From positions 3,105,910-3,169,909 of the forward strand of contig NZ_CP031165.1 of assembly GCF_003344865.1 (NCBI RefSeq): 64,000 nucleotides of DNA, read 5' to 3'. Position numbers and translations under genes: made by a program. The notes below the pieces were generated by a model. That model was given only the letters and a program-made list of their open reading frames with translations, had not been told where the DNA came from and did no database searches. Shown piece after piece: positions 1-64,000 of the stretch. Within the stretch, counting starts at the first letter, position 1. Each line of letters begins with the position of its first letter. The stretch comes from Euzebya pacifica. Its GTDB lineage: Bacteria > Actinomycetota > Nitriliruptoria > Euzebyales > Euzebyaceae.

Positions 1-1
1 G

Positions 2-892
2 CACGACATCCTCGCCGAGCGTTGGGGCCACTGGTCGGCCGGGGTGCGCACCGACGTCGTCACCGCCGTCGGTGCGCTGGTCCGGTCCGACGACGAACAA
101 TGGCTCGAGGCAGCCCTGCGTGACGAGACCCCACGGGTGCGGCACGCCGCGGCACGAGCACTCGGCAGGCTGCCCGACAGCCGACGCGCCCAGCGCATGG
201 CCGAGCGACTGGTCCGGCTGGTCCACCTCGACCCGCCCCGACGGGCCGGATCGGGTGCCGAGCGTTCCCGAGCCGCCACGGTGACGCTGGCGGACGTCAG
301 GCCCTCGACGGCCGATCTCGTGGATGCGACGGCGGCACCACCCCCAGTGGGCCTCACCGCCTGGTGGCAGGGCCAGGTCCTGTCGGCTGCGCCGCGGCAC
401 GCATGGGAGCGCCTGACGGGATCACTCGATGCCACCACCGCCGTGCTGGCCGACCACCCGCCCCTGCTGCTCGCGGCCGCTCGGGCCGCCGCGGACCAAC
501 GGGACGCCATCTTGGCCGAGCGCCTGAGGCCAGCGTTGCTGGCAGCCCACGAGGCACCGGTGCCACCCGGAGCCGTCCTGCCCCCGGGTGGTGACCGCTG
601 GATGGAGCGGCTGCACGACGTCCTGGCCCTCGTGGACGGGCCGTGGTCGCCGGAACTGACCGACGACGTCGTCACCTGGTGCGCAACCCACCCGCGGCCG
701 GGCACGGCCCTGGGCACCATGGCCACGCTGCTGGCAACCCGCGCCGGTGGCGTGCTGGACCAACGCCTCGCCGCTGCCCGACCCACGGGACTCCACGCGC
801 AGATGGTCGCATCGACGATCGACCGCATCAGCCTGTCCCGCTCGTTGTACCGGGCCATCGACCACATGATCCACGACCGGACCGAACCGTGA
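2..892 (+). CDS. DUF5691-like helical-repeat protein, 5' end missing
   Basis: The frame is open from the left edge (first full codon at position 2) to TGA at 890-892, so the true start is outside the window; 296 residues are visible. The N-terminal part contains a HEAT/ARM-like helix pair (RDETPRVRHAAARALGRL) and the rest is rich in Ala and Leu and probably all-helical. There is no signal peptide or membrane segment in the visible part. It lies 19 bases upstream of a MoxR-type ATPase gene on the same strand, and proteins of the DUF5691 family sit at this place in related MoxR/VWA loci. Assignment to DUF5691 rests on context and general character, not on a diagnostic motif. A plausible role is scaffold or adaptor of the cassette; its biochemical function is unknown. 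Confidence 0.5.
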   Translation, partial: HDILAERWGHWSAGVRTDVVTAVGALVRSDDEQWLEAALRDETPRVRHAAARALGRLPDSRRAQRMAERLVRLVHLDPPRRAGSGAERSRAATVTLADVRPSTADLVDATAAPPPVGLTAWWQGQVLSAAPRHAWERLTGSLDATTAVLADHPPLLLAAARAAADQRDAILAERLRPALLAAHEAPVPPGAVLPPGGDRWMERLHDVLALVDGPWSPELTDDVVTWCATHPRPGTALGTMATLLATRAGGVLDQRLAAARPTGLHAQMVASTIDRISLSRSLYRAIDHMIHDRTEP

Positions 893-911
893 TCCCGCCC
901 GGAGCCTCCAC

Positions 912-2012
912 ATGACCGACAACGCCGCCCACCCTGCGGCTGCGCAGCGTCCCCACGCCGAGGACGCCTTCGCCGACGAGCTGGCCGCCATCGGGGCAGC
1001 GGACGACCGGCCGCGTCCCCCGTCGTGGCGCCTGTCGCCGTGGGCCGTCGCCCTCTACCTGCTGGGCGGGACCCTGCCCGACGGCACCGTCATCGAGCCC
1101 AAGTACATCGGCCGGCGACGCCTGATCGAGGTGGCCATCGCCACGCTGGCCACCGACCGTGCGCTGCTGCTCCTCGGCGTGCCGGGGACGGCGAAGACCT
1201 GGGTGTCGGAGCACCTGGCCGCCGCGATCTCCGGCCGGTCGACCCGGATCGTGCAGGGCACGGCCGGCACCCCGGAGGAGGCCATCCGGTACGGCTGGAA
1301 CTACGCCTCGTTGCTGGCCAAGGGGCCATCGTTGGAGGCCATGGTCCCCTCGCCGGTCACGAGGGCCATGGAGGAGGGGTCGGTGTGCCGCATCGAGGAG
1401 CTGACCCGCATCCCTGCCGACGTGCAGGACGCCCTCATCACCATCCTGTCGGAGAAGTCGATGCCGATCCCGGAGCTCGACATGGAGGTGCAGGCGGTCC
1501 CCGGCTTCAACGTCATCGCGACGGCAAACGACCGCGACAAGGGTGTCAACGACCTGTCCTCGGCGCTGCGTCGTCGCTTCAACACCGTCGTCCTGCCGCT
1601 GCCCGACACCGTGGAGGAGGAGGTGGAGATCGTCCGCACCCGGGTCACCGCCCTCGGCGAGTCCCTGGCCCTGCCGGCCGACCTCGACGCGTTGTCGCAG
1701 ATCCAGCGGGTCGTCACGATCTTCAAGGAGCTGCGCGAGGGACGGACCGTCGACGGGCGTGCGGCCGTCAAGACGCCGTCCTCGACCCTGTCGACCGCCG
1801 AGGCGATCAGCGTCATGACCAACGGGCTGTCCCTGGCGGCGCACTTCGGGGACGGCCGTGTCTCCGCAGCCGACATCGCCGGTGGGATCCGGGGCGCGGT
1901 CGTGAAGGACCCCGTCCAGGACGCCATCGTGTGGACCGAGTACCTCGACACCGTCGTGCGTGACCGGGACGACTGGAACGACCTGTACGCCGCCTGCCGA
2001 GAGCTCGGCTAG
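912..2012 (+). CDS. MoxR-type AAA+ ATPase
   Basis: A 366-residue MoxR-group AAA+ ATPase. The Walker A motif is GVPGTAKTW at about residues 89-97. The Walker B region reads CRIEE, with Glu in place of the usual first Asp. Sensor 1 is VIATAND and the arginine-finger strand LRRRF follows. MoxR proteins use ATP to remodel or activate partner proteins and are usually encoded next to a VWA protein, as here. The ATG at 912 has GGAG eight bases upstream. The stop codon is directly followed by the ATG of the next gene (TAGATG), so the two are probably translationally coupled. The order MoxR, large conserved protein, VWA protein recalls the YehL subfamily loci of enterobacteria. The substrate is unknown. 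Confidence 0.9.
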   Translation: MTDNAAHPAAAQRPHAEDAFADELAAIGAADDRPRPPSWRLSPWAVALYLLGGTLPDGTVIEPKYIGRRRLIEVAIATLATDRALLLLGVPGTAKTWVSEHLAAAISGRSTRIVQGTAGTPEEAIRYGWNYASLLAKGPSLEAMVPSPVTRAMEEGSVCRIEELTRIPADVQDALITILSEKSMPIPELDMEVQAVPGFNVIATANDRDKGVNDLSSALRRRFNTVVLPLPDTVEEEVEIVRTRVTALGESLALPADLDALSQIQRVVTIFKELREGRTVDGRAAVKTPSSTLSTAEAISVMTNGLSLAAHFGDGRVSAADIAGGIRGAVVKDPVQDAIVWTEYLDTVVRDRDDWNDLYAACRELG

Positions 2013-4202
2013 ATGCCGACCGACGACGTGGTGGTGTGTGGGGTGCGCCATCACGGCCCCGGATCCGCCAGGTCGGTCCTGACCGTCCTGGAGCAGGTCG
2101 CACCCGCGCACGTCGTCATCGAGGGGCCGCCCGAGCTGGACGGCATCGTCGAATGGGCGGGGGCCGAGGACCTCGTGCCGCCGGTCGCGGCCCTCGTCCA
2201 TCGTCCCGACGTGCCCTCGCGGTCGTCGTTCTACCCCATGGCCACGTTCAGCCCGGAATGGAACGCCCTGCGCTGGGCCGTGCGCAACGACGTGCCCGTG
2301 TCCTTCGCCGACCTGCCGGCCACCAACGAGCTCGCCGACGGCTACGACCGGGACGACGTGCCCGGGGAGTCCCTCGATCCCATCGGGCAGCTCGCCGCGG
2401 CGGCCGGCTACACCGATGCCGAACGCTGGTGGGAGGACGCCGTCGAGCACCGGCACACCGCCGCCGCGGGGTTCGCGGCCATCACCGATGCCATCGCCGC
2501 CATGCGGTCCGACCACGACGACGACCCGCACCTGCGACGTCGTGAAGCCGCAATGCGTCGGGTGCTGCGCGCCGTCATGGCGTCGGTGGACGGGCCCGTC
2601 GTGGTGGTCTGCGGGGCCTACCATGCGCCGGCGCTCACCCCGGAGCGGTTCCCGACCAAGACCGCGGACACCACCACGCTGAAGGGGCTCCGGCGGCAGA
2701 AGGTCGCGGTGACATGGGTGCCGTGGACGTCGGGCCGCCTTGCCGCCGGATCGGGGTACGGCGCCGGCGTGACCTCTCCGGGCTGGTATGCCCATTGCTT
2801 CGCCACCGACGACGACCAGCGGGTCGACCGCTGGATGGTGAAGGTCGCCCGGGCGCTGCGGAACGCCGACCTGTCGGCACCCACCGCGTCGGCGATCGAG
2901 GCGGCCAGGCTGGCCGCGAGCCTGGCGTCGTTGCGTGGCCGTCCTCGTGCCGGCCTCGCGGAGTGCACCGACGCCGCCCTGGCGGTGCTGTGCGGCGGAC
3001 GACCCGAGCCGCTGCAGGTGATCCACGACGAGGTCGTGGTCGGCCACGAGCTGGGCGCCGTGCCCGAGGGGATCCCACAGGTCCCGCTGGCCCGCGACCT
3101 CGAGTCCGCAGCCCGGTCGGCCCGGCTGAATCGGACCGCCGACGCCAGGACCATCGTCTGTGACCTGCGGACGCCCGCGGGGGCCGCCAAGTCCGTCCTG
3201 CTCCACCGCCTGTTGCTGCTGGGCATCCGCTGGGGACGTCCCGCGGACGCCGGCGGGACGACGGGCACCTTCAAGGAGGGCTGGACGCTGCAGTGGCGAC
3301 CCGAGCTCGCCGTGGCGGTCATCGCCGCGTCGGTCCATGGCGGCACCGTCGAGCAGGCCGCGACGGTCCGGGCCATCGGCCGGGCCCGCATGGCCGAACA
3401 CCTCGTGGACGTCGTCGACCTGCTGCACGAGTGCCTGCCCGCCGACCTCCCGGACGCCACCGGCGCGCTGGTCGAGGAGGTCGATCGACGTGCGGCCACC
3501 ACCCACGACACGCTGCACCTGATGCGCGCCACCGAACCGTTGGCACGGGTCTGCCGCTACGGCGACGTCCGGCAGCTCGACACCAGCCGGCTTCGTGACG
3601 TCCTCGACAGCCTGGTGCGCCGGATCTGTGCCGGCCTGTCCACCGCCGTCGTCGGGCTGGACGACGATGCCGCAGCCGACGCCCGGGCGGGCATCGACGC
3701 ACTGATCGCCGCTGTCCGCCTGCTGGACCATCCCGTCCTGACCGACCTGTGGGTCGCGGCGGTCGGCAAGCTCGTCGATCGTCGCCGTGTCCACGACGGC
3801 ATCGTGGGGCGATCCGTCCGCTACCTCCTCGACGGCGGCCACCTGTCGGCCGAGGACGTGGCCGGCCGCCTGTCGCGGGCGCTGTCGCCGGCCCGCCCCG
3901 CGCGTGACGCCGCGGCGTGGGTCGACGGATTCCTCGACGGCGACGCCGCCCTCCTGCTGCTCGACCCGACGCTGCTGGGGATGCTCGACGGGTGGATCAG
4001 CACCGTGGACGTCGACGTGTACGACGACCTGCTGCCCCTGCTCCGCCGTACCTTCTCGCGCTACACGCCCACGGAGCGCAACCACATCGGCCAGCGCCTG
4101 CGCCACGGCACGTCCCGCGTGGCGGAGGAGCGTCCCCTGGATCCGGTCGCGGCCACGCACGCCATCCGCCACGTCCTCGAGCTGTACGGGGCGACGACGT
4201 GA
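2013..4202 (+). CDS. DUF5682-like protein with two GX2H motifs
   Basis: A 729-residue cytoplasmic protein of the type found between MoxR and VWA genes (DUF5682 family, by context and N-terminal signature). Residues 6-18 read VVVCGVRHHGPGS, followed by a strand ending in VIEGP with Glu37. A second motif, CGAYHAPAL, lies at about 200-208. The pair G10-V-R-H13 and G201-A-Y-H204 plus the acidic Glu37 recalls the GX2H/Glu signature of the TIKI/TraB/ChaN/EreA superfamily, some members of which are metal-dependent hydrolases. The remaining 500 residues are helical and unassigned. The ATG abuts the MoxR stop codon, and the TGA overlaps the GTG of the VWA gene, so the three genes form one translational unit. 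Hydrolase activity is inference only. Confidence 0.75.
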   Translation: MPTDDVVVCGVRHHGPGSARSVLTVLEQVAPAHVVIEGPPELDGIVEWAGAEDLVPPVAALVHRPDVPSRSSFYPMATFSPEWNALRWAVRNDVPVSFADLPATNELADGYDRDDVPGESLDPIGQLAAAAGYTDAERWWEDAVEHRHTAAAGFAAITDAIAAMRSDHDDDPHLRRREAAMRRVLRAVMASVDGPVVVVCGAYHAPALTPERFPTKTADTTTLKGLRRQKVAVTWVPWTSGRLAAGSGYGAGVTSPGWYAHCFATDDDQRVDRWMVKVARALRNADLSAPTASAIEAARLAASLASLRGRPRAGLAECTDAALAVLCGGRPEPLQVIHDEVVVGHELGAVPEGIPQVPLARDLESAARSARLNRTADARTIVCDLRTPAGAAKSVLLHRLLLLGIRWGRPADAGGTTGTFKEGWTLQWRPELAVAVIAASVHGGTVEQAATVRAIGRARMAEHLVDVVDLLHECLPADLPDATGALVEEVDRRAATTHDTLHLMRATEPLARVCRYGDVRQLDTSRLRDVLDSLVRRICAGLSTAVVGLDDDAAADARAGIDALIAAVRLLDHPVLTDLWVAAVGKLVDRRRVHDGIVGRSVRYLLDGGHLSAEDVAGRLSRALSPARPARDAAAWVDGFLDGDAALLLLDPTLLGMLDGWISTVDVDVYDDLLPLLRRTFSRYTPTERNHIGQRLRHGTSRVAEERPLDPVAATHAIRHVLELYGATT

Positions 4203-5383
4203 CCGACCACGAGGTTCCGGACGCCCGCGCCGAGGAGCGCCTCAGGCGGTGGCGCCTCGTGCTCGGGTCCGACAACGACGCCGACGGCACCGGCGTCGGA
4301 CTGACGGGGGCGGACCTGCAGCGCGACAGCGCCCTGGAGGCCCTCTACGGCAGCAACACCCGACGCCAGGGCGGGCTTGCCGGGTCCTCACCCCGAGTGG
4401 CGCGGTGGCTGGGGGACATCCGCACCTTCTTTCCCTCCACCGTGGTGCAGGTCATGCAGCGCGACGCCATGACACGCCTGGGCCTTGCCGACCTGCTGCT
4501 CGAGCCCGAGATGATCGATGCCGTCCAGCCCGACCTCGACATGGTCACCACCCTGATGGGCCTCTCCGGTGCCATCCCCGACCGGTCGAAGCAGGCAGCC
4601 CGCCTCCTGGTGAGGGCCGTCACCGACGACCTGGTCGCCCGGTTGGAGTCCACCACCCGACAGGCGATCAGCGGCGCCATCAACCGATCGGCGCGGACCC
4701 GCAGGCCACGCCACGGCGACATCGACTGGCCGGCGACCATCGCGGCCAACCTCGCGCACTACCAGCCCGAGTACCGCACGGTCATCCCGCACCGGCTGGT
4801 GGGCCATGCGCGTCGGCGCAGCCACATCGACCGGCGGATCGTGCTGTGCCTCGACCAGTCCGGTTCGATGGCCGACAGCATCGTCTACGCGTCGGTGTTC
4901 GGCGCGATCCTTGCGTCGTTGCCGGCGGTCGACGTGCGCCTGGTGGTGTTCGACACGACAGTCGTCGACCTGACCGACCGGGTCGAGGACCCCGTCGACG
5001 TGCTGTTCGGCGTGCAGCTGGGTGGGGGCACCGACATCAACGCGGCCCTCGCGTACTGCCAGCAGCTGATCGAGCAGCCCAGCGACACCGTGTTCGTCCT
5101 GGTGTCGGACCTCCACGAGGGCGGGGTCCGGACCGAGATGCTGCGGCGCTTCGGCCAGCTCGTCACCTCCGGGACCACCGCGATCGCGCTGCTGACGCTG
5201 TCCGACACCGGCACGCCGTCGTGGGACGCCGACAACGCTGCCGCCCTCGCCGAGCTCGGGGTGCCGGCCTTCGCCTGCACCCCCGACCTGTTCGCCGACA
5301 TGATGGCCGGCGCGATCAACCGTGACGACGTCGGCCGCTGGGCCGCCGACAACGACATCGCCGTGGCTCAGCCTCCCGAATGA
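4199..5383 (+). CDS. VWA domain protein (CoxE-like partner of MoxR)
   Basis: A 394-residue protein starting at a GTG that overlaps the preceding stop codon (GTGA). The C-terminal half is a von Willebrand factor A domain. Its MIDAS metal site is visible as CLDQSGSMAD with the first Asp near residue 219, followed by GGGTDINAAL and LVSDLHEG, which supply the further metal ligands expected of the fold. The N-terminal 200 residues are helical and charged. VWA proteins beside MoxR ATPases bind metal and substrate proteins and act with the ATPase. No signal peptide or membrane helix is seen, so it should be cytoplasmic. A frame extending further upstream exists but overlaps DUF5682 by almost 300 bases and lacks sense as protein. 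Confidence 0.88.
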   Translation: MTDHEVPDARAEERLRRWRLVLGSDNDADGTGVGLTGADLQRDSALEALYGSNTRRQGGLAGSSPRVARWLGDIRTFFPSTVVQVMQRDAMTRLGLADLLLEPEMIDAVQPDLDMVTTLMGLSGAIPDRSKQAARLLVRAVTDDLVARLESTTRQAISGAINRSARTRRPRHGDIDWPATIAANLAHYQPEYRTVIPHRLVGHARRRSHIDRRIVLCLDQSGSMADSIVYASVFGAILASLPAVDVRLVVFDTTVVDLTDRVEDPVDVLFGVQLGGGTDINAALAYCQQLIEQPSDTVFVLVSDLHEGGVRTEMLRRFGQLVTSGTTAIALLTLSDTGTPSWDADNAAALAELGVPAFACTPDLFADMMAGAINRDDVGRWAADNDIAVAQPPE

Positions 5384-5405
5384 GCCTCCGGACCCGTCCT
5401 GGGCC

Positions 5406-7379
5406 TCAGCCGTCCGCGAGCACGATCACCCGGTCGCCAGCCCCGAGCCGGACCTCCCCCGAGCGAGGGGGATTGACCACCACGCCGTAGGCGGCTGCGG
5501 GGTCGTCGGCCCGGGCGATCAACCGATAGCCGATGGCCGTCTCGCCCCGGGCCGAGGCGGCGGCGACAACCGTGCTGAAGGGGGTGGACAGGTCGGGCAG
5601 TACGTACTGCTCGGCCGGACGGAGGTAGATCTCGGAGCCCGACGGGTCGAACAGCTGGGCGAAGACCGTCTGGAGGTCCGGTGCCTCCGAGACCTGGCTC
5701 ATCAACAGGCTGATCAGCCGCTCGGACACGATGAAGTCGTCCGCGGACGTGGTCCGCAACAGCTCGCGGTTGCGGCTGTCGAGGACCTCGGTCACGACCG
5801 CGAACCGGGCGTCCGTGCGGCCGGCAAGATCCCGGAGGTGCAGCAAGGTGATCATGGTGTCGGTGTCGGCGGCGTCCCGGCTCTCCGCACCTGCGTCGGC
5901 CAGGATGATCACGTGGTCCATCCTCGCCAGGTCCAGCGCCTCCAGGACGGCCCGTCGGGTGATGTCAGCCGTTCCGGCAGTCAACGCGAGGGTGTTCAGC
6001 TCGGCCGCAAGGTCGGCCAGCGCCGGCTGCACGTCGACATCGTTGCTCACGACGTGCACCGTCGAACCGTGGGGGACGTAGGCATCCAGGTTGCGCAGCA
6101 GCACCGTGCCGCGATCGTTCCATCCGAGCACGAGGGTCCGCTCGGGCGGTGAAGTGACGGGCTCGACCGCCACGACGTGGTCCTCCACTGGCGTGGCCAC
6201 GGGGGCTGACGCCGGGATCACTCGGTCGTCATCGGCGGCGATGGCGATCACGTCGTCGCCGGCGGCCATCACGGTGTCGGCGGCCGGATTGAGGGTGATG
6301 GTGCCGTCCGGCCGACGCAGGCCGATCGGGCTGGCCCCCTCGTAGGCCAGCAGCACCTCACCCCAGCTCCGACCGTCCAGCGACGGCGCCGGTGCGAAGT
6401 AGATCTCGTCACCGTCGAAGTCGAGCAGCTCGTGGATCACCACCGACAGGCCGGACTGGCGACAGGTCTGCGCCGTGATCCGTGCGATGAGGTCGCCCAC
6501 GTCGAGCAGCCGGACGTCACCGCCACCGATGATCTCCGCCACCTCCCGGTTGGCGGGGTCCTCGAGTGTGGCCACGATGTGGTTGCACCCCCGCGGACGG
6601 ACCGAGGGGTCGCCAAGTGCCAGGAGGGCCCGCAGGACGAAGCGATCGTCGTGGTCGTCCTCCGGGGTGACCACCACGATCGAGCGCGCCGTGGCTGGAC
6701 TCGCGATGGCCAGGTCGGCGATCGACGTGGGCCTGCCCGAGCGGCAGATCACACGGGTGTGTCCCAGCTGGTCGCCGAGCTGTTCGCGGATCTCGTCCTC
6801 CATCTCGACCTTGTCGCGATCGGCCAGGACCACCACCTTCGGGCGGGATCGGTTCTCGTTGGCCACGGCGAGCTCAGCGAGGATCACGAGGGCCTTCGGG
6901 GACCAGCCGAGGATCAGCGAGTGCCCGTCCTCGACCACCACCGACCGCCCCTTCCGGAGCTGCTCCAGTCGACCCTCGATCCCGGTCGTCAGGACACCGA
7001 TGAGGGTCGACAGGATGAACAGCCCGCCGATGGTGACCAGCAGCATCACCGCACGGAACGGCCATCCCACATCGGCGCCGACGGCCCCGGCGTCGAGCGC
7101 ACGCATCAGCGCTTGCCACGTCGCTTCTGCGACCCCGAGCGACTCGGCATCTGCAGGACGCAGCCCGAGCAGGACGAGGGCGGCCGCACCGGTCATCACG
7201 ACCGCCGCGGACAGGAGGGCCAGCCAGCCGATCAACGCGACGGGCCCACGCGACAGGGATCGATCCAGGGCATACGCCAACCGCAGCCTGGTGGACCTCG
7301 ACCGCCGGGATACGCCCCGTGGCTCGTCACTGACGGTTGCTGGCGGACGGCGGCGGGCTCGCACGGCGGGCGCGGTCAT
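5406..7379 (-). CDS. CASTOR/POLLUX-like ion channel with two RCK/TrkA-N domains
   Basis: A 657-residue membrane protein. Two transmembrane helices (about residues 46-72 and 107-133) flank a short pore-like segment. A first Rossmann-type RCK domain follows (SLILGWSPKALVILAEL, from about 148) and a second starts near residue 415 (TLVLGWNDRGTVLLRNL). This matches the bacterial relatives of plant CASTOR and POLLUX, which form ligand-gated cation channels. The usual potassium-selectivity motif TVGYG is absent from the pore region, as in CASTOR-type proteins. I chose the ATG at 7379. A GTG at 7484 would add 35 residues of poor quality and would overlap the promoter of the divergent MFS gene. It is convergent with the VWA gene, with 22 bases between them. 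Ion selectivity and ligand cannot be read from the sequence. Confidence 0.8.
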   Translation of the reverse strand: MTAPAVRARRRPPATVSDEPRGVSRRSRSTRLRLAYALDRSLSRGPVALIGWLALLSAAVVMTGAAALVLLGLRPADAESLGVAEATWQALMRALDAGAVGADVGWPFRAVMLLVTIGGLFILSTLIGVLTTGIEGRLEQLRKGRSVVVEDGHSLILGWSPKALVILAELAVANENRSRPKVVVLADRDKVEMEDEIREQLGDQLGHTRVICRSGRPTSIADLAIASPATARSIVVVTPEDDHDDRFVLRALLALGDPSVRPRGCNHIVATLEDPANREVAEIIGGGDVRLLDVGDLIARITAQTCRQSGLSVVIHELLDFDGDEIYFAPAPSLDGRSWGEVLLAYEGASPIGLRRPDGTITLNPAADTVMAAGDDVIAIAADDDRVIPASAPVATPVEDHVVAVEPVTSPPERTLVLGWNDRGTVLLRNLDAYVPHGSTVHVVSNDVDVQPALADLAAELNTLALTAGTADITRRAVLEALDLARMDHVIILADAGAESRDAADTDTMITLLHLRDLAGRTDARFAVVTEVLDSRNRELLRTTSADDFIVSERLISLLMSQVSEAPDLQTVFAQLFDPSGSEIYLRPAEQYVLPDLSTPFSTVVAAASARGETAIGYRLIARADDPAAAYGVVVNPPRSGEVRLGAGDRVIVLADG

Positions 7380-7471
7380 GGCTCTCAGTTCTTCACGGGC
7401 CCGTCGTCGGGCCGAACCGGCTGCAAGGTACTCCCTGCACGCCTCGTCTGCACCGACGGTGACCCGGCCGC

Positions 7472-7477
7472 TAGATT
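7472..7477 (+). promoter_or_regulatory. -10 box of the MFS gene (leaderless)
   Basis: TAGATT lies nine bases upstream of the ATG at 7487. Transcription from this box would start at or next to the start codon, which fits the absence of a ribosome binding site. No convincing -35 box is seen. Confidence 0.55.
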
Positions 7478-7486
7478 CGGCCACAG

Positions 7487-8707
7487 ATGTCCCGCCTCAC
7501 GCCCCGCGCCGGGGCGCTCACCGTCCAGGCCAAGGCGTTGGCGTTCGTGTTGTTCGCCGTCGCGTTCGGCACCAACGTGTCCACCCCGCTGCTGCTGCTG
7601 TATCGCGAGCGGCTGGATCTCTCCGCCACGTCGGTCACCGTGATCTTCGCCGTCTACGCGGCGGGCCTGCTGCCGGCCCTGTTCCTGGCGGGTCCTGCGT
7701 CGGATCGCCTCGGGCGGCGCCCGGTGGTGGTGCCCTTCGTGGTTGTGTCCGTCCTCGCGTCCGCGATGTTCCTCGGCGCCTCGGCCGGGCTGTGGGTGCT
7801 GCTCCTGGCACGGCTGGCCCAGGGGATGGTGTCGGGGGCCGTGTTCAGCGTCGGCAGCGCATGGATGGGTGAGCTCGTCCCCGATCAGGGCGCGGCGAGT
7901 CGTGCGGCGGCGACCGCGCTCAGCCTCGGGTTCGGACTGGGGCCGCTCACCGCCGGGGCGCTGGCCCAGTGGGCCCCTGCCCCGGCCCTCACCCCTTTCG
8001 TCGTGCACCTGGTCCTGATGGCGGGTGCGCTGGCGGTCCTTCGTCGCGTGCCCGAGACGCTGCTCGCCCCCCGGGGGACAGGGCCCCTGCTGAATCTCGG
8101 GGTGCCGCGGGCGGCACGGCAACCCTTCCTGCGGTTCGTCGTGCCCGCTGCCCTGTGCGTCTTCACGTTCCCCTCCGTGGCCGCCGTGACGCTGCCGCTT
8201 CGGTTGCAGGCGGCGATGCCCGGGATCGCCCTCGTGGTCACGGGCGCGGCGGCCGGGCTGGCCCTGACGACCGGGGCCTTCGTGCAACGGCTGGAGAAGC
8301 GCATGGGACCCGCGCTGGCTGCGCCCGCCGGCGCCGCAGCCGGGGCACTCGGGTTGGCCCTCGGGTTGGTGGCGGCGGCCGTTGACGTGCCGTGGGTGCT
8401 GTTGCCCGCTGCCACGGCCCTGGGGGTCGGCTACGGGTTGACCCTGGCGGCGGGGTTGACCGCCACCCAGCGCCTGGCTGATCCCGCGGCACGGGGCGCG
8501 CTGGTGTCGACCTTCTACGCCGTGGCCTACCTCGGCTTCGGCGTTCCCGTCGTGATCAGCGTGGTGGGGGAGGGGACCAGCTTCGACGGCGGGTTGCAGG
8601 TTCTGCTCGCCTGCACGTTGGCGATCGTCGGGCTGCTGTCGCTCCGGCTGGACCGGGCCACGGTCGACCGTCCGCGGCCGAGCGCCGCACCGCTGACCAC
8701 GTCCTGA
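7487..8707 (+). CDS. MFS transporter
   Basis: A 406-residue polytopic membrane protein with about 12 hydrophobic helices. The loop after helix 2 carries the MFS motif A variant GPASDRLGRRPVVV, with conserved Asp, Arg and Gly residues, at about residues 68-81. The size and the short N-terminus are those of drug/metabolite exporters of the major facilitator superfamily. The substrate cannot be inferred. No Shine-Dalgarno sequence precedes the ATG; instead a -10 box lies nine bases upstream. Threonine synthase follows on the same strand after 54 bases, but it has its own -10 box, so co-transcription is not required. Confidence 0.85.
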   Translation: MSRLTPRAGALTVQAKALAFVLFAVAFGTNVSTPLLLLYRERLDLSATSVTVIFAVYAAGLLPALFLAGPASDRLGRRPVVVPFVVVSVLASAMFLGASAGLWVLLLARLAQGMVSGAVFSVGSAWMGELVPDQGAASRAAATALSLGFGLGPLTAGALAQWAPAPALTPFVVHLVLMAGALAVLRRVPETLLAPRGTGPLLNLGVPRAARQPFLRFVVPAALCVFTFPSVAAVTLPLRLQAAMPGIALVVTGAAAGLALTTGAFVQRLEKRMGPALAAPAGAAAGALGLALGLVAAAVDVPWVLLPAATALGVGYGLTLAAGLTATQRLADPAARGALVSTFYAVAYLGFGVPVVISVVGEGTSFDGGLQVLLACTLAIVGLLSLRLDRATVDRPRPSAAPLTTS

Positions 8708-8748
8708 GAAGCGGGATGACCGATCTGTGTGGGATGCGGCCGGGAAAC

Positions 8749-8754
8749 TACGAT
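8749..8754 (+). promoter_or_regulatory. -10 box of the threonine synthase gene (leaderless)
   Basis: TACGAT ends seven bases before the ATG at 8762, and no ribosome binding site is present, which suggests a leaderless transcript. Confidence 0.55.
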
Positions 8755-8761
8755 CTGGGCC

Positions 8762-10174
8762 ATGAAGTACGTCAGCACCCGCGGTGACGCGACCCCGCAG
8801 CCCTTCTGCGACATCCTGCTGGAGGGGCTCGCGCCCGACGGCGGCCTGTACCTGCCGGAGACCTATCCGACGGTGGACGACGCCACGCTGACGCGCTGGC
8901 GCAGGCTGGGCTATGCCGACCTCGCCGTCGAGGTCCTCGGACTGTTCATCGACGACATCCCCGACGACGAGCTGCGCCGGATCGTCGAGGAGACCTACAC
9001 CGCCGAGCGGTTCGGGACGCCCGACATCACGCCGCTCCGTCCGCTGGGCGACAGCGGCATCCTGGTCCAGGAGCTGTCCAACGGGCCCACGCTGGCGTTC
9101 AAGGACATGGCGATGCAGCTCCTCGGCGCGCTGTTCGAGTACGAGCTCGGCCGTCGCGGCGAGACGCTGAACATCCTCGGGGCGACGTCCGGTGACACCG
9201 GCAGCGCCGCGGAGTACGCGATGCGGGGCCGCGACGGCATCCGCGTGTTCATGCTGACCCCCGAGGGACGGATGAGCCCGTTCCAGCAGGCCCAGATGTT
9301 CAGCCTCACCGACCCCAACATCCACAACATCGCCGTCGCTGGGGTCTTCGACGACGCACAGGACATCGTCAAGGCGGTCTCCAACGACCTGGCGTTCAAG
9401 CGGGCCCACAGGATCGGGACGGTCAACTCCATCAACTGGGCACGTCTGGTCGCCCAGGTCGTCTACTACGTGGCCGGCTACCTGCGGGCGACGACCGACA
9501 ACGACCAGGCCGTCAGCTTCACCGTGCCGTCGGGGAACTTCGGCAACGTCTGCGCCGGCCACGTGGCCCGGTCCATGGGCGTCCCGATCGACAAGCTCGT
9601 GGTCGCCACGAACGAGAACAACGTGCTGGCGGAGTTCTTCGCCACCGGCACCTACCGGGTTCGCAGCGGCGCGGAGACCCACGAGACCTCCAGCCCCTCG
9701 ATGGACATCTCCAAGGCGTCGAACTTCGAACGGTTCGTGTTCGACCTCGTCGGTCGCGATGGCGACAGGGTCCGCGGGCTGTTCGGCGAGGCGCTGGCCA
9801 CCGATGGGTCCTTCTCGGTCACGCCCGAGGAGTTCGACCGGGTGGCGTCCTTCGGGTTCCTCGCCGACACCAGCACCCACGCTGACCGCGTCGCCACGAT
9901 CGAGGCGACATGGGCGCAGCACGGCTCGCTGGTCGACCCGCACACCGCCGACGGGCTGACGGTGGCCGCGCGTCACGTGGCCGACGGCGTGCCGATGATC
10001 GTGCTGGAGACCGCCCTGCCGGCCAAGTTCGCCGCGACCATCCACGAGGCGATCGGCCGCGAACCCGAGATCCCCGAACGGCTCGCTGGGCTGCTCGACC
10101 TGCCCCAACGGGTGCGGGCCATGGATGCCGACGTGTCGCAGGTCAAGGCGTTCATCGCCGAGACCTGCGCGTAG
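8762..10174 (+). CDS. thrC: Threonine synthase
   Basis: A 470-residue PLP enzyme converting O-phosphohomoserine to threonine. The N-terminus MKYVSTRGDATPQPF and the strand GLAPDGGLYLPE are typical of the long, enterobacterial/yeast-type ThrC. The PLP lysine is Lys114 in TLAFKDMAMQLLG, and the phosphate-binding loop GATSGDTGSAAEYA follows. The sequence GNFGNVCAG near residue 260 is also family-typical. The ATG at 8762 is chosen because it aligns with the usual N-terminus and follows a -10 box. An in-frame start at 8729 would add an unrelated 11 residues. Its length exceeds that of the short ThrC (about 350 residues) common in many actinobacteria. It is convergent with the next gene, with only nine bases between stop codons. 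Confidence 0.95.
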   Translation: MKYVSTRGDATPQPFCDILLEGLAPDGGLYLPETYPTVDDATLTRWRRLGYADLAVEVLGLFIDDIPDDELRRIVEETYTAERFGTPDITPLRPLGDSGILVQELSNGPTLAFKDMAMQLLGALFEYELGRRGETLNILGATSGDTGSAAEYAMRGRDGIRVFMLTPEGRMSPFQQAQMFSLTDPNIHNIAVAGVFDDAQDIVKAVSNDLAFKRAHRIGTVNSINWARLVAQVVYYVAGYLRATTDNDQAVSFTVPSGNFGNVCAGHVARSMGVPIDKLVVATNENNVLAEFFATGTYRVRSGAETHETSSPSMDISKASNFERFVFDLVGRDGDRVRGLFGEALATDGSFSVTPEEFDRVASFGFLADTSTHADRVATIEATWAQHGSLVDPHTADGLTVAARHVADGVPMIVLETALPAKFAATIHEAIGREPEIPERLAGLLDLPQRVRAMDADVSQVKAFIAETCA

Positions 10175-10183
10175 CGGTCTGGC

Positions 10184-13100
10184 CTACTCCTCGACGGGGC
10201 AGGCCAGGTGCCGCTGCAGGACGGTGTCGGACAGCTCGGTGGTGTCGCCGAGCACGACGGCGGTCGCCGGCGGCACACCACAGGCGAGCAGTCGAGCGCT
10301 GCCGACGGCCAACCCGTCGGCGTTGAGGGGCAGCAGCGGCCGCGCCGCGGTGGCGGCAAGGGAGGTGCCGGCCAGCCCCCACGCCCAGCCGTCTGCCGCC
10401 CAGCCGTCGTGCACGTGGAGCTGCCGGCCGGCAGTTGACTGGCTCACACCGAGCAGCTCGCTGCTGATCAGCGCTGCGGTCTCGTCGCGGGTGGCGCCCC
10501 CGATCCGGGCGATGGGGCTGCCGCCCGGCAGCGCGCCAGCGACCGCAGCGGACAGGGCCGCTTCGCCGCCGAGGACGCTGATCGGTCGATCGTCGGCGTT
10601 GGCGTCGAGCCATCCGGCGGTGGCGGCATGCAGGGTCGTACGGTCGGTGAGGAGGATCGGCCAGCCGTGCAGCGCGGCAGCCGACGACGCGCCGATGGCA
10701 TCGGCCCAGGCGCTGGTCGGGGCGGTCGCCGTGCCGAACGCACGGGCCAGCAGGTAGCGGTCGGGGGTCCCGATCAGCTGCTCGACCGTCGTGGCGATCG
10801 CAACAGCCGTCTCGATGCGGGTCGGCCCGGCGATGCGACGTGGGACGAACCCGAGGGCGCGCACGTCGTCCTCGACCTGCGCCGCCAGCGCCGCGGCGCC
10901 GCCGAGCAAGCGAACGTCGGCGCCGTCCTCGAGCAGCTCGGCCAGGACGGCTGCGACGCGATCGTCGAGGCGGTCCGGCCCGGTCAGCAGCAGCGGCCCG
11001 GCTGACGCGAGTGCCGACCCGGTGGTGGCGTCGGCGAAGTCGGCCGTGGTGGCCAGGGTGGCCCCGGAGGCGGTGCCGTCCTCGAACGCCCGACGGGACG
11101 CGAGGACCGACAGGGCCACCGGGTCCTCGGCGTCGAGGCGCTCGATGCCCGAGCCGGGACACCCGGCCAGGACGACGTCCAGCGGCCCGTCGCTGTCGAT
11201 GACGAGCTCGGCATCGCAGGTCACGCCTGCCCGGGCCGGATCGATGGTGACCCTCGCGATGTTGGTGGCAGTGATCTCGAGGCGGTCGGCTGGTGTGGTG
11301 GCCTCGGCGTCGGTCTGGGTGACACCGCGCTCCACGTAGGTGATCGCGCCGGCGTTGCCGCCGACGAGGGCGCCGCCGCCCGGGCTGGTCTCCTCGGCCG
11401 TCCTCCGGCCGTTCCCGAACGCCGCGGAATGGACCTCGATCGTCCCGGTGGGGGCAGCGTCCGGGTCGGCGAGGCGCAGGCCGGACAGCCAGTAGGCATG
11501 GTCGGCGACGACGTCGGCGGAGTCCTCGGTCGGGTCGAGGACGTAACGGATCGTGGACGGGTCACGGTCGACCTCGGCGTCCCCCATCCACTCCGCACCC
11601 GGGGTGTACTCGTCGTTGCCCGCCAGGGTCAGGTGATCGGCCGTGGTGAACAGGTCGTAGACATGGGCAACGCCTGCGTCGACGAGGCCGGCGTGCGCGG
11701 CTTCGGCGTCGCCGATGTTGACCAGCTCGTCCGCAGCGGCGTTCCAGGTCAGCAGCGGGATGTTGTGCAGGGACGGCAGCTGATCGGCGACCGTGCCCGG
11801 GGCGCCGACGACGGAGAAGCCATTGGCGAAGAGGTCGGGCCAACGTGCGAGCAGCCGGTAGGTCCCGAACCCGCCCATGGAGTAGCCGGACACCGCGACC
11901 CGGTCGGTGTCGATGGTGTGGTGGCGCGCGGCGTCGGCCCAGACCTCGAACGTCTCGGCCTCGGGCACTCCGGTGTAGAAGCCGTCGGGGCCACGGCCCT
12001 CGGGCGTGACGACGATGTGGCCCTCGCCTCGCTCGCCGAGCTGGACCTGGTTGTTGGTCGACAGGTACTGGTTGTGGTTGGCCGACAGCGAGTGCAGCAG
12101 GAGCGTCAGCCCCCACCCGTCGGCTGGTGGCTCGCCCTCGGGCACGTACATGGCGTAGGGCTGCAGCTGGCCGACGTAGCGGCCGTGGCAGCTCGTGCCC
12201 GGTGTGCTCGGGGTGCTGGAGATGGCGAAGCAGACGTTGTCGGGCTCGATCCCCTGGCCGGCCACGTAGCGGCTGGCGTGGATGCGGTTCATGGGTCCGC
12301 TGGTGGGCAGGGTCGACTCGTCGGTCGTCCCGCCGGCGCCGAGTGCGCCGAAGTCGACGGTGGTGGAGAAGGGGGAGAGGTCCCCAGCGGTCAGCTGCAG
12401 CGACTGCTGCCGTTCGCGCCACCACGGGGCGAGGGCACGGGCACCGACGGCCGTGTCGGCCATCGTGACCCCCGCGATGAACGGGGTCGGTTCGTCCAGC
12501 CGCGGGCCGACGTTGACCAGCGCGCTGCCGACGAGGCTGCCACCGCCGGGGGTGTCCTCGGTGGCGGGTCCGGGCTGGGGGGCGAGGTAGGTGCCTGCGT
12601 CGACGTCCCACAGCCCCACGCCGACGGTGACCGGGACCGCTGCGGTCCCTGGGTTCCACGCGCCGTCGGGAATCCGCAGGTCGAGCTGCCGTCGTTCGAG
12701 GTCGACGGTGACCGTGGGGGCAGGGCTGATGACCTCGCCGGTCGCGGCGTCGAGCAGCTCGGCGGTGCCGCCATGGGTGGTCAGGAAGACCTCCGCGAGG
12801 GATGACGCCCCCGCGCCGTGGGGCCAGTCGTGGCTCCCGGCGTCGCCGAGCGCGATCGTGACCGCGGTCAGGGCCGGGTCGACGAGCGTGTTGAGGGTGA
12901 TGCGCAGCGCGGTGGCGTCGTCGAGGCGCGTGATCCGCAGCTCCACGAGGTCAGCGGCGTTGTGGCGGTAGACCTCGTCGGTCGGATAGGTGAAGGTGCC
13001 GGCGGCGGGGGAGTAGAGGTTGGTCGACACGCCGTAGGGGTCGGAGGGGTCGAGGACGCCGGTGGCCCCGTGGTCGTCGAACAGGAAGTCCTGGTAGAGC

Positions 13101-13363
13101 CACTCCCCGTCCCGGTAGGCGTGGGCACCGGAGATCAGCAGCGGTTCCGCCTGCCACGGCCCGACGTTCTCCAGCTGTGGTGCCCGTGGTGGCGGCAGGT
13201 ACAGCGCGTCCGGTCCCGGCCGGTGTCCGCTGGTGACCGATGGCAGGTGGTCGCCCGCCTCGGACATCGCCTCCGCCGGTTCGGCGGTCACCATCCCGGC
13301 CACCACCGCCGCGGTGACCGCGATCGCGATCAGCGACATTCGCCCCGTCCTGCCTGCACCCAT
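10184..13363 (-). CDS. Secreted esterase-like protein with glucodextranase-type module and CWB2 repeats
   Basis: A 1059-residue exported protein. The ATG at 13363 has GGAGG seven bases upstream and is followed by a signal peptide ending near residue 35 (AEPAEA). Residues 60-340 resemble the C-terminal binding module of glucodextranase (FTYPTDEVYRHNAADL). Residues 400-620 form an alpha/beta hydrolase with the nucleophile elbow GYSMGG (Ser495) and a later DHLTL that may hold the catalytic His, as in feruloyl esterase/depolymerase proteins. From about 760 to the end there are roughly three CWB2 repeats (VRLLGGAAALAAQVEDD, RPISVLGGEAALSAAV, TAVVLGDTTELSDTVL). The layout suggests an enzyme held non-covalently on the cell wall. 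The substrate is unknown; an ester or peptide bond is most likely. Confidence 0.82.
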   Translation of the reverse strand: MGAGRTGRMSLIAIAVTAAVVAGMVTAEPAEAMSEAGDHLPSVTSGHRPGPDALYLPPPRAPQLENVGPWQAEPLLISGAHAYRDGEWLYQDFLFDDHGATGVLDPSDPYGVSTNLYSPAAGTFTYPTDEVYRHNAADLVELRITRLDDATALRITLNTLVDPALTAVTIALGDAGSHDWPHGAGASSLAEVFLTTHGGTAELLDAATGEVISPAPTVTVDLERRQLDLRIPDGAWNPGTAAVPVTVGVGLWDVDAGTYLAPQPGPATEDTPGGGSLVGSALVNVGPRLDEPTPFIAGVTMADTAVGARALAPWWRERQQSLQLTAGDLSPFSTTVDFGALGAGGTTDESTLPTSGPMNRIHASRYVAGQGIEPDNVCFAISSTPSTPGTSCHGRYVGQLQPYAMYVPEGEPPADGWGLTLLLHSLSANHNQYLSTNNQVQLGERGEGHIVVTPEGRGPDGFYTGVPEAETFEVWADAARHHTIDTDRVAVSGYSMGGFGTYRLLARWPDLFANGFSVVGAPGTVADQLPSLHNIPLLTWNAAADELVNIGDAEAAHAGLVDAGVAHVYDLFTTADHLTLAGNDEYTPGAEWMGDAEVDRDPSTIRYVLDPTEDSADVVADHAYWLSGLRLADPDAAPTGTIEVHSAAFGNGRRTAEETSPGGGALVGGNAGAITYVERGVTQTDAEATTPADRLEITATNIARVTIDPARAGVTCDAELVIDSDGPLDVVLAGCPGSGIERLDAEDPVALSVLASRRAFEDGTASGATLATTADFADATTGSALASAGPLLLTGPDRLDDRVAAVLAELLEDGADVRLLGGAAALAAQVEDDVRALGFVPRRIAGPTRIETAVAIATTVEQLIGTPDRYLLARAFGTATAPTSAWADAIGASSAAALHGWPILLTDRTTLHAATAGWLDANADDRPISVLGGEAALSAAVAGALPGGSPIARIGGATRDETAALISSELLGVSQSTAGRQLHVHDGWAADGWAWGLAGTSLAATAARPLLPLNADGLAVGSARLLACGVPPATAVVLGDTTELSDTVLQRHLACPVEE

Positions 13364-13527
13364 GACTGCGCCTCCTCCGCGGGCCCGTGACCCGCTGCTG
13401 CGACCGGCTCTGGCCGCAGCGGCGCACACGCTAACCCAGCGTGCGTCGTTGGCGACCGTCCGTGGCTTCGGCTGGGACGCGGTCTCACATGTGTCGACGC
13501 ATCCCCGGTGGGGGTACATGGGTCACC

Positions 13528-14049
13528 ATGACTCTCTTCGCACAGCGCGTGATCGCCGACGACGTCCTCGCCGTCGAGCCGGGCCGGGTCTTCGACGTCC
13601 TGGCCGATCCGAACTGCCTGGCCACGCTGACCCCCCTGGTCGCTCGCATCGAGACCGACGGCGAGCGGTGGACCTGGCAGCTGGTGGAGGTGTCGGCCCT
13701 GGGTGTGACCGCGACCGCACGGTTCACCACGCTCATGGACATCGGCAGCGAGGCGATCCGCTTCCGTCCGGCAACCGACGTCGACGAACGCGCGTCCGCG
13801 ACCGGCCACCTCGAGGTCACCGCCGACGAGACCGGTGGGACGCGGGTGGCCATCGACCTGACCGCGACCGTCGAGCTGCCCCTGCCGCGGATGATGTCCC
13901 GGCCGGTCACGGCCGTGATGTTCGCCACGATGCGTGGTGGCGGAAGCCGCTTCGCCGACAACCTGCTGGACCACCTCGGCAACCCCGACCGGCGCGGCAT
14001 GGACGTCCGTGCCGCCGACGCCACGTCGGGCCAGGCGGTGTCTGCGTAG
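13528..14049 (+). CDS. SRPBCC (START-like) family protein
   Basis: A 173-residue protein with the helix-grip pattern of the polyketide cyclase/SRPBCC superfamily. It has an N-terminal strand (VIADDVLAVEPGRVFDVLAD), central strands and a long C-terminal helix (MMSRPVTAVMFATMRGGGSRF). These proteins bind hydrophobic ligands; no catalytic residues can be assigned. I chose ATG at 13528 because the sequence upstream to 13441 is not protein-like. It is transcribed divergently from the secreted esterase gene. No operon partner is apparent. The downstream gene lies on the opposite strand. Confidence 0.75.
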   Translation: MTLFAQRVIADDVLAVEPGRVFDVLADPNCLATLTPLVARIETDGERWTWQLVEVSALGVTATARFTTLMDIGSEAIRFRPATDVDERASATGHLEVTADETGGTRVAIDLTATVELPLPRMMSRPVTAVMFATMRGGGSRFADNLLDHLGNPDRRGMDVRAADATSGQAVSA

Positions 14050-14073
14050 CCGATCGGCTGCCCGAACGGCCCG

Positions 14074-14235
14074 TCAGCGGATCGGCTCGTCGAACTGCTC
14101 GCAGTCGGGGTTCTCGCACCGGAACCCGCCGTCGGGGTCGATGACCTCCTGCGGCAGCGTCGTGACGCCGCAGGCGGGACAGACCGGGGCCCGACGTTCG
14201 TGACGGCGGGGGTCCAGGCCCAGGTCGTCGTCCAT
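14074..14235 (-). CDS. Small zinc-ribbon protein
   Basis: A 53-residue protein, MDDDLGLDPRRHERR at its start, with two cysteine pairs: CPAC near residue 20 and CENPDC near residue 42. This spacing is that of a single zinc ribbon. Its ATG lies two bases after the TGA of the glutathione peroxidase gene (TGA-GC-ATG), so it is the second gene of that operon and probably translationally coupled. It contains no catalytic motif. Roles as a zinc-binding nucleic acid or protein adaptor are possible, and a link to oxidative-stress handling is inferred only from its neighbour. Coding potential is supported by the tight coupling and the clean cysteine spacing. Confidence 0.65.
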   Translation of the reverse strand: MDDDLGLDPRRHERRAPVCPACGVTTLPQEVIDPDGGFRCENPDCEQFDEPIR

Positions 14236-14237
14236 GC

Positions 14238-14738
14238 TCAGCCCTGCTGGGCGGGCAGCGAGGCCTCGATGGCGCTGGTGACGGTGTTGTCGAGCGGCTC
14301 GACCTTCGGCCCGAACCGTTGCACGACGACGCCGTCGGGACCGACGAGGAACTTCTCGAAGTTCCAGCGGATGTCGCCGTCATGGCCGTCGGCGTCGGGG
14401 GTCGAGGCGAGCGCCTCGTACAGCGGGTGGCGGTCGTCGCCGTTGACGTCGACCTTCGCCGTCAACGGGAAGTCGACCCCGTAGGTGGTGCTGCAGAACT
14501 CGCGGATCTCTCCGGCGCTGCCAGGTTCCTGCCCCATGAACTGGTTGCACGGCACTCCGACGACCCCGAACCCGCGGTCCCCGTAGCGGTCGGCCAGCTC
14601 GACCAGCCCCTCGTACTGCGGGGTCAGCCCGCACCGCGAGGCCACGTTGACGATCAGGGTCGCACGACCCCGCTGCTGGTCGAGCACGGCGGCCGGGGTA
14701 CCCTCGAGACCGGGGATGGCGATGTCGTAGACGTTCAT
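14238..14738 (-). CDS. Glutathione peroxidase family thiol peroxidase
   Basis: A 166-residue thioredoxin-fold peroxidase. The catalytic tetrad is visible: Cys36 in NVASRCGLTP, Gln70 in NQFMGQEPG, and Trp125-Asn126 in IRWNFEKFLV. The nucleophile is Cys rather than selenocysteine, so in bacteria it most likely reduces peroxides with thioredoxin rather than glutathione as electron donor. The length is normal for the family and there is no signal peptide. The ATG at 14738 has no ribosome binding site but follows a -10 box by seven bases. The zinc-ribbon gene is the second gene of the operon. A much longer frame continues upstream on this strand, but it only reads through the antisense of the CNNM gene. 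Confidence 0.92.
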   Translation of the reverse strand: MNVYDIAIPGLEGTPAAVLDQQRGRATLIVNVASRCGLTPQYEGLVELADRYGDRGFGVVGVPCNQFMGQEPGSAGEIREFCSTTYGVDFPLTAKVDVNGDDRHPLYEALASTPDADGHDGDIRWNFEKFLVGPDGVVVQRFGPKVEPLDNTVTSAIEASLPAQQG

Positions 14739-14745
14739 GGACGGG

Positions 14746-14751
14746 ACGCTA
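14746..14751 (-). promoter_or_regulatory. -10 box of the glutathione peroxidase gene (leaderless)
   Basis: On the minus strand TAGCGT ends seven bases before the ATG at 14738. No ribosome binding site lies between, so a leaderless transcript is likely. Confidence 0.55.
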
Positions 14752-14817
14752 GCCCGGGCCACCTCCCGCGTCAGCGGTCGACGGTCGGCACCACCAGCCA
14801 CTGGACCGGACCCAACG

Positions 14818-14823
14818 CATACT
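14818..14823 (+). promoter_or_regulatory. Possible -10 box of the CNNM/CBS gene
   Basis: CATACT ends eight bases before the ATG at 14832 and no ribosome binding site is present. The first base deviates from TANNNT, so this is a weaker candidate than the others in the window. Confidence 0.35.
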
Positions 14824-14831
14824 GGCCCGCA

Positions 14832-16103
14832 ATGAACTCCATATGGCTCCAGCTCGGACTCGTCGGCGTCCTCGTGGTGATGAACGCACTGTTCGCCGGC
14901 AGCGAAATGGCCCTGGTCAGCCTCCGCGAGGGCCAGCTGGCGAAGCTCGAGCAGCAGGGCAGCCGGGGCGCGCTGCTGGCCCGCCTTGCCCGCGAGCCAA
15001 ACCAGTTCCTGGCCACGATCCAGATCGGCATCACCCTCGCCGGCTTCCTGGCCTCCGCGACCGCGGCCGTGTCCCTGGCCGAACCGCTGGAGGCACCGCT
15101 GGAGGCGGTCCTCGGTGGGGCGGCGCGACCCGTGTCCATCGTCCTGGTGACCGCCGCGCTGACCTTCCTCACCCTGGTGTTCGGCGAGCTCGCCCCCAAG
15201 CGCGTGGCGTTGCAGCGCACCGAGTCCTGGGGCCTGCTGGCCGCACGCCCCCTCGCGGGACTTGCGACGCTGACCCGTCCGGTGGTGTGGCTCCTCGGCA
15301 TCTCCACCGACGTCGTCGTGCGGCTGCTGGGCGCCGATCCCTCGATGCAACGCGAGGAGATCACCGAGGGCGACCTGCGCGACATGGTCGCGGTGCAGCC
15401 GGAGCTGAACGAGCACGAACGGCGCATCATCGACGGCGCGTTCGAGTTCGCCGACCACACGCTGCGACAGGTGATGGTGCCCAGGGTCGAGGTCGTGTCA
15501 CTTCCCCACGACCACGACGCCGCCGGGGCGTCGACCGTGCTCGCCGAGAGCGGCCACACCCGGGTCCCCGTGCACCTCGGCGACCTCGACGAGGTCATCG
15601 GCACGGTGCACCTGCGTGACCTCGTGGGTGCCGAGGGGCAGCTCGCCGACCACGTCCGCCCGGTCCTGGTGCTGCCCGAGTCCGTGGGGTGCCTCGACGC
15701 GCTCCACCGCATGCAGGAGGAGCGCCAGCAGATGGTCGTCGTCATCGACGAGCACGGCGGCACCGCCGGCATCGTCACCGTCGAGGACCTGATGGAGGAG
15801 CTGGTGGGCGAGATCTGGGACGAGGCCGACCCCGACGTCCGGGGCGTCGAGCGGAACCCGGACGGCTCGATGTTGCTGGAGGGGTCCTATCCGGTGCATG
15901 ACCTCGTCGACATCGGCGTCGACCTGCCGCGTGGTGACTACACCACCGTCGGCGGGCTGGTCCTCGCCACGCTGCACCGCATCCCCGAACGTGGCGACCG
16001 CGTCCGCGTGGGCGACTGGGACCTCGAGGTGGTCGAGGCCACGACCCGGCGCGTCCGGCGGGTGCTGCTGACACCCGTGGGGGAGGAGCCGAAAGGGGAC
16101 TAG
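14832..16103 (+). CDS. CNNM/CBS-domain membrane protein (CorC/HlyC family)
   Basis: A 423-residue protein with the three-part layout of the family. A membrane DUF21/CNNM domain with several hydrophobic helices occupies residues 1 to about 190 (FAGSEMALVSLREGQLAKLE). A CBS pair covers about 205-325 (RQVMVPRVEVVSL, VVVIDEHGGTAGIVTVEDL). A CorC/HlyC domain ends the protein (PVHDLVDIGVDLPRGDYTTV). Proteins of this type have been linked to magnesium transport and ion homeostasis; the label haemolysin is historical. The ATG at 14832 starts directly at the first membrane helix. A far upstream in-frame extension is antisense to the peroxidase gene and was discarded. Confidence 0.88.
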   Translation: MNSIWLQLGLVGVLVVMNALFAGSEMALVSLREGQLAKLEQQGSRGALLARLAREPNQFLATIQIGITLAGFLASATAAVSLAEPLEAPLEAVLGGAARPVSIVLVTAALTFLTLVFGELAPKRVALQRTESWGLLAARPLAGLATLTRPVVWLLGISTDVVVRLLGADPSMQREEITEGDLRDMVAVQPELNEHERRIIDGAFEFADHTLRQVMVPRVEVVSLPHDHDAAGASTVLAESGHTRVPVHLGDLDEVIGTVHLRDLVGAEGQLADHVRPVLVLPESVGCLDALHRMQEERQQMVVVIDEHGGTAGIVTVEDLMEELVGEIWDEADPDVRGVERNPDGSMLLEGSYPVHDLVDIGVDLPRGDYTTVGGLVLATLHRIPERGDRVRVGDWDLEVVEATTRRVRRVLLTPVGEEPKGD

Positions 16104-16164
16104 TACGGACCGGCCAGCTGCCGTAGTGTGCGGGCTATTCATACGCATAATACGGAGGAACATC

Positions 16165-16734
16165 ATGGTCAACATCCGATTCCGTCCGCTCGCGCTGCTC
16201 GCCGTGACGCTCGTCGCGAGCCTGGCCCTCCTGTTCGTGGTCGCCCCGCAGACCGCCGAGTCCAGCACCGCCGACCGCGGGGGACACGGCCAGTCCCAGT
16301 CCCAGTCGCAGGGCCCGAAGATCGACAGCCAGGACGTGCTCGACACCCTGTATCAGTGGGCCGAGGCCTACGACGAGAACGATCCTGACCTGATGCGGGA
16401 TGCGTTCACCGACGACGCGACCTTCGTCTACGCCTCGCCTGCGTTCGAGGAACCCCTCGTCTTCGAGGGCATCGAGGAGCTCATGGGGCTGTTCATCGAC
16501 GCGCTGGAGTCCCAGCACGACCAGCGACGCCACGTGATGAGCAACTCCCGGATCGAGCGGATCGACCGCCGGACCGTCCAGGTCACCTCCTACCTGACCC
16601 TCCTCGTGGTCGCCGACCCGGCGGACGGCCCGATCGTGCAGAGCACCGGGGTGTACCGCGACACCCTGGTGCTGGAGCGCGACGGCAAGTGGCGCATCCA
16701 GGTCCGTGACCTGCAGCTGGACACCGCCGCCTGA
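16165..16734 (+). CDS. Exported SnoaL/NTF2-like protein
   Basis: A 189-residue protein. The ATG at 16165 has a strong ribosome binding site (GGAGGAA) and is followed by a signal peptide or anchor (LALLAVTLVASLALLFVV). A Gln/Ser-rich linker comes next, then a domain with the SnoaL/NTF2-like cone pattern from about residue 60 (QWAEAYDENDPDLMRDAF and HVMSNSRIERIDRRTVQVTS). Such domains often hold a small ligand or act as isomerase/dehydratase folds; no specific active site can be named here. The start at 16126 suggested by an open frame would place charged residues before the signal sequence and lacks a ribosome binding site. The gene ends just before a strong bidirectional terminator. Confidence 0.75.
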   Translation: MVNIRFRPLALLAVTLVASLALLFVVAPQTAESSTADRGGHGQSQSQSQGPKIDSQDVLDTLYQWAEAYDENDPDLMRDAFTDDATFVYASPAFEEPLVFEGIEELMGLFIDALESQHDQRRHVMSNSRIERIDRRTVQVTSYLTLLVVADPADGPIVQSTGVYRDTLVLERDGKWRIQVRDLQLDTAA

Positions 16735-16756
16735 CCTGCCCCGGATCGACACGTGG

Positions 16757-16786
16757 AAGGGCCCCGGGGGAGTACCCGGGGCCCTT
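16757..16786. terminator. Bidirectional terminator hairpin
   Basis: AAGGGCCCCGGG at 16757-16768 and CCCGGGGCCCTT at 16775-16786 form a perfect 12-bp stem with a 6-base loop. It lies between the convergent SnoaL-like and aldehyde dehydrogenase genes, with A and T runs at the stem ends, and can serve both. Confidence 0.85.
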
Positions 16787-16801
16787 CGCTGCGACGGGGC
16801 G

Positions 16802-18175
16802 CTACTCGACGATCATCACGGCCTTGGTGTTGACGAACTCGTGGATGCCGAAGCCGCCGTGCTCGCGGCCGTACCCGGAATCCTTGACGCCACCGAACGG
16901 CAGGTTCGGCTTGGCCAGGTTGTAGCCGTTGATGTTGACCATGCCGGTGTCGAACTCGGTGCGGGCGAGCTCGATCGCGCGGTCGACGTCAGCGGAGAAG
17001 ATGCCGCCACCCAGGCCGTAGCGTGAATCGTTGGCGACCCGCATGGCCTCGGCGTCGTCCTTGACGCGGATCAGCGCCGCAGCCGGACCGAACAGCTCGT
17101 CGTCGTAGGCCGGCTGGCCCGGGGCCACGTCCTCGAGGACGGTCGCGGGATACCAGGCGCCGGGTCGGTCGGGGACCTCACCGCCGAGCAGCAGGGTGGC
17201 GCCCTTCTCCACGGACTCGGTGACCTGGTCGTGGAGGGTGTCGCGCAGCTCGGTCCGGGCCATGGGGCCCAGCTTGGCCTTCGGGTCGGTCGGGTCGGCC
17301 ATCTCGACGCCCGACATCCGCTCGACGAAGGCGTCGCGGAAGGCCTCGTAGACGTCGTCGACCACGATGAACCGCTTGGCGGCCACGCACGTCTCGCCGT
17401 TGTTGACGATGCGTCCCATGACGCAGGTCTTCACGGTCCGTTCGATGTCGGCGTCGGACAGCACCACATAGGCGTCGTTGCTGCCGAGCTCCATCACGGT
17501 CTTCTTCAGGTGCTTGCCGGCGACCGCGGCGACATGGCGGCCAGCGCCGTCGGACCCGGTCAGGGTGACACCCCTGACCTTCGGGTTGGCGATGACCTCG
17601 TCGGACTGGTCGTGGGAGATCTTCAGCGCCGTGAACACCCCCTTGGGGAGACCGGCGTCCTCGTAGAGCTCCTGCAGCCGTTCGGCCATGCCCCACACGT
17701 TCTGGGCGTGCTTCAGCAGGACCGTGTTGCCGGCCATGATCTGCGGGATCGAGTACCGGATGACCTGGTAGATCGGGAAGTTCCACGGCTGGATGCCGTA
17801 GATGACGCCGACGGGCTGGTGGGTCACGATCGCCCGACCGCCGTCGAGCTCGCGGTCCTCGTCGGCAAGCATGGTCGCACCGTTGTCGGCGGTGTAGTCA
17901 CAGATCGCCGCGCACAGCTCGACCTCGCTGGGACCCTGGCCGATGACCTTGCCCATCTCCTCCGACATCAGCGCCGACAGCTCGTCGACGTTGTCGCGCA
18001 GCAGCTGTCCGAGCGTCCGGATCGCGTTGGCTCGGGTCTGGAAGGACTCGCGGCGCCACTTGTCGAAGGCGTTGTCGGCCGCGTCGATCAGCTGGGTCAG
18101 CTCGTCGTCGGTGTGGTGGGTGTAGGTGGCGATGTCCTCGCCGGTGGCGGGGTTCACGGTGGTACTGGTCGGCAT
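16802..18175 (-). CDS. Aldehyde dehydrogenase (succinate-semialdehyde dehydrogenase-like)
   Basis: A 457-residue NAD(P)-dependent aldehyde dehydrogenase. The catalytic cysteine is Cys263 in NNGETCVAAKRF and the general base is Glu229 in KTVMELGSND. The C-terminal LPFGGVKDSGYGREHG is typical of the succinate-semialdehyde dehydrogenase group. The length (about 455) matches the short GabD1-like members. I use the ATG at 18175 because AGGAG stands six bases upstream; further upstream the frame continues without protein-like character. The gene stands alone and diverges from the Ser/Thr kinase gene. The likely role is oxidation of succinate semialdehyde or a related short aldehyde to the acid in amine/GABA breakdown. 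Substrate is inferred from family resemblance only. Confidence 0.85.
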   Translation of the reverse strand: MPTSTTVNPATGEDIATYTHHTDDELTQLIDAADNAFDKWRRESFQTRANAIRTLGQLLRDNVDELSALMSEEMGKVIGQGPSEVELCAAICDYTADNGATMLADEDRELDGGRAIVTHQPVGVIYGIQPWNFPIYQVIRYSIPQIMAGNTVLLKHAQNVWGMAERLQELYEDAGLPKGVFTALKISHDQSDEVIANPKVRGVTLTGSDGAGRHVAAVAGKHLKKTVMELGSNDAYVVLSDADIERTVKTCVMGRIVNNGETCVAAKRFIVVDDVYEAFRDAFVERMSGVEMADPTDPKAKLGPMARTELRDTLHDQVTESVEKGATLLLGGEVPDRPGAWYPATVLEDVAPGQPAYDDELFGPAAALIRVKDDAEAMRVANDSRYGLGGGIFSADVDRAIELARTEFDTGMVNINGYNLAKPNLPFGGVKDSGYGREHGGFGIHEFVNTKAVMIVE

Positions 18176-18297
18176 CGGTTCTCCTGATGTGGACGTGTGG
18201 TGTTGTGCTGCCCGCTGCGTCGACCGGCAAACGCACCGGGCCGTTCGGACGGTCACTCCCGGGGCTTACTGCGCGAGCTGGCGGGTATCACCTGCCC

Positions 18298-20136
18298 GTG
18301 CCACCCCTGGAGACCGTCGTTGCCGACCGCTACCGCCTGATCGAGCTCATCGGGCGGGGCGGTGCCGGCGAGGTCTGGCGTGCCCGGGACGAGCGGCTCC
18401 AACGCGACGTCGCGGTCAAGCGGATCCGCCTCGCTCCCCTCGACGGCGAGGCGGACGGACAACCCACGACCTCACGGGCGATGCGGGAGGCGCGGGCGGC
18501 CGCTCGCCTGTCGCATCCGGGCGTGGTGACGATCTACGACGTCGTGACCACCGACGAGGAAACCGTGGCGAACCTGGTCATGGAGCTGGTCGACGCCCCC
18601 GACCTGGCCTCCGTGGTGCAGCGGGACGGGACCCTGTCGCCCGAGCGCGCGGCCGCCATCGGGGGCTCGTTGCTCGAGGCCCTGACGGCCGGCCACGGGA
18701 TGGGGATCCTGCACCGCGACGTCAAGCCGTCCAACGTCCTGCTGCCAGCGGGCGGACGTCCCCGCCTGACGGACTTCGGCACCGCCACGATCGCCGGCGA
18801 GGACCGGCTCACCGCCAGCGGGATCGTCGTCGGATCACCGGCCTACATGTCGCCGGAGCAGGCGCTGGGGGAACCCGTCGACCCCCGTACCGACCTGTGG
18901 TCACTGGGCGCCACGTTGTTCCACGCCGTCGAGGGTCACCCGCCCTTCGGGGCCGGGAGCCCCATCGCGACCGCGCGGGCCGTCACCGCGGACCCCCCTC
19001 GTCCGGCGGAGCGTGCGGGCGCACTTGCCCCCCTGCTGGCCGCGCTCCTGACCAAGGATCCCGACGGCCGTCCCGGTGTCGAGGAGGTCCGAGCTGCGCT
19101 GGCTGGGGTGGCGGCCGGAACGTCCTCGCCTGCCGACATCGCGCCCGTGCCCGCCGGCACCATGCCCGTGCCCGCCGACACCATGCCCGTGCCCGCCGAC
19201 ACCATGCCCGTGCCAGCCGACACCGTGCCCATGCCTGCCGAGGGATCCGGCCCGTTGGGTGCGGCGGTCCATCACGATCCGGCACGGCGTCGGCGACATC
19301 TCGTCGTCGGTGGGGCGATGGCGCTGGTGGTGGTGCTGGGCGTCGTGGTGATCGGCCTCGTCGGCGACGGGGGAGGGGACCCGGCGACGTCGGTTACCGC
19401 ACCAACCGCACAACCGGCCGACCCCACCGAGCCCGGAGCGGTCGCCGACGCACCTGCACCAACGCCCATCGACGAGGGCACTGCGACCGCACCACCAACC
19501 CCCGTTCCCACGTCGTCGGCGGTGGCAACCGACCTGCCGGCAGCGGAGGACGCCAGGCCCGACGAAGACGGCGACCAGAACGAGGAGAACGACGGCGAGG
19601 ACGACGACAGCGACGACGACGGCGACGGCGAGGACGGCGACGACGAGGACGGCGACGACGAGGCCGACGGCGGTGCGGAGTTCGGCGACGGCACGGTGCC
19701 CGAGGGATGGCAGACCCACCAACCGGAGGGGGCGCCCTACACCGTGGCACATCCGGCCGACTGGGTGGTCGAACCCAGCGGGGGCACCCTGACCGACATC
19801 ACCGACCCGAACGGCCCGGCCTACCTGCGGCTGGACTGGACCGACGATCCCGCACCGGATCCGGTGGCGGACTGGGAGGCCTACGAGCAGGACTTCGCCG
19901 CCGCCCACCCGGGCTATGAGCGGCTCCGGCTGGAACCCACGACGTTCAACGGCGAGCCAGCGGCCATCTGGGAGTACCGGTATGGCGGCGGCAACGGAAC
20001 CCTGCACGCCTACAACCTCAACGTCTCCGGCAGTGACTACGGCTACGCCCTGAACTTCCAGACCAGCGAGAGCCGCTGGGCAGACGACGTCGCCCTGTTC
20101 GAGGGCTTCACCGCGTCCTACGCCATCGGCTCGTGA
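18298..20136 (+). CDS. Membrane Ser/Thr protein kinase with acidic linker and extracellular domain
   Basis: A 612-residue Hanks-type kinase. The kinase domain covers residues 10-275, with the glycine loop GRGGAGEVW, Lys41 in VAVKRIRL, the catalytic Asp141 in HRDVKPSN and Asp159 of DFG, so it should be active. A repeat of about seven residues (PVPADTM) follows at 283-315. A single membrane helix lies near 338-360 (ALVVVLGVVVIGLV). Outside there is a Pro/Ala/Thr stretch, then an extremely acidic segment at about 422-460. The C-terminal beta-rich domain (YTVAHPADWVVEP, AAIWEYRYGGG) resembles the sensor domains found on other actinobacterial kinases. It starts with GTG at 18298 (VPPLETVVADRYRL). 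Substrates are unknown. Confidence 0.88.
   Translation: MPPLETVVADRYRLIELIGRGGAGEVWRARDERLQRDVAVKRIRLAPLDGEADGQPTTSRAMREARAAARLSHPGVVTIYDVVTTDEETVANLVMELVDAPDLASVVQRDGTLSPERAAAIGGSLLEALTAGHGMGILHRDVKPSNVLLPAGGRPRLTDFGTATIAGEDRLTASGIVVGSPAYMSPEQALGEPVDPRTDLWSLGATLFHAVEGHPPFGAGSPIATARAVTADPPRPAERAGALAPLLAALLTKDPDGRPGVEEVRAALAGVAAGTSSPADIAPVPAGTMPVPADTMPVPADTMPVPADTVPMPAEGSGPLGAAVHHDPARRRRHLVVGGAMALVVVLGVVVIGLVGDGGGDPATSVTAPTAQPADPTEPGAVADAPAPTPIDEGTATAPPTPVPTSSAVATDLPAAEDARPDEDGDQNEENDGEDDDSDDDGDGEDGDDEDGDDEADGGAEFGDGTVPEGWQTHQPEGAPYTVAHPADWVVEPSGGTLTDITDPNGPAYLRLDWTDDPAPDPVADWEAYEQDFAAAHPGYERLRLEPTTFNGEPAAIWEYRYGGGNGTLHAYNLNVSGSDYGYALNFQTSESRWADDVALFEGFTASYAIGS
19144..19242 (+). repeat. 21-bp tandem repeat inside the kinase gene
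   Basis: About 4.7 copies of a 21-bp unit encoding PVPADTM stand head to tail in the juxtamembrane region of the Ser/Thr kinase. Copies two and three are identical at the DNA level; the outer ones differ by a few bases. Because the unit is a multiple of three, copy-number change would alter linker length without a frameshift. Confidence 0.85.
19561..19677 (+). repeat. Low-complexity acidic repeat in the kinase gene
   Basis: A run of GAC/GAG/GGC codons encodes a stretch in which most residues are Asp, Glu or Gly (for example DGEDDDSDDDGDGEDGDD). It lies on the outer side of the membrane helix of the kinase. Confidence 0.8.
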
Positions 20137-20355
20137 CACCGGCGCCGGCGGGGTCCGTCAGCGGTGCCGCCAACCGAGGGCGCCGTCGATCCTGACGATC
20201 CGGCGAAGGTCTTGCCTCCCCCCTGCCCTCGTGGGCGACAATGGCCCGGTAAACCAGCACAGCCGCACCGCGACCCCGAAGGGCCGAGCACCGATGCCAG
20301 ACCTCGCAGCGATCACACCCCCCGTCCCGACCCGGCCCCAGGACGGGGTCGCCTG

Positions 20356-21294
20356 ATGGCCGGCGGACTCGTCGGGCTGCTCGACGACGTGGTGACGCTG
20401 GCCAAGCTGGCCGCTACCTCCCTCGACGACATCGGCGCGGCTGCCGGACGGGCCACGTCCAAGGCCGCCGGTGTGGTGATCGACGACGCCGCGGTGACCC
20501 CGCAGTACGTCCACGGGCTGGCTGCCAACCGCGAGCTGCCGATCATCAAGAAGATCGCCAAGGGTTCGTTCCGCAACAAGCTGCTGTTCGTCGTCCCCGT
20601 CCTGCTGATCCTCAGCGAGCTGCTGCCGGTCCTCCTCACCCCCCTCCTGATGCTCGGCGGGGGCTACCTCTGCTACGAGGCGGTGCACAAGATCTGGGGG
20701 GTGGTGGCCGGCCACGAGGGCGGACACGACAGCGCCGAGGAAATGAAGTCCGAGGACGAGGTGGTGTCCGGCGCGATTCGTACCGACCTCATCCTCTCGG
20801 CGGAGATCATGACGATCGCCCTCAACGAGGTCGCCGACGAACCCCTGGTCAGTCGCGGGCTGATCCTGGTCGTCGTCGCGATCGGCATCACCATCCTGAT
20901 CTACGGTGTCGTGGCGCTGCTGGTGCGGATGGACGACGTCGGCCTGCACCTCGCCGAGACGCGCCAGAACGGTATGGCCAGGTTCGGTCGCGGCCTGGTC
21001 AACGCCATGCCGAAGATCCTGTCCGCGCTCGGCATCATCGGCACCGCCGCGATGCTGTGGGTCGGGGGCCACATCGTGCTGATCGGCCTCGACGAGCTGG
21101 GACTGCACGGGCCCTACGACCTGGTGCACGGCTGGGAGGAAGCCATACACGACGCCGTCGAGGGCCTCGGCGGCTTCCTGGCCTGGCTGACCAACACCGC
21201 CGCGTCGGCCGTCCTCGGCCTCGTGGTCGGCGCCGTCCTCGTCGCCGTCCTCTCCCTGCGGCCGGGAGCAGATTCAGGGGCCAGCGCCCACTGA
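20356..21294 (+). CDS. DUF808 family membrane protein
   Basis: A 312-residue membrane protein. It starts MAGGLVGLLDDVVTL, the usual N-terminus of DUF808/YedI proteins, and contains several hydrophobic helices (LLFVVPVLLILSELLPVLL, ILVVVAIGITILIYGVVALL, ILSALGIIGTAAMLWVGG and a C-terminal one). The region after the first helix (GGYLCYEAVHKIW and EEMKSEDEVVSGAIRTD) is also typical. The function of the family is unknown. The ATG at 20356 aligns with the family start; the frame upstream to 20164 is Pro/Arg-rich and not protein-like. The 219 bases between the kinase gene and this start show no clear terminator. A degraded gene remnant follows directly. Confidence 0.85.
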   Translation: MAGGLVGLLDDVVTLAKLAATSLDDIGAAAGRATSKAAGVVIDDAAVTPQYVHGLAANRELPIIKKIAKGSFRNKLLFVVPVLLILSELLPVLLTPLLMLGGGYLCYEAVHKIWGVVAGHEGGHDSAEEMKSEDEVVSGAIRTDLILSAEIMTIALNEVADEPLVSRGLILVVVAIGITILIYGVVALLVRMDDVGLHLAETRQNGMARFGRGLVNAMPKILSALGIIGTAAMLWVGGHIVLIGLDELGLHGPYDLVHGWEEAIHDAVEGLGGFLAWLTNTAASAVLGLVVGAVLVAVLSLRPGADSGASAH

Positions 21295-21309
21295 GCCAGG
21301 CCAGGACCC

Positions 21310-21554
21310 AGCTGCGCCGACGACACCGATCCGGACGCCAGCTGCGAGTACGAGATCAGCGAGACCCCGACCGGCTGGGCCGATGCCGACTTCGACGACG
21401 CCGGGTGGGACGCCGCGACCGAGTGGAGCGCGGCAGAGGTCGATCCGAACGACGGGTACCTGAGATCAGCTGGGACGCGCGTGCGCAGCTGATCTGGGGA
21501 CAGGACCTCGAGATCGACAACACCGTGCTCGCGCGCATGACCGTGACGTCCTGA
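21310..21554 (+). pseudogene. Frameshifted C-terminal remnant of a jelly-roll-type secreted protein
   Basis: Downstream of the DUF808 stop, the same frame encodes CEYEISETPTGWADADFDD and onward to DPNDGYL near 21467. It then runs out of frame, while the next frame continues EISWDARAQLIWGQDLEID to a TGA at 21554. Restoring one G at about 21467 (ctgagatc to ctggagatc) joins the two parts into one sequence of about 80 residues. The pattern W..ADFDDAGW with a later AQLIW and a final RMTV strand resembles a galactose-binding-like beta-sandwich. No start codon or signal sequence belonging to it is visible, so this is probably the tail of a larger gene lost by deletion. The family is not certain. 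Confidence 0.6.
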
Positions 21555-21578
21555 CGTGCAGGTTCCGGTGGCCGAGGG

Positions 21579-22547
21579 TCAGCCCGTCAGGTAGCGGTCG
21601 TGGAACTCGCCGAAGGTGGCGTAGGTGAAGTCCTGCGCATCACGGCTGACGTCGGCTCGGGGGACCGACGCCTCGAAGGCGTGGAAGCAGCCCTCGTACT
21701 CGCGGAACGCCACCTCGACACCCGCAGCCCGCAGGCCCTCGACGTAGGCGACGGTCTCGAGGTGGAACGGCTCGGCCGTGCCGACGAAGGTGATCGTCGG
21801 CGGGAGGCCGGAGAGGTCGGTTGCCCGAGCCGGCGCGGCGTAGGGCGGAATCGCCTCGCCCATCCGGCGGAGGTCGGCAAGGTAGGCCGCCCACCCGGCC
21901 CGGTTGGCGTCGGTGTTCCACACGGGCGCCTGCACCTCACGGGAGGGGTCGTCGGGCTGGGTGTCGTCGATCATCGGATACAAGGGCATCTGGAAGCCGA
22001 TGTCGACGGCACCGGTGTCGCGTGCCTTCAGGCTGAGCGCGGCGGTGAGGCCCCCACCGGCGCTGTGTCCGCCGACGGCAACGGCCCTGTCGTTGGATCC
22101 CAGCACCTCGGCGTTGTCACGCACCCATGTCAGCACGTCCCAGCAGTCATCGAAGCCGGCCGGGAACGCTGCGTCGTGCGCACGGCGATACGCCGGGGCC
22201 ACGACCATGCATGGCCGCGTCCCCACGAACCGCTTGATGAACGTCCCCGACATCTCGGGGTTGCCGGTGATGTAGCCGCCACCGTGGACGTAGACCAGGA
22301 CCGGTAACGGACCATCGTGGTCCGCGGGCCGATACACCCGCGTTCGGATGCGATGGGTGCCCCCACTGCTGGGCACCTCCACGGTTCGACAGTCCAGTCC
22401 CTTGAGGTCCCGCCCCACCAACAGGCGGTCCGCGACCGCGTTGTTGATCGCCACCATCCGTCGGTTCGTCATCATCGCGGGCAGGATCGACAGCGGCGCG
22501 GCCCAGCGCCTGAGGTCGGCATGCATCTCGTCCTTGGTCACTCGCAT
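21579..22547 (-). CDS. HSL-type alpha/beta hydrolase (carboxylesterase)
   Basis: A 322-residue alpha/beta hydrolase of the hormone-sensitive lipase group. The oxyanion-hole motif VYVHGGGYITG and the nucleophile elbow GHSAGGG (Ser162) are clear, and the catalytic His is His289 in CFHAFE. The acid position usually held by Asp in a DPL-like motif reads TAEPF, so Glu259 would have to serve. There is no signal peptide; it should be cytoplasmic and hydrolyse short-chain esters. The start at 22547 (MRVTKDEMHADLRRW) gives a normal length. A box TAGACC lies six bases upstream but lacks the final T of a good -10 element. It diverges from the methionine aminopeptidase gene with about 100 bases between. 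Confidence 0.85.
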   Translation of the reverse strand: MRVTKDEMHADLRRWAAPLSILPAMMTNRRMVAINNAVADRLLVGRDLKGLDCRTVEVPSSGGTHRIRTRVYRPADHDGPLPVLVYVHGGGYITGNPEMSGTFIKRFVGTRPCMVVAPAYRRAHDAAFPAGFDDCWDVLTWVRDNAEVLGSNDRAVAVGGHSAGGGLTAALSLKARDTGAVDIGFQMPLYPMIDDTQPDDPSREVQAPVWNTDANRAGWAAYLADLRRMGEAIPPYAAPARATDLSGLPPTITFVGTAEPFHLETVAYVEGLRAAGVEVAFREYEGCFHAFEASVPRADVSRDAQDFTYATFGEFHDRYLTG

Positions 22548-22616
22548 CCACGGGGTCTACCACGCCCGCTCCGCAGGCGGGGATGGCGCACGTGTGCCCG
22601 CTGACTCGTGGACGAC

Positions 22617-22622
22617 TACCAT
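22617..22622 (+). promoter_or_regulatory. -10 box of the methionine aminopeptidase gene
   Basis: TACCAT stands 25 bases before the GTG at 22648. The transcript would carry a short leader holding the ribosome binding site GAAGGGGAG. Confidence 0.4.
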
Positions 22623-22647
22623 GCCCGTCCGTCGAAGGGGAGTTGCA

Positions 22648-23418
22648 GTGCTCGAGATCATGACCAGCAGCGAGATCGCCCGCGCCCGGGACACCGGTGC
22701 GCTCGTCGCGGAGATCCTGCAGTCGGCGAAGGCCCGCACCACGGTGGGCACGAACCTGCTCGAGATCGACGAATGGGCCCGGACCATGATCGTCGATGCC
22801 GGTGCCGAGTCCTGCTACGTCGACTACGAGCCGTCCTTCGGTCGCGGACCGTTCGGCCACTACATCTGCACCTCGGTCAACGACGCGGTGCTGCACGGCC
22901 TGCCGCACGACTACGCCGTCGCCGACGGCGACCTGGTGACGCTCGACCTTGCGGTGTCCCTTGCCGGGGTCGTCGCGGACTCCGCCATCAGCTTCGTGGT
23001 GGGGGAGACGGCACCCGCCGGGGCCACGCCGATGATCGAGGCGACCGAACGCGCCCTGGCGGCTGGGATCGCGGCCGCTGGGCCGGGTGCACGCATCGGT
23101 GACCTCTCCGCAGCGATCGGCTCGGTGCTCACCGAGGCCGGCTACGCCATCAACACCGAGTTCGGCGGTCACGGCGTGGGGTCGACCATGCACCAGGACC
23201 CGCACGTGGCCAACAGCGGCCGGGCCGGTCGCGGCTACAAGCTGCGGCCCGGGCTGCTGCTCGCCCTCGAGCCATGGGTCATGGCCGACACCGACGAGCT
23301 GGTCACCGACGACGACGGCTGGACGCTGCGCAGCAGCACCGGCTGCCTGACCGCCCACAGCGAGCACACCATCGCGATCACCGACGACGGCGCAGAGATC
23401 ATGACCCTGCCCCGCTGA
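22648..23418 (+). CDS. map: Type I methionine aminopeptidase
   Basis: A 256-residue metalloenzyme that removes the N-terminal methionine from new proteins. All five metal ligands of the pita-bread fold can be placed: Asp100 (TLDLAVS), Asp111 (VVADSA), His175 (GGHGVG), Glu208 (ALEPW) and Glu239 (HSEHTI). The length is that of the compact bacterial enzyme. I chose GTG at 22648 because GAAGGGGAG stands about five bases upstream; an ATG at 22660 is the alternative. Several actinobacteria have more than one such gene, and this copy is not in a ribosomal-protein cluster, so it may be the secondary one. Confidence 0.9.
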   Translation: MLEIMTSSEIARARDTGALVAEILQSAKARTTVGTNLLEIDEWARTMIVDAGAESCYVDYEPSFGRGPFGHYICTSVNDAVLHGLPHDYAVADGDLVTLDLAVSLAGVVADSAISFVVGETAPAGATPMIEATERALAAGIAAAGPGARIGDLSAAIGSVLTEAGYAINTEFGGHGVGSTMHQDPHVANSGRAGRGYKLRPGLLLALEPWVMADTDELVTDDDGWTLRSSTGCLTAHSEHTIAITDDGAEIMTLPR

Positions 23419-23591
23419 CCACCGCAGGCCAGCAGGGCCGCACCATCAGGCGTCTCGCCACCGCCGTGGACCAGCACCAGCCGCAGCCCGGGATGCCGCT
23501 GCAGCACCCAGCTCGGGCCAGGTGACCAACCGCGGTGGCGGTTCTGCAGTGCAGCCGATTTCCTGCGTCGAAACCGGGAAGACTATTCGGC

Positions 23592-23614
23592 TAACCTTAT
23601 CCATGATAAGGTTA
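23592..23614. promoter_or_regulatory. Perfect palindrome over the promoter of the AAA ATPase gene
   Basis: TAACCTTATC at 23592-23601 and GATAAGGTTA at 23605-23614 are exact inverse complements around the spacer CAT. The right arm contains TAAGGT (23607-23612), which sits six bases before the GTG start at 23619 and fits a -10 box of a leaderless transcript. A protein bound to this site would block the promoter. The A+T-rich site stands out from its surroundings. Confidence 0.75.
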
Positions 23615-23618
23615 ACGT

Positions 23619-24860
23619 GTGCGTTCGACCCTCAACAACCCCTTCGTTCCCGGATCCGACACGGTTCCCGAAGTGTGGGCAGGCCGTGGCGAGGAGATCA
23701 GCGACTTCCACCGCCAGGTGCGTCCCCGACGGCTCGCGGGCGCATACGAGCGAGGCCGCGTGCTCATCGGCGAGCCGGGCATCGGCAAGTCAGTCCTCGC
23801 CTCCCGCATTGCCGCAGAGGCCAGGGAGGCGGGCGACCTGGTCCTGCCCAGCCTGCGCATCCCGCGTGGCGGCGATCCGATCGCGTTGTTGGCGGGGGTC
23901 GTGGCAGATGCCGTGTCCGCGTACTCCCTGGGGGAGCGGGTGGGCTCCATGGCAACCGGACTGCTGGACCGCATCACCGCCATCAGGGCAGGCGTCACCG
24001 TCACGCTGCAGGGGGCTCCGGCCGGGGTTCCCCACCGCGAGCTGACGCTCGCCCTGTCCGCCCTCGCACGCACCGCGATGGACGACGGCAGGCTGCTGGT
24101 CGTCCACATCGACGAGGTGCAGAACGTCGACCGGACCGAGCACATGTCCCAGCTGCTCGTGGCGCTCGGCGACGTCATGGCCGAGACGGCAGAGGGAACG
24201 GACGCGGCCGGGAACCCGCACGAGCGCCACCTGCCCGTTGCCGTCACGCTCACCGGGCTGTGGAGCTTCGTGGACGGCGCCACACGGGCAGCTGGTGCGA
24301 CGTTCGCCAGGCGGTTCAAGGCCTACCACCTCGGACCGCTGGAGGACGTGGACATCCGCACGGCCCTCGCGCCGTTCACCAGCGATGGCTGGCCGATCCT
24401 GACCGACGACGGTCCTGCAGTCGTGACCGCCAGCGCCGATGCGGTCCAGATGCTCCTCGAGGCGGTGTGTGGCGACCCCTTCCTGTTCCAGCTCGTCGGC
24501 CAGGCCGCGTGGAACGCCAGCACCGGCCCGGTGATCGATCGAGCCGACGTCGCCGCAGGCATACGCGAGGTCGCCACGGAGATGACCCACCACGCCGAAC
24601 GAACACTCGAGCGCCTGCCCCGAGCCGAACGCGATCTGCTCGACGCGCTGTTGTCGCTGCCGGGGGAGCAGCGGACCCTCACGGCCGCAGGTCGCGAGCT
24701 CGGCAAGACCCCACAGCAGGTCGCCACCACGGCCAAACGCCTGGAGATGCGGTCGATCATCCGCCGGGGCCGTCCCATCGCCGTGACGTCGCGCGTGACG
24801 GAGGCGCTGATCGGCGGACGGTGGCCAACGGCCCCGGACGAGGACGCCCGGGGCCGTTGA
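23619..24860 (+). CDS. Orphan AAA ATPase with C-terminal winged helix
   Basis: A 413-residue ATP-binding protein. Walker A is GEPGIGKS (residues 51-58) and Walker B is LLVVHIDEVQ with Asp165-Glu166. The region around 245-260 (VAVTLTGLWSFVDG, TFARRFKAYHLGPLEDVDI) resembles the sensor part of Orc1/Cdc6- and archaeal-type STAND-like ATPases. The last 80 residues (LERLPRAERDLLDALLSLPGEQ and QQVATTAKRLEMRSIIRR, each a separate segment) look like a DNA-binding winged helix. The start GTG at 23619 lies four bases from the end of a perfect palindrome. There is no ribosome binding site. The gene stands alone. It could regulate its own promoter. No pathway can be assigned. Confidence 0.75.
   Translation: MRSTLNNPFVPGSDTVPEVWAGRGEEISDFHRQVRPRRLAGAYERGRVLIGEPGIGKSVLASRIAAEAREAGDLVLPSLRIPRGGDPIALLAGVVADAVSAYSLGERVGSMATGLLDRITAIRAGVTVTLQGAPAGVPHRELTLALSALARTAMDDGRLLVVHIDEVQNVDRTEHMSQLLVALGDVMAETAEGTDAAGNPHERHLPVAVTLTGLWSFVDGATRAAGATFARRFKAYHLGPLEDVDIRTALAPFTSDGWPILTDDGPAVVTASADAVQMLLEAVCGDPFLFQLVGQAAWNASTGPVIDRADVAAGIREVATEMTHHAERTLERLPRAERDLLDALLSLPGEQRTLTAAGRELGKTPQQVATTAKRLEMRSIIRRGRPIAVTSRVTEALIGGRWPTAPDEDARGR
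24826..24859. terminator. Terminator hairpin at the end of the AAA ATPase gene
   Basis: CAACGGCCCCGG at 24826-24837 and CCGGGGCCGTTG at 24848-24859 form a perfect 12-bp stem with a 10-base loop. The right arm overlaps the stop codon (24858-24860). The next gene is convergent and starts its stop codon at 24872, so the hairpin can act in both directions. Confidence 0.8.
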
Positions 24861-24871
24861 ACGTGGTGCCG

Positions 24872-25975
24872 CTACTCCTTGCTGATTGCCACGCCGGCGA
24901 TGCCGCGGGCCTCCTCAGCGGTGGCGTCGCTCACCCGCTCGGGTGGACCGAGGACGAGGATGGAGCTGGGCTTCTGGACGTCGAGGTAGCGGGCGACGGG
25001 ATCACCGATGCCATCGGCCTGCACGTAGAGGATCGGCGCGTTGGTGACGGGGGAGATGGCCCCACCGATCAGCGCGTAGACCCATCCGTCGTCGGCGAAG
25101 CCGTTCACGAGGCCGACGGCGAGGGACGCGTTGCCTTCCTCCTGTGCGGCCTGGAAGGCGTCGGCGATCAGCGCCGACGTCTCGTCGCGGGTCGCCCCGG
25201 CCACGCGAGACACGCGGTCGGGCCCGACCTGCTGGAACACCTGGTCCTCGACGTCCTGCGACACCGCTGCGGTGCCGCCGAGGATCCAGACGTAGACGTC
25301 GAGGACGACGCCCGGCTCCTGGTCCTCGGAGATGTAGGCGCCGCTGGCCGGGTGGAGGGCGTCCTGGGAGGTCAACAGGACCGGCCAGCCGAACCGGGCC
25401 CCGTAGGCCCCTGCGGCCGCGGAGTCCGCGAAGCTGTCGGCCCTCGCCAGCAGGAACGCTCGGGGGGCCCCGCGCTCGCGCATCTCCCGTGCAACCGCCA
25501 CCGACGTCTCGACCCGGCTGTCGCCGGCAAGGCGCTCGACGCAGTAGCCATCGATGACGAGCTCCTCGACCGCGCCGGAGGAGACGGCGTTGTCGCCGCC
25601 GAGCACGTACACATCAGCCGGTTCGTTGTCGCAGTTCAGCCCGGCGGTGCGGGGCACCAGTGTCCCGATCGCGTCGAGCACCTCCGGGCGCAGGGCGGCG
25701 TCGGGGCCGCCATCGGTCAGCAGCAGCGGCCCGCCGACCTGGCCAGCCAGCGCCGAGCCACCCAGGTTGTCGGCGAACTGGTCGTTGCGACCCAGGACGA
25801 GGACGTCGACGCTGCCGGGCTCGAACATCTCCAGCGCGAGGTCGACCGAGGCGATGGTGGGATCGAGGGAGCTCGCCAGACGTGCATCCTGTGCGGAGGC
25901 CGGGCTGGCGAGAAGTCCCGTGAGGAGGGCACAGGACACAGCGCTGCCGAGCAGGCGCCGAGGGGTGGTTGACAT
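24872..25975 (-). CDS. Secreted cell wall-binding repeat 2 protein
   Basis: A 367-residue exported protein with a signal peptide of about 28 residues (LLGSAVSCALLTGLLASPASA). The rest consists of three cell wall-binding repeat 2 (CWB2) units, each with an LVLGRNDQFADNLGGSALAG- or VYVLGGDNAVSSGAVEEL-like core. Such repeats bind wall polymers in a non-covalent manner, as in clostridial S-layer proteins. No enzymatic domain is attached, so the protein may be a surface structural or adhesive element. It lies downstream of the toxin-antitoxin pair on the same strand but is separated from it by about 150 bases holding a promoter-like box and an inverted repeat. Confidence 0.85.
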   Translation of the reverse strand: MSTTPRRLLGSAVSCALLTGLLASPASAQDARLASSLDPTIASVDLALEMFEPGSVDVLVLGRNDQFADNLGGSALAGQVGGPLLLTDGGPDAALRPEVLDAIGTLVPRTAGLNCDNEPADVYVLGGDNAVSSGAVEELVIDGYCVERLAGDSRVETSVAVAREMRERGAPRAFLLARADSFADSAAAGAYGARFGWPVLLTSQDALHPASGAYISEDQEPGVVLDVYVWILGGTAAVSQDVEDQVFQQVGPDRVSRVAGATRDETSALIADAFQAAQEEGNASLAVGLVNGFADDGWVYALIGGAISPVTNAPILYVQADGIGDPVARYLDVQKPSSILVLGPPERVSDATAEEARGIAGVAISKE

Positions 25976-25993
25976 CGTTGTCTTTCGTCCAGA

Positions 25994-26020
25994 GGACTAG
26001 CGGTGGCGGGACACTAGTCC
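25994..26020. promoter_or_regulatory. Inverted repeat upstream of the CWB2 gene
   Basis: GGACTAG (25994-26000) and CTAGTCC (26014-26020) are inverse complements separated by 13 bases. On the minus strand the outer arm overlaps TAGTGT (26011-26016), a candidate -10 box for the CWB2 gene. The spacing of the arm centres is about 20 bases, close to two helical turns, which suits a dimeric regulator. Confidence 0.45.
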
Positions 26021-26131
26021 ATTCGGACGATGGCCGATCTGGTCATTTGCCCTTGTCCGGACACCTGTCCGCCCGCTGGCGCACCCCGACGACCGCCCCC
26101 TCCGGCTGTCAGGCAATCCAACCCTGAGGCT

Positions 26132-26710
26132 TCAGTTCTGCGCCAGCCCGGAGATGAGATCCGGGTGGGTCCAGGTTGGCCATTCCGTTGCGCTGGCCGG
26201 TCTGCCGTGGTGGAAGACCGCGACGAGATCTGGGCCCGTGCGGTGGTTGGCGTAGAACGACGCGATGGGTACACGGTGTGCCGCCTGTGCGACGAGCCCC
26301 CACAAACGGTCGTGTCGCTGCCGGATCTTGTCCTCGGGGACGTCGTGACCGCCGGCGCGGACGCGGTGCGCGACGCGGGCGACGGAGAGATCCGGTGGAA
26401 CCATGACGACGTGGAGGCGGATGTCGTAGCCGGCCGCGTCTGCCCGCTCGATGAGGTCAAGCTTGGAGGGGTGGGAGAAGACGGTCTCGGCGATGAACGG
26501 CTGCCCTCGGGCGATGAGGGTCTCGCGGATGCGACTGGCCATGGCTGCAGCCTCGTAGGCATGGGCCTGCTGGTCGTCGGGCCAGCGCTCGGCGGCGATG
26601 ACGTCAGCGTTGACGAACGGGACGCCTGGTCGCATTGGCGCCAGCGTGAAGCGCACGAACGTGCTCTTGCCGGCGCCGTTGGGGCCGACGACCAAGTCGA
26701 GCCGACTCAC
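26132..26710 (-). CDS. Zeta toxin-like kinase
   Basis: A 192-residue P-loop protein. Walker A is GPNGAGKST at residues 9-17. The strand FVNADVIAAERW and the later FIAETVFSHPSKLDLIERA match the zeta-toxin pattern, in which the loop after Walker A holds the catalytic Asp. Zeta toxins phosphorylate UDP-N-acetylglucosamine; related small kinases act on other substrates. The GTG start at 26710 overlaps the stop codon of the antitoxin-like gene (GTGA). The protein is intact and about the size of chromosomal PezT-like enzymes without extra domains. Toxicity has not been shown and cannot be read from the sequence. Confidence 0.8.
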   Translation of the reverse strand: MSRLDLVVGPNGAGKSTFVRFTLAPMRPGVPFVNADVIAAERWPDDQQAHAYEAAAMASRIRETLIARGQPFIAETVFSHPSKLDLIERADAAGYDIRLHVVMVPPDLSVARVAHRVRAGGHDVPEDKIRQRHDRLWGLVAQAAHRVPIASFYANHRTGPDLVAVFHHGRPASATEWPTWTHPDLISGLAQN

Positions 26711-27072
26711 GCCGGAGTCGAGGTGCCGTCCGGGAAGCGGGTGACGAGGTGGCCCGCCTCGTCCATCACGACGGTGGTGATGCCCTCCGCAGCGAGGCGG
26801 TCGGCGTAGTCGGTGGAGACCGCAGCCTGCTCGATCGCCGCGTCGATTTCGGCATTGGCCAGCAGCCGTTCCTCCGCAGTCAGCCCTGCGAGTGGCGTCC
26901 GGCCGGCGATCGCGTCATCGATGCGGTTGCGTACCCCGGCCTCGGCCATGCTGACGGCACGACCGATGCGCACCCAGTAGTCGACCTGCTGCGCAGCGGA
27001 GCGGCTGGCAACCGCGCCGACTCTACGGGCGGCAGCGTAGACCTCGTCGTCGATGCGGACCGGCGTTCCCAT
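26707..27072 (-). CDS. ParD-like antitoxin
   Basis: A 121-residue protein upstream of, and overlapping by four bases with, the zeta toxin-like gene. The N-terminal part, PVRIDDEVYAAARRVGAV and the following helix (RSAAQQVDYWVRIGRAV), resembles the ParD-like antitoxin family with a ribbon-helix-helix type DNA-binding segment. The middle is helical and charged, and the C-terminal tail GITTVVMDEAGHLVTRF could wrap the toxin. Antitoxins with this N-terminal type often precede zeta-like kinases in actinobacteria. The ATG has AGGAG seven bases upstream, and a minus-strand box TACGGT (27102-27107) is a candidate promoter. Autoregulation is likely by family precedent. Confidence 0.75.
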   Translation of the reverse strand: MGTPVRIDDEVYAAARRVGAVASRSAAQQVDYWVRIGRAVSMAEAGVRNRIDDAIAGRTPLAGLTAEERLLANAEIDAAIEQAAVSTDYADRLAAEGITTVVMDEAGHLVTRFPDGTSTPA

Positions 27073-27101
27073 CTCGATCTCCTGCGTAGCGTCTGACTAC
27101 G

Positions 27102-27107
27102 ACCGTA
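27102..27107 (-). promoter_or_regulatory. Candidate -10 box of the ParD/zeta operon
   Basis: On the minus strand TACGGT stands about 29 bases before the ATG at 27072. The leader would contain the AGGAG ribosome binding site. Confidence 0.35.
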
Positions 27108-27174
27108 TCATCGTGCGACCGACCCAGGTGCACTTGCTCCGCCGCCCCGCGGTTCCGCACATAACATAGATTAT

Positions 27175-27238
27175 GTAACTCCGTTCGGTGAGCGGGTCCC
27201 GACCAAGTAACTCCGTCCGGTGAGCGGGTCCCGACCAA
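27175..27238 (+). repeat. 32-bp direct repeat, two copies
   Basis: Two adjacent 32-bp units (27175-27206 and 27207-27238), starting gtaactccg and ending cccgaccaa, differ at one position. Each contains the core GGTGAGCGGGTCCC. Confidence 0.9.
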
Positions 27239-27246
27239 GGGCCTGT

Positions 27247-27390
27247 CCCCACGCACCCCGTCCGATCGGATCGTGCCGGTACCCACCTCCACGTGGTCTG
27301 GGCCCCGATCGCGCCGTTCCCCACGCGTCCCGACCGATGGGATCGTGCCGGTCCCCACGTCGGCGTGGTCTGGGCCCCGATCGCGCCGTT
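27247..27390 (+). repeat. 72-bp direct repeat, two copies
   Basis: Two adjacent 72-bp units (27247-27318 and 27319-27390) start ccccacgc and end gatcgcgccgtt. They differ at about eight positions, so they are near 89% identical. The unit length is a multiple of three, which keeps all frames open but does not by itself indicate coding. Confidence 0.9.
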
Positions 27391-27522
27391 GGCCACCCGG
27401 CGCGGCAAGCCAACCATGCCGGCGAAGGGCTTCTCGTGGCGACGTAAGGCTTTCCACAGCGTCAGCTCCGGGCGGTGTCGATCCCGAGAGTCGACGGGCG
27501 TAGGACACCGATGCCGTCGTGG

Positions 27523-28320
27523 TCACTGAGACGGTGGCTGAGTCCGAAGCTCGACGTTGAGCGGGCCGACGTCGGTCCCGTCCATCTCCACACCGATCAG
27601 GACGGCGTCGGCGTCGCTGGCGGTCGTCGTCGGGGCCTGCCGTGCCAGCAGGACCATGATCTGCTCGTGCAACGACTCCACGGTCGCGGTGCCGATGATG
27701 TCGGTGACCTGGATCTGGCGCCCACCAAGGGTGAACGTCGAACGTTCGGGGACGATCGTCACCTGCTGCGCGCCCGCGGTCACCCCGATCGGCAGCAGCA
27801 CGACGTCTTCAGCGACATCGGTGAGCAGGACAGTGGCCGAGATCGATGCCACATCGACCCCGTCGAACGCCAGCTGGTGCGGCCCCGTGCTGACGTTGCG
27901 AAACAGCTCTGCGGTGCTGCGCCCGTCGCGGTCGTAGCCGTCGACCTTCCAGCCATCCGCGGTGGACAGCATGGTGATGGTGTTGATGCGCAACGGGGCG
28001 CCGCTTATCCCCTTGGTCGAGAGCTCCAACTCTCCATCCAGGTAGGTCCCGTCGCCACCATCGGGAACCGTCAGCGGCTCCAGGACGACCAGATCTCGGG
28101 AGCTGAACGCCTCGGGATCGGCCAGCAGCACCTGCTGGCCATAGCGGGCTGCGTCGTTGGCCGATCCGACCGAGAGGGACGCCATCGTGTCGTAGTCCGT
28201 GGCGGCCAGGGCCTGTACGTAGGCCGTCGCGGCAGCGACCGCCCCCGCAGTATCCGGGCCGCTGTTGCAGCCGCCCAGGGCAAGCGCGGCGCCGAACAGG
28301 ATGGCCAGCACGCGTGACAT
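27523..28320 (-). CDS. Lipoprotein of unknown function
   Basis: A 265-residue predicted lipoprotein. The ATG at 28320 begins MSRVLAILFGAALALGGC, with a lipobox LGGC giving Cys18 as the lipidated residue. The first mature part (AAATAYVQALAATDYDTMASL) looks like an NTF2-like or DUF4878-type helix. The rest is beta-rich with no recognisable active site. It should be anchored on the outer face of the membrane. The start is supported by the signal sequence and by a -10 box seven bases upstream. Additional residues upstream (to 28374) would be incompatible with a lipoprotein signal. I do not recognise the family. Confidence 0.75.
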   Translation of the reverse strand: MSRVLAILFGAALALGGCNSGPDTAGAVAAATAYVQALAATDYDTMASLSVGSANDAARYGQQVLLADPEAFSSRDLVVLEPLTVPDGGDGTYLDGELELSTKGISGAPLRINTITMLSTADGWKVDGYDRDGRSTAELFRNVSTGPHQLAFDGVDVASISATVLLTDVAEDVVLLPIGVTAGAQQVTIVPERSTFTLGGRQIQVTDIIGTATVESLHEQIMVLLARQAPTTTASDADAVLIGVEMDGTDVGPLNVELRTQPPSQ

Positions 28321-28327
28321 GCTGGCG

Positions 28328-28333
28328 ATCCTA
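28328..28333 (-). promoter_or_regulatory. -10 box of the lipoprotein gene (leaderless)
   Basis: On the minus strand TAGGAT ends seven bases before the ATG at 28320, and no ribosome binding site is present. Confidence 0.55.
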
Positions 28334-28485
28334 TGGCCGCGAGCCGCACCAGGCGTCGCGGATCGGGTCTTCACGGGTCGTCACGCTGCTCTGCTCCCGA
28401 TGTCGGGCAGCCGGCCGACGGGTGGCTGCCGGCCCGTCGCGACGGTCGGGTTGACCGGCACTGGCCTCGGCGGCCCCCCACGCGG

Positions 28486-28491
28486 CAGGAT
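28486..28491 (+). promoter_or_regulatory. Possible -10 box of the CocE-type gene
   Basis: CAGGAT ends eight bases before the GTG at 28500. The same hexamer stands before the TetR gene at a similar distance, which supports it as a weaker -10 variant. Confidence 0.35.
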
Positions 28492-28499
28492 GGGGCATC

Positions 28500-30095
28500 G
28501 TGCAGCGTCGGATGTTCGGCTCGCTCCTCCCCCGCCCGGCGGGGCAGGTGCTGATGCGGGCTCGGCGCGCCGCCACGGTGCGGATCCGAACCGACGACGG
28601 CCACGAGCTGGCCACCGACGTGCACCGGCCGAGCACGGACACGCCCGTGCCGACCGTCCTCATCCGCACTTCCTACGGGCGCAACGGCCTGACCGGCGTA
28701 CCGATGGTCGCCCAGGCCAAGGCGCTGGCCACCCTCGGCTACGCGGTGGTCCTGCAGGACGTCCGCGGACGGTTCGACTCAACCGGTGAGTTCGTGCCGA
28801 TGGTCAACGAGGTCGCCGACGCCCGGGCCACGATCGACTGGGTCACCGACCAGTCGTGGAGCGACGGGACGATCGGTGCCTGGGGCCTGTCCTACCTCGG
28901 CGGCACGGCGTGGGCTGCTGCGGTCGCCGCACCCGACCGGGTCAAGGCCCTGTCGGTCGGCATCACCCATTCCGCGGTCGGGCTGCCCGAGGCCAGCGGC
29001 CTCGTGTTCGTCGACACCGGCCTGCGCTGGTTGCGATCCCTCGACGCCATGGCACGGACCGACGAGTCGGCAGCCCGGCGGCTGGCCAACCTCGTCCGGT
29101 TCCGGTTGCCCGGCGCCAGCGACGACGAGGCGTTCAGCCACCTGCCCCTCCTCGAGCTCGACGAGCTCGTGCTCGGCACCCGCTCCCCCATCTGGCGGAC
29201 CTGGGCGGAGCACCCCGACGCCAGCGACCCCTTCTGGCAACCGGGCGACCTGCGCCACGGGGTCGCCGACGTGGCACCGACCAGCCACCTCACCGGCTGG
29301 TGGGACCTCTTCGTCGATCGCCACCTCGACGACATCGACCGGCAGGCCCCCGCCGGACGCGCCGATCGGGTGGTCGTCGGCCCGTGGGGACATCTCGACG
29401 GCGCCGTCCAGGTTCGTGCCTTCGCCGAGATGCGCCGCCACTTCGACCAGCACCTGCGGGGCATCGACCGCAACGGACCGGCCGTGGAGCTGTGGATCGG
29501 CGGCGCCGACCGCTGGTGGACCGGTGATCGCTGGCCCACCACTCGGACCGAGTCGATCCCCTTCGACCTGCTTCGCGGGCCCACCCACACCCTGGTCTTC
29601 GACCCTGCCGCGCCGACGCCCAAGACCGGCGGCCGGACGCTGTCGATCGACGCCGGCCCCGTCGACTGCACCGCCCTCGCCGACCGCAGGGACGTGGTCA
29701 CGTTGACCGGCCCCCCACTCCCCCACCACCTGACCGTCATCGGCCGTCCCACGGTGACCGTCGAGCTCGACGCCGACACCGGTCACACCGACCTGTGGGT
29801 ACGCCTGGCCGAGGTCGACATCCACGGCTTGGCCCGCTCGGTCAGCGATGGATTCCTCCGGCTGCGGGACCTCCGGGGCCGGCACACGGCCGTCGTCGAG
29901 CTGCACCCGGTCGGCCATCGCTTCTCCGCAGGTCACCGCCTGCGGGTCCATGTCGCGGGCGGGGCGTTCCCGCACCACGACCGCAACCTCGGGCTGGACG
30001 GCGACCGGCTGCACCTGGTCGACCACCGGCCGACCACCGTCCGGATCCACGACGGGCGGATCGACCTGCCCGTCGCGGGGCCCATGGACACCTGA
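28500..30095 (+). CDS. CocE/NonD family X-Pro dipeptidyl-peptidase-like hydrolase
   Basis: A 531-residue serine hydrolase. The N-terminal alpha/beta domain contains TVRIRTDDGHELATDVHRP, the strand VVLQDVRGRFDSTGEF and the nucleophile motif WGLSYLGGTAW with Ser131. The region TGWWDLFVDRHLDDI and the segment VGPWGHLDG supply the Asp and His expected in this family. The C-terminal third is the jelly-roll domain of X-Pro dipeptidyl-peptidase proteins (LWVRLAEVDIHGLARSVSDG). Members hydrolyse esters or amides, such as cocaine esterase and alpha-amino acid ester hydrolases. There is no signal peptide. The GTG at 28500 follows a -10-like box; an ATG at 28512 is an alternative start. The true substrate is unknown. 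Confidence 0.88.
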   Translation: MQRRMFGSLLPRPAGQVLMRARRAATVRIRTDDGHELATDVHRPSTDTPVPTVLIRTSYGRNGLTGVPMVAQAKALATLGYAVVLQDVRGRFDSTGEFVPMVNEVADARATIDWVTDQSWSDGTIGAWGLSYLGGTAWAAAVAAPDRVKALSVGITHSAVGLPEASGLVFVDTGLRWLRSLDAMARTDESAARRLANLVRFRLPGASDDEAFSHLPLLELDELVLGTRSPIWRTWAEHPDASDPFWQPGDLRHGVADVAPTSHLTGWWDLFVDRHLDDIDRQAPAGRADRVVVGPWGHLDGAVQVRAFAEMRRHFDQHLRGIDRNGPAVELWIGGADRWWTGDRWPTTRTESIPFDLLRGPTHTLVFDPAAPTPKTGGRTLSIDAGPVDCTALADRRDVVTLTGPPLPHHLTVIGRPTVTVELDADTGHTDLWVRLAEVDIHGLARSVSDGFLRLRDLRGRHTAVVELHPVGHRFSAGHRLRVHVAGGAFPHHDRNLGLDGDRLHLVDHRPTTVRIHDGRIDLPVAGPMDT

Positions 30096-30119
30096 CCACC
30101 CGCGGCCACGGACGTCGGC

Positions 30120-31358
30120 TCAGGCGCCGTACTTCGCCAGCCGCCCGGCCGCGCCGAGTGCCAGCGGCAGCAGGTGCTCGGTCGGCCGCAGGCCCAGCAG
30201 GCCACCGGCGCAGGCTCGCTCGCCGAAGGTCGTCACGTCGTCCACACCCGCCGACCCACCGGCCAGCAACGTGGGCACCGGATGCCACGAGTGCCCCGAC
30301 ACCGCCGCCGGGGAGGCGTGGTCGCCGCTGACGACGACAACGTCGGCGTCCGCGGCCTCGAGCAGGGCAGGGAGGTCGACGTCCAGGCGCTCGAGGGCCT
30401 CGACCTTGGCCTCGCGGTTGCCGTCGTGTCCCGCCGCATCGGCGTACTTGTAGTGCACGAACAGGAAGTCGTGGGTGTCCCGCGCCGCCCGGGCGAGCGC
30501 GATCTGGTCCGCCATGCTGCTGGGCGGCCCGTCGGGACCGTGCAGCACCTCCATGCCCACGAGCTGCGCCACCCCGCGGTACATCGGGTAGCTGGCGATC
30601 GCCGCGGCTCGCAGTCCCGTCCGTTCGCCGAAGTCCGGCATCTCCCGCAGCCCGTCGAACCCACGGAACAGCGCCACGTCGGGCGACGCCTCGTCGGATT
30701 CCTCCGCCAGCGCGGCCCGGACCGCCGCGTCGACGGCATCGACGACCGATGCCGTGCGGGCGTCGGCGGAGCCGAGCGGCCGGGCCTGCAGCGGCGCGAG
30801 TCCCGTGTCCTGCGGATCCATGTCCGCCAGGCGGGCGTCCAGCCCCTCTCCTCGCAGCACGAGCAGGACGCGGTGCTCGCTCACGTGCCGCAGGAACACC
30901 TCCACCCCCGCCACCGGCGGGTCGGCGTCGAGGCGCTGCTGCACCCGCTCGGTGAGGGGCGCAGCCCGATCATCGCTGATCCGGCCAGCCCGGCGGTCCG
31001 ACACCAGGCTGTCGTCGTTCAGGAAGGCCAGGTTGCCGCGTGCGGCCACGTCGCCGGGCTGCAACGGGAAGCCGGTGCCGACGGCGGCGAGGACACCCCG
31101 GCCCAGGTCGTAGCGCCACGGGTCGTAGCCGAACAGGGCCAGGTGCCCGGGGCCGGAGCCGACGGTGATGCCCGGTCCGGCTGGTTCGGTCAGCCCGGTG
31201 ATGCCGCGGGCGGCAAGCGCGTCGAGGTTGGGCGTGTGGGCGTCCTCGAGCTCGGAGCCCCGGTCGGCCTCGGGGTAGCCGCCGAGTCCATCGACGACGA
31301 GCAGGAGGATGCGCCCGCCGTCCTGCAGCAGCGGTGTGTAGCGGTCGAAGTCGATCAT
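30120..31358 (-). CDS. apgM: 2,3-bisphosphoglycerate-independent phosphoglycerate mutase, archaeal type
   Basis: A 412-residue enzyme of the alkaline phosphatase superfamily that interconverts 3- and 2-phosphoglycerate in glycolysis. The metal-binding strand ILLLVVDGLGG is near residue 20, and the segment TVGSGPGHLALFGYDP contains the phosphorylated serine of archaeal-type enzymes. The C-terminal DVVVVSGDHASPA supplies further metal ligands. Length and motif order fit ApgM rather than the longer bacterial GpmI. The ATG at 31358 lies eight bases after a TAGGGT box, without a ribosome binding site. It stands at the end of a block of minus-strand genes but has its own promoter. Confidence 0.92.
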   Translation of the reverse strand: MIDFDRYTPLLQDGGRILLLVVDGLGGYPEADRGSELEDAHTPNLDALAARGITGLTEPAGPGITVGSGPGHLALFGYDPWRYDLGRGVLAAVGTGFPLQPGDVAARGNLAFLNDDSLVSDRRAGRISDDRAAPLTERVQQRLDADPPVAGVEVFLRHVSEHRVLLVLRGEGLDARLADMDPQDTGLAPLQARPLGSADARTASVVDAVDAAVRAALAEESDEASPDVALFRGFDGLREMPDFGERTGLRAAAIASYPMYRGVAQLVGMEVLHGPDGPPSSMADQIALARAARDTHDFLFVHYKYADAAGHDGNREAKVEALERLDVDLPALLEAADADVVVVSGDHASPAAVSGHSWHPVPTLLAGGSAGVDDVTTFGERACAGGLLGLRPTEHLLPLALGAAGRLAKYGA

Positions 31359-31366
31359 CGACCTCG

Positions 31367-31372
31367 ACCCTA
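31367..31372 (-). promoter_or_regulatory. -10 box of the phosphoglycerate mutase gene (leaderless)
   Basis: On the minus strand TAGGGT ends eight bases before the ATG at 31358. The same hexamer at nearly the same distance precedes glgC and the decarboxylase gene. Confidence 0.6.
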
Positions 31373-31380
31373 CAGAGGTC

Positions 31381-31419
31381 GGGGCGACGCCGGCACGTCT
31401 GGTGGTCCGGCCTCGCCCC
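31381..31419 (-). terminator. Terminator hairpin of the winged-helix gene
   Basis: GGGGCGACGCCGG at 31381-31393 pairs with CCGGCCTCGCCCC at 31407-31419 with one mismatch in 13 bp and a 13-base loop. It lies just downstream of the winged-helix gene on the minus strand and upstream of the promoter of the mutase gene. No long T run follows. Confidence 0.6.
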
Positions 31420-31428
31420 TGCCGTGGA

Positions 31429-32070
31429 TCAGGTCAGCTGGTAGCGCTTGGGCGCGCGGCCCGCGGTCCCGGTGTCCAGCGGCGGCAGCTCCTCGAGCTT
31501 GCCGGCTTCCTCCAGCTTGTCGAGCACCGCTCGCACGGTGGAGCGGCTGGCGTCTGCGCGGTCGACCAGGTCGTTGATCGTGAAGGGCTCGTTGCCGATG
31601 GCGCTGTAGACGCTCTCCATCGCGCTGCCCTCCTCGAACATCGGCTCGTCACCGTCGGACTCGGCGGCAGCAGGCGCGGGGCCGGCCGGGGCCGCGTCGT
31701 CGGAGACATCCATGTCGTCGTCGCCGTCGGCGTAGGCGCGGGCTTCCTCGGAGATCCCGAGACCGGCCTCGCGGAGCACCTGCAGGGGAACGCCCTCGTA
31801 GAAGAAGTCGTCACCGGTCACGCGGTTCGCCTGGGCCCACTGGGCGGCGAAGGCGATGTAGTCGGCCTCGAGGTCGGGCATGTAGGTCGCCGGGTCCGAC
31901 GCCCGACGCCATTCCGCACGAAGGAGCACACGACGGACGGGGTCGGTCGCCTCGGCGATCTGTGCCGCGAGCTCCTCGACCTCGTCCCAGTCAACGGCCG
32001 TGTTGGGGTCCTGCAGCGCCTCCATGTAGGCACGTACGGCCTCGTCGGCTACTCGAGCTCCGCGAACCAT
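31429..32070 (-). CDS. Protein with C-terminal winged-helix domain
   Basis: A 213-residue protein. The ATG at 32070 has a strong AGGAGG five bases upstream, which decides the start. The first 115 residues are helical and charged (EAVRAYMEALQDPNTAVDW, VRRVLLRAEWRRASD). They are followed by an acidic, Ala/Pro-rich linker at about 120-150. The C-terminal 65 residues form a winged helix (FTINDLVDRADASRSTVRAV) with a final basic wing. I do not recognise the N-terminal family. It is probably a DNA-binding regulator. It lies directly downstream of a Ser/Thr kinase gene on the same strand and could be its substrate, which is inference from position. A hairpin in its leader may be an autoregulatory site. 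Confidence 0.7.
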   Translation of the reverse strand: MVRGARVADEAVRAYMEALQDPNTAVDWDEVEELAAQIAEATDPVRRVLLRAEWRRASDPATYMPDLEADYIAFAAQWAQANRVTGDDFFYEGVPLQVLREAGLGISEEARAYADGDDDMDVSDDAAPAGPAPAAAESDGDEPMFEEGSAMESVYSAIGNEPFTINDLVDRADASRSTVRAVLDKLEEAGKLEELPPLDTGTAGRAPKRYQLT

Positions 32071-32091
32071 CTTTTCCTCCTGAAATCGACA

Positions 32092-32109
32092 CCACCTCGG
32101 TCGAGGTGG
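32092..32109. promoter_or_regulatory. Inverted repeat in the leader of the winged-helix gene
   Basis: CCACCTCG (32092-32099) and CGAGGTGG (32102-32109) are exact inverse complements with two bases between. The site lies 21 bases upstream of the ATG at 32070 and just downstream of a minus-strand TAGCAT box (32118-32123), so it would cover the transcription start. It suits a dimeric regulator better than a hairpin, given the 2-base spacer. Confidence 0.5.
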
Positions 32110-32117
32110 CGCCCGGG

Positions 32118-32123
32118 ATGCTA
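32118..32123 (-). promoter_or_regulatory. Candidate -10 box of the winged-helix gene
   Basis: On the minus strand TAGCAT stands 47 bases before the ATG at 32070 and directly before the inverted repeat at 32092-32109. Confidence 0.45.
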
Positions 32124-32163
32124 GCAACCGGCCGGTGGTAACCGCCGTACCTTTTACCCCGGT

Positions 32164-33672
32164 TCACTCCGGTGGGTCGGTTCCCGACGCCTCGGCCCCC
32201 GCCAGCAGCTCGATCTCGCGCGTCAGGTCGCGCAACGCCTCGAGGAGCCCGTTCAGCGCGACCGGCTCGATGTCGAGGGTGTCGATGGCGTCCCGGGTGG
32301 TGCTGGTCATGGCAACGACACCGAGCAGGGCGCTGTCCCAGCGGTCGTCGTTGACCGACTCGACGATGTTGTCGGCCAGGGAGACGAGCTCGCGCTGCAA
32401 CGACGGATCGGCGGCCCGCAGGCGCTCGGAGGCATCGAGGATGGCCAGCACCTGTCTGGCGGCCTCGTCGACCGGATCGGTCCCGCTGACCATGTCGGTC
32501 TCGTCGACCGGCTGCAGCAGCCGGAAGACGCCGAAGCCACCGAGGACGACCACGACGCCGAGCAGCAGTCCGACCAGCAGCGCCCGCGACCGGATGGCGT
32601 CCATGCCGCGTCGGGGAAGGTCCTCCAGGAACGGCGCGGGCGCGGGCACCGTCGGATGGGCCGACGCCTCGGCGACCGGAAGGCCCAGGGCAGGGGTGGG
32701 CGGGGGCGTGGGGGGCACGACGGCCACGGACTGCGCGGAGTCGCTGCTCGGGGGTTCCCATGGCCCCGACCCCGAGGACGGGCCGTCGAAGGGCTGGGAG
32801 ATGGCGGTCGGATCCTCGTCGGTGTTGCGCGAGCCACCGGCGCGCGAGGCCATCTCCTCCGCCGACACCTCGGGGGCGGGCAGCTCGGCACGGATGATCA
32901 GCTCGACTTCGGCGGCGGTGGGACGTTGGGTGGGATCCCGACGGGTCATGGCGACCAGCAACGGCGCCCAGGGCCCCTGCAGGTCATCGGGCACGACCGG
33001 GTCGCGGCTGAGGCGGGCCATGGCCGCCTCGACGCCGGTGCCGCGGAATGCACGTGTCCCCGTCAGGGACTCCAGCAGGACCAGCCCGAAGGAGTAGACG
33101 TCGGCAGCAGGGCCCACCTGGGAGTCCTGCAGCTGCTCGGGGGCCAGGTAGGCGGCGGTACCGATGGTGGTCCCGGCGCGGGTGACGAGGGTCGCATCGG
33201 CCAGCCGGGCCACCCCGAAGTCGGTCAGGTAGGCGCCGCCGTCGGTGTCGATCAGGATGTTGGCCGGCTTGATGTCACGGTGGATCACGCCCGTGTCATG
33301 GGCGTGGGCGAGGGCGCTGGCCACCCGCGCACCGATCTCCTCTGCGTCCTCGTCGGCCAGCGGTCCCTCTGCGCGCAGCCGGGCCGACAACGACTCGCCG
33401 TCCACCAGCTGCATCACGAAGTACGGGCTGGCGTCGTCGGTCGTGCCGCTGTCGAACAGGCGGACGATGGCCGGATGCGACAGGCGGTCGAGGATGCGCA
33501 TCTCCGAGGCGAACCGGTCGGGATCGGCCTGCTCACCGACCCGCATGATCTTCACCGCGACCATGCGTCCCGAGCTGGTGTCCTCGGCTGCGTAGACATC
33601 CGCCATACCGCCTCGACCGATGGAGTCGGTCAGGCGATATCGATCGGCGAGCACGGCGCTCTCGGTGTTCAC
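32164..33672 (-). CDS. Membrane Ser/Thr protein kinase
   Basis: A 502-residue Hanks-type kinase. The glycine loop GRGGMADVYAAED, Lys41 in VAVKIMR, Asp133 in HRDIKPAN and Asp151 in TDFGVARL are all present, so it should be active; GTAAYLAPEQ follows in the activation segment. After a Pro-rich linker of about 75 residues there is one membrane helix at about 364-385 (LLVGLLLGVVVVLGGFGVF). The outer part of about 120 residues is helical (LAILDASERLRAADPSLQ) and unlike the sensor of the kinase at 18298. I chose GTG at 33672 (VNTESAVLADRYRL) because the sequence upstream is Arg/Ser-rich and not protein-like. The ribosome binding site is weak. The winged-helix gene lies downstream. Confidence 0.85.
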   Translation of the reverse strand: MNTESAVLADRYRLTDSIGRGGMADVYAAEDTSSGRMVAVKIMRVGEQADPDRFASEMRILDRLSHPAIVRLFDSGTTDDASPYFVMQLVDGESLSARLRAEGPLADEDAEEIGARVASALAHAHDTGVIHRDIKPANILIDTDGGAYLTDFGVARLADATLVTRAGTTIGTAAYLAPEQLQDSQVGPAADVYSFGLVLLESLTGTRAFRGTGVEAAMARLSRDPVVPDDLQGPWAPLLVAMTRRDPTQRPTAAEVELIIRAELPAPEVSAEEMASRAGGSRNTDEDPTAISQPFDGPSSGSGPWEPPSSDSAQSVAVVPPTPPPTPALGLPVAEASAHPTVPAPAPFLEDLPRRGMDAIRSRALLVGLLLGVVVVLGGFGVFRLLQPVDETDMVSGTDPVDEAARQVLAILDASERLRAADPSLQRELVSLADNIVESVNDDRWDSALLGVVAMTSTTRDAIDTLDIEPVALNGLLEALRDLTREIELLAGAEASGTDPPE

Positions 33673-33787
33673 CGGGCGATTCCGACCGGTCGATCCCACG
33701 TAGACATCCGTGACAGTCTCGCACGCCAGCCGCCAGTCGGTGCGATGGTGTGTCGCGGGCCGTGGACGGAGGGTGCCCGAACGGGTC

Positions 33788-34489
33788 TCAGACCAGCTGG
33801 ACGATCTGGCCGGGGCCGAACAGGTCTCGCGGCACCTCCAGCGCCATGTCCGCCCAGACAACGGGAGGAACGGAGATGTCGGCGAGGTACAGCCGGCCGG
33901 TTGCGGCGTTGCCAACCAGACCGGCCTTGGGGAGCCCGAGGGTGACCGTTGCGGCGGCGGTGATGTGGGGTGACGCGGTCGTCCCGCTGGATGCGGAGAA
34001 GCCCGTCGGCACGTCGAGGGACAGCACCGGCGCCTTCTGCGCGCCGGCCCAGCCGATCAGCTCGGCAACACGGCCGCTCGGGGCACCGGCCAGGGAGTAG
34101 CCCACCATGCCGTCGATGACGAGGTCACACGACGGTGGCGTGCGGCCGGCGGACTCGAGCACCCCCATGCGTTCGAGGATCGCGTGCTGGACCGCCGGCA
34201 CCGGGGTCAGCGCGCTGCTGCTGGGCACCAGCGTGACCTCCACACCCCGGTTGACCAGGTGGCGGGCGGCCACGAGCGCCCCACCCCCGTTGCCCCCGCT
34301 GCCGTACAGCACCACCACGTGGCGTGGGGCGAACATGGTGGTGGCGACGTCCGCGAGATGGCGGCCGGCGTTCTCCATCATGCGTGGGAGGTCGATACCG
34401 ACCTCCTCGATCATCCGCCGGTCCACTTCGCGCATGGCCGATTCGTCCACCGCCGGAAGGTCGGCGGCGTCTCTACGGGGATAGCTCAC
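33788..34489 (-). CDS. NAD(P)H-hydrate epimerase-like protein (YjeF N-terminal domain)
   Basis: A 233-residue single-domain protein of the YjeF_N type, which repairs hydrated NAD(P)H by epimerisation. The helix MREVDRRMIEEVGIDLPRMM, the loop YGSGGNGGGALVAARHL and the strand VLSLDVPTGFSASSG match the family. The usual GNNGGDG loop reads GGNGGGA, so its Asp is missing; the later Asp residues (VIDGMVGY, SLDVPTG) remain. The dehydratase half found in bifunctional proteins is absent. The GTG at 34489 overlaps the TGA of the sigma-factor gene, so it is translated as the second gene of that operon. Altered substrate or reduced activity is possible. Confidence 0.75.
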   Translation of the reverse strand: MSYPRRDAADLPAVDESAMREVDRRMIEEVGIDLPRMMENAGRHLADVATTMFAPRHVVVLYGSGGNGGGALVAARHLVNRGVEVTLVPSSSALTPVPAVQHAILERMGVLESAGRTPPSCDLVIDGMVGYSLAGAPSGRVAELIGWAGAQKAPVLSLDVPTGFSASSGTTASPHITAAATVTLGLPKAGLVGNAATGRLYLADISVPPVVWADMALEVPRDLFGPGQIVQLV

Positions 34490-35604
34490 TCCAACACCAC
34501 ACCAACGGTCGTGCAGAGCGCACCGCGCACGGCCGAGCCGCACCCGCCGATGAGCTCCGGGAAGGACTGCGGCCCGTCGGGCGCAGCGGGGGACGTGGGC
34601 TCGGCGTCCCGGTCCAGGGGGTTGTCGTCGAAGGACGGCGCAGCCGGCTGCTGTGCGGCGGTGTCGGCCGGCGGCGCATCAGGGGCGACCGGGGCCGGCC
34701 GTCCGGCCCCACTCGGCACGGCCGACGCCGGACCGGACACCGCCGGTGCGGCAACCGCATCGACCGTACCGGCGACTCCAGCGGCCGCTGCCGGCAGGTC
34801 GATCGGCTGCACGTCGGCTGGCACGGCGGTCCGATCGACCCGTTCCACGGGCGCGTCGACCACGGTCCGGGGCGCTGGCGTGCCGGTCGGCCCGACTGCG
34901 ACCACGGCACCGATGGCGACCGAGGCGGCTGCCACCTCCAGCACGCGAGGGCCTGCGACGCCGAGGCGTCGAACGGCGTTGAACGCCCGAGCGAAGGGAC
35001 TGGCCAGCATCGCCAGCCAGATGAATCCTGCCGCGCGGTCGCCGCCGTCGTCCTGCCGGACGTAGGCGCGCCGCAGGTTGCGTCGAGCACGGTGCAGCAG
35101 CTGCTCGAAGGCGTTGCTGCCGACCCCGAACTGATCGGCCACGTCCACGGGGCGCCAGCCCTCCACGTAGCACTTCTCCAGGGCGTGGCGCTGCCGGTCG
35201 GGGACGGCGTCCATCGCCCGGGCCATGAGCTCGCGCTCGGCGAAGTCCGGTCCGTCGTGGGTGCGAGGCGGTTCGAGGGAGAGGGTGTTGACCAACATCC
35301 GGGACCGGCTGTTGGACCGCGACCAGTCGATGGCGGCGTTGGTCGCGATCCGCCGTAGCCACGGCCACAGGGGGCGGGAGGTGTCGAACCGCTCGAGGGC
35401 GTGCATCGCCCGGATCAAGGACTCCTGGGCAAGGTCGTCGGCGGTGGCGGCATCACCGACCCGGTGGGTGAGGTAAGTGACCAGACGGTGGTGGTACCGA
35501 CGAAACAGCTCGTCGAAGGCACCCTCGATCCCCACGAGATGGGCCTCGATCAGGCCGCTGTCGTCGTCGGGCAGGGTGTGTTGCCCTGGATGAACTGCTG
35601 TCAC
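34486..35604 (-). CDS. ECF sigma factor with membrane-anchored C-terminal extension
   Basis: A 372-residue protein. Sigma-70 region 2 lies at about 25-95 (AFDELFRRYHHRLVTYL, DDLAQESLIRAM, LWPWLRRIATNAAIDW). Region 4 lies at about 130-185 (HALEKCYVEGWRPVDVADQF). It is followed by a hydrophobic helix at about 225-245 (VLEVAAASVAIGAVVAVG) and then about 125 residues rich in Pro, Ala and Asp with a C-terminal Cys pair (GGCGSAVRGALC). This is the layout of ECF sigma factors that carry their own membrane anchor and outer sensor instead of a separate anti-sigma factor. I chose GTG at 35604, because a -10 box (35671-35676) lies inside the longer frame. The stop codon overlaps the epimerase-like gene. 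Confidence 0.8.
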   Translation of the reverse strand: MTAVHPGQHTLPDDDSGLIEAHLVGIEGAFDELFRRYHHRLVTYLTHRVGDAATADDLAQESLIRAMHALERFDTSRPLWPWLRRIATNAAIDWSRSNSRSRMLVNTLSLEPPRTHDGPDFAERELMARAMDAVPDRQRHALEKCYVEGWRPVDVADQFGVGSNAFEQLLHRARRNLRRAYVRQDDGGDRAAGFIWLAMLASPFARAFNAVRRLGVAGPRVLEVAAASVAIGAVVAVGPTGTPAPRTVVDAPVERVDRTAVPADVQPIDLPAAAAGVAGTVDAVAAPAVSGPASAVPSGAGRPAPVAPDAPPADTAAQQPAAPSFDDNPLDRDAEPTSPAAPDGPQSFPELIGGCGSAVRGALCTTVGVVLE

Positions 35605-35636
35605 GTTGGCCCCACCGAGTTGACTGCCTTCCCGCA

Positions 35637-35660
35637 GGAGTGGTTCCGGATGACCACTCC
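35637..35660. promoter_or_regulatory. Inverted repeat in the sigma-factor leader
   Basis: GGAGTGGT (35637-35644) and ACCACTCC (35653-35660) are exact inverse complements around an 8-base spacer. The site lies between the -10 box and the GTG start of the sigma-factor gene, where it could act as a regulator site or as a leader hairpin. Confidence 0.5.
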
Positions 35661-35670
35661 ACCAGCTGTC

Positions 35671-35676
35671 ATGATA
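35671..35676 (-). promoter_or_regulatory. -10 box of the sigma-factor operon
   Basis: On the minus strand TATCAT stands 66 bases before the GTG at 35604. The overlapping plus-strand CATGAT (35670-35675) could serve the divergent membrane-protein gene. Confidence 0.45.
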
Positions 35677-35731
35677 CGGGGGACGAGGCCGCCATTCCAT
35701 GACCCGGTGGCCGAAACCGTTGGTGGGACCG

Positions 35732-36583
35732 ATGAGCCAGGACGTGAACCGGGACAGACTCGAGCGCATTCGCAGCGACCTGGCTGCCTTGCGTGCCGCC
35801 GCCGACATCGAGGACGCGGCGCCCCCGGCGCCCGCGCCGGTCAACGGTGCGACCCGTGACGGCGAGCCCGTGGAGCCCGCGACGGTCGAGGCCCCCGCGA
35901 CCGATGCGCCTCCGGAGGCCGCGCACCGCCCCGCCACCACGACCACCACCGCACCCACCGGGCTGCTCGGCAGGCCCCGGATCCCCAGACCCCCGCGACG
36001 GAACCCCTTTCGTCGACGGGCCCGCCGACCATCGAAGCGACTGGCCGTGCCTGCTCCCATCCCCGTCCGCCGTCGGCCGGTCTGGCTGGCCGGTCCCCGC
36101 TGGCCCGTGGCCGACGCCCTCTCCAGCACCGTCATCGTGCTGGTGATGGTGCCTGTCGTCGCCCAGATGGCGAACCGGCTGTGGGTGGCCACCAACGAGA
36201 CCTCGGTCCTGCTCGGTGCCGATCCCAGCAGGGCCGACGCGCTGCGGGCCGCTGCAGGCGTGGCCGGGGGCGGCATCACCGTGGCCCTGGCGGTGTTCGC
36301 CCTTGCGGTGGTCAGGGGACGACCGGGCTACATCGCCGGTGGGGTCGCCGTGCTGCTGTTGTTCGTCGCGTTCCCCTATGTCGCCTACACGGCCAACGCC
36401 GGCATCGTCTCCGCACCGATCCCCACGCTCGGGGAGATGGTCGTGCCACGTGGATGGGAGCGGGCCAATCAGCTCGGGGCCGTCTTCCTGCTGGCCGCCG
36501 GGGTGCTGACCGCGGCCCTGGTCGACCTCGCCTACCGCAGCGTCCTGGCGCTTCGCGACGGGGTGCAGCAGACCCGCTCCTGA
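35732..36583 (+). CDS. Membrane protein of unknown function
   Basis: A protein of 283 residues (294 if the ATG at 35699 is used). The N-terminal 110 residues are cytoplasmic: a charged helix (RDRLERIRSDLAALRAAADI), then a Pro/Ala/Thr-rich and finally an Arg-rich segment. Four hydrophobic helices follow (ALSSTVIVLVMVPVVAQMA, GGGITVALAVFALAVV, GGVAVLLLFVAFPYVAY, LGAVFLLAAGVLTAALVDL). I do not recognise a family or an active site. The gene is transcribed divergently from the membrane-anchored sigma factor and shares a promoter region of about 100 bases with it, so it may belong to the same stress response. That link is inference. Confidence 0.65.
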   Translation: MSQDVNRDRLERIRSDLAALRAAADIEDAAPPAPAPVNGATRDGEPVEPATVEAPATDAPPEAAHRPATTTTTAPTGLLGRPRIPRPPRRNPFRRRARRPSKRLAVPAPIPVRRRPVWLAGPRWPVADALSSTVIVLVMVPVVAQMANRLWVATNETSVLLGADPSRADALRAAAGVAGGGITVALAVFALAVVRGRPGYIAGGVAVLLLFVAFPYVAYTANAGIVSAPIPTLGEMVVPRGWERANQLGAVFLLAAGVLTAALVDLAYRSVLALRDGVQQTRS

Positions 36584-36627
36584 CGATCCACGTCCGATCG
36601 AGAGGTCCAGGACGTCAAGGGAGGGGT

Positions 36628-37182
36628 TCACCGGACGGCGAACCACACGGCACCTCCGCCGGTGCCGCCGACCCGCAGCGCCACCTTGTCCACCTCCGCC
36701 ACCGGCACCCGCCAGCACCACTCCCCGTCCAGCACCTCACCCTGGGCGAGCAGCCGCTCGGCGTCGACCGGGGCCGAGATCACGCCGCAGTCGCTGCCCA
36801 GCGCGAACGACCGACCGCTCGGCGTCACCAACGCGGGTGCCACCGATCCTCGAAGGATCCCGGGGCCCGCTGCCCGCCTGGTCAGGGACACCTCGACCGT
36901 CACGTAGGTCTGGCCCTTCGCTGGCTCGACGTTGAACTGGTTGGCGGCCAGCACCCGGTCGATCGCGTCCGGATCGAAGCCCGTGACCTCCACCTCCCAC
37001 GGCCCGACGGCAGCCGGGCTGCCGATCTCGATGGGGTCCCCCTCGCTGCCCGGGCGCATCGCCGCTGCGTCGGGATCCACGACGCGGTCCTCCGACGCCG
37101 ACGGCAGGCTGGCGCGGCCGGCCACGAAACCGGCCAGGAAGACCGCCGTGGCGAGCGCCACCGCGATGACCACACGACCCAT
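36628..37182 (-). CDS. Membrane-anchored DUF4352-like protein
   Basis: A 184-residue protein with an N-terminal signal anchor (VVIAVALATAVFLAGFVAG). The domain from about residue 50 has a beta-sandwich pattern like DUF4352/telomeric repeat-binding-like lipoproteins (AKGQTYVTVEVSLTRRA, ALVTPSGRSFAL) with two Cys residues (SDCGV and WCWRVP) that may form a disulphide. These proteins are exported and of unknown function. It is encoded six bases downstream of the nitrobindin gene on the same strand and is therefore probably in one operon with it. No lipobox is evident, so it should stay attached through its N-terminal helix. Confidence 0.65.
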   Translation of the reverse strand: MGRVVIAVALATAVFLAGFVAGRASLPSASEDRVVDPDAAAMRPGSEGDPIEIGSPAAVGPWEVEVTGFDPDAIDRVLAANQFNVEPAKGQTYVTVEVSLTRRAAGPGILRGSVAPALVTPSGRSFALGSDCGVISAPVDAERLLAQGEVLDGEWCWRVPVAEVDKVALRVGGTGGGAVWFAVR

Positions 37183-37188
37183 CGCCGA

Positions 37189-37659
37189 TCAGGCCTCGAC
37201 GCGGTGCAACGTCGCCCGAAGGTGCAGCTGCAGCGGCTGGCCCACGGCGCCCATGTGGAGCTCGTAGCGCAGCTCGTCCCCCTCCACACGCAGCTCCCGT
37301 CGAACCTTGGTCACCCTGTGTGACTCGGCGGTGGGGGTCATGGCCACCCTGTGGGAATCCCAGATGATCTGTTGTTCCTCCAGCCGGCCCCGGTGGGCCT
37401 CCACGATGCCCGTGGGTTGGCAGATGACCAGCTCGGGCCCGTCCTGCACGGGGCGGACGTACCCCGTCTCGGCGTGGAGCGGCTGGCCGTCATCGGCACG
37501 CGTCGTGCGCTGCTGATAGGCGAGGAAGGGCTTCGGCATGGTGGAGAAGCTGATTTCCTCGACGTAGTCGAAGCCGTCGATGGTCGGGTAGTCCCCTCGA
37601 CCGCGGCCACGCCACGTGCCGACGAGGAACTCCAGGGGGGCGATGTCCGGATGCGTCAC
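37189..37659 (-). CDS. Nitrobindin (heme-binding beta-barrel, THAP4-like)
   Basis: A 156-residue protein of the nitrobindin/DUF1794 family. The motif LVGTWRGRGRGDYP near the N-terminus, the strand DYVEEISFS, the segment PLHAETGYVRP and the C-terminal LQLHLRATLHRV all match. The His in LHLRA is the expected axial heme ligand. Family members bind ferric heme and react with nitric oxide or peroxynitrite. GTG at 37659 is chosen because it is followed by THPDIAPLEF, the usual start, and lies six bases after a -10 box. Upstream in-frame sequence is not protein-like. It is the first gene of a two-gene operon. Confidence 0.88.
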   Translation of the reverse strand: MTHPDIAPLEFLVGTWRGRGRGDYPTIDGFDYVEEISFSTMPKPFLAYQQRTTRADDGQPLHAETGYVRPVQDGPELVICQPTGIVEAHRGRLEEQQIIWDSHRVAMTPTAESHRVTKVRRELRVEGDELRYELHMGAVGQPLQLHLRATLHRVEA

Positions 37660-37989
37660 CTCTACACCATACGTCGCACCGACGACGGCCCCATCCCGCT
37701 GCCGAGATCCGGTCTCATCTCGTGTTTTCGACAGGTTCTGACCCCCGAAATGACGCAGCTTTCCCCCGAACCTCGACGACAGGGCCACGGATTGTGATTA
37801 GGTTGGGCTTCACCCGAACACGACAGGGCGTCACCGCCGCGACCACCCCCTCGCGGACGGGCCACTCCGCTCCCGCACCAAGGGACGGAACGGGCCGCTG
37901 AACGCCTGTACAGAGCCACTCACCCGACACGCGCCGAGCCGAAGGCGTCGTGATCGACGTACGCACGACAAACCGAGTTGGAGGGCTAC
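37660..37989. other. Divergent intergenic region, 330 bases
   Basis: The region separates the nitrobindin operon from the Liv-type transporter operon. It holds the minus-strand -10 box at 37666-37671 and, on the plus strand, a TAGGTT at 37799-37804 that could start a long leader of about 180 bases for the transporter operon. I see no gene, riboswitch fold or strong palindrome in it. Confidence 0.5.
37666..37671 (-). promoter_or_regulatory. -10 box of the nitrobindin operon (leaderless)
   Basis: On the minus strand TATGGT ends six bases before the GTG at 37659. No ribosome binding site is present. Confidence 0.5.
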
Positions 37990-38775
37990 ATGCTCGAGGT
38001 GTCGAACCTCGAAGTCGTCTACGACGACGTCGTCCTGGTCCTGCGCGGCGTCAGCCTGCAGGTACCCGAAGGACGCATCGTTGCGCTGCTGGGCGCCAAC
38101 GGCGCCGGCAAGACCACGCTTCTGCGGGCCATATCTGGCCTCCTCGACGTCCACGAGGGAGAGGTGACGAAGGGGTCGATCACGCTCGACGGCACCCCGA
38201 TCCACGAGCTCCCACCAGAGAAGATCGTGGCGGCGGGTGTCAAGCAGGCCCTCGAGGGGCGCCGCATCTTCTCGGAGTTCACCGTCGAGGAGAACCTGCG
38301 GGTCGGTGCGCACACCGACCCCAGCGTCATGAAGCCCAACATGGAACGGGTCTACGACCTCTTCCCCGTGCTGCGGGACCGCCGGAAGGCCACGGCCGGC
38401 TATCTCTCCGGTGGTGAGCAGACGATGTTGTCGATGGGGCGGGCGCTGATGTCCAACCCCAAGTACCTGCTGCTGGACGAACCCAGCCTGGGCCTCGCCC
38501 CACAGCTGGTCGACCAGATCAGGGACCTGATCATCGAGATCAACCAGCAGGGCGTCACGGTGCTGCTGGTGGAGCAGAACGCCGCGATGGCGCTCGGCGT
38601 GGCCGAGCACGGCTACGTGATGGAGACGGGAAAGGTCGTGATGGACAAACCAGCCGCTGAGCTGCTGGAGGACGACGACGTCAAGGAGTTCTACTTGGGC
38701 CTTGCCGACGAGGGCCATGCGAAGTCCTTCCGCGACGTCAAGCACTACAAGCGACGCAAGCGGTGGCTGTCGTGA
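37990..38775 (+). CDS. Branched-chain amino acid-type ABC transporter ATPase (LivF-like)
   Basis: A 261-residue ATPase of the LivF group. Walker A is GANGAGKTT, the signature is LSGGEQTMLSMGRAL and Walker B is YLLLDEPSLGLAP; the switch His is absent from the usual place, as in LivF (VLLVEQNAAM). The C-terminal extension of 30 residues is basic (DVKHYKRRKRWLS). The ATG at 37990 has GGAGGG five bases upstream. It is the first gene of an operon continuing with LivG-like ATPase, acyl-CoA synthetase, two permeases and a binding protein. The stop codon overlaps the next start (GTGA). Together they import branched-chain amino acids or other small carboxylates. Confidence 0.92.
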   Translation: MLEVSNLEVVYDDVVLVLRGVSLQVPEGRIVALLGANGAGKTTLLRAISGLLDVHEGEVTKGSITLDGTPIHELPPEKIVAAGVKQALEGRRIFSEFTVEENLRVGAHTDPSVMKPNMERVYDLFPVLRDRRKATAGYLSGGEQTMLSMGRALMSNPKYLLLDEPSLGLAPQLVDQIRDLIIEINQQGVTVLLVEQNAAMALGVAEHGYVMETGKVVMDKPAAELLEDDDVKEFYLGLADEGHAKSFRDVKHYKRRKRWLS

Positions 38776-39656
38776 CGGCGACGGACCTGCCCGGTGCCGG
38801 CGACCCCGCTGCCTCCCCACACCACCTGCCCGGCGGCCACGTCGAGGACACCGGTTCGCCCATCATCGAGTTCGACTCCGTCCGGCTGTCCTTCTCCGGT
38901 GTGACCGCCATCGATGGCGTGTCCTTCCAGGTGGGCCCGCGAGAGCTGTTCGCGGTCATCGGCCCCAACGGCGCGGGGAAGACCTCCATCTTCAACGTCC
39001 TGTCGGGCGTCTATCGGCCGCAGGAGGGCGAGGTCCGGTTCCGTGGCGAGAACATCCTCGGCCAGAACCCCCACCGCATCGCCGAGAAGGGCCTGGCTCG
39101 CACGTTCCAGAACATCGAGCTGTTCGAGAACCTGACGGTGCTCGACAACCTGATGCTCGGGCGGCACAAGAAGGTCAACTACGGGTTCCTCGCCGGCATG
39201 TTCTACGTGGGCAAGGCGCACCGTGAGGAGATCGCCAACCGGGCGGTGGTCGAGGACATCGTGGACTTCCTCGAGATCGAGTCCTACCGCAAGTTCCCGG
39301 TGGGGCTGCTCCCCTACGGCATCCAGAAGCGTGTCGAGCTCGGTCGTGCCCTCGCGATGGAACCCAAGCTGCTGCTCCTCGACGAGCCGGTTGCCGGCAT
39401 GAACGTGGAGGAGACCGAGGACATGGCCCGGTTCATCCTCGACATCCGCGACGAGCTGGACATCCCGATGATCCTCGTCGAGCACGACATGGGCCTGGTC
39501 ATGGACCTGGCCGACCGCGTGATGGTCGTCGACTTCGGCCAGCACGTCGCGACCGGACTGCCCGCCGAGGTACAGCGCAACCCCGACGTCATCAAGGCCT
39601 ACCTGGGCAGCGACCAGGTCACCGCCCCCGCCGACACCGCCGAGGAGCAACGATGA
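38772..39656 (+). CDS. Branched-chain amino acid-type ABC transporter ATPase (LivG-like)
   Basis: A 294-residue ATPase of the LivG group. Walker A is GPNGAGKTS, the signature region is LPYGIQKRVELGRAL (a LivG-type variant of LSGGQ) and Walker B is LLLLDEPVAGM, followed by the His of EHDMGLV. The N-terminal 35 residues before the ABC domain are Pro/Gly-rich and unusual. The GTG at 38772 overlaps the LivF stop codon. The ATGA overlap with the acyl-CoA synthetase gene shows translational coupling. It should pair with the LivF-like protein to power the two permeases encoded downstream. Confidence 0.92.
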   Translation: MTATDLPGAGDPAASPHHLPGGHVEDTGSPIIEFDSVRLSFSGVTAIDGVSFQVGPRELFAVIGPNGAGKTSIFNVLSGVYRPQEGEVRFRGENILGQNPHRIAEKGLARTFQNIELFENLTVLDNLMLGRHKKVNYGFLAGMFYVGKAHREEIANRAVVEDIVDFLEIESYRKFPVGLLPYGIQKRVELGRALAMEPKLLLLDEPVAGMNVEETEDMARFILDIRDELDIPMILVEHDMGLVMDLADRVMVVDFGQHVATGLPAEVQRNPDVIKAYLGSDQVTAPADTAEEQR

Positions 39657-41638
39657 GCCCCCTCCCCTTCCCCGATCCCCTTGCCGGCGCGGCCACCGCG
39701 AGCGTTGCCGGTGCCACCATGCAGCGTCCCGGCGGTGCCGGGACCGGCACGACCACGATCGTCACCCGAGTCCGGGACTGGGCCGCCCGCCTGCCCGAAC
39801 GCGTCGCCCTGCGCGAGAAGGACTTCGGGGTGTGGCAGGAGGTGACCTGGCAGGGGTACTGGGACACCGTCCTCGACGTCGCCCACGCCCTGATCGCGCT
39901 GGGCGTGGAGCCCGGTGATCGGGTCGCCATCCACTCCGAGAACCGTCGGGAGTGGATGTACAGCGACCTGGCCACCGTCGCCTGCCGCGCCATCACCGTC
40001 GGGCTGTACCCGACCAACCCCGCAGAGGAGGTCCGCTACCTGCTGAGCGACTCGGGGGCCAAGGTCCTGATCGCGGAGGACCAGGAGCAGGTGGACAAGG
40101 CGCTGGAGGTCACCGAGGCCCTGCCCGACCTGGCCCACATCGTCTACATCGAGCCGCGCGGCATCCACCACCGCTACGACGACCCCCGGCTGATCAGCTG
40201 GACGGACTTCCTCGAGCGGGGTCGGGAGCACCGGGCCGCCAACGCCGGCGTGGTCGAGCAGCGCATGGCAGCCGCCGAGCCCGACGACGTGATGACGCTG
40301 GTCTACACCTCCGGGACCACCGGACCGCCCAAGGGCGTGATGCTGACCGTCGCCAACTGCGAGTTCGCCATCACCACGTTGGTCGACGGTGGCGGCTTCA
40401 CCGATCCGCCGCCGACCGAGGACGACATGGTGTTGTCCTACCTGCCGCTGTGCCACGTGGCCGAGCGGATCTTCACCGTCTGGTTCAACGCTGCGGTGGG
40501 CGTGCAGGTCAACTTCGCGGAGTCCATCGAGACGGTCCAGCAGAACCTCAAGGAGGTGCAGCCGACCATCCTGTTCGCGGTGCCGCGCATCTGGGAGAAG
40601 ATCCTGGCGGGCGTCAACATCCGCATGCAGGGTGCAAGCCGCATCAAGCGGGCGACGTTCCGCTTCTGGATGCGCATCGCCGACCGGATCGGTGACCAGC
40701 TGGTCGCCAACGGTGGTGAGCACACGACGCAGACCCGGATCCTCTACGCCATCGGCTGGGTCATGATGTTCCGGGCGCTGCGGGAACGCATCGGCATGCG
40801 GCGAACCCGCTACGCCGCGTCCGGGGCCGCCCCCATCGCCCCTGAGGTCCTGAAGTTCTTCATGGGCATCGGCGTGCCCATGCACGAGGTCTACGGCATG
40901 AGCGAGAACTCCGCCGTGGCCACCGCCAACCGTCCCGGGCGCATCAAGCTCGGCACCGTCGGCGAGGCCCACCCCGGTGTGGAGGTCAAGCTCGACCCCG
41001 AGACCAACGAGATCCTCACCCGTCATGCCGGCACCTTCGCCGGCTACTGGGGCAAGCCGGAGGCCACCGCCAAGACCCTCGACGCCGACGGCTGGCTGCA
41101 CACCGGCGACGTCGGCGAGTGGGTCGACGGCACCCACCTGCGCATCGTCGACCGGATCAAGGACATCATCATCACGGCCGGCGGCAAGAACATCTCCCCC
41201 AGCGAGATCGAGAACTCGCTGAAGGCCTCGGAGTACATCAAGGAGGCCGTGGTCATCGGCGACAAGCGCAAGTACCTGACGGCGCTGATCGGGATCGAGC
41301 TGGACACCGTCGGAGACTGGGCCCAACGCCGGGGCATGCCCTACACCACCTACCGGGACCTGGCCGAGAAGCCGGAGGTCGTTGCGCTGGTCGCCGACCT
41401 GGTCGAGGCCACCAACGAGAAGTTCTCGCGGGTGGAGGGCATCAAGAAGTTCCGCATGCTCCCCAAGGAGCTCGATCACGAGGACGGTGAGATGACGGCC
41501 ACGCAGAAGGTCAAGCGCAGCGCCCTGTACGAGATCTTCACCGATCTCGTCGAGGGCATGTACGGCGGTCCTCCCGTCGGCACCGGGGCCGACGGAAAGA
41601 CCTACGTGACGGCGACCCCAGCCGAGGTCGCTTCGTGA
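39653..41638 (+). CDS. Long-chain acyl-CoA synthetase-like AMP-binding enzyme
   Basis: A 661-residue adenylate-forming enzyme. The P-loop-like motif LVYTSGTTGPPKGVM is at about residue 215, the second motif VYGMSENSAVATAN at about 420, and the hinge region HTGDVGEWVDGTHLRIVDR with the following KDIIITAGGKNISPSEIE at about 483-520. Length and the extended C-terminus fit bacterial long-chain fatty acid CoA ligases. It activates a carboxylic acid with ATP and CoA. The ATG overlaps the LivG stop codon and its stop codon overlaps the LivH start (GTGA), so it is embedded in the transporter operon. This suggests that the imported substrate, probably a branched or aromatic acid, is activated upon entry. 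Confidence 0.9.
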   Translation: MSPLPFPDPLAGAATASVAGATMQRPGGAGTGTTTIVTRVRDWAARLPERVALREKDFGVWQEVTWQGYWDTVLDVAHALIALGVEPGDRVAIHSENRREWMYSDLATVACRAITVGLYPTNPAEEVRYLLSDSGAKVLIAEDQEQVDKALEVTEALPDLAHIVYIEPRGIHHRYDDPRLISWTDFLERGREHRAANAGVVEQRMAAAEPDDVMTLVYTSGTTGPPKGVMLTVANCEFAITTLVDGGGFTDPPPTEDDMVLSYLPLCHVAERIFTVWFNAAVGVQVNFAESIETVQQNLKEVQPTILFAVPRIWEKILAGVNIRMQGASRIKRATFRFWMRIADRIGDQLVANGGEHTTQTRILYAIGWVMMFRALRERIGMRRTRYAASGAAPIAPEVLKFFMGIGVPMHEVYGMSENSAVATANRPGRIKLGTVGEAHPGVEVKLDPETNEILTRHAGTFAGYWGKPEATAKTLDADGWLHTGDVGEWVDGTHLRIVDRIKDIIITAGGKNISPSEIENSLKASEYIKEAVVIGDKRKYLTALIGIELDTVGDWAQRRGMPYTTYRDLAEKPEVVALVADLVEATNEKFSRVEGIKKFRMLPKELDHEDGEMTATQKVKRSALYEIFTDLVEGMYGGPPVGTGADGKTYVTATPAEVAS

Positions 41639-42522
41639 CGCAGTTCGCCCAAGCGATCGTCTCCGGGCTCGGACAGGGCTCCATCTACGCCCTCGTCGCA
41701 CTCGGCTTCGTCATCATCTACAAGTCGACCCGCGTCATCAGCTTCGCCCAACCGGCGCTGATGATCACCGGTTCGTTGTTCGTGGCCTTCCTGCACGACG
41801 TCATCGGGTTCTGGCCGGCGCTGCTGGTCGCCGTCGTCGGCACCGCCGCCGTGGCCATGACCGTGGAGCGCACCACCCTGCGGCCCATGATCGGCCAGCC
41901 CCCGTTCGTCGTGGCCATCATCACCATCGGCGTGGACATCGTCCTGCGGGTCGTGCAGAACCGCCTGATCGGCACCAACCTCCGGTTCGTCGGCGACCCG
42001 TGGGGTCTGCAGAACTTCCAGCTCGGCGAGCTGCTGATCAACCAGCGCGACGTGGCACGGCTGTTCACGACCCTGCTGATCCTGGCGATGCTGTCGGCGT
42101 TCTTCCGGTACAGCCGCTTCGGGCTGGGCATGCGGGCGGCGGCCTTCGACCAGGAGACCGCCCTCGCCCAGGGGATCGACGTCGGTCGGGTGTTCATGGT
42201 CTCGTGGGCCCTGGCCGGGGCGCTGGCCGCGGTGGCGGGCATGTTCGTCGACGGGGGTGGTGGCATCAGCCAGCAGACCTGGATCGTGGCCCTCAAGGCG
42301 TTGCCCGCGATCATCATCGGCGGCCTCGACTCCGTCAACGGCGCCGTGATCGGCGGCCTGGCGGTCGGGATCGTCGAGGCGTTGGTGGCCAGCTACCAGA
42401 CCGAGTACTTCCCGTGGATGGGCAACGGCTTCGCCGCCGTGTCCCCCTACGTCCTGCTGCTGCTGGTCCTGCTGGTCCGTCCCTACGGCCTGTTCGGCAC
42501 CCCGGAGGTGGAGCGAGTTTGA
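41635..42522 (+). CDS. Branched-chain amino acid-type ABC transporter permease (LivH-like)
   Basis: A 295-residue membrane protein with about eight hydrophobic helices. The start SGLGQGSIYALVALGFVIIY and the C-terminal stretch ALPAIIIGGLDSVNGAVIGG are characteristic of LivH permeases, and FGLGMRAAAFDQETALAQGI corresponds to the coupling loop. The GTG at 41635 overlaps the end of the acyl-CoA synthetase gene. It pairs with the LivM-like permease that follows to form the membrane channel of the importer. Confidence 0.92.
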   Translation: MTQFAQAIVSGLGQGSIYALVALGFVIIYKSTRVISFAQPALMITGSLFVAFLHDVIGFWPALLVAVVGTAAVAMTVERTTLRPMIGQPPFVVAIITIGVDIVLRVVQNRLIGTNLRFVGDPWGLQNFQLGELLINQRDVARLFTTLLILAMLSAFFRYSRFGLGMRAAAFDQETALAQGIDVGRVFMVSWALAGALAAVAGMFVDGGGGISQQTWIVALKALPAIIIGGLDSVNGAVIGGLAVGIVEALVASYQTEYFPWMGNGFAAVSPYVLLLLVLLVRPYGLFGTPEVERV

Positions 42523-43652
42523 GCAGCATGCTGTTCGGAGGATCCGGCGTCGGAGGACGCCCCGAGCTGTACACCAGCTACGACGCCGACATGGCGCTGT
42601 TCAACACGCGGGCCAAGCTGTGGAGCGTCCAGGGCCTCGTGCTCCTCGCCGCGCTCCTGCCCTTCGTCCTCGCCGACGACCTGCTGGTGCTGCTGAGCCG
42701 GGCGTTCGCCTTCGCCGTCGGCGCCATCGGGTTGAACCTGGTCACCGGATACGCCGGTCAGGTGTCGCTCGGCCACGCGGTCTTCGTGGGCATCGGGGCC
42801 TTCACCGCCGCAGCGCTGAGCGGTGACCCCGACGGCCGCACCCTGGGGTTCGGCCTGCCGATGATCGTCTGGCTGCCGGCAGCGGCGCTGCTGCCCGCTG
42901 CGGTGGGGGCGCTCATCGCCCCCCTCGCGACGAGGCTGCGTGGCCTGTACCTGGCCATCGTCACCCTCGGACTGGTGTTCATCGGCGACCACATCTTCCG
43001 GGAGGCCGACTTCATCACCGGCGGGTTCGGCGTCGGCCGTCCGGGCGTGGTCGCATCGGTCTTCGGTGTCTCCCTGACCGACAGCGGGCCGTCGATGACG
43101 GGTCAGCAGAAGACGTACTTCTTCGCGCTGGTCGTCCTGGTCGTCGTGGCCATCCTCGGCCGCAACATCGCCCGCACCGCGGTCGGCCGTGCGTTCCAGG
43201 CCGTGCGGGACCGCGACATCGCCGCGGAGGTCATCGGCGTGGAGCTGACCAAGCACAAGGTGCTGGCCTTCACGGTGTCCTCGGCGTTCGCCGGGCTGGC
43301 CGGGGCGCTGCTGTACACCATCACCCGGCAGGTCGTGCCCGAGTCGTTCAGCCTGCTGCTCAGCGTGCAGTTCATCGCCATGATCCTCATCGGCGGTGCC
43401 TCCACGATCAGCGGCTCGATCGCCGGTGCGGTGTTCCTGACCGTCGTCCTGCGGCTGTCGGAGGAGCTCAGCCGGTTCTTCAGCTTCATCCCGAGTCCGG
43501 GGCAGCAGGGCGGCCTGCTCAACACCGCCCAGGTCTCCACGATCCTCTACGGCTTCCTCATCGTCGGGTTCCTGCTGTTCGAGCCCAGGGGGCTCTTCGG
43601 CGTCTGGATCCGAATACGCAATTACTGGAAGGGCTGGCCCTTCAGCTACTAG
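42519..43652 (+). CDS. Branched-chain amino acid-type ABC transporter permease (LivM-like)
   Basis: A 377-residue membrane protein with about ten helices. The segments AIGLNLVTGYAGQVSLGHAV and AVRDRDIAAEVIGVELTKHK are typical of LivM, the latter being the coupling loop. I use the TTG at 42519, which overlaps the LivH stop codon (TTGA) and has GGAGGTGG seven bases upstream. An ATG nine bases later (42528) is the alternative, but its distance from the ribosome binding site is less good. It completes the LivHM channel. A gap of about 100 bases with a promoter-like box follows before the binding-protein gene. Confidence 0.9.
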   Translation: MSSMLFGGSGVGGRPELYTSYDADMALFNTRAKLWSVQGLVLLAALLPFVLADDLLVLLSRAFAFAVGAIGLNLVTGYAGQVSLGHAVFVGIGAFTAAALSGDPDGRTLGFGLPMIVWLPAAALLPAAVGALIAPLATRLRGLYLAIVTLGLVFIGDHIFREADFITGGFGVGRPGVVASVFGVSLTDSGPSMTGQQKTYFFALVVLVVVAILGRNIARTAVGRAFQAVRDRDIAAEVIGVELTKHKVLAFTVSSAFAGLAGALLYTITRQVVPESFSLLLSVQFIAMILIGGASTISGSIAGAVFLTVVLRLSEELSRFFSFIPSPGQQGGLLNTAQVSTILYGFLIVGFLLFEPRGLFGVWIRIRNYWKGWPFSY

Positions 43653-43703
43653 GGCCTGCAGTTGAACCACCGAAACCACGCGACACCCCTGCTACTTCGG
43701 TAG

Positions 43704-43709
43704 TAGGTT
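43704..43709 (+). promoter_or_regulatory. Candidate internal -10 box before the binding-protein gene
   Basis: TAGGTT stands 45 bases before the ATG at 43755. It would let the binding protein be made in excess over the membrane components. A small CTAC-TTCG-GTAG hairpin lies just upstream. Confidence 0.35.
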
Positions 43710-43754
43710 CCACCTTGCGGCGTCCACCGTGACGCCATGAACAGGAGACACACC

Positions 43755-45200
43755 ATGAGGTTGCAATCCCGTTGGGCCAGGCTGGCCCTGATGTTCGCCG
43801 TCCTCGCGCTCCTCGCCGTCGGTTGCCGCGGCGACGAAGCTGCCGACGACGCGCAGGACGCAGTCGACGATGCGGTGTCGGATGCCGAGGACACCGCCGA
43901 GGAGGCCGAAGAGACCGTTGACGATGCGGCCGACGAGGCCGAGGAGACCGCGGACGACGCGATGGAGGAAGACGCCACCGAGGACGACGCCGCCGCCGCC
44001 GGCGACGTGGCCTTCGACGTCGGTGTGACCGAGGAGGCCTGCCCCGACGCGGTCAACGCCGACAACGGGTGCATCTACCTCGGCACCATCTCCGACCTCA
44101 CGGTCGGCCCCTTCGCCGCCCTTGCGGTGCCGATCACCGACGCCCAGACCGCCTTCTGGCAGCGCGTCAACGAGAACGGTGGCGTCGGCGGCTTCGACGT
44201 CAACACCTCCGAGTTCACCCGCGACAACCAGTACAGCCCGGAGGTCCACTCCCAGCAGTACGAGGAGATCAAGAACGAGGTGCTGGCGCTTGCCCAGTCG
44301 CTGGGCTCCCCCACCACCTTCGCGATCCTCGACGACCTCGAGGCGAACAACGTGATCACCGCCCCGGCGTCGTGGACGTCCGCATGGCTGTTCAGCGACG
44401 TGATCGTGGAGTCGGGCAACACCTACTGCGTGGAGTCCCAGAATGGACTCGACTACCTGACCGAACAGGCCGAGGTCGGCACGGTCATGGCCGTCCACTA
44501 CCCCGGTGACTACGGCGACGACGGTGCCGCCGGCGCCAGGGTCTGGGCCGAGGTCAACGGTGCGGAGTTCGTCGACGTCCCGACGACCCCCGGCCAGGAC
44601 AACCAGGGCGAGGCCGTCAACCAGGTCGTCAGCGGCGGCGCAGACGTGGTTGTCATCACGACCGGCCCCTCCGACGCCGGCACCATCGTCGGCCAGGCCG
44701 CCGCCGGTGGCTTCCAGGGCCGGTTCCTGTTCAACAGCCCCTCCTTCAACCCCGGCCTGCTGCAGTCCCCCGCAGCACCGGCGGTCATCGCCCAGGTGAC
44801 CGTCGCTGGTCCGTGGGAGCCGTTCCAGACCGACACGCCCGGCCACCAGGCCATGCGCGAGGCGCTGGGCGACGTGACCGGCAACGACGGCTACACCTCC
44901 GGGTGGGCCTGGTCCTACCCGCTGCTGGCCGTCCTGGAGCAGGCCGCCGCCAACGGCGACCTGACCCGCGAGGGCATGGCCACGGCGCTCAGTGAGATCA
45001 CCGAGGTCGACTACGAGGGCATGGTCCCGGCCGGCGCCGGCAACCTGTCGGGCGACGCCAACGCTGCGGCCGTCCGGGCCACCTCCATCGGTACCCCCTC
45101 CGACGCCGTCCCCAGCGGCCTCGAGAGCCAGGGCTTCTACGAGGGCGAGACGGCTGCGGCCTTCGAGTTCTCCGCACCCTGCTACGAGAGCGGCGAGTAG
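43755..45200 (+). CDS. ABC transporter substrate-binding lipoprotein (Liv type) with acidic stalk
   Basis: A 481-residue periplasmic-binding-type lipoprotein. The ATG at 43755 has AGGAG seven bases upstream; the ATG at 43737 lacks one. The signal peptide (LALMFAVLALLAVGC) ends in a lipobox with Cys as the lipid site. The next 57 residues are almost only Asp, Glu, Ala and Thr (DDAQDAVDDAVSDAEDT) and form an acidic stalk. The binding domain of the type I, leucine-binding fold starts near 85 (CIYLGTISDLTVGPFAALAV) and contains two Cys early on. It delivers the substrate to the LivHM permease. The ligand is unknown. Confidence 0.88.
   Translation: MRLQSRWARLALMFAVLALLAVGCRGDEAADDAQDAVDDAVSDAEDTAEEAEETVDDAADEAEETADDAMEEDATEDDAAAAGDVAFDVGVTEEACPDAVNADNGCIYLGTISDLTVGPFAALAVPITDAQTAFWQRVNENGGVGGFDVNTSEFTRDNQYSPEVHSQQYEEIKNEVLALAQSLGSPTTFAILDDLEANNVITAPASWTSAWLFSDVIVESGNTYCVESQNGLDYLTEQAEVGTVMAVHYPGDYGDDGAAGARVWAEVNGAEFVDVPTTPGQDNQGEAVNQVVSGGADVVVITTGPSDAGTIVGQAAAGGFQGRFLFNSPSFNPGLLQSPAAPAVIAQVTVAGPWEPFQTDTPGHQAMREALGDVTGNDGYTSGWAWSYPLLAVLEQAAANGDLTREGMATALSEITEVDYEGMVPAGAGNLSGDANAAAVRATSIGTPSDAVPSGLESQGFYEGETAAAFEFSAPCYESGE
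43832..44005 (+). repeat. Low-complexity acidic stalk of the binding lipoprotein
   Basis: Imperfect repeats of DDA/EEA/DEA-type codons encode the stalk between the lipidated Cys and the binding domain. The segment has almost no basic residues. Confidence 0.7.
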
Positions 45201-45226
45201 CCGCGTCGATCGCCTGAGCAACCACA

Positions 45227-45256
45227 CGACACCGCCCGGTTCGCCGGGCGGTGTCG
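45227..45256 (+). terminator. Intrinsic terminator of the Liv-type operon
   Basis: CGACACCGCCCGG (45227-45239) and CCGGGCGGTGTCG (45244-45256) form a perfect 13-bp stem closed by a TTCG tetraloop. CGCTTTT follows. It lies 27 bases after the binding-protein stop codon. Confidence 0.9.
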
Positions 45257-45306
45257 CGCTTTTCGACGGCTTCACGGGATCCCGTTTCGACGCCCCGTCC
45301 ACGCGG

Positions 45307-45312
45307 TAGGGT
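45307..45312 (+). promoter_or_regulatory. -10 box of glgC (leaderless)
   Basis: TAGGGT ends eight bases before the ATG at 45321. A weak -35 candidate TTTCGA (45285-45290) lies 16 bases further upstream. No ribosome binding site is present. Confidence 0.6.
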
Positions 45313-45320
45313 CCACGCCG

Positions 45321-46562
45321 ATGCCCGATTCCCTCGTGTCCAAGCGTGTGCTCGCCATGGTCCTTGCTGGCGGTGAGGGCAAACGCCTTGCCCCGCTCAG
45401 CGCCGACCGGGCGAAACCGGCCGTGCCGTTCGCCGGTATGTACCGGATCATCGACTTCGTCCTGTCGAACCTGGTGAACGCCGACTTCACCAAGATCGTC
45501 GTGCTGACGCAGTACAAGAGCCACAGCCTGGACATCCACCTCAACCAGACGTGGCGGTTGTCCCCGCTGCTGGGCCACTACGTCACCCCGGTTCCTGCGC
45601 AGATGCGACGCGGCAAGCACTGGTACGTGGGGTCTGCGGACGCGATCTACCAGAACCTCAACATCCTGGGCGACGAGAAGCCCGAGTACGTGATCGTCTT
45701 CGGGGCCGACCACATCTACCGGATGAATCCGCAGCAGATGCTGCGCCAGCACATCGAGTCTGGTGCCGGCGTCACGGTCGCGGGGATCCGTGTGCCGCTG
45801 GACGAGGCGACGGAGTTCGGGGTCATCGAACCCACCAGCGACGGACGGACGATCCAGGCGTTCCGCGAGAAGCCGGCGGACCCCAAGCCCACCCCGGACG
45901 ACCCGTCCGTGGCCTACGCGTCGATGGGCAACTACATCTTCACCACCAAGGCCCTGGTCGAGGCCGTCACCAAGGACTCACGCAACGACGACTCCAACCA
46001 CGACCTCGGCGGGGACATCATCCCGATGATGGTCGAGCGCGGCGAGGCCGGCGTCTACGACTTCTCCGCCAACAGCTGGCCGGGACAGACCGAGGGCGAC
46101 CGGGGCTACTGGCGCGACGTGGGGACGATCAAGGCCTACATGGACGCCTCCATGGACCTGATCTCGGTTCGTCCGACGCTGAACCTGTACAACCAGCAGT
46201 GGCCGATCCTGTCGTGGTCACCGCCCATGCCGCCGGCGAAGTTCGTGCACGCCGAGGAGGACCGCACCGGACGTGCCATCAACTCGATGGTGTGCCCGGG
46301 TGTGGTGGTCAGCGGTGGTTCGGTCACCGGGTCGATCCTCTCCCCCGGCGTGCACGTGCATTCCTTCGCGCAGGTCGAGGGCTCGGTGCTGATGCACAAC
46401 GTCAACGTCGGGCGCCACGCCGTGATCCGCAACGCCATCATCGACAAGAACGTCAACGTGCCCGCGGGCGCCAAGATCGGTGTCGACCTGGCCGCGGACC
46501 GAAAGCGATTCACGGTCACCGACGAGGGCATCGTCGTCATCGGAAAGAACGCCCAGATCTAG
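45321..46562 (+). CDS. glgC: Glucose-1-phosphate adenylyltransferase (ADP-glucose pyrophosphorylase)
   Basis: A 413-residue enzyme that makes ADP-glucose from glucose 1-phosphate and ATP for glycogen or related alpha-glucans. The nucleotide-binding motif [20 protein letters not shown], the strand [13 protein letters not shown] and the motif [20 protein letters not shown] are diagnostic. The C-terminal 110 residues are a left-handed beta-helix ([19 protein letters not shown]). It starts at the ATG at 45321 without a ribosome binding site. The next gene on the strand encodes an alpha-glucosidase and the next an oligosaccharide importer, linking glucan storage with alpha-glucoside uptake. Confidence 0.96.
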
Positions 46563-46737
46563 CGTCCAGAGCTCACGGTCACGCAGCGCGTTGCGGCTGC
46601 AACCGTTTCCAGCGCCTGCATCCGTTCAATGCCAGACCGGTGACACAGGAACCGCACCGAAAACGCTTGCACAACGGGTCACAACGCGGTTCACTTCGAC
46701 AGACATCCCGTACTACTGCGATGGGAGTGCTGTTCGA
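46563..46737 (+). promoter_or_regulatory. Control region of the alpha-glucosidase/oligosaccharide operon
   Basis: The 175 bases before the GH13 gene hold several operator-like elements. GCAACCGTTTCC (46599-46610) and GAAAACGCTTGC (46659-46670) resemble LacI-family sites with a central CG but are imperfect. CACAACG occurs twice at exactly 10-bp spacing (46670-46676 and 46680-46686). A sugar-responsive repressor is plausible, but the responsible protein is not encoded in the window. Confidence 0.4.
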
Positions 46738-48462
46738 GTGCCGGAGCCGGAGCCGAGAGGATCGACGTCCCGTCGTGCCGATGGACGCACGCCGTGGTGG
46801 GCGCACGCGGTGACCTATCAGGTCTACGTCCGGTCCTTCGCCGACAGCAACGGGGACGGCCTCGGGGACCTCGCAGGCATCCGCAGCCGCCTGCCCTACA
46901 TCGCGGCGCTCGGCGCCGACGCGATCTGGCTGAATCCCTGCTACCCCTCGCCGCAGCGCGACCACGGGTACGACGTCACCGACTACTTCGACATCGACCC
47001 CGAGTACGGCACCCTCGAGATCTTCGACGACCTCGTCGAGCAGGCACGACAGTACGGGATCCGCCTGTTGATGGACGTGGTCCCCAACCACTGCAGCAGC
47101 GACCATCCCTGGTTCCTGGAGGCGCTGGCTGCAGGACCCGGTTCTCCGGCGCGTGAGCGGTTCTGGTTCCGGGACGGGAAGGGCGAGTCCGGCGAGCTGC
47201 CGCCCAACGACTGGACCGCCATCTTCGGCGGGTCGGCCTGGACCCGGGTCACCGAGCCCGACGGCTCGCCCGGACAGTGGTACCTGGGCGTCTTCACCCC
47301 GCACCAGCCCGACCTCGACTGGCACCACCCCGACGTCCCCGAGATGTTCGACCGCATGCTCCGCTTCTGGTTCGACCGCGGCGTGGAGGGGTTCCGTGCT
47401 GATGCGGTGACGTTCCTGGGCAAGACCGAGGGCCTGCCCGACCACGGGGCCGAGGTGCCCTTCGGCAAGGGCAGCCACCTGTTCACCCACCACCCCGACG
47501 GCCACATCGCGTGGCGACGGTGGCGGCGGCTGGTCGAGGACTACAACCGCACCAACGACCGCGATGTGCTCCTGCTCGCCGAGGCGTGGACCGCCGACGA
47601 CCCCGGGGCGCTGGCCGCCTACGTCAACCCCGAGGAGTTCCACCAGGCGTTCGCCTTCGACCTCACCACCGCGCCCTGGCGAGCCGATGCGTGGCGGAAG
47701 GCGATCGACGACACGCTGGACGTGCTGCGCGCCGAGGGCCTGTATCCGGCGTGGACCCTGAACAACCACGACGTCGAACGCGCGGTCACGCGGTACGGCC
47801 GGGCGGACGCCACCCAGCTCGAGGACGTCGGACGCAGCAACATCGTCCCCTCCGCCGCCGAGGTCGACGAGCGCCTCGGCCGACGCCGGGCACGCGCCGC
47901 GACGCTGGCGATGCTCGCCCTGCCGGGTTCGGTTTTCCTGTACGCCGGCGAGGAGCTGGGGCTGCCCGAGGTCCTCGACCTGCCCGACGAGGTCAGGACG
48001 GACCCCGTGCACGCCCGGTCGGGTGGTCGGGTGAAGGGCCGCGACGGCTGCCGGATCCCCCTGCCGTGGACGGTCTCCCCTGCGGGAAGCCACGGCTTCT
48101 CCCCCGGGCCCGGGGCCGCCGAGCCCTGGTTGCCGCAGCCCGAGGACTGGGGCATCCACAGCGCGGAGGCGCTGGAGTCCGACACCTCCTCCATCCTCCA
48201 CCTGTACCGAGACGCCGTCGCCGTCCGCCGCAAGCTGACCGACCTGCAGGGCCTCGACCTGACGTGGCACGACATCGGCCCCGGTGTGCTGGCGTTCGCA
48301 CGTGGCAACGCCGTCGTGGTCCTCAACCCAACCGACCACGACCTGCAGATCCCCCCTGCCCTCCTCGAGGGACGTCGCGTCGTCCTCGTGTCCGACCCGT
48401 CCCGCAGGTCCACCGTCCGCGGCACCGTGCCCGCCGACACCTGCGTCTGGCTTGCCCCATGA
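46738..48462 (+). CDS. GH13 alpha-glucosidase (oligo-1,6-glucosidase/AglA-like)
   Basis: A 574-residue glycoside hydrolase of family 13. The family regions can be followed in order: VTYQVYVRSFADSNGDGLGD near the start, DVVPNHCSSDHPWF (region I), GFRADAVTFLG with the nucleophile Asp (region II), LLLAEAWTADD with the acid Glu (region III) and TLNNHDVERAVTRYG (region IV). The short domain B and the LPWTVSPAGSHGFS segment fit exo-acting alpha-glucosidases. There is no signal peptide, so it acts inside the cell on imported oligosaccharides. I use GTG at 46738; GGGAG lies about ten bases upstream. The importer genes follow. Confidence 0.9.
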   Translation: MPEPEPRGSTSRRADGRTPWWAHAVTYQVYVRSFADSNGDGLGDLAGIRSRLPYIAALGADAIWLNPCYPSPQRDHGYDVTDYFDIDPEYGTLEIFDDLVEQARQYGIRLLMDVVPNHCSSDHPWFLEALAAGPGSPARERFWFRDGKGESGELPPNDWTAIFGGSAWTRVTEPDGSPGQWYLGVFTPHQPDLDWHHPDVPEMFDRMLRFWFDRGVEGFRADAVTFLGKTEGLPDHGAEVPFGKGSHLFTHHPDGHIAWRRWRRLVEDYNRTNDRDVLLLAEAWTADDPGALAAYVNPEEFHQAFAFDLTTAPWRADAWRKAIDDTLDVLRAEGLYPAWTLNNHDVERAVTRYGRADATQLEDVGRSNIVPSAAEVDERLGRRRARAATLAMLALPGSVFLYAGEELGLPEVLDLPDEVRTDPVHARSGGRVKGRDGCRIPLPWTVSPAGSHGFSPGPGAAEPWLPQPEDWGIHSAEALESDTSSILHLYRDAVAVRRKLTDLQGLDLTWHDIGPGVLAFARGNAVVVLNPTDHDLQIPPALLEGRRVVLVSDPSRRSTVRGTVPADTCVWLAP

Positions 48463-48562
48463 CGCGACACCACAGCCCTTCCGACGACCAACCCCCCGGG
48501 CGGGAAGCCAGCTCCGCCCCCCGACCCACGAGCCCGCTGGCCCAACACATGGAGACAGGCAC

Positions 48563-49942
48563 ATGACACGCAACAAGCTCTTGGCCGCACTATTCCTGGT
48601 GCTCGCAATGGTCGCCGCTGCATGCAACGGCGGAGACGACGACGGCGGTGGTGACGCCACCGAGGACGGCGACGCGACCAGCGACGCTGGTGGAGACGGG
48701 GACGGCGACGTCAGCGGCGAGGTCACGATGCTGCACGCCTTCACCGGCGAGGCGGACGTGGCCGGCCTCCAGGCCGTCATCGACGCCTTCGAGGAAGCCA
48801 ACCCCGGCGTCACCGTGAACGACGAGGGATCCAACGACTTCGAGTCCCTGGCCCGCACCCGCATCGGGTCCGGTACCCCACCGGACGTCATCCTCCACCC
48901 CCAGCCGGGGCTGCTGGAGGACTTCGTCAGCCAGGGCGCGGTCCAGCCGCTGGACTTCCTCGACGAGGAGGCCCTTCGGGAAGACCTCGTCGGTGGCCTG
49001 CTCGACCTGACGACGTTCGACGGCACCAACTACGGCCTCACGCTGCGCCTGAGCTTCAAGAGCCTGGTCTGGTACAACCAGCCGGTCTTCGAGGAAGCGG
49101 GCTACGAGATCCCGGAGACCTGGGACGACATGATGGCCCTCACCCAGCAGATCGCCGACGACGGCAGCTACGCCCCGTGGTGCATCGGCATCGAATCCGG
49201 TGACGCCACCGGTTGGCCGTCCACCGACTGGGTCGAGGACGTCCTCCTGCGCACCATCGGACCGGACGCCTACGACCAGTGGGTTGCCGGCGACCTCGAC
49301 TTCGCCTCCCCCGAGGTGCAGGGCGCCATCGAGGACTACATCGTCCCGATCTGGACCAACGACGACTTCGTCAGCGGCGGTCGTGCCAACATCGCCCGCG
49401 AGAACTTCGGTACCTCGGTGATCGGTATCCTGGGCGGGACCGACGGCGAGTGCGTCCTGCACCGCCAGGCCACCTTCATCGAGGGCTTCATCGCCGAGAA
49501 CGACCCGGACGCAGAGTTCGGGACGGACTACAACTTCTTCTACTTGCCGCCCATCGACGAGTCCATCGGGTCGCCAGCGCTCGGCGCCGGTGACATCGCC
49601 GCCCTCTACTCCGACAGCGCAGCGGCGCAGGCCTTCATGGAGTTCCTGGCCACGCCGGAGTCCGGCGAGGGCTGGGCGGCGCAGGGTGGCTTCCTGTCCC
49701 CCTACACGAGCTTCGACACCTCCATCTACCCCACCGAATCGGCCCGCACGGCCGGCACCCTGCTGGCCGAGGCGGACTTCTTCCGCTTCGACGGCTCCGA
49801 CCTGATGCCCGGTGACGTCGGGTCCAGCTCGCAGGAGGGTTCGTTCTGGCTGGAGATGACCGAGTGGATCTCCGGTGACCAGGAGCTCGAGGAGTCCCTG
49901 ACCAGCATCGACGAGCTGTACGCCGAGGTGCAGGAGGGCTAA
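48563..49942 (+). CDS. Sugar ABC transporter substrate-binding lipoprotein
   Basis: A 459-residue solute-binding lipoprotein. The signal peptide (NKLLAALFLVLAMVAAAC) has a lipobox ending in Cys. A short Asp/Gly-rich linker (GGDATEDGDATSDAGGDG) precedes the binding domain, which begins VTMLHAFTGEADVAGL and contains KSLVWYNQPVFEEAGYE, typical of extracellular family 1 sugar-binding proteins (AglE/MalE-like). The start ATG at 48563 has GGAG eight bases upstream. It follows the GH13 gene and precedes two permease genes; a strong hairpin lies between it and the first of them. The ligand is probably an alpha-glucoside, inferred from the neighbour. Confidence 0.9.
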   Translation: MTRNKLLAALFLVLAMVAAACNGGDDDGGGDATEDGDATSDAGGDGDGDVSGEVTMLHAFTGEADVAGLQAVIDAFEEANPGVTVNDEGSNDFESLARTRIGSGTPPDVILHPQPGLLEDFVSQGAVQPLDFLDEEALREDLVGGLLDLTTFDGTNYGLTLRLSFKSLVWYNQPVFEEAGYEIPETWDDMMALTQQIADDGSYAPWCIGIESGDATGWPSTDWVEDVLLRTIGPDAYDQWVAGDLDFASPEVQGAIEDYIVPIWTNDDFVSGGRANIARENFGTSVIGILGGTDGECVLHRQATFIEGFIAENDPDAEFGTDYNFFYLPPIDESIGSPALGAGDIAALYSDSAAAQAFMEFLATPESGEGWAAQGGFLSPYTSFDTSIYPTESARTAGTLLAEADFFRFDGSDLMPGDVGSSSQEGSFWLEMTEWISGDQELEESLTSIDELYAEVQEG

Positions 49943-49950
49943 TCACCTTC

Positions 49951-49984
49951 GACCCCGGACCGACTGCACCGTCGGTCCGGGGTC
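49951..49984 (+). terminator. Strong intercistronic hairpin after the sugar-binding protein gene
   Basis: GACCCCGGACCGAC (49951-49964) and GTCGGTCCGGGGTC (49971-49984) form a perfect 14-bp stem with a 6-base loop, but no T run follows. It lies inside the operon, so it may stop part of transcription and protect the binding-protein mRNA rather than end the operon. Confidence 0.75.
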
Positions 49985-50008
49985 TGTGACCACAACCAGG
50001 AGGGATCA

Positions 50009-51196
50009 ATGGGCGGCACACTGCTCAGAGCACTGGTCATCATCATCATCGGCGTGGGCGGCGCGGCGGCGTTCTACTGGGTCGGCAACTTCGTCACCGA
50101 GCGCGTCATGCCCAAGGAGGCCGGTGAGCGGGTCCGGCCCTACGTCTTCATCCTGCCGGCGCTGTTCGTCGTCACCGTCTACCTGCTGTACCCGATGATC
50201 GACACCGTCAGGCGCAGCTTCTACGGCGACCGGTTCGTCGACGGCGAACGCCCGTTCGTGGGGCTGGACAACTACGCCGACGCCATCACCGGCGACGGCA
50301 TCCCCCCGATCGCGATCATCCTCGCGGTCGCGGCGATCGTCATCGGCGTGGTGGTCGGGATCACCAACCGCATGCCTCCCGGCGATGCCCGCGGCGCACG
50401 GATGCGCACGTGGACCTTCGCGGTCCTCGGCCTGGGCCTGCTTGCGACCTTCGTCGTCAACGTGGTGGACGAGGGGGTCCTCACCGGGGACAGCCCCGTC
50501 TGGGCCGCCATCTACAACAACGTCCTGTGGATCCTGGTCGTCCCCTCCGGCGCGGTGGCCATCGGGTTGCTGGTGGCCGTGCTGGCCGACCGGTTGCCCC
50601 CGCGGCTGGAGAACATCTCCAAGTCCATGATCTTCATGCCGATGGCCATCAGCTTCGTCGGCGCCTCCGTCGTCTGGCAGCTGGTCTACGCCATCGAGAC
50701 CACCGGCGACCAGACCGGCATCCTCAACGCGATCGTAGTCAACCTGTTCAACGCCGAGCCCATCGCATGGCTCGAACGCGAGGCGTTCAACGACTTCGCC
50801 CTCATGGTCATCATGATCTGGCTGCAGGCCGGCTTCGCGATGGTCCTGCTGTCGGCGGCCATCAAGTCGGTACCCGAGGACACAATCGAGGCAGCGCGCA
50901 TCGACGGGGCCAACGAGTGGCAGGTGTTCTGGCGGGTCGTGGTCCCCCAGATCCGTTCGACGATCGTGGTGGTGCTGACCACCATCCTGATCACCGTGCT
51001 GAAGGTCTTCGACATCGTGCGCGTCCTGACCAACGGTCGTGACGACACCCAGGTCGTGGCCAACCTGTTCTTCACCAACTTCGAGAACGGGGCCTACGGC
51101 AGCGCCGGCGTCCTGGTCGTCCTGCTGGTCCTCGCGACCATCCCGTTCATGCTGATCAACGTCAAGCGGTTCCGCGAGCAGGAGGCTTCACGGTGA
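50009..51196 (+). CDS. Sugar ABC transporter permease (MalF/AglF-like)
   Basis: A 395-residue membrane protein with about eight helices. The coupling loop EAARIDGANEWQVFWRVVVP is the EAA motif of MalF-type permeases and contacts the ATPase. An N-terminal helix and a pair of extra helices (IAIILAVAAIVIGVVVGI, AVLGLGLLATFVVNVV) precede the core, so the protein is longer than a minimal permease, as in AglF/GgtC-like proteins. The ATG has AGGAGG five bases upstream. Its end overlaps the next permease gene by four bases. No ATPase gene is in this operon. Confidence 0.9.
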   Translation: MGGTLLRALVIIIIGVGGAAAFYWVGNFVTERVMPKEAGERVRPYVFILPALFVVTVYLLYPMIDTVRRSFYGDRFVDGERPFVGLDNYADAITGDGIPPIAIILAVAAIVIGVVVGITNRMPPGDARGARMRTWTFAVLGLGLLATFVVNVVDEGVLTGDSPVWAAIYNNVLWILVVPSGAVAIGLLVAVLADRLPPRLENISKSMIFMPMAISFVGASVVWQLVYAIETTGDQTGILNAIVVNLFNAEPIAWLEREAFNDFALMVIMIWLQAGFAMVLLSAAIKSVPEDTIEAARIDGANEWQVFWRVVVPQIRSTIVVVLTTILITVLKVFDIVRVLTNGRDDTQVVANLFFTNFENGAYGSAGVLVVLLVLATIPFMLINVKRFREQEASR

Positions 51197-52170
51197 GTGC
51201 CACGACCACCACGCCCGACAGCCCGACGGTGCCGAGCAAGTCGCCGGGGTTCCTCACCAAGGCCTTCACCGCGAAGGGTCCCGGCGAGGAGAACTCCGGT
51301 GGCTGGTTCACCCGGATCGTCCTCCTCCTCGTCGTCGGCGTCTGGCTGCTGCCCACCATCGGGCTGCTCGTCACGTCGCTGCGCACCCCCGCGGCCGCCA
51401 ACGACTCCGGGTGGTGGACCGTCCTCACCGAGGGCGGCCTGCAGATCAGCAACTACAGCGAGGTGCTGAGCGCCACGTCCGGCGGCTCGACGCTGGCCGA
51501 GGCGTTCGTCAACTCCATCGTCGTCGCGGTCCCCGCCACGGTGATCCCGATCCTCATCGCCGCCTTCGCTGCCTACGCGTTCTCCTGGATGGAGTTCAAG
51601 GGCCGCGAGCCGTTGTTCATCCTCTTCGTCGCGCTGCTCGTCGTGCCGCTGCAGGTGGCGTTCATCCCGATCATCCAGCTGCAGGTGCAGATCGACTCGT
51701 TCCTGTCGGGCACGCTCGGGTTCGACAACTTCACCCTCAACGGCAGCTTCCTGGCGATCTGGCTGGCCCACGCCGGGTTCGGCATGCCGCTGGCCGTCTA
51801 CCTGCTGCGCAACTACATCGGTGCCCTCCCCAAGGAGGTCATCGAGTCGGCGAAGGTCGACGGCGCGGGTCACTTCCAGACGTTCTGGCGCCTGATCATC
51901 CCGCTGTCGGTCCCGGCGCTGGCGGCGTTCGCCATCTTCCAGTTCCTGTGGACGTGGAACGACTTCCTCGTCGCGCTGATCATGCTGAACAGCGCCGCAG
52001 AGGGGCAGGTGGCCACGACCTACCTGGCCGGCCTGCAGGGCACGTTCGGCGAGCAGCTCCACCTGCTGACGGCGGGTGCCTTCATCACCATGACCATCCC
52101 GCTGGCCGTGTTCTTCGGCCTGCAGCGGTTCTTCGTCCGCGGCCTGACGGCAGGCTCGGTCAAGGGCTGA
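51193..52170 (+). CDS. Sugar ABC transporter permease (MalG/AglG-like)
   Basis: A 325-residue membrane protein with six core helices. The coupling loop VIESAKVDGAGHFQTFWRLI is the EAA motif of the MalG group, and WTWNDFLVALIML near the C-terminus is also typical. The GTG at 51193 overlaps the stop codon of the first permease gene. It completes the membrane part of the alpha-glucoside importer. The ATPase must come from elsewhere, as in actinobacteria that share one multi-sugar ATPase (MsiK type) among several importers; this is established for Streptomyces and inferred here. Confidence 0.9.
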   Translation: MSATTTTPDSPTVPSKSPGFLTKAFTAKGPGEENSGGWFTRIVLLLVVGVWLLPTIGLLVTSLRTPAAANDSGWWTVLTEGGLQISNYSEVLSATSGGSTLAEAFVNSIVVAVPATVIPILIAAFAAYAFSWMEFKGREPLFILFVALLVVPLQVAFIPIIQLQVQIDSFLSGTLGFDNFTLNGSFLAIWLAHAGFGMPLAVYLLRNYIGALPKEVIESAKVDGAGHFQTFWRLIIPLSVPALAAFAIFQFLWTWNDFLVALIMLNSAAEGQVATTYLAGLQGTFGEQLHLLTAGAFITMTIPLAVFFGLQRFFVRGLTAGSVKG

Positions 52171-52179
52171 CCCCACGGG

Positions 52180-52211
52180 CGTGGCAGGCTGACGACCGTC
52201 GGCCTGCCACG
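52180..52211 (+). terminator. Terminator of the oligosaccharide operon
   Basis: CGTGGCAGGC (52180-52189) and GCCTGCCACG (52202-52211) form a perfect 10-bp stem with a 12-base loop, ten bases downstream of the permease stop codon. Confidence 0.75.
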
Positions 52212-52216
52212 GTCCC

Positions 52217-52235
52217 GACCCGTCCGCGACGGGTC
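52217..52235 (-). terminator. Hairpin at the 3' end of glpD
   Basis: GACCCGTC (52217-52224) and GACGGGTC (52228-52235) form an 8-bp stem with a 3-base loop that overlaps the glpD stop codon. It stands back to back with the terminator of the converging operon. Confidence 0.5.
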
Positions 52236-54024
52236 AGCGCTGCGTGGCGAATCCCGTCCGCACGTCCGGCGCGCCCAGGCGAGCGGCGTCGGCGGTGTGG
52301 TCGTCGTCCATGGTCTGGGACTCGCGTTCGGCCTCGACCCGCGCCTCGTAGTGCGACAGCTCACGGACACGGGTGTCCTCGTCCCACCCGAGGACCTCAC
52401 CGACGACACCGACGACGGCCTTGGCGGCCGTCAGGCCCCGGTCCCACGTCTCGATGGAGATGCGCATCCGTCGGGTCAGCACGTCGTCGAGGTGCAGCGC
52501 CCCCTCCCACGCGGCGGCGTACCACGCCTCCACCATCAGGTGGTCGGCGGCACCGTCGATGGGGGCGCCCAGCTCGGGACGGTCGGCGATCGCGGCCAGC
52601 AGGCGGGGGACCTCCGAGCCGTAGCGCCGCAGGAGGTGCTCGATGCGGGCGACGTGCAGGCCGGAGCCGGCAGCGAGCCGTTCGCGCTGGTTCCAGGTCG
52701 CCTGGAACCCGTCGGCCCCGACGAGCGGCAGCCGGTCGGTGGGGGTCTCCGGAACGCGTCGGTTCATGCTGCGCGCCGCTGCGTCGATGGCGTCCTTGGC
52801 CATGACCCGATAGGTCGTGTACTTGCCGCCCGCCACGGTGATCAGGCCGGAGACCCCCTGCACCACGGCGTGTTCGCGGGACAGCTTGGAGGTGGCTTCG
52901 GACTCCCCGGTCAGCAACGGCCGGAGCCCGGCGTAGACCCCCTCGACGTCCTCGCGGGTCAGCGGGATGTTCAGCCACTTGTTGGCCTCGCCCAGCAGGT
53001 AGTCGATGTCGGCCGAGCTGGCAGCGGGGTGGGCCTTGCCGAGATCCCACTCGGTGTCGGTCGTGCCGATGATCCAGTGGCGGGTGAACGGCGGCGCCAT
53101 CCACGGGATGACGAACAGCACCGAGGACGCCGTCCGGGTGATGAACCCGGCGTCGGAGTGGATGCGGTCGCGGGGCACGACCAGGTGGACGCCCTTGGAG
53201 GCGCGCACCTTGATGCGACCGCGGCCGGCGAAGGCCTGGACGTCGTCGGTCCAGACACCGGTGGCGTTGATGACCTGCCGTGCCCGGACGACGAACTCCT
53301 CGCCGCCCTCGAGGTCGCGGACCTTCGCCCCGACGATGCGTTCGCCCTCGGTGACGAAGTCCACGACACGACACGACGTGGCGATGGCTGCCCCGTGCCG
53401 TGCGGCGGTGCGCGCCACCGCAAGGGTGTGCCGGGCGTCGTCGACCTGGGCGTCGTAGTACTGGATGGCCCCGACGAGCTTGTCGGCCCGCAGCGACGGG
53501 GCGATCCGCAGGGCCTGGGTGCGGGTCAGGTGGCGATGGCGGGGCATGCCGGTCCGGCCAGCCATGGCGTCGTAGAGCGCGATCCCCGCGCCCACGTAGG
53601 CCCGCTCCCACACGCGGTTGGTCAGCGGGTACAGGAAGGGGATGGGGCGGACCAGGTGCGGACACAGCCGGTCCAGCATCAACGTCCGTTCGTGCAGGGC
53701 CTCGTGGACCAGCGCGAAGTTCAGCTGCTCGAGGTACCGCAGCCCACCATGGATCAGCTTGCTGGATCGGCTGGAGGTGCCGGCGGCGTAGTCCCGGGCC
53801 TCGACCAGACCCACCGACAGGCCTCGGGCGGCCGCATCCAGCGCCGTGCCGGCACCGGTGATGCCACCCCCGACGACGAGCACGTCGAGCTGCTGGCCGG
53901 CCATGGTCTGCAGGGCCCTGGCCCGCTGCGCGGGATCCAGCCGGCCGTCGGAGCTGCCGGGCAGCGGGGCGGGTGCGTCGGGCACGGGCAGGTCGGACAC
54001 GGGCGCGGGTGCGAGGTCAGCCAT
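52234..54024 (-). CDS. glpD: Glycerol-3-phosphate dehydrogenase (FAD-dependent)
   Basis: A 596-residue flavoenzyme oxidising glycerol 3-phosphate to dihydroxyacetone phosphate at the membrane. The FAD-binding motif DVLVVGGGITGAGTALDAAA starts near residue 47 and is followed by TSSRSSKLIHGGLRYLE. The segments VINATGVWTDDV and SKGVHLVVPRDR and the C-terminal VAGGKYTTYRVMA are typical of GlpD. The N-terminal 45 residues are Pro/Ala-rich and extra compared with E. coli. The ATG at 54024 (MADLAPAPVSD) is the most likely start; no clear ribosome binding site is seen. Glycerol kinase or uptake genes are not in the window. Confidence 0.93.
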   Translation of the reverse strand: MADLAPAPVSDLPVPDAPAPLPGSSDGRLDPAQRARALQTMAGQQLDVLVVGGGITGAGTALDAAARGLSVGLVEARDYAAGTSSRSSKLIHGGLRYLEQLNFALVHEALHERTLMLDRLCPHLVRPIPFLYPLTNRVWERAYVGAGIALYDAMAGRTGMPRHRHLTRTQALRIAPSLRADKLVGAIQYYDAQVDDARHTLAVARTAARHGAAIATSCRVVDFVTEGERIVGAKVRDLEGGEEFVVRARQVINATGVWTDDVQAFAGRGRIKVRASKGVHLVVPRDRIHSDAGFITRTASSVLFVIPWMAPPFTRHWIIGTTDTEWDLGKAHPAASSADIDYLLGEANKWLNIPLTREDVEGVYAGLRPLLTGESEATSKLSREHAVVQGVSGLITVAGGKYTTYRVMAKDAIDAAARSMNRRVPETPTDRLPLVGADGFQATWNQRERLAAGSGLHVARIEHLLRRYGSEVPRLLAAIADRPELGAPIDGAADHLMVEAWYAAAWEGALHLDDVLTRRMRISIETWDRGLTAAKAVVGVVGEVLGWDEDTRVRELSHYEARVEAERESQTMDDDHTADAARLGAPDVRTGFATQR

Positions 54025-54070
54025 CGACCCCGCATGCTCGCACGGGCAGGTCCATGCCGCACCCGGCGGA

Positions 54071-55534
54071 TCAGCCGTGCCCGACGCCCTCGATGCGCGT
54101 GGCCGCGGCCACCAGGTCGTCCCATGCTCCCCTGACGTCGTCCATGGTGGTCCGCCAGCCGCCGATGGCGACCCGGACCACGTAGCGGTCGTCGAGGCGG
54201 GTGTGGGTGAGGAACGCGTTGCCGCTGGCGTTGACGGCCTCCATCGCGCGTTCGGCAACGGCGTCGTCACGCCGATGGCGCATGCACACGAGCGACAACG
54301 GATGCGGCGCGGCCAGCTCCCAGTCGTCGCTGTCGGCGACCCAGCCGGCCAGCTGCTGCGCCATCGCCACATGGGCTCGGATGTGGGACCGGAGTCCCTC
54401 GATCCCGTAGCTCCGCAGCACCCACCACAGCTTGAGCGAGCGGAACCGGCGACCGAGGGGGATGTGCCAGTCCCGGTAGTCGATGACCTCGCCGCTCGCG
54501 CTGGCGGCGTTGGCCAGGTACTCGGGCAGGATCCCCAGCGCCCCCGTCAGCGCTGCCGCATCGGCGACCCAGAAGGCGCTGCAGTCGAAGCCGACGAGCA
54601 GCCACTTGTGGGGGTTCATCACGTAGCTGTCGGCGTGCTCGAGGCCGGCGATCATGTCCCGGTGCTCCGGGCAGACGGTGGCCGAGCCACCGAACGCGCC
54701 GTCGACGTGGAGCCACACACCGCGTTCGGTGGTGACCTCCGCGATGGCCGCGACCGGATCGATGGCGGTGGAGGAGGTGGTGCCCACGGTCGCCATGACC
54801 ATCACGGGCCGCAGGCCGTCGGCGAGGTCGGCATCGATGGCCTCGGCCAGTGCTGCGGGGGCCATGCCGTGATCGGCGTCGGTGGGGACACTCCGCAGGG
54901 CGATCGAGCCAAGGCCGGCCACGCGCGCGGCCTTCTCCAGCGACGAATGGGCGTGGGCGCTGGCGTAGACCGTCAGGCCCTGCGGAACGCCGTCACGGTT
55001 GCCGGCTCCGTCGAGGACACGTTCGCGCGCGGCCAGCAACGCGCAGAGGGTGGCCGAGGACGCCGTGTCCTGGATGACCCCTCCCCCGGGACCGTCACTG
55101 CGGAAGGCGGCGGGCAGGCCGAGCGCGTCGACCAGCCAGTCGAGCACGACCGTCTCGACCTCCGTGACCGCCGGTGAGGTGGACCACAACATGCCCTGGG
55201 CGCCGAGGCCGCTGGACACGAGGTCGGCGAGGACCGACGGTGGGCTGGCGTTGGCCGGGAAGTACGCGAGGAACGACGGGTGCTGCCAGTGCGTCATGCC
55301 GTCCATGACCACGTCGTCGAGGTCGGCCAGCAGCGCCTCGAAGGGTTCCCCCTCCCCCGGCGCGGACGTCGGCAGTCGTGCCGCCACCTCCCCGGGCTCG
55401 ACGCGCGAGCGGACGGGGAGGTCGGCGATGCCGGCCATGTGGTCGGCGAGCCAGTCGACGACCTGGTGGCCGTGCTGGCGGAAGGTCTCTGGGTCCCAGT
55501 GCAGGGCGGACGGGTCGGTCGGCGGGCTCGTCAT
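54071..55534 (-). CDS. PLP-dependent group II amino acid decarboxylase (AADC-like)
   Basis: A 487-residue PLP enzyme of the aromatic amino acid decarboxylase/glutamate decarboxylase group II. The N-terminal THWQHPSFLAYFPANASPPS is a hallmark of aromatic L-amino acid decarboxylases. The PLP lysine lies in YVMNPHKWLLVGFDCS, and the cofactor-contacting Asp in WLHVDGAFGGSA. TSPAVTEVETVVLDWL is another conserved segment. It likely makes an amine such as tryptamine, tyramine or phenethylamine; the exact substrate cannot be read. The ATG at 55534 lies nine bases after a TAGGGT box. The downstream glpD is on the same strand, 46 bases away. Confidence 0.9.
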   Translation of the reverse strand: MTSPPTDPSALHWDPETFRQHGHQVVDWLADHMAGIADLPVRSRVEPGEVAARLPTSAPGEGEPFEALLADLDDVVMDGMTHWQHPSFLAYFPANASPPSVLADLVSSGLGAQGMLWSTSPAVTEVETVVLDWLVDALGLPAAFRSDGPGGGVIQDTASSATLCALLAARERVLDGAGNRDGVPQGLTVYASAHAHSSLEKAARVAGLGSIALRSVPTDADHGMAPAALAEAIDADLADGLRPVMVMATVGTTSSTAIDPVAAIAEVTTERGVWLHVDGAFGGSATVCPEHRDMIAGLEHADSYVMNPHKWLLVGFDCSAFWVADAAALTGALGILPEYLANAASASGEVIDYRDWHIPLGRRFRSLKLWWVLRSYGIEGLRSHIRAHVAMAQQLAGWVADSDDWELAAPHPLSLVCMRHRRDDAVAERAMEAVNASGNAFLTHTRLDDRYVVRVAIGGWRTTMDDVRGAWDDLVAAATRIEGVGHG

Positions 55535-55543
55535 GGCCCGCCG

Positions 55544-55549
55544 ACCCTA
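55544..55549 (-). promoter_or_regulatory. -10 box of the decarboxylase gene (leaderless)
   Basis: On the minus strand TAGGGT ends nine bases before the ATG at 55534, without a ribosome binding site in between. Confidence 0.55.
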
Positions 55550-55555
55550 GCCGTG

Positions 55556-55572
55556 TCGCCCGCACGGGGCGA
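55556..55572 (-). terminator. Short hairpin after the first carboxypeptidase gene
   Basis: TCGCCC (55556-55561) and GGGCGA (55567-55572) form a 6-bp stem with a 5-base loop, seven bases downstream of the carboxypeptidase stop codon. Confidence 0.4.
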
Positions 55573-55578
55573 AACGCG

Positions 55579-57474
55579 TCAGACCACGATGTCGTCGCAG
55601 TCGTGGACGTCGCCGCGCGACAGGTGGATGCCGCCGATCTCCTTGGCGCCCGCGCCGTTGCTCGGCTCCACGCGCAGGGTGATCGTCTCCCGGCCGCCCT
55701 CGAACTCGACCGCCGGGCGGGTGGTCGGGTAGACCGGCCAGAAGAACGTGCCGTCCTCCTCGGTCTCGACCGAGCTGTTCCACAGCTCGGGCCAGTCCGC
55801 CTCGTCGATGGGGTTGCCGGGGCTCAACGGGTTGCGGAAGTCCTTGACGTTGGTCAGCAGCGCCTTGACCCCGTTCCCGTCGGCGTCGACCACGCGGCCC
55901 TTGATCACGCTGTTGTGCCGACCGTGGAGGTCCAGCGGGTTGCCGATGTAGGTGTAGTCGGTGTTGGAGATGTTCTCGTCGAAGTCCTCGACCAGGTGGT
56001 GCTTCACGTCAACGTTGGCCTCCACGGCCGTGTGCATGAAGCCGCGGTCCTCGTCCTCGAGGCAGACGAGCTCGCACATCAGCATGAGGGCGTCGCGGTT
56101 GGCCGCGTAGAAGGACGGGACCACGTCGCCGTACGGCGGGTGGAAGCTCGACCCCGCGTGCTCGAAGGTGTAGCTGACCGACCCGAAGGTGCCGTAGGTG
56201 TAGTCCGAGCAGGTGCCGGTGGTGACGTACAGGTCGATCGACTTGGTCGGCCGGTACCCGTTGTAGTCACCGCAGGCGAAGCCGACGCGGGCCAGGAGCA
56301 CGTCGTCGGGCGCGTCGTCGTGGGTGTCGCCCCACGCCCACAGCACCAGGTCTCCGGAGGTGTGGTGGGTGATGCCGGCCAGGCACTGGTAGGTCTGGTG
56401 CACCCACTGCACGTTGCGGGACTCCGGCTCGGAGAAGGGCTCGTGCCCCCGGTAGGTCGCGCTGGTCTGGCTGGCCGAGGAGCCGTCGCCGCCCCAGCGG
56501 TAGGAGTAGTTGCGGTTGTTGTCGATGCCCTGTGCGCCGACCGTGGTCGGCACGAAGCCGTTCTGCGGCGTCCCGGTGTTGACGCCGACGAACTGCTCGC
56601 CGACGCGGGTGCCCCGCATGTTCTTGCGCCAGTACTGCATGCCGGCCATCGGGACGGACCCGGTGAGGGAGAAGTTGATCGCGCTCGAGCGGGAGTAGTC
56701 GAACCCGTCGGTGTTGACCACGGGGATGATGATGTTGCGCGTCTTCTCCACGATGTTGCGCATGCGGGCGTCGTTGGGGTCGGACTCGCTGGAGGAGTAC
56801 GCCCGCTCGGGCTCGCCGGTGGCGCGACGGTAGGAGTCGATCAGGTCGAAGGCCCACATGATCGGCATCTCCGCCGCCGGCCACTCACGGGCATGGTGGA
56901 TGCCGTCGTTGTAGTAGACGGGGCGGGCGTCCTTCTTGGCGACGTTCTCGGCGATCTCCAGGCCGAACACCTCGCGCCCCTGGAGGGTCTTGAAGGGCAG
57001 CGTGATCAGCTCGCAGATGTCGGGGTTCTCCGACGCGAGCATCTGCATGTCGGCGTTGTGCTCCGCCAGCGTGCGGTACTCGCCCGCGGTCTCGCCCGGC
57101 TGCGGCTTGAGCGACGCGGGGCGCCCGGCGGCGTTGGCGTGGATCGCCGCGTCACGGGCCAGGAGGTCGGTGACGGTGATCTCGTACGGCAGGCCGGTGG
57201 CGACGAGGCGGCCGAGGTCGCCCGGCCACAGGAGGACCTCGACGGATCCGTCCTCGAAGACGTTGTGGGTGTCGTCGAGCTCACCGATCAGGTGGGCGTT
57301 GTCGCGGGTCACCCAGACCCTGGCGAGCTGCAGCGGGTTGCCGGCTTCCTCGGCCACGCGGGCGGTGAGGGCCTCGACCGCGGCCGCGGGGCCGGCGACA
57401 CCCACGCCGACGGCGAGGGCCCCGGCACCGAGGCCGGAGGTGCGGAGGAAATGACGACGGGACGAGCGATGCAC
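55579..57474 (-). CDS. Tat-exported M14 zinc carboxypeptidase, copy A
   Basis: A 631-residue secreted metallocarboxypeptidase. The N-terminus HRSSRRHFLRTSGLG is a twin-arginine signal followed by a hydrophobic stretch ending AAAVEA. The zinc motif is GIHHAREWPAAEMP (His and Glu), the third ligand lies in ITHHTSGDLVLWAWG, and the catalytic Glu is probably in SYTFEHAG. The C-terminal 110 residues (GRVVDADGNGVKALL) form a beta-sandwich of the carboxypeptidase regulatory type. GTG at 57474 has GGAGAA six bases upstream, which decides the start. It is paralogous to the gene directly upstream. It should trim C-terminal residues of peptides outside the cell. Confidence 0.9.
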   Translation of the reverse strand: MHRSSRRHFLRTSGLGAGALAVGVGVAGPAAAVEALTARVAEEAGNPLQLARVWVTRDNAHLIGELDDTHNVFEDGSVEVLLWPGDLGRLVATGLPYEITVTDLLARDAAIHANAAGRPASLKPQPGETAGEYRTLAEHNADMQMLASENPDICELITLPFKTLQGREVFGLEIAENVAKKDARPVYYNDGIHHAREWPAAEMPIMWAFDLIDSYRRATGEPERAYSSSESDPNDARMRNIVEKTRNIIIPVVNTDGFDYSRSSAINFSLTGSVPMAGMQYWRKNMRGTRVGEQFVGVNTGTPQNGFVPTTVGAQGIDNNRNYSYRWGGDGSSASQTSATYRGHEPFSEPESRNVQWVHQTYQCLAGITHHTSGDLVLWAWGDTHDDAPDDVLLARVGFACGDYNGYRPTKSIDLYVTTGTCSDYTYGTFGSVSYTFEHAGSSFHPPYGDVVPSFYAANRDALMLMCELVCLEDEDRGFMHTAVEANVDVKHHLVEDFDENISNTDYTYIGNPLDLHGRHNSVIKGRVVDADGNGVKALLTNVKDFRNPLSPGNPIDEADWPELWNSSVETEEDGTFFWPVYPTTRPAVEFEGGRETITLRVEPSNGAGAKEIGGIHLSRGDVHDCDDIVV

Positions 57475-57582
57475 GAGCGGTTCTCCAGGGGTTGGATGGT
57501 TCGTGCTCCGGCAGTTCGACGCTCCCGCCAACAAATCCTCCCCCGGGCAGGCGAAAATCGCCACGCATCCCCTCGACAACGA

Positions 57583-57613
57583 CGACGGCCGGCCCCGAGG
57601 GGACCGGCCGCCG
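57583..57613 (-). terminator. Hairpin between the two carboxypeptidase genes
   Basis: CGGCCGG and CCGGCCG enclose a CCCC-GAG-GGGG inner stem with one bulged A, in the gap downstream of copy B. It probably terminates copy B and separates the two transcripts. Confidence 0.55.
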
Positions 57614-57630
57614 TGCAGGAGGCGTGGGAC

Positions 57631-59565
57631 TCAGCCGACGACGATGTCACCGAAGTCGATGGTCTGTCCCCGTCGCAGGACGACGTCGCGGGACGCAACC
57701 ACCTTCGACTGGCCGGCGGAGGGGCCGCCGCCGGTACGGAAGCTGACCTGGTACTGCTCCTCGGCGTTGAACGTCGGGTCGTCGAAGTAGGCCGGTCGGC
57801 TGGAGGGGTTGACGTACCAGCGGAACGTCCCGTCGTCCTCGACGTCGATGCTCCACAGCCCGGCCTCCGGCCAGTGGCTCGTGTCGATCGGGTTCTGCCC
57901 GCCCCCGAGGAACCACAGGAAGTTCTGGAAGTCCTTCTCCATCTGCACGGTGCCGGCGACGGGGTTGCCGTCGCTGTCGACCATGCGGCCGCTCAGCACG
58001 CAGTGGTAGCGGGCGTCGAGGTCGACGACCTGGCTGGTGGAGTACTCGTACTGCCGGCCCTCGATGACGCGGGAGAAGTCGCCCTGCAGGGCATCGCGGA
58101 GGCCGCCGTTGGCCGCCACCTCGTCGCGCAGCAGCCCGCGGTCGATCGGCTCGAGGCAGACGACCTCGGCCAGGAGGGTCAGCGCCTCGCGGTTCTTGGC
58201 GTACATCGCCGGGACGGTCGTGCCGTAGCCCGGGTGGAAGGAGTCGCCGGCGTGCTCGAACGTGTAGCTGATCGATGCCCAGGTGCCGTAGGTGTAGTCC
58301 GAACAGGTGCCGGTGGTGACGTAGAGGTCGATGGACTTCGTCGGCTGGTAGCCGTTGTAGAAGGTCGAGGCGATGCCGAGGCGGGCGAGCAGGACGTCGT
58401 CGGGCGCATCCGCGGCGGTGTCGCCCCAGGCCCACAGCACCAGGTCACCGGAGGTGTGGTGGGTGATCTCGGTCAGGCACTGGTAGGTCTGGTGGATCCA
58501 CTGGACGTTGCGGCTCTCCGGCTCGGAGAAGGGCGCCTCGCCGCGGTAGGTGCCGCTGGTCTCGGAGTTCGACGACCCGCTGCCACCCCACTGGTAGGAG
58601 TAGTTGCGGTTGGGGTCCACGCCGTAGGCGGTCAGGCCGTCGGGGGCGTTCTGCTCGCGGGCGATGCCGCCGTCGGTCAGCTGGCGACGGTTCTTGCGCC
58701 AGTACTGGCCGAAGCCGTTGCCGGCCGCCGTGGCGGAGTTGCCGCCGAGGACAGGGATGCTGACGCCGACCTGATGGGTGCCGGCCTCGACGGGGAACTC
58801 GCGGGAGAAGTGGAAGCCGTCGACGTTGACGATCGGGACGATGACGTTGCGCACCTTGCGGACGAGGTTGGCGATCCGCTTCTGCGCGGCGTCGGCCTCT
58901 CCGGCCTCGTCGGCGCGGTAGCTCTCGACCAGGTCGTGGGCCCACATGATCGGCACCTCGCCGGCCGGCCACTCGCGGGCGTGGTGCACGCCGTCGTTGT
59001 AGAAGACCGGACGACCGTCGTTGCGGTCGACGTCGGTGCAGATCTCCAGCCCGTAGACCGTCCGCTCCTCCAGGGACTTGTAGGGCAGCTCGATCAGCTT
59101 GACCAGGCCGGGGTTGTCCGCGGCCAGCGCCGCCATGTCGGCGTTGTAGTCGTCCAGCCGGCGGTACTCCCCCGTCTCGGTCTCGCCGGGCTGCAGCCCG
59201 ACCGTGCGAACCGCTGAGGATTCGGTGCGCGCCCGGTCGCGGGCGACGACGTCGTCGACGGTGATCTCGAACCGCAGGCCGGTCTGCACCAGGCGGCCGA
59301 GGTCACCGGGCCACAGGAGGAACTCGTAGGACCCGTCGCCGAACGAGCGGTGGGTGTCGTCGAGGCCATCGGCGAGGTGGGCGGTCTCGCGGGTCAACCA
59401 GACACGCGCCATGCGCAACGGTTCACCGGCGAGCAGGGCGGCGCGGTCGGTCCCTGCGCTGTCGAGGGCGCCGAGGGCGCTGGCTGGTCCGGCGAAGCCC
59501 ACGCCGAGGGCGCCCGCGGCGAGGCCAGCGGTGCGGAGGAACTGGCGGCGACTTGAACGGTGCAA
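57631..59565 (-). CDS. Tat-exported M14 zinc carboxypeptidase, copy B
   Basis: A 644-residue paralogue of copy A, similar over its whole length. The signal HRSSRRQFLRTAGLAAG is again of the twin-arginine type. The zinc motif is GVHHAREWPAGEVP, the third ligand lies in ITHHTSGDLVLWAWG, and the catalytic Glu is in SYTFEHAG. The core YNGYQPTKSIDLYVTTGTCS (with YNGYRPTKSIDLYVTTGTCS in copy A) is nearly identical. The start is TTG at 59565: it aligns exactly with the GTG of copy A and has GGGAG eight bases upstream. The two genes arose by tandem duplication, and divergence in the C-terminal domain suggests different substrates or attachment. Confidence 0.9.
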   Translation of the reverse strand: MHRSSRRQFLRTAGLAAGALGVGFAGPASALGALDSAGTDRAALLAGEPLRMARVWLTRETAHLADGLDDTHRSFGDGSYEFLLWPGDLGRLVQTGLRFEITVDDVVARDRARTESSAVRTVGLQPGETETGEYRRLDDYNADMAALAADNPGLVKLIELPYKSLEERTVYGLEICTDVDRNDGRPVFYNDGVHHAREWPAGEVPIMWAHDLVESYRADEAGEADAAQKRIANLVRKVRNVIVPIVNVDGFHFSREFPVEAGTHQVGVSIPVLGGNSATAAGNGFGQYWRKNRRQLTDGGIAREQNAPDGLTAYGVDPNRNYSYQWGGSGSSNSETSGTYRGEAPFSEPESRNVQWIHQTYQCLTEITHHTSGDLVLWAWGDTAADAPDDVLLARLGIASTFYNGYQPTKSIDLYVTTGTCSDYTYGTWASISYTFEHAGDSFHPGYGTTVPAMYAKNREALTLLAEVVCLEPIDRGLLRDEVAANGGLRDALQGDFSRVIEGRQYEYSTSQVVDLDARYHCVLSGRMVDSDGNPVAGTVQMEKDFQNFLWFLGGGQNPIDTSHWPEAGLWSIDVEDDGTFRWYVNPSSRPAYFDDPTFNAEEQYQVSFRTGGGPSAGQSKVVASRDVVLRRGQTIDFGDIVVG

Positions 59566-59659
59566 GGGAACGACTCCCGGTGGATCCGACGATGGGGTTG
59601 TCGGACAGTTCGACCCCCACACCTCGGATTCCTGCCCGTCCTGCAGGATCGTGCGGAGT

Positions 59660-60262
59660 TCAGCTGGCGGCGCGCTCCGGCCCGTGCACGTCGCCGAGGT
59701 AGATCTCCCACTCCGGCCGGACTCGTCCGACGGCCACCACCATCCAGAAGGCGGCGCGCGGGGCGAACGGCCGTCGGGCCAGCACCATCCCCGCCTCGGC
59801 CGGCGTGCGGTCGCCCTTGCGGGAGTTGCACCGCATGCACGAAGCGACCACGTTCTCCCACTCGTGCGCGCCGTTGCGGCTTCGGGGATGGACGTGGTCG
59901 ATGTTCTCTGCGGGGACGCCGCAGTACTGACACGCGTGGTCGTCGCGTATGAACACCCCGCGGCGAGTCAGCGTGGCCCGCCGGCGGTACGGCACCCGTA
60001 CGTATCGGCGGAGCTGGACGACCGAGGGAACGGAAAGGTCCAGGCGCTCGCTGTGGAAGACATGCACCCCTTCGTGGACCATGTCGGCCTTGCCGGTCAG
60101 CAGCAGCACGAGGGCTCGGCGGCCGCTGACGACGCAGAGGGGCTCCATCGACGCGTTGAGCACGAGGGCCTTGCCGGGTCTGCCGGAGGAGCTGGACGGC
60201 GGTGGCGACGTCGACTCCCGCGTCCCTGCGGGCGCGGGATGGGGGGCAATCAGCGCACTCAA
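59660..60262 (-). CDS. HNH endonuclease family protein
   Basis: A 200-residue protein with an HNH nuclease domain: CQYCGVPAENIDHVHPRSRN and then ENVVASCMRCNSRKGDRTP. Two CxxC pairs would bind structural zinc, and the central Asp-His is the catalytic site. The N-terminal 100 residues (KALVLNASMEPLCVVSGRRA) are a conserved region of the stand-alone actinobacterial HNH proteins. The TTG at 60262 is chosen because GGAGGT stands six bases upstream; the frame continues upstream but is Arg-rich and overlaps the TetR gene region. A minus-strand TAGTGT (60336-60341) is a candidate -10 box. Its cellular target is unknown. Confidence 0.82.
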   Translation of the reverse strand: MSALIAPHPAPAGTRESTSPPPSSSSGRPGKALVLNASMEPLCVVSGRRALVLLLTGKADMVHEGVHVFHSERLDLSVPSVVQLRRYVRVPYRRRATLTRRGVFIRDDHACQYCGVPAENIDHVHPRSRNGAHEWENVVASCMRCNSRKGDRTPAEAGMVLARRPFAPRAAFWMVVAVGRVRPEWEIYLGDVHGPERAAS

Positions 60263-60335
60263 GCGTTCACCTCCGACCAGCCGTCCCCGAGGCCCGCCCT
60301 GGCAGCGGACGATCGGTCCGGTTCCGGTCGCGGTC

Positions 60336-60341
60336 ACACTA
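60336..60341 (-). promoter_or_regulatory. Candidate -10 box of the HNH gene
   Basis: On the minus strand TAGTGT stands about 73 bases before the TTG at 60262, in the gap between the TetR and HNH genes. Confidence 0.4.
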
Positions 60342-60381
60342 CACCAGCGGACCGACCCCTCGAACGGTCGTCCCCGACGCC

Positions 60382-61026
60382 TCAGATGGCGTGGCGTGGG
60401 GCGGTGTCGATGATCTCGAAGCCGGCCATGCCGTTGATGGCCCCACCCCACACGAGCAGCAGGGCGTCGAGGGCCGCGTCACGGCTGTGCTGTTCCCCCA
60501 GGACCGTGCGGCAGTAGGCGAAGTGCTCGACCATCGCAGCGAGGACCGAGGCGACCGTTTCCGGCGGCGGCACCTTGCTGCGTCGGCCCGCCGCGTCGGT
60601 CACGAGGTCCAGCTGTTCGGTGATCCGGTCGACGAACCGCTGCCGCAGGTCCAGGTACAGCTCACCGAACTCGGCATCCTCCCTCGACGCCTGCATCCAC
60701 GTCTTCATCACGGCGGCGTCGGTGGAGTAGGTGTCGAGGACGCCACCCACGATCCGCTCGACCTCTGCGCGCGGGTCCTCGCTCTCCCATGGCTGGGACA
60801 CGAGGTTGATGAAGGCCGCCATGGTGTCGGTGACGAGGTCGATGAGGACCGCCGAGCGGTTCTCGTAGTAGGTGTAGAACGTCCCGTGGCTGACGCCGGC
60901 CCGTTCGGCGATGTCCTGGACCCGGGTCTCCTGCCACCCCAGCTCCGCGAACGCCTCCTGCGCGGCCACGCGCAGCTTGGCCATGGTCTTGCGGCCGCGC
61001 GGGGTCACGTGCTGGGGATCGATCAC
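60382..61026 (-). CDS. TetR family transcriptional regulator
   Basis: A 214-residue regulator. The N-terminal helix-turn-helix reads TRVQDIAERAGVSHGTFYTY at about residues 34-53, the classical TetR signature. The C-terminal part is helical and would bind a small effector. The GTG at 61026 is six bases after a CAGGAT -10 box, and a perfect palindrome lies between this promoter and the upstream gene, which indicates autoregulation. The dipeptide ABC transporter operon lies upstream on the same strand; the HNH gene lies downstream. Whether it also regulates these genes is open. Confidence 0.9.
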   Translation of the reverse strand: MIDPQHVTPRGRKTMAKLRVAAQEAFAELGWQETRVQDIAERAGVSHGTFYTYYENRSAVLIDLVTDTMAAFINLVSQPWESEDPRAEVERIVGGVLDTYSTDAAVMKTWMQASREDAEFGELYLDLRQRFVDRITEQLDLVTDAAGRRSKVPPPETVASVLAAMVEHFAYCRTVLGEQHSRDAALDALLLVWGGAINGMAGFEIIDTAPRHAI

Positions 61027-61032
61027 AGCATG

Positions 61033-61038
61033 ATCCTG
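61033..61038 (-). promoter_or_regulatory. Promoter of the TetR gene
   Basis: On the minus strand a -35 box TTGACG (plus-strand 61055-61060) is followed after 16 bases by CAGGAT (61033-61038), which ends six bases before the GTG at 61026. The arrangement fits a leaderless transcript. Confidence 0.55.
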
Positions 61039-61041
61039 CCA

Positions 61042-61063
61042 GAGTTGACGCCCACGTCAACTC
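61042..61063. promoter_or_regulatory. Perfect palindrome, probable TetR operator
   Basis: GAGTTGACG (61042-61050) and CGTCAACTC (61055-61063) are exact inverse complements with the 4-base spacer CCCA. The palindrome covers the -35 box and most of the spacer of the TetR promoter, as expected for autorepression. Confidence 0.8.
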
Positions 61064-61076
61064 AGAGTCGTCGGGT

Positions 61077-62417
61077 TCACTCGCCGGGCCGGCGAACGAT
61101 GCCGTGCAGATGACACGCCACCATGCGCCCCTCGACCTCCTGCAACGCGGGGGCGGGCCCCTCGCCGAAGCGAACGACGACGTCGCCGCCCTCGGTGGTC
61201 ACGTCGGACACACCGGTGAAGATCGGGTGCCGGCCGGAGGACCGCAGGCCCTCGAGCAGCGTGTGCAGGTCCGGGGCGTGCCCGGCGGTGAAGCGCGCCT
61301 CGTGGCGATCGGTCCGCACCTCCGTCAGCGGGCCGGTCGCGCCGATCTCCCGCTCGAAGGTGTCGGCGTCGACCTCGGTCCACCGCTGCTCGAGGAAGTC
61401 GACGAGGTCGTCGCCCTCCCAGCCGCACGGCTCGAACGCGCGGGGGCAACGGGGATGGAACTGGCAGCCGGTCGGTGGGTTGAGCGCATCGGGGATCTCA
61501 CCCGCCGGCAGGTTCTTCTCCCGGCCCTTGCGGGACGGGTCGGGCAGGGGCACCGCGCCGAGCAGCGCGTCGGTGTAGGGGTGCTGCGGGTCGTCGTAGA
61601 TGGCGGCCGCGTCACCCCACTCGACCAGCTCGCCCAGGTACATGATGCCGATCTGGTCGCACACGAAGCGGCCCGACGTCAGGTCGTGGGTGATGTAGAC
61701 GTAGGTCAGGCCGAGCTCGTCCTTCAGGTCCAGCATCAGCTCGAGGACCTTGGCCCGGATCGACATGTCCAGCGCCGCGACGGGTTCGTCGGCCACCACC
61801 AGCTCGGGTTCGGTGATCAGGGTGCGGGCGATGACCACCCGCTGCTTCTGGCCACCCGAGACGTCCTCGGGGTAGCTGTCGAGGTACCGCTCGGCCGGGG
61901 TCAGGCCGCATCGTTCGAGCATGGCCGCGACCTTGGTGCGGACCTCCGCCCTGCTCGAGGCAAGGCCGTGGATGCGCAGCGGATGCCCGACACCCTGCAC
62001 GATGGTCATCGCGGGGTTCAACGAGGCGTTGGGATCCTGGAAGACCATCCCCATCTGCCTGCGCAGCGGGCGGAACCGGCGCTCCGACAGCTCGGCCAGG
62101 TTCTGGCCGCGCCACCACACCGCCCCGTCGGTGGCCGGGGCCAGGCCGAGGATGGTCCGTCCCAGCGTGGTCTTGCCGGACCCGCTCTCCCCCACCAGGC
62201 CGAAGATGTCGCCCTGCTTGAGGTCGAAGCTGACGTCGTTGACGGCCTTGACGACCTTGCGGTCGCCGCGACGGAAGATGTTGCCCGACGTGCCGAAGTG
62301 GGTGTGCAGGTTGCGGACCCGCAGGAGGATGCCGTCCTCGTCGGTGGTGTCGACGCCGGGCGTGGCGTCGGCGAGCATCGACGTGGTGGGGGACTCGCTG
62401 GGTGATGTTGCGCTCAT
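61077..62417 (-). CDS. Dipeptide/oligopeptide ABC transporter ATPase (OppF/DppF-like)
   Basis: A 446-residue ATPase. Walker A is GESGSGKTTLG, the signature is VSGGQKQRVVIARTL and Walker B is LVVADEPVAALD. The oligopeptide C-terminal region begins normally (PTGCQFHPRCPRAFEPC) but is then followed by about 85 extra residues (VDFLEQRWTEVDADTFEREI, RSSGRHPIFTGVSDVTTEGG) before the usual end VACHLHGI. It is thus about 90 residues longer than typical OppF. The ATG at 62417 overlaps the stop codon of the OppD-like gene. It pairs with that ATPase to drive the permease. Confidence 0.9.
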   Translation of the reverse strand: MSATSPSESPTTSMLADATPGVDTTDEDGILLRVRNLHTHFGTSGNIFRRGDRKVVKAVNDVSFDLKQGDIFGLVGESGSGKTTLGRTILGLAPATDGAVWWRGQNLAELSERRFRPLRRQMGMVFQDPNASLNPAMTIVQGVGHPLRIHGLASSRAEVRTKVAAMLERCGLTPAERYLDSYPEDVSGGQKQRVVIARTLITEPELVVADEPVAALDMSIRAKVLELMLDLKDELGLTYVYITHDLTSGRFVCDQIGIMYLGELVEWGDAAAIYDDPQHPYTDALLGAVPLPDPSRKGREKNLPAGEIPDALNPPTGCQFHPRCPRAFEPCGWEGDDLVDFLEQRWTEVDADTFEREIGATGPLTEVRTDRHEARFTAGHAPDLHTLLEGLRSSGRHPIFTGVSDVTTEGGDVVVRFGEGPAPALQEVEGRMVACHLHGIVRRPGE

Positions 62418-63427
62418 CGGGCCATCTCGTGGGTCGCGTCGGCACCCGTCTCGGCGCCCGGGTACAGCAGGCAGGCTGCTCGGGTGGCGTCGCTGACGGG
62501 GGTGAGGGAGGGATCGACGGTGGTGCACGGCTCGAACCGCTGATCGCAGCGGGGCGCGAACCGGCAGCCGGTCGGGGGGTCCAGGAGGTTGGGCGGGAAG
62601 CCGTCGATGGACGCCAGCTCCACGGTGTCGGCGCTGATGACGGAGCGGAGCAGCCCCTGGGTGTAGGGGTGCTTGGGGTCGGTGAAGACCTCCTCGACGG
62701 GACCGACCTCGACGATCCGACCGGCGTACATGACCGCCACCCGATCGCATGTCTCGGCGACGATGCCGAGGTTGTGGGTGATCAGGATCAGCCCGAGGTC
62801 CTCCTCGCGTCGCAGCCGGTCGAGCAGGTCGAGGATCTGTGCCTCGACGATGACGTCCAGCGCCGTCGTCGGCTCGTCGGCGATGACGAGGTAGGGCCGC
62901 ATCACGATGCCCAGGGCGATCATGATGCGCTGCCGCATGCCGCCGGAGAACTCGTGGGGGTAGTTGTCGGCGCGGGTCGGCGGGATGCCCATCTGCATCA
63001 ACGCCTCGCGGGCCATCGCCCGGGCCTCGTCCTTCTTGGTCTTCGGACGATGTGCCCGGATGGCCTCCACGAAGTGGTCGCTGACCCGCATGAGCGGATC
63101 CAGGCGGGTCATCGGCTCCTGGAAGACCAGCGCCATGTCCTCGCCGCGGATCTTGCGGAGTCGGCGGGCGTTGATGCCGACGAGCTCCTCGCCCTGCAGG
63201 GTGACCGAGCCCGACATCTCCGCACCGGGTGGCAGCAGCTGCATCAGCGCCTTGCCCATCGTGGACTTGCCGCAGCCGGACTCGCCGACCAGGCCGACGG
63301 ACTCGCCGGCGGCGACGTCGATGGACACGCCGTCGACGGCATGCAGCATGCCGGTCGGGGTGGCGTAGGCGACCCGCAGGTCGCGGACGGACAGGACTGG
63401 TGTTGCAGATCGGTTCTGGTCGGTCAT
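62414..63427 (-). CDS. Dipeptide/oligopeptide ABC transporter ATPase (OppD/DppD-like)
   Basis: A 337-residue ATPase with Walker A GESGCGKSTMGK, signature FSGGMRQRIMIALGI and Walker B LVIADEPTTALDV, followed by the switch His in ILITHNLGIV. The C-terminal oligopeptide region is normal (LDPPTGCRFAPRCDQRFEPC), with Cys residues typical of an iron-sulfur-binding motif in this family. The ATG at 63427 overlaps the stop codon of the permease gene (ATGA). It is the first of two coupled ATPase genes. With the secreted carboxypeptidases nearby it may serve peptide uptake. Confidence 0.93.
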   Translation of the reverse strand: MTDQNRSATPVLSVRDLRVAYATPTGMLHAVDGVSIDVAAGESVGLVGESGCGKSTMGKALMQLLPPGAEMSGSVTLQGEELVGINARRLRKIRGEDMALVFQEPMTRLDPLMRVSDHFVEAIRAHRPKTKKDEARAMAREALMQMGIPPTRADNYPHEFSGGMRQRIMIALGIVMRPYLVIADEPTTALDVIVEAQILDLLDRLRREEDLGLILITHNLGIVAETCDRVAVMYAGRIVEVGPVEEVFTDPKHPYTQGLLRSVISADTVELASIDGFPPNLLDPPTGCRFAPRCDQRFEPCTTVDPSLTPVSDATRAACLLYPGAETGADATHEMAR

Positions 63428-64000
63428 CGGACGTCTCCCTCGGCCAGCACGGTCGACTCGGCGTCGAGCGGCTGCTCGCGACGGTCGCCGGCGGCCTTCA
63501 TGGCGGCTCGGGCACCCTTGACCTTGCCCTTGAAGCCCTTGACGCGGAGCAGTGGGTTGACGATGTCGTTGAGGCCCTCGCCGATCAGCGACAGCCCGGT
63601 GACGAGCAGCGTGATCGCCACACCGGGCCAGAACGCGGTCCACCAGAACCCACCGACGGAGTCGGCCAGCCCGAGGTTGACGTCGAGGCCCCATTCGGCG
63701 GTGGGGAACTTGATGCCGTAGCCGAGGAAGCCCAGCGCGGCGAGTGTCAGCACCGCATCGGCGGCGTTGAGGGTGAACAGCACCGGGATGGAGGAGACGA
63801 CGTTGAAGAAGATGTAGCGGAAGACCACGGTGCGGCGCTTGGCACCCAACGACCGCGCTGCCTCGACGTAGGGCTCCTCCTTGACCGACAACGTGTGGTT
63901 GCGGATGACCCGGAAGTACTGCGGGATGTAGACGGTGCCGACCGAGATCGCCGCCGGCACGAAGGGGGCGTCGATGCCCCATTGCTCCAGCCGCAATCGC
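63424..64000 (-). CDS. Dipeptide/oligopeptide ABC transporter permease (OppC/DppC-like), 5' end missing
   Basis: The frame is open to the right edge of the window; 191 residues of the C-terminal half are visible. The coupling loop reads EEPYVEAARSLGAKRRTVVF (the EAA motif of DppC-type permeases). Helices follow at IPVLFTLNAADAVLTLAALGF and FWPGVAITLLVTGLSLIGEG. The C-terminal LNDIVNPLLRVKG is the usual end, but about 40 further basic and charged residues are attached. The stop codon overlaps the start of the OppD-like gene. Binding protein and second permease should lie beyond the window. Confidence 0.9.
   Translation of the reverse strand, partial: RLRLEQWGIDAPFVPAAISVGTVYIPQYFRVIRNHTLSVKEEPYVEAARSLGAKRRTVVFRYIFFNVVSSIPVLFTLNAADAVLTLAALGFLGYGIKFPTAEWGLDVNLGLADSVGGFWWTAFWPGVAITLLVTGLSLIGEGLNDIVNPLLRVKGFKGKVKGARAAMKAAGDRREQPLDAESTVLAEGDVR

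What the first reader, a model, noticed from the sequence alone, without database searches (positions are those of the whole stretch)
2013..4202. DUF5682-like protein of a MoxR/VWA cassette carries the two GX2H motifs and Glu of the TIKI/TraB superfamily
Seen: GVRH at residues 10-13, Glu37 in VIEGP, and GAYH at 201-204, each at the end of a hydrophobic strand. Known: TIKI/TraB proteins, related to ChaN and EreA, carry a pair of GX2H motifs and a conserved Glu, and TIKI is a metalloprotease. Inferred: the cassette may pair a AAA+ remodeller and a VWA metal-binding adaptor with a hidden hydrolase, which would give a working hypothesis for a MoxR system whose role is not known.
Basis: partly seen in the sequence, partly recalled or inferred. 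Interest (0 to 1): 0.72.

Follow-up and report, generated by a model that had tools for sequence, protein, structure and literature searches.

The report
TIKI-fold hydrolase in a MoxR cassette
The uncharacterised protein DUF5682 (YehM in E. coli) almost certainly has the fold and the conserved active-site residues of the TIKI/TraB/erythromycin-esterase enzymes, which gives a widespread ATP-driven gene cassette of unknown role a first testable activity.

Summary
Two GX2H motifs alone are at chance level for this composition, but conservation is not. Of 25 His only H13, H14 and H204 are invariant in two alignments. In 46 profile-found homologues, including E. coli YehM and two very divergent forms, H13, E37, D100, R177, E178, M181, G201 and H204 never change; H14, R12 and G10 do. 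AlphaFold2 models are confident (pLDDT about 90). The N-terminal domain aligned alone against solved structures gives ChaN, HopBA1, EreC, BcR135, PMT and RRSP (Z 8.6-5.4) below one unverified subunit, then a drop to Z 4.2; the best viral match is a TraB protein (E 1.3e-4). The order H–E–acidic–R/D–M–GXXH matches TraB, ChaN and Ere families. The protein sits in a cassette SWIM–DUF5691–MoxR–DUF5682–VWA shared across phyla; 95% of E. coli genomes carry yehM. Best reading: a TIKI-superfamily hydrolase working with a MoxR/VWA remodeller. Fold membership about 0.95, catalytic competence about 0.65; substrate unknown.

The parts
1..892 (+). C-terminal part of the DUF5691 / HEAT-repeat protein (gene starts upstream of the window at about genome C1:3105323; the SWIM zinc-finger gene, C1:3103977-3105326, lies wholly upstream)
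   Evidence: PF18944 E 3.2e-38 on the whole 492-aa protein; SWIM PF04434 20.0 bits (cut-off 19.6) on the upstream gene; CSCPSRKQPCKH motif
912..2012 (+). MoxR-type AAA+ ATPase (366 aa)
   Evidence: PF07728 AAA_5 E 1.3e-38; GVPGTAKT Walker A in the translation
2013..4202 (+). DUF5682 protein, orthologue of E. coli YehM
   Evidence: PF18934 E 5.2e-227; AlphaFold2 model mean pLDDT 90.2, pTM 0.86
2013..2747 (+). TIKI/TraB/EreA/ChaN-fold domain, residues 1 to about 245
   Evidence: domain model pLDDT 89.5, pTM 0.88; VIA-align: ChaN Z 8.6, HopBA1 8.0, EreC 7.5, BcR135 7.2-7.5, PMT 6.7, RRSP 5.4, then a drop to 4.2
2040..2051 (+). motif 1, G10-V-R-H13, after strand 1
   Evidence: H13 46/46, R12 44/46, G10 39/46
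2121..2123 (+). E37, last residue of strand 2
   Evidence: 46/46 invariant
2310..2312 (+). D100, after strand 96-99 (FADLP); same place in the order as ChaN N103 (ALNxP) and Ere D (FYGxD)
   Evidence: 46/46 invariant; family consensus
2541..2555 (+). R177-E-A-A-M181 helix motif, same place as TraB RN, Ere RDxxM, ChaN DxTM; R261 in EreC
   Evidence: R177, E178, M181 46/46 invariant; hhalign register with TraB and Ere
2613..2624 (+). motif 2, G201-A-Y-H204, after strand 196-201
   Evidence: G201 and H204 46/46 invariant
4199..5383 (+). CoxE-type VWA protein (GTG start overlapping the DUF5682 stop by 4 bases), MIDAS DQSGS at 4853-4867
   Evidence: PF05762 E 5.7e-52; MIDAS motif and junction

Best explanation
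DUF5682/YehM is a two-part protein. Its N-terminal 245 residues or so are a TIKI/TraB/EreA/ChaN-superfamily alpha/beta domain with a retained hydrolase-type active site: H13 as base, E37 and H204 holding the attacking water, R177 stabilising the transition state, D100 nearby, by analogy with EreC H50/E78/H289/R261. The rest is mainly helical. It works as the hydrolase partner of a YehL-type MoxR AAA+/VWA pair: the VWA protein plugs the MoxR ring and docks the hydrolase or its target, ATP hydrolysis remodels it, and the SWIM and HEAT proteins scaffold or recruit the target. Shown: fold match, invariance, cassette linkage, fusion to VWA. Inferred: the active-site assignment, catalysis, target delivery. 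The substrate (peptide, amide or ester) is unknown.
For: Fold: the N-domain model gives, below three entries of one unverified Tetrahymena subunit, only TIKI-superfamily entries down to row 14, then a drop to Z 4.2; ChaN tops the whole-protein list at Z 9.5, model 1..218; the best BFVD match is a TraB-family protein, E 1.3e-4, prob 1.00. Residues: H13, E37, D100, R177, E178, M181, G201, H204 invariant in 46 of 46. Order and spacing: H-to-E 24 residues here, 26 TraB, 28 ChaN, 28 EreC; R/D-to-H 27 here, 25 TraB, 27 ChaN, 28 EreC R261-H289. hhalign puts R177..H204 in register with TraB RN..GAxH, score 25.9 against a shuffle maximum of 16.8. Linkage: 70 of 70 loci with enough flank have MoxR directly upstream, 68 VWA downstream, 68 SWIM; all 18 phylum genomes with DUF5691 above cut-off also have DUF5682. 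DUF5682 is fused to the VWA protein in L020 and L023 and L026.
Against: Foldseek alone is weak: no PDB match at E <= 0.001, best EreC at E 0.11. hhalign probabilities are low, as they mostly are between the known families with these small alignments. Against ChaN the real score (22.5) hardly beats the reversed alignment (22.1). The glutamate next to the first His in Ere, RRSP and ChaN is missing (G10/V11). PMT keeps the fold but lacks the catalytic motif and showed no KRas-cleaving activity (PMC6254334), so fold does not prove catalysis. No activity or interaction data were found.
Confidence: 0.6

Rival explanations
1. DUF5682 is the client, not a working partner: the MoxR/VWA pair remodels it, perhaps for metal or cofactor loading, as NorQD does for NO reductase, and the hydrolase then acts on its own.
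For: In the well-studied NorQD pair the VWA domain plugs the MoxR ring and docks a target through its MIDAS site (PMC9976466). DUF5682 is encoded between MoxR and VWA in nearly every locus. TIKI needs metal (PMC6254334).
Against: DUF5682 fused to the VWA protein in L020, L023 and L026 suggests a permanent subunit; SWIM and HEAT proteins would lack a role.
Confidence: 0.3
2. The TIKI domain has lost catalysis and serves as a binding module: cofactor binding as in ChaN, or structural as in PMT.
For: ChaN, a heme-binding protein, is among the closest folds; PMT has the fold without the catalytic residues (PMC6254334). The Glu that tunes the base His in EreC is missing here.
Against: The whole H-E-D-R-H set is invariant in 46 of 46 across several phyla; binding modules such as PMT lose it.
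Confidence: 0.15
3. It is a histidine phosphatase: GVRHHG looks like the RHG motif and the fold is a Rossmann-like relative.
For: Foldseek ranks Sts-1 phosphatases just below EreC; RHH at the end of strand 1.
Against: VIA-align Z is at most 4.2 for phosphatases against 5.4-9.4 for the rows above them. The Arg before the His is Cys in L029/L030, whereas the RHG Arg is essential in phosphatases (own knowledge). E37 and R177..M181 have no phosphatase counterpart that I know of.
Confidence: 0.03
4. The GX2H pair is a chance coincidence in an unrelated fold.
For: Two GxxH are expected by chance in this protein (mean 1.88).
Against: Structure matches, invariance and spacing.
Confidence: 0.02

Closest known systems
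E. coli yehL-yehM-yehP-yehQ operon (YehM, NP_416624)
   Same: MoxR, DUF5682 (E 2.4e-98), CoxE-type VWA and SWIM genes; same invariant residues H11, E35, D101, R175, H202 (own count)
   Different: No DUF5691 gene between these four and a longer SWIM protein placed last; YehM about 24% identical in alignment A1
TraB/PrgY/TIKI family (PF01963)
   Same: GxxH, E, RN helix and GAxH in the same order; closest by hhalign score and by BFVD match
   Different: hmmscan of DUF5682 does not find PF01963 at E <= 1; about 485 extra C-terminal residues and a MoxR/VWA operon in place of a stand-alone protein
Erythromycin esterases EreC / BcR135 (PF05139)
   Same: Fold Z 7.2-7.5; H50/E78/R261/H289 counterparts (PMC7979712)
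   Different: Lacks the Glu (E47) that tunes the base His
ChaN heme-binding lipoprotein (PF04187, 2g5g)
   Same: Best verified fold match, Z 8.6 domain alone and 9.5 whole protein...M..LLLAGSYH against ...M..VVVCGAYH
   Different: ChaN binds heme; Asn where DUF5682 has D100; D(x)xM where DUF5682 has RExxM
NorQ/NorD, CbbQ/CbbO and other MoxR/VWA pairs
   Same: MoxR AAA+ next to a VWA protein with MIDAS (PMC9976466)
   Different: No TIKI-fold partner known to me in those systems
MoxR-vWA-beta-propeller (VMAP) ternary conflict systems (PMC7159879)
   Same: MoxR plus VWA as core; bpMoxR model also rings weakly, 28.1 bits against cut-off 27
   Different: Third member there is a beta-propeller/VMAP; that paper holds no mention of TIKI, TraB or SWIM

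Membership tests
TIKI/TraB/EreA/ChaN superfamily | parallel beta-sheet alpha/beta core of the TIKI type | tested here: met
   AlphaFold2 domain model (pLDDT 89.5) matches ChaN Z 8.6, HopBA1 8.0, EreC 7.5, BcR135 7.2-7.5, PMT 6.7, RRSP 5.4; next unrelated row 4.2. Viral TraB protein E 1.3e-4.
TIKI/TraB/EreA/ChaN superfamily | conserved His after strand 1 (first GX2H) | tested here: met
   H13 46/46; the Gly is Pro in 7 of 46, so the His but not the strict GX2H
TIKI/TraB/EreA/ChaN superfamily | Glu at the end of strand 2 | tested here: met
   E37 46/46, last residue of strand 33-37
TIKI/TraB/EreA/ChaN superfamily | second GX2H / AHNxH after the late strand, preceded by an R/D..M helix | tested here: met
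   R177, E178, M181, G201, H204 46/46; register with TraB and Ere
TIKI/TraB/EreA/ChaN superfamily | the catalytic residues cluster in space | not testable with these tools
   model coordinates are not released to the session; only the secondary-structure placement is known
TIKI/TraB/EreA/ChaN superfamily | hydrolase activity | not testable with these tools
   no assay; no published assay found
Ere/RRSP-type 2His/2Glu subgroup | second Glu next to the first His (E47 EreC, E3900 RRSP) | tested here: not met
   positions 10-12 are G/P, V/I, R/C. TraB members have Thr there too, so this excludes the subgroup, not the superfamily.
Pfam TraB_PrgY_gumN (PF01963) proper | match to the family profile | tested here: not met
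   only PF18934 rings at E <= 1
YehL-type MoxR cassette (yehLMPQ) | MoxR + DUF5682 + CoxE-type VWA + SWIM genes together | tested here: met
   all four in the window genome and in 68-70 of 70 loci
Histidine phosphatase superfamily | invariant RHG Arg-His | tested here: not met
   Arg replaced by Cys in L029 and L030 while His stays

The most novel reading that the evidence does not exclude
The cassette is a new type of ATP-dependent processing machine: a MoxR/VWA remodeller permanently coupled to a TIKI-fold peptidase or amidase, with SWIM and HEAT proteins as target recruiters, present in E. coli as YehLMPQ and conserved across many phyla.
Probability: 0.25. Interest if true: 0.85.

Novelty: new variant of a known kind. 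Interest (0 to 1): 0.62.

Why it matters
YehLMPQ is near-universal in E. coli (yehM at 80% length or more in 5,166 of 5,426 complete genomes), and I found no functional study of it in the papers searched. Assigning YehM to a hydrolase superfamily, with five named residues to mutate, turns a 'MoxR system of unknown role' into a direct biochemical question and would add a hydrolase to the partners of MoxR/VWA machines.

Tried and rejected
Sequence searches of solved structures with P0001 or A1 found nothing credible. Foldseek with the whole model matched only helical repeats; the helical C-terminal matches (Z up to 9.2) are in the range the tool warns about, so I draw no conclusion on that half. 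hhalign with small alignments is underpowered: the known pairs Ere-ChaN and TraB-Ere also score near noise. NCBIfam and PADLOC gave no hit for DUF5682. Viral contigs held no confirmed relative; one phage-collection record did. Literature on DUF5682 or YehM: DUF5682 0 papers; yehM appears only in lists, such as mutations in copper-evolved E. coli, which I do not use as evidence. The Sanchez-Pulido and Ponting TIKI paper is not held. Antisense frame 828-4172 (-), 1114 aa, is a GC-rich artefact opposite conserved coding sequence. Whether Pfam or ECOD already place PF18934 in the TIKI clan could not be checked. Histidine phosphatase was considered and rejected (rivals).

Full report
What is there. 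Window 2013-4202 (+) encodes a 729-aa DUF5682 protein (PF18934, E 5.2e-227). It starts on the base after the MoxR stop and overlaps the VWA start by four bases. The operon begins upstream of the window: SWIM zinc-finger gene, DUF5691/HEAT gene, MoxR AAA+, DUF5682, CoxE-type VWA with a DQSGS MIDAS. A similar five-gene order occurs in Fusobacterium (its second gene rings for no Pfam family). E. coli K-12 has yehL-yehM-yehP-yehQ, of which YehM is DUF5682.

The observation. The motifs are at the stated residues. As bare motifs they are no evidence: shuffled copies carry 1.88 GxxH on average. The evidence is conservation. In A1 (15 sequences, found mostly by a Pfam profile that starts after motif 1) and A2 (54 sequences, seeded on motif 1), only three of 25 His are invariant: 13, 14 and 204. 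Adding Proteobacteria and a Fusobacterium (46 sequences in all) removes H14 (Phe in Fusobacterium), R12 (Cys in L029/L030) and G10 (Pro in 7), and leaves H13, E37, S80, E82, D100, W140, E145, R165, R177, E178, M181, G201, H204 and G252 invariant among the positions checked.

The fold. The full-length AlphaFold2 model has mean pLDDT 90.2. Among the chains compared by VIA-align the top row is ChaN 2g5g, Z 9.5 over 158 residues, model 1..218. The domain 1-254 modelled alone has pLDDT 89.5 and pTM 0.88. Its VIA-align list starts with a Tetrahymena complex IV subunit (three entries, Z 9.3-9.4; its family was not verified), then ChaN 8.6, HopBA1 8.0 (147 residues, rmsd 3.3), 2qgm/2rad/3b55 7.2-7.5, EreC 7.5 and 7.3, PMT 6.5-6.7 and RRSP 5.4, and then drops to histidine phosphatases at 4.2 and below. 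RRSP's own paper names PMT, HopBA1, BcR135 and ChaN as TIKI-superfamily relatives (PMC6254334), so the list recovers that superfamily and little else. In the viral library the best match is a TraB-family protein, E 1.3e-4. Against this, Foldseek in the PDB has no match at E <= 0.001, with EreC first at 0.11.

The active site. Family alignments made here give TraB G18-T-x-H21, E47, R213-N, G235-A-x-H238; ChaN G14-E-x-H17, E45, N103, D173-x-T-M176, G197-x-x-H200; Ere late motif R-D-x-x-M and A-H-N-x-H. The Ere first His and Glu are visible in the extended sequence and in the alignments to BcR135 and EreC. DUF5682 has H13, E37, D100, R177-E-x-x-M181 and G201-A-x-H204 in the same order. In EreC, H50 is the base, E78 and H289 hold the water, E47 tunes H50 and R261 stabilises the transition state (PMC7979712). 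H13, E37, H204 and R177 would be H50, E78, H289 and R261; the E47 counterpart is missing, as in TraB. Whether a metal is used cannot be said: TIKI is metal-dependent, RRSP and Ere are described as metal-independent. Spatial clustering was not measured because coordinates are not released; it is inferred from placement at the ends of strands and from the superposition.

Profile comparison. hhalign scores for the DUF5682 N-domain against TraB, Ere and ChaN (25.9, 21.0, 22.5) exceed 60 of 60 column shuffles each and put R177..H204 in register; the known pairs score 17.4 to 29.9. Probabilities are low throughout, and the reversed ChaN control (22.1) is close to the real ChaN score. I treat this as consistent, not decisive.

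The cassette. In 70 loci with enough flank MoxR is directly upstream in 70, VWA downstream in 68 and SWIM near in 68, in Actinomycetota, Cyanobacteria, Bacteroidota, Planctomycetota, Acidobacteriota and Proteobacteria (record titles); a Chloroflexi contig too short for that count also shows MoxR-DUF5682-VWA. In 296 genomes of the phylum 21 have DUF5682 and 18 have DUF5691 above cut-off; all 18 are among the 21. Single-chain DUF5682-VWA fusions occur in L020 and L023 and L026. One exception is L055 (Acaryochloris), with DUF5682 but no MoxR in 8 kb upstream.

How it most likely works. MoxR rings use a VWA partner that plugs the pore and docks a target through its MIDAS (NorQD, PMC9976466). A threading protease is therefore unlikely. 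The better model is a hydrolase docked on, or remodelled by, the VWA/MoxR pair, with SWIM and HEAT proteins giving target choice. The fusions favour a permanent subunit over a passing client; the alternative, that DUF5682 is the client that needs remodelling or metal loading, stays open at about 0.3.

Verdict. Superfamily membership about 0.95, working hydrolase about 0.65, peptidase/amidase coupled to MoxR about 0.25. The finding is sound and better than its own stated evidence.

Noticed in passing
genome C1:3100000-3113000 (L031): Contig 1 (5,799,875 bp) plus contig 2 (571,580 bp) fit my memory of Euzebya pacifica DY32-46 (Nitriliruptoria); not checked against a named record.
   Followed up: no
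L055:7986-10244: Acaryochloris DUF5682 without MoxR in 8 kb upstream or VWA in 2 kb downstream: an orphan copy, or the cassette is split across the genome.
   Followed up: partly
L020, L023, L026: DUF5682 fused to the CoxE-type VWA protein in one chain; L022, L024 and L025 are similar long frames not examined in full.
   Followed up: partly
L029:1500-3264 and L030:1500-3315: Very divergent DUF5682 relatives with PVCHHSP, YLELC, RERYM and GAFH; L030 has a MoxR gene next to it. Possibly a separate subfamily.
   Followed up: partly
window 5406-7484 (-): Castor/Pollux-type ion channel with TrkA/RCK domains (PF06241, E 3.5e-28), convergent with the VWA gene.
   Followed up: no
MT835988.1:10638-12755: A 14-kb record labelled Bacteriophage sp. 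from human faeces encodes a full-length DUF5682 relative (25.8% identity); could be a mislabelled bacterial fragment.
   Followed up: no
E. coli strain HNSQ2209, NZ_CP137737.1:1867916-1871259: yehM interrupted by an IS5-family element in this strain.
   Followed up: no
PDB 8b6h_DQ: A Tetrahymena complex IV subunit is the top structural match of the domain (Z 9.4), suggesting a TIKI-fold protein in ciliate mitochondria; its family was not verified.
   Followed up: no

Follow-up and report, generated by a model that had tools for sequence, protein, structure and literature searches.

A candidate self-addressed operator at the start of a solitary STAND/ORC-like ATPase gene in Euzebya pacifica

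Several described systems resemble, each in part, the gene analyzed here. The archaeal STAND-type AAA+ ATPases SSO1545 and PABY2304 have the same whole-length fold as that predicted for the Euzebya pacifica protein, at 12–14% identity. Classic autorepressors, such as those of the MarR family, carry an operator over their own −10 box. The Euzebya gene is like them in its operator-like repeat over its own −10 box and in its MarR-type winged helix, but differs in having an ATPase domain, no co-regulated neighbor that we could find and no second site in the genome. Archaeal Orc1/Cdc6 proteins combine an AAA+ module with a winged helix, as does the predicted fold of the Euzebya protein; unlike them, the Euzebya protein fails the orc1/cdc6 model TIGR02928, and its repeats overlap the promoter and start. 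In haloarchaea, boxes linked to and particular to the individual gene tend to accompany each orc/cdc6 gene (PMC3528665), the closest analogy for a private address of the kind described below. Finally, IniR of mycobacteria is a transcription regulator with an ATPase domain likened to SSO1545 and a DNA-binding C-terminus; it differs from the Euzebya protein in its length (818 aa), MalT-like sensor, SdiA-like DNA-binding domain and targeting of another operon (PMC5760070). No description of this family with private repeats was found in the open-licence PubMed Central literature. Fold and autorepression are of known kinds; a solitary ATPase with private addresses throughout its family appears to be undescribed in the literature searched.

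The gene lies in a 64-kb stretch of the Euzebya pacifica genome (hereafter, the window), with the following features in window coordinates.

23590..23601, minus strand: distal putative operator unit GCTAACCTTATC, reverse complement GATAAGGTTAGC, from unit comparison with relatives
23592..23614, no strand assigned: perfect 10+3+10 palindrome TAACCTTATC-CAT-GATAAGGTTA, from exact arm match
23605..23616, plus strand: proximal putative operator unit GATAAGGTTAAC, from unit comparison with relatives
23607..23612, plus strand: TAAGGT, putative −10 box (TAnnnT) of a putative leaderless promoter, with the gap seen in relatives
23619..24860, plus strand: AAA_16 ATPase/winged-helix gene with GTG start, 413 aa, from open reading frame, domain and fold
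23769..23792, plus strand: Walker A motif GEPGIGKS, residues 51–58, with G54, G56 and K57 invariant
24615..24821, plus strand: C-terminal winged helix, residues about 333–401, from model secondary structure, a MarR match and a weak MarR_2 match

The initial annotation had proposed an exact 10+3+10 palindrome with a −10 box inside its right arm. On inspection, the arms TAACCTTATC and GATAAGGTTA are identical across the spacer CAT (23592–23614), and TAAGGT (23607–23612) is followed by six bases (23613–23618) and then by the GTG at 23619; a short frame begins at another GTG (23617) that overlaps it. Across the 64-kb window the palindrome is matched once with up to three mismatches, and 100 shuffles gave 0 matches. 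Comparison of sequences suggests that it is better read as two inverted 12-bp units, GCTAACCTTATC-CAT-GATAAGGTTAAC (23590–23616), whose centers are 15 bp apart. Both units are quasi-palindromic, and their common form across relatives is GRTAAnnTTAYC, with the core TAAnnTTA. The palindrome is real, but what it represents is a conserved unit, specific to one clade and present here in two copies, rather than a one-off. The position of TAAGGT six bases before the GTG has the geometry of a leaderless promoter, the promoter itself being predicted. By sequence, then, an operator-like repeat overlaps the gene's own predicted promoter.

The initial annotation had also assigned to the product an ATPase and a likely DNA-binding domain; the comparisons support an ATPase with a winged-helix fold, which would probably bind DNA. 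The protein scores 40.4 bits against Pfam AAA_16 (PF13191; gathering cut-off, 32.6), with a weak MarR_2 match in the C-terminal part. Seven residues (G54, G56, K57, D165, E166, G285 and P287) are invariant in 21/21 aligned members, and we take them to represent the Walker A, Walker B and GxP motifs of STAND/SSO1545-like proteins. An AlphaFold model built with seven sequences was of middling quality (pLDDT 73, pTM 0.53), so that the fold assignment is just moderately sure; the predicted fold comprises an AAA+ core, a lid and a winged helix, which together with Walker A, Walker B and GxP are the marks of the STAND/SSO1545-like type. Foldseek placed Cdc6/Orc1 chains, including DNA-bound ones, at the top by E-value (1fnn, E 9.7e-08). 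A second structure comparison gave SSO1545 (2fna, Z 17.0 over 314 residues), PABY2304 (2qen, Z 16.1 over 318 residues), ORC2 (1w5t, Z 15.0) and 2qby (Z 12.3), and matched residues 333–400 to the MarR-family winged helix 3nqo (Z 10.3, 2.5 Å, 68 residues). A sequence search of solved structures returned weak matches alone (E 0.08 and above). Sensor repeats or an effector domain are common in larger STAND proteins and are not required for the SSO1545 type; no domain beyond AAA_16 and the winged helix was found in the Pfam search of the 413 aa, and 2fna itself has 352 residues. Among the more variable stretches in near relatives is the one where the putative recognition helix begins (0.56 vs a mean of 0.78), and residues 259–272 and 105–117 vary as much or more.

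The initial annotation had called for a genome-wide search for further copies of the palindrome. In the two contigs of the Euzebya pacifica genome (5,799,875 + 571,580 bases; 6.37 Mb), the inner 19 bases ACCTTATCNNNGATAAGGT occur at a single place with up to two mismatches. Allowing one mismatch at most, GATAAGGTTARC, the half unit, is present genome-wide solely as the two halves of the 23590–23616 site. The general two-unit pattern likewise has a single place among four genomes of the genus, which is the window site. Other array types behave similarly. The element GGTACTGTGACGTC of locus L033 (up to one mismatch) has three copies in genome G162, every one before L033, one copy in G258, ahead of L032, and in G000 two copies before the deleted remnant L012 plus one mismatched copy elsewhere; it was not found anywhere in G247 at the same threshold. 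The L104/L105 array unit TTAGCAAAACTTGCAAA has three copies each in G490 and G482, solely ahead of that gene. For each of the three array types that were checked across whole genomes, the unit is thus essentially confined to its own gene. Paralogues within the Euzebya pacifica genome have upstream elements that differ from one another. Since many relatives have a different element of their own at this position, each copy of the ATPase probably controls itself alone.

A first scan for relatives gave six loci in Curtobacterium, Clavibacter and Actinomyces, with 42–45% identity over the best segment, and all six carry a 12–16 bp element just 5' of the start codon, as a near-identical pair or one copy. 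The initial annotation had named the upstream regions of orthologues as the place where its proposal could fail; there, the unit precedes most near relatives, with copies matched within the gene. An exact TAAnnTTA lies within 100 bp upstream of 21/43 family genes, and 31/43 have it with up to one mismatch, against 0/1195 (exact) and 9/1195 (up to one mismatch) for control 100-bp windows from the same loci; shuffled upstreams averaged 0.55 of 43 and never exceeded 3. These 43 are the genes whose match reaches the start; they include the fragment L012 beside its orthologue L033 and omit L007 (the same as L008), L042, L043, L014 and L052. In a 93-row tree, the unit occurs in 22/33 rows of one supported clade (99/93) and in 1/60 rows outside it, suggesting that it marks one clade of the family. 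Two lineages inside this clade, L010/L015 and L032/L033, use other repeats, which counts against the autorepressor reading set out below.

Arrangement and matching of the units were compared gene by gene. In L001–L005 and L077 they stand 27–29 bp apart, vs 15 bp in the window, some direct and some inverted; in L001–L006, L013 and L077, the unit is placed with TAnnnT ending 6–7 nt ahead of the start codon. A single exact unit is present in L006 and likewise in L013, which at 66% identity is the nearest relative, so a pair of units is not essential. Pairwise footprints (L001/L002, L003/L004 and L010/L015) have the units kept and the spacers scrambled, and between L001 and L002 the same central base has changed in both arms. 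The central dinucleotide varies from gene to gene, yet in 8/9 two-unit genes both units, read in either orientation, share it (permutation p 0.0005). Within these nine genes, the 12-mers of one gene also agree beyond chance (p 0.00005).

Unit conservation alone could partly reflect conservation of the promoter, and the unit does include TAAnnT, a −10 match. It is conceivable on that ground that another regulator uses the site as its operator, or that it is simply an unusual −10 element. We regard this as quite unlikely, since the halves are matched on either side of the center, second copies lie near −40, the central dinucleotide is shared more within genes than between them, the unit is absent elsewhere in the genome and different between paralogues of one genome, and the exact core was met in none of the 1195 control windows.

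We think it probable, with some reserve, that the gene encodes an autorepressor with its own promoter as single target, acting through binding, repression and nucleotide control; these we infer, the last of them from the conserved ATPase. The AAA+ (STAND/ORC-like) ATPase would bind the two GRTAAnnTTAYC copies via its winged helix, probably in dimeric or higher oligomeric form, and the two copies would make binding cooperative. Since one unit copy covers the −10 box of the putative leaderless promoter, bound protein would obstruct RNA polymerase at the gene that encodes it. The nucleotide state of the ATPase domain, or a ligand of it, may then loosen binding and release a burst of protein, and paralogues would drift to different units. 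What the ATPase might do beyond its own promoter is a guess: it could be a stress or invader sensor. Weighing against the autorepressor reading, besides the other repeats of L010/L015 and L032/L033, are the single exact unit of L006 and L013, the 15-bp spacing in the window vs 27–29 bp in six relatives, the variability of residues 259–272, at least as great as that of the recognition-helix region, and the 62/93 family genes that show no repeat at p ≤ 0.01.

The same architecture might instead serve a self-activator or two-way switch, in which the ATPase would oligomerise on the repeats and recruit or remodel RNA polymerase. MalT-like STAND regulators work by activation of that sort, and the predicted model of the Euzebya protein has a STAND-like fold. 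The arrays of L032, L033 and L003–L005, with two or three copies 27–30 bp apart, also extend upstream of the promoter, and in mycobacteria iniBAC is induced by IniR, an ATPase whose domain resembles SSO1545 (PMC5760070). Nevertheless, we hold activation to be unlikely: near relatives have a unit over the −10 box, a position from which an activator would obstruct polymerase, and the window has no upstream copy beyond the pair.

The family extends well beyond the unit-bearing clade. Sampling of the phylum (396 actinobacterial genomes) with a profile of 21 diverse members gave matches at E ≤ 1e-15 in 89/396 genomes, many with several copies; these copy numbers are minimum values, as scoring covered four candidates in each genome. 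Within the class, the family is patchy (19/66 genomes at E ≤ 1e-10). Of the further profile matches, 40 regions were taken for upstream comparison. The gene, first described as an orphan, is indeed solitary, with no partner found among its neighbors, but it belongs to a large family, many members of which have private upstream repeats. Among 93 non-redundant members, the 90-bp upstream sequence contains a significant direct or inverted repeat in 31 at p ≤ 0.01 and in 53 at p ≤ 0.05, compared with 4/93 and 10/93 control stretches, p being the smaller of the direct and inverted tests with 150 shuffles each. As controls, 90-bp windows were placed 300, 500 and 700 bp upstream and the first 93 of them used, which come from about 31 loci. 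As 62/93 genes miss p ≤ 0.01, including a high-GC group (L097, L112, L114 and kin), the upstream-repeat rule is common and not universal.

Repeat types vary among members. L118 has inverted arms touching the ATG, L032 and L033 have triplets with a 28-bp period, and L104, L128, L134 and L136 have tandem arrays. In small-genome Actinobacteria (L104, L105, L128, L094, L111, L134 and L136), iteron-like tandem arrays with periods of about 10–21 bp abut the gene. Across the 93 genes, a distance of exactly 6 or 7 bases between the end of TAnnnT and the start accounts for 32 cases, and each other distance up to 24 bases has fewer than six; start codons of distant members were set by rule. In place of this geometry, a Shine-Dalgarno-like stretch is frequent in the middle clade. 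The 6–7-base distance is that of leaderless promoters; in M. tuberculosis, TANNNT was found centered 7–12 bp upstream of 73% of primary starts (PMC3898074).

The iteron-like arrays of distant members, together with the Cdc6/Orc1 chains that head the Foldseek matches (some of them DNA-bound) and the ORC2 match (Z 15.0), would also suit a bacterial counterpart of the Orc1/Cdc6 initiators, whose repeats mark sites of DNA loading, remodeling or replication instead of, or besides, autoregulation. Haloarchaeal orc/cdc6 genes likewise have gene-adjacent, gene-specific repeats (PMC3528665). Such a role seems highly improbable, however, given that the protein reaches 14.0 bits with TIGR02928, whose cut-off is 181.3, that SSO1545 is nearer in fold than ORC, that family copies are scattered, patchy and sometimes deleted, and that the placing of the repeats goes with the start codon and −10 box. 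For the family as a whole, we put forward only tentatively, as doubtful, that these small, widespread actinobacterial STAND/ORC-like ATPases each have a private, sole-in-genome address at the gene start, with protein and address drifting together, as a counterpart of the Orc1/Cdc6–ORB linkage that would insulate paralogous switches (or DNA-loading sites) from one another.

Identities suggested by the surroundings did not fit. The gene is flanked by an M24 peptidase gene and, on the other strand, a CWB2 gene; with these and unrelated genes as neighbors, a toxin–antitoxin or operon partner was rejected, and no recurrent partner neighbor was found across the family loci, where shared neighbors are near-syntenic pairs or antisense frames. 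A Zeta-toxin/AAA_33-like kinase frame lies near the gene (window 26132–26710, minus strand), with no obvious partner. Assignment to a defense system was rejected, with just a weak P-loop match to mads_8 (E 0.009), as was assignment to phage protein families, with weak P-loop matches alone. Relatives were absent from 72,556 plasmid and 50,697 phage records (tblastn, E ≤ 1e-5) and from viral contigs (31 candidate stretches, 0 relatives); a phage or plasmid replication gene with iterons was rejected on the absence of relatives from these sets.

Family copies are scattered over both contigs (G000), one paralogue being located on contig C2 of the Euzebya pacifica genome. G162 (L063) is syntenic with window 14332–35388 at about 75–88% and lacks the family gene. 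There, the M24 and CWB2 genes are swapped in order and a DUF808 stretch has moved, so the region is locally rearranged; a mobile single gene was accordingly rejected as a reading, the altered local order meaning that the missing gene is no demonstration of insertion. L010 and L015 occupy the same location in two species, and L012 (G000:C1:4033342-4033551) is a remnant of the L033 locus in which the repeat array survives and most of the gene is deleted, with ACG in place of the ATG start codon of intact L033; these copies have thus been inherited and lost. Decay of L010/L015 by internal stops was rejected, as both frames run through to a regular end at 407 aa.

The observation itself holds, and comparison strengthens it. 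If the autorepressor reading is right, it provides a first handle on an abundant family of solitary ATPases in which every gene displays the sequence its protein reads; whether the protein binds DNA, whether nucleotides control it and how its specificity evolves would become testable paralogue by paralogue, and matched changes in protein and site would form a natural series for the drift of winged-helix specificity. It would also raise the question of what purpose is served by an ATPase that controls itself alone.

Two further observations concern the tree and the other end of the gene. The L005 protein of Actinomyces denticolens groups with that of Curtobacterium L006 in a mainly Microbacteriaceae clade, which suggests transfer between families. 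At the 3' end, where the gene converges with its neighbor, an inverted repeat AACGGCCCCGG...CCGGGGCCGTT (window 24827–24858) overlaps the last part of the gene and is likely a shared terminator lacking a T run.
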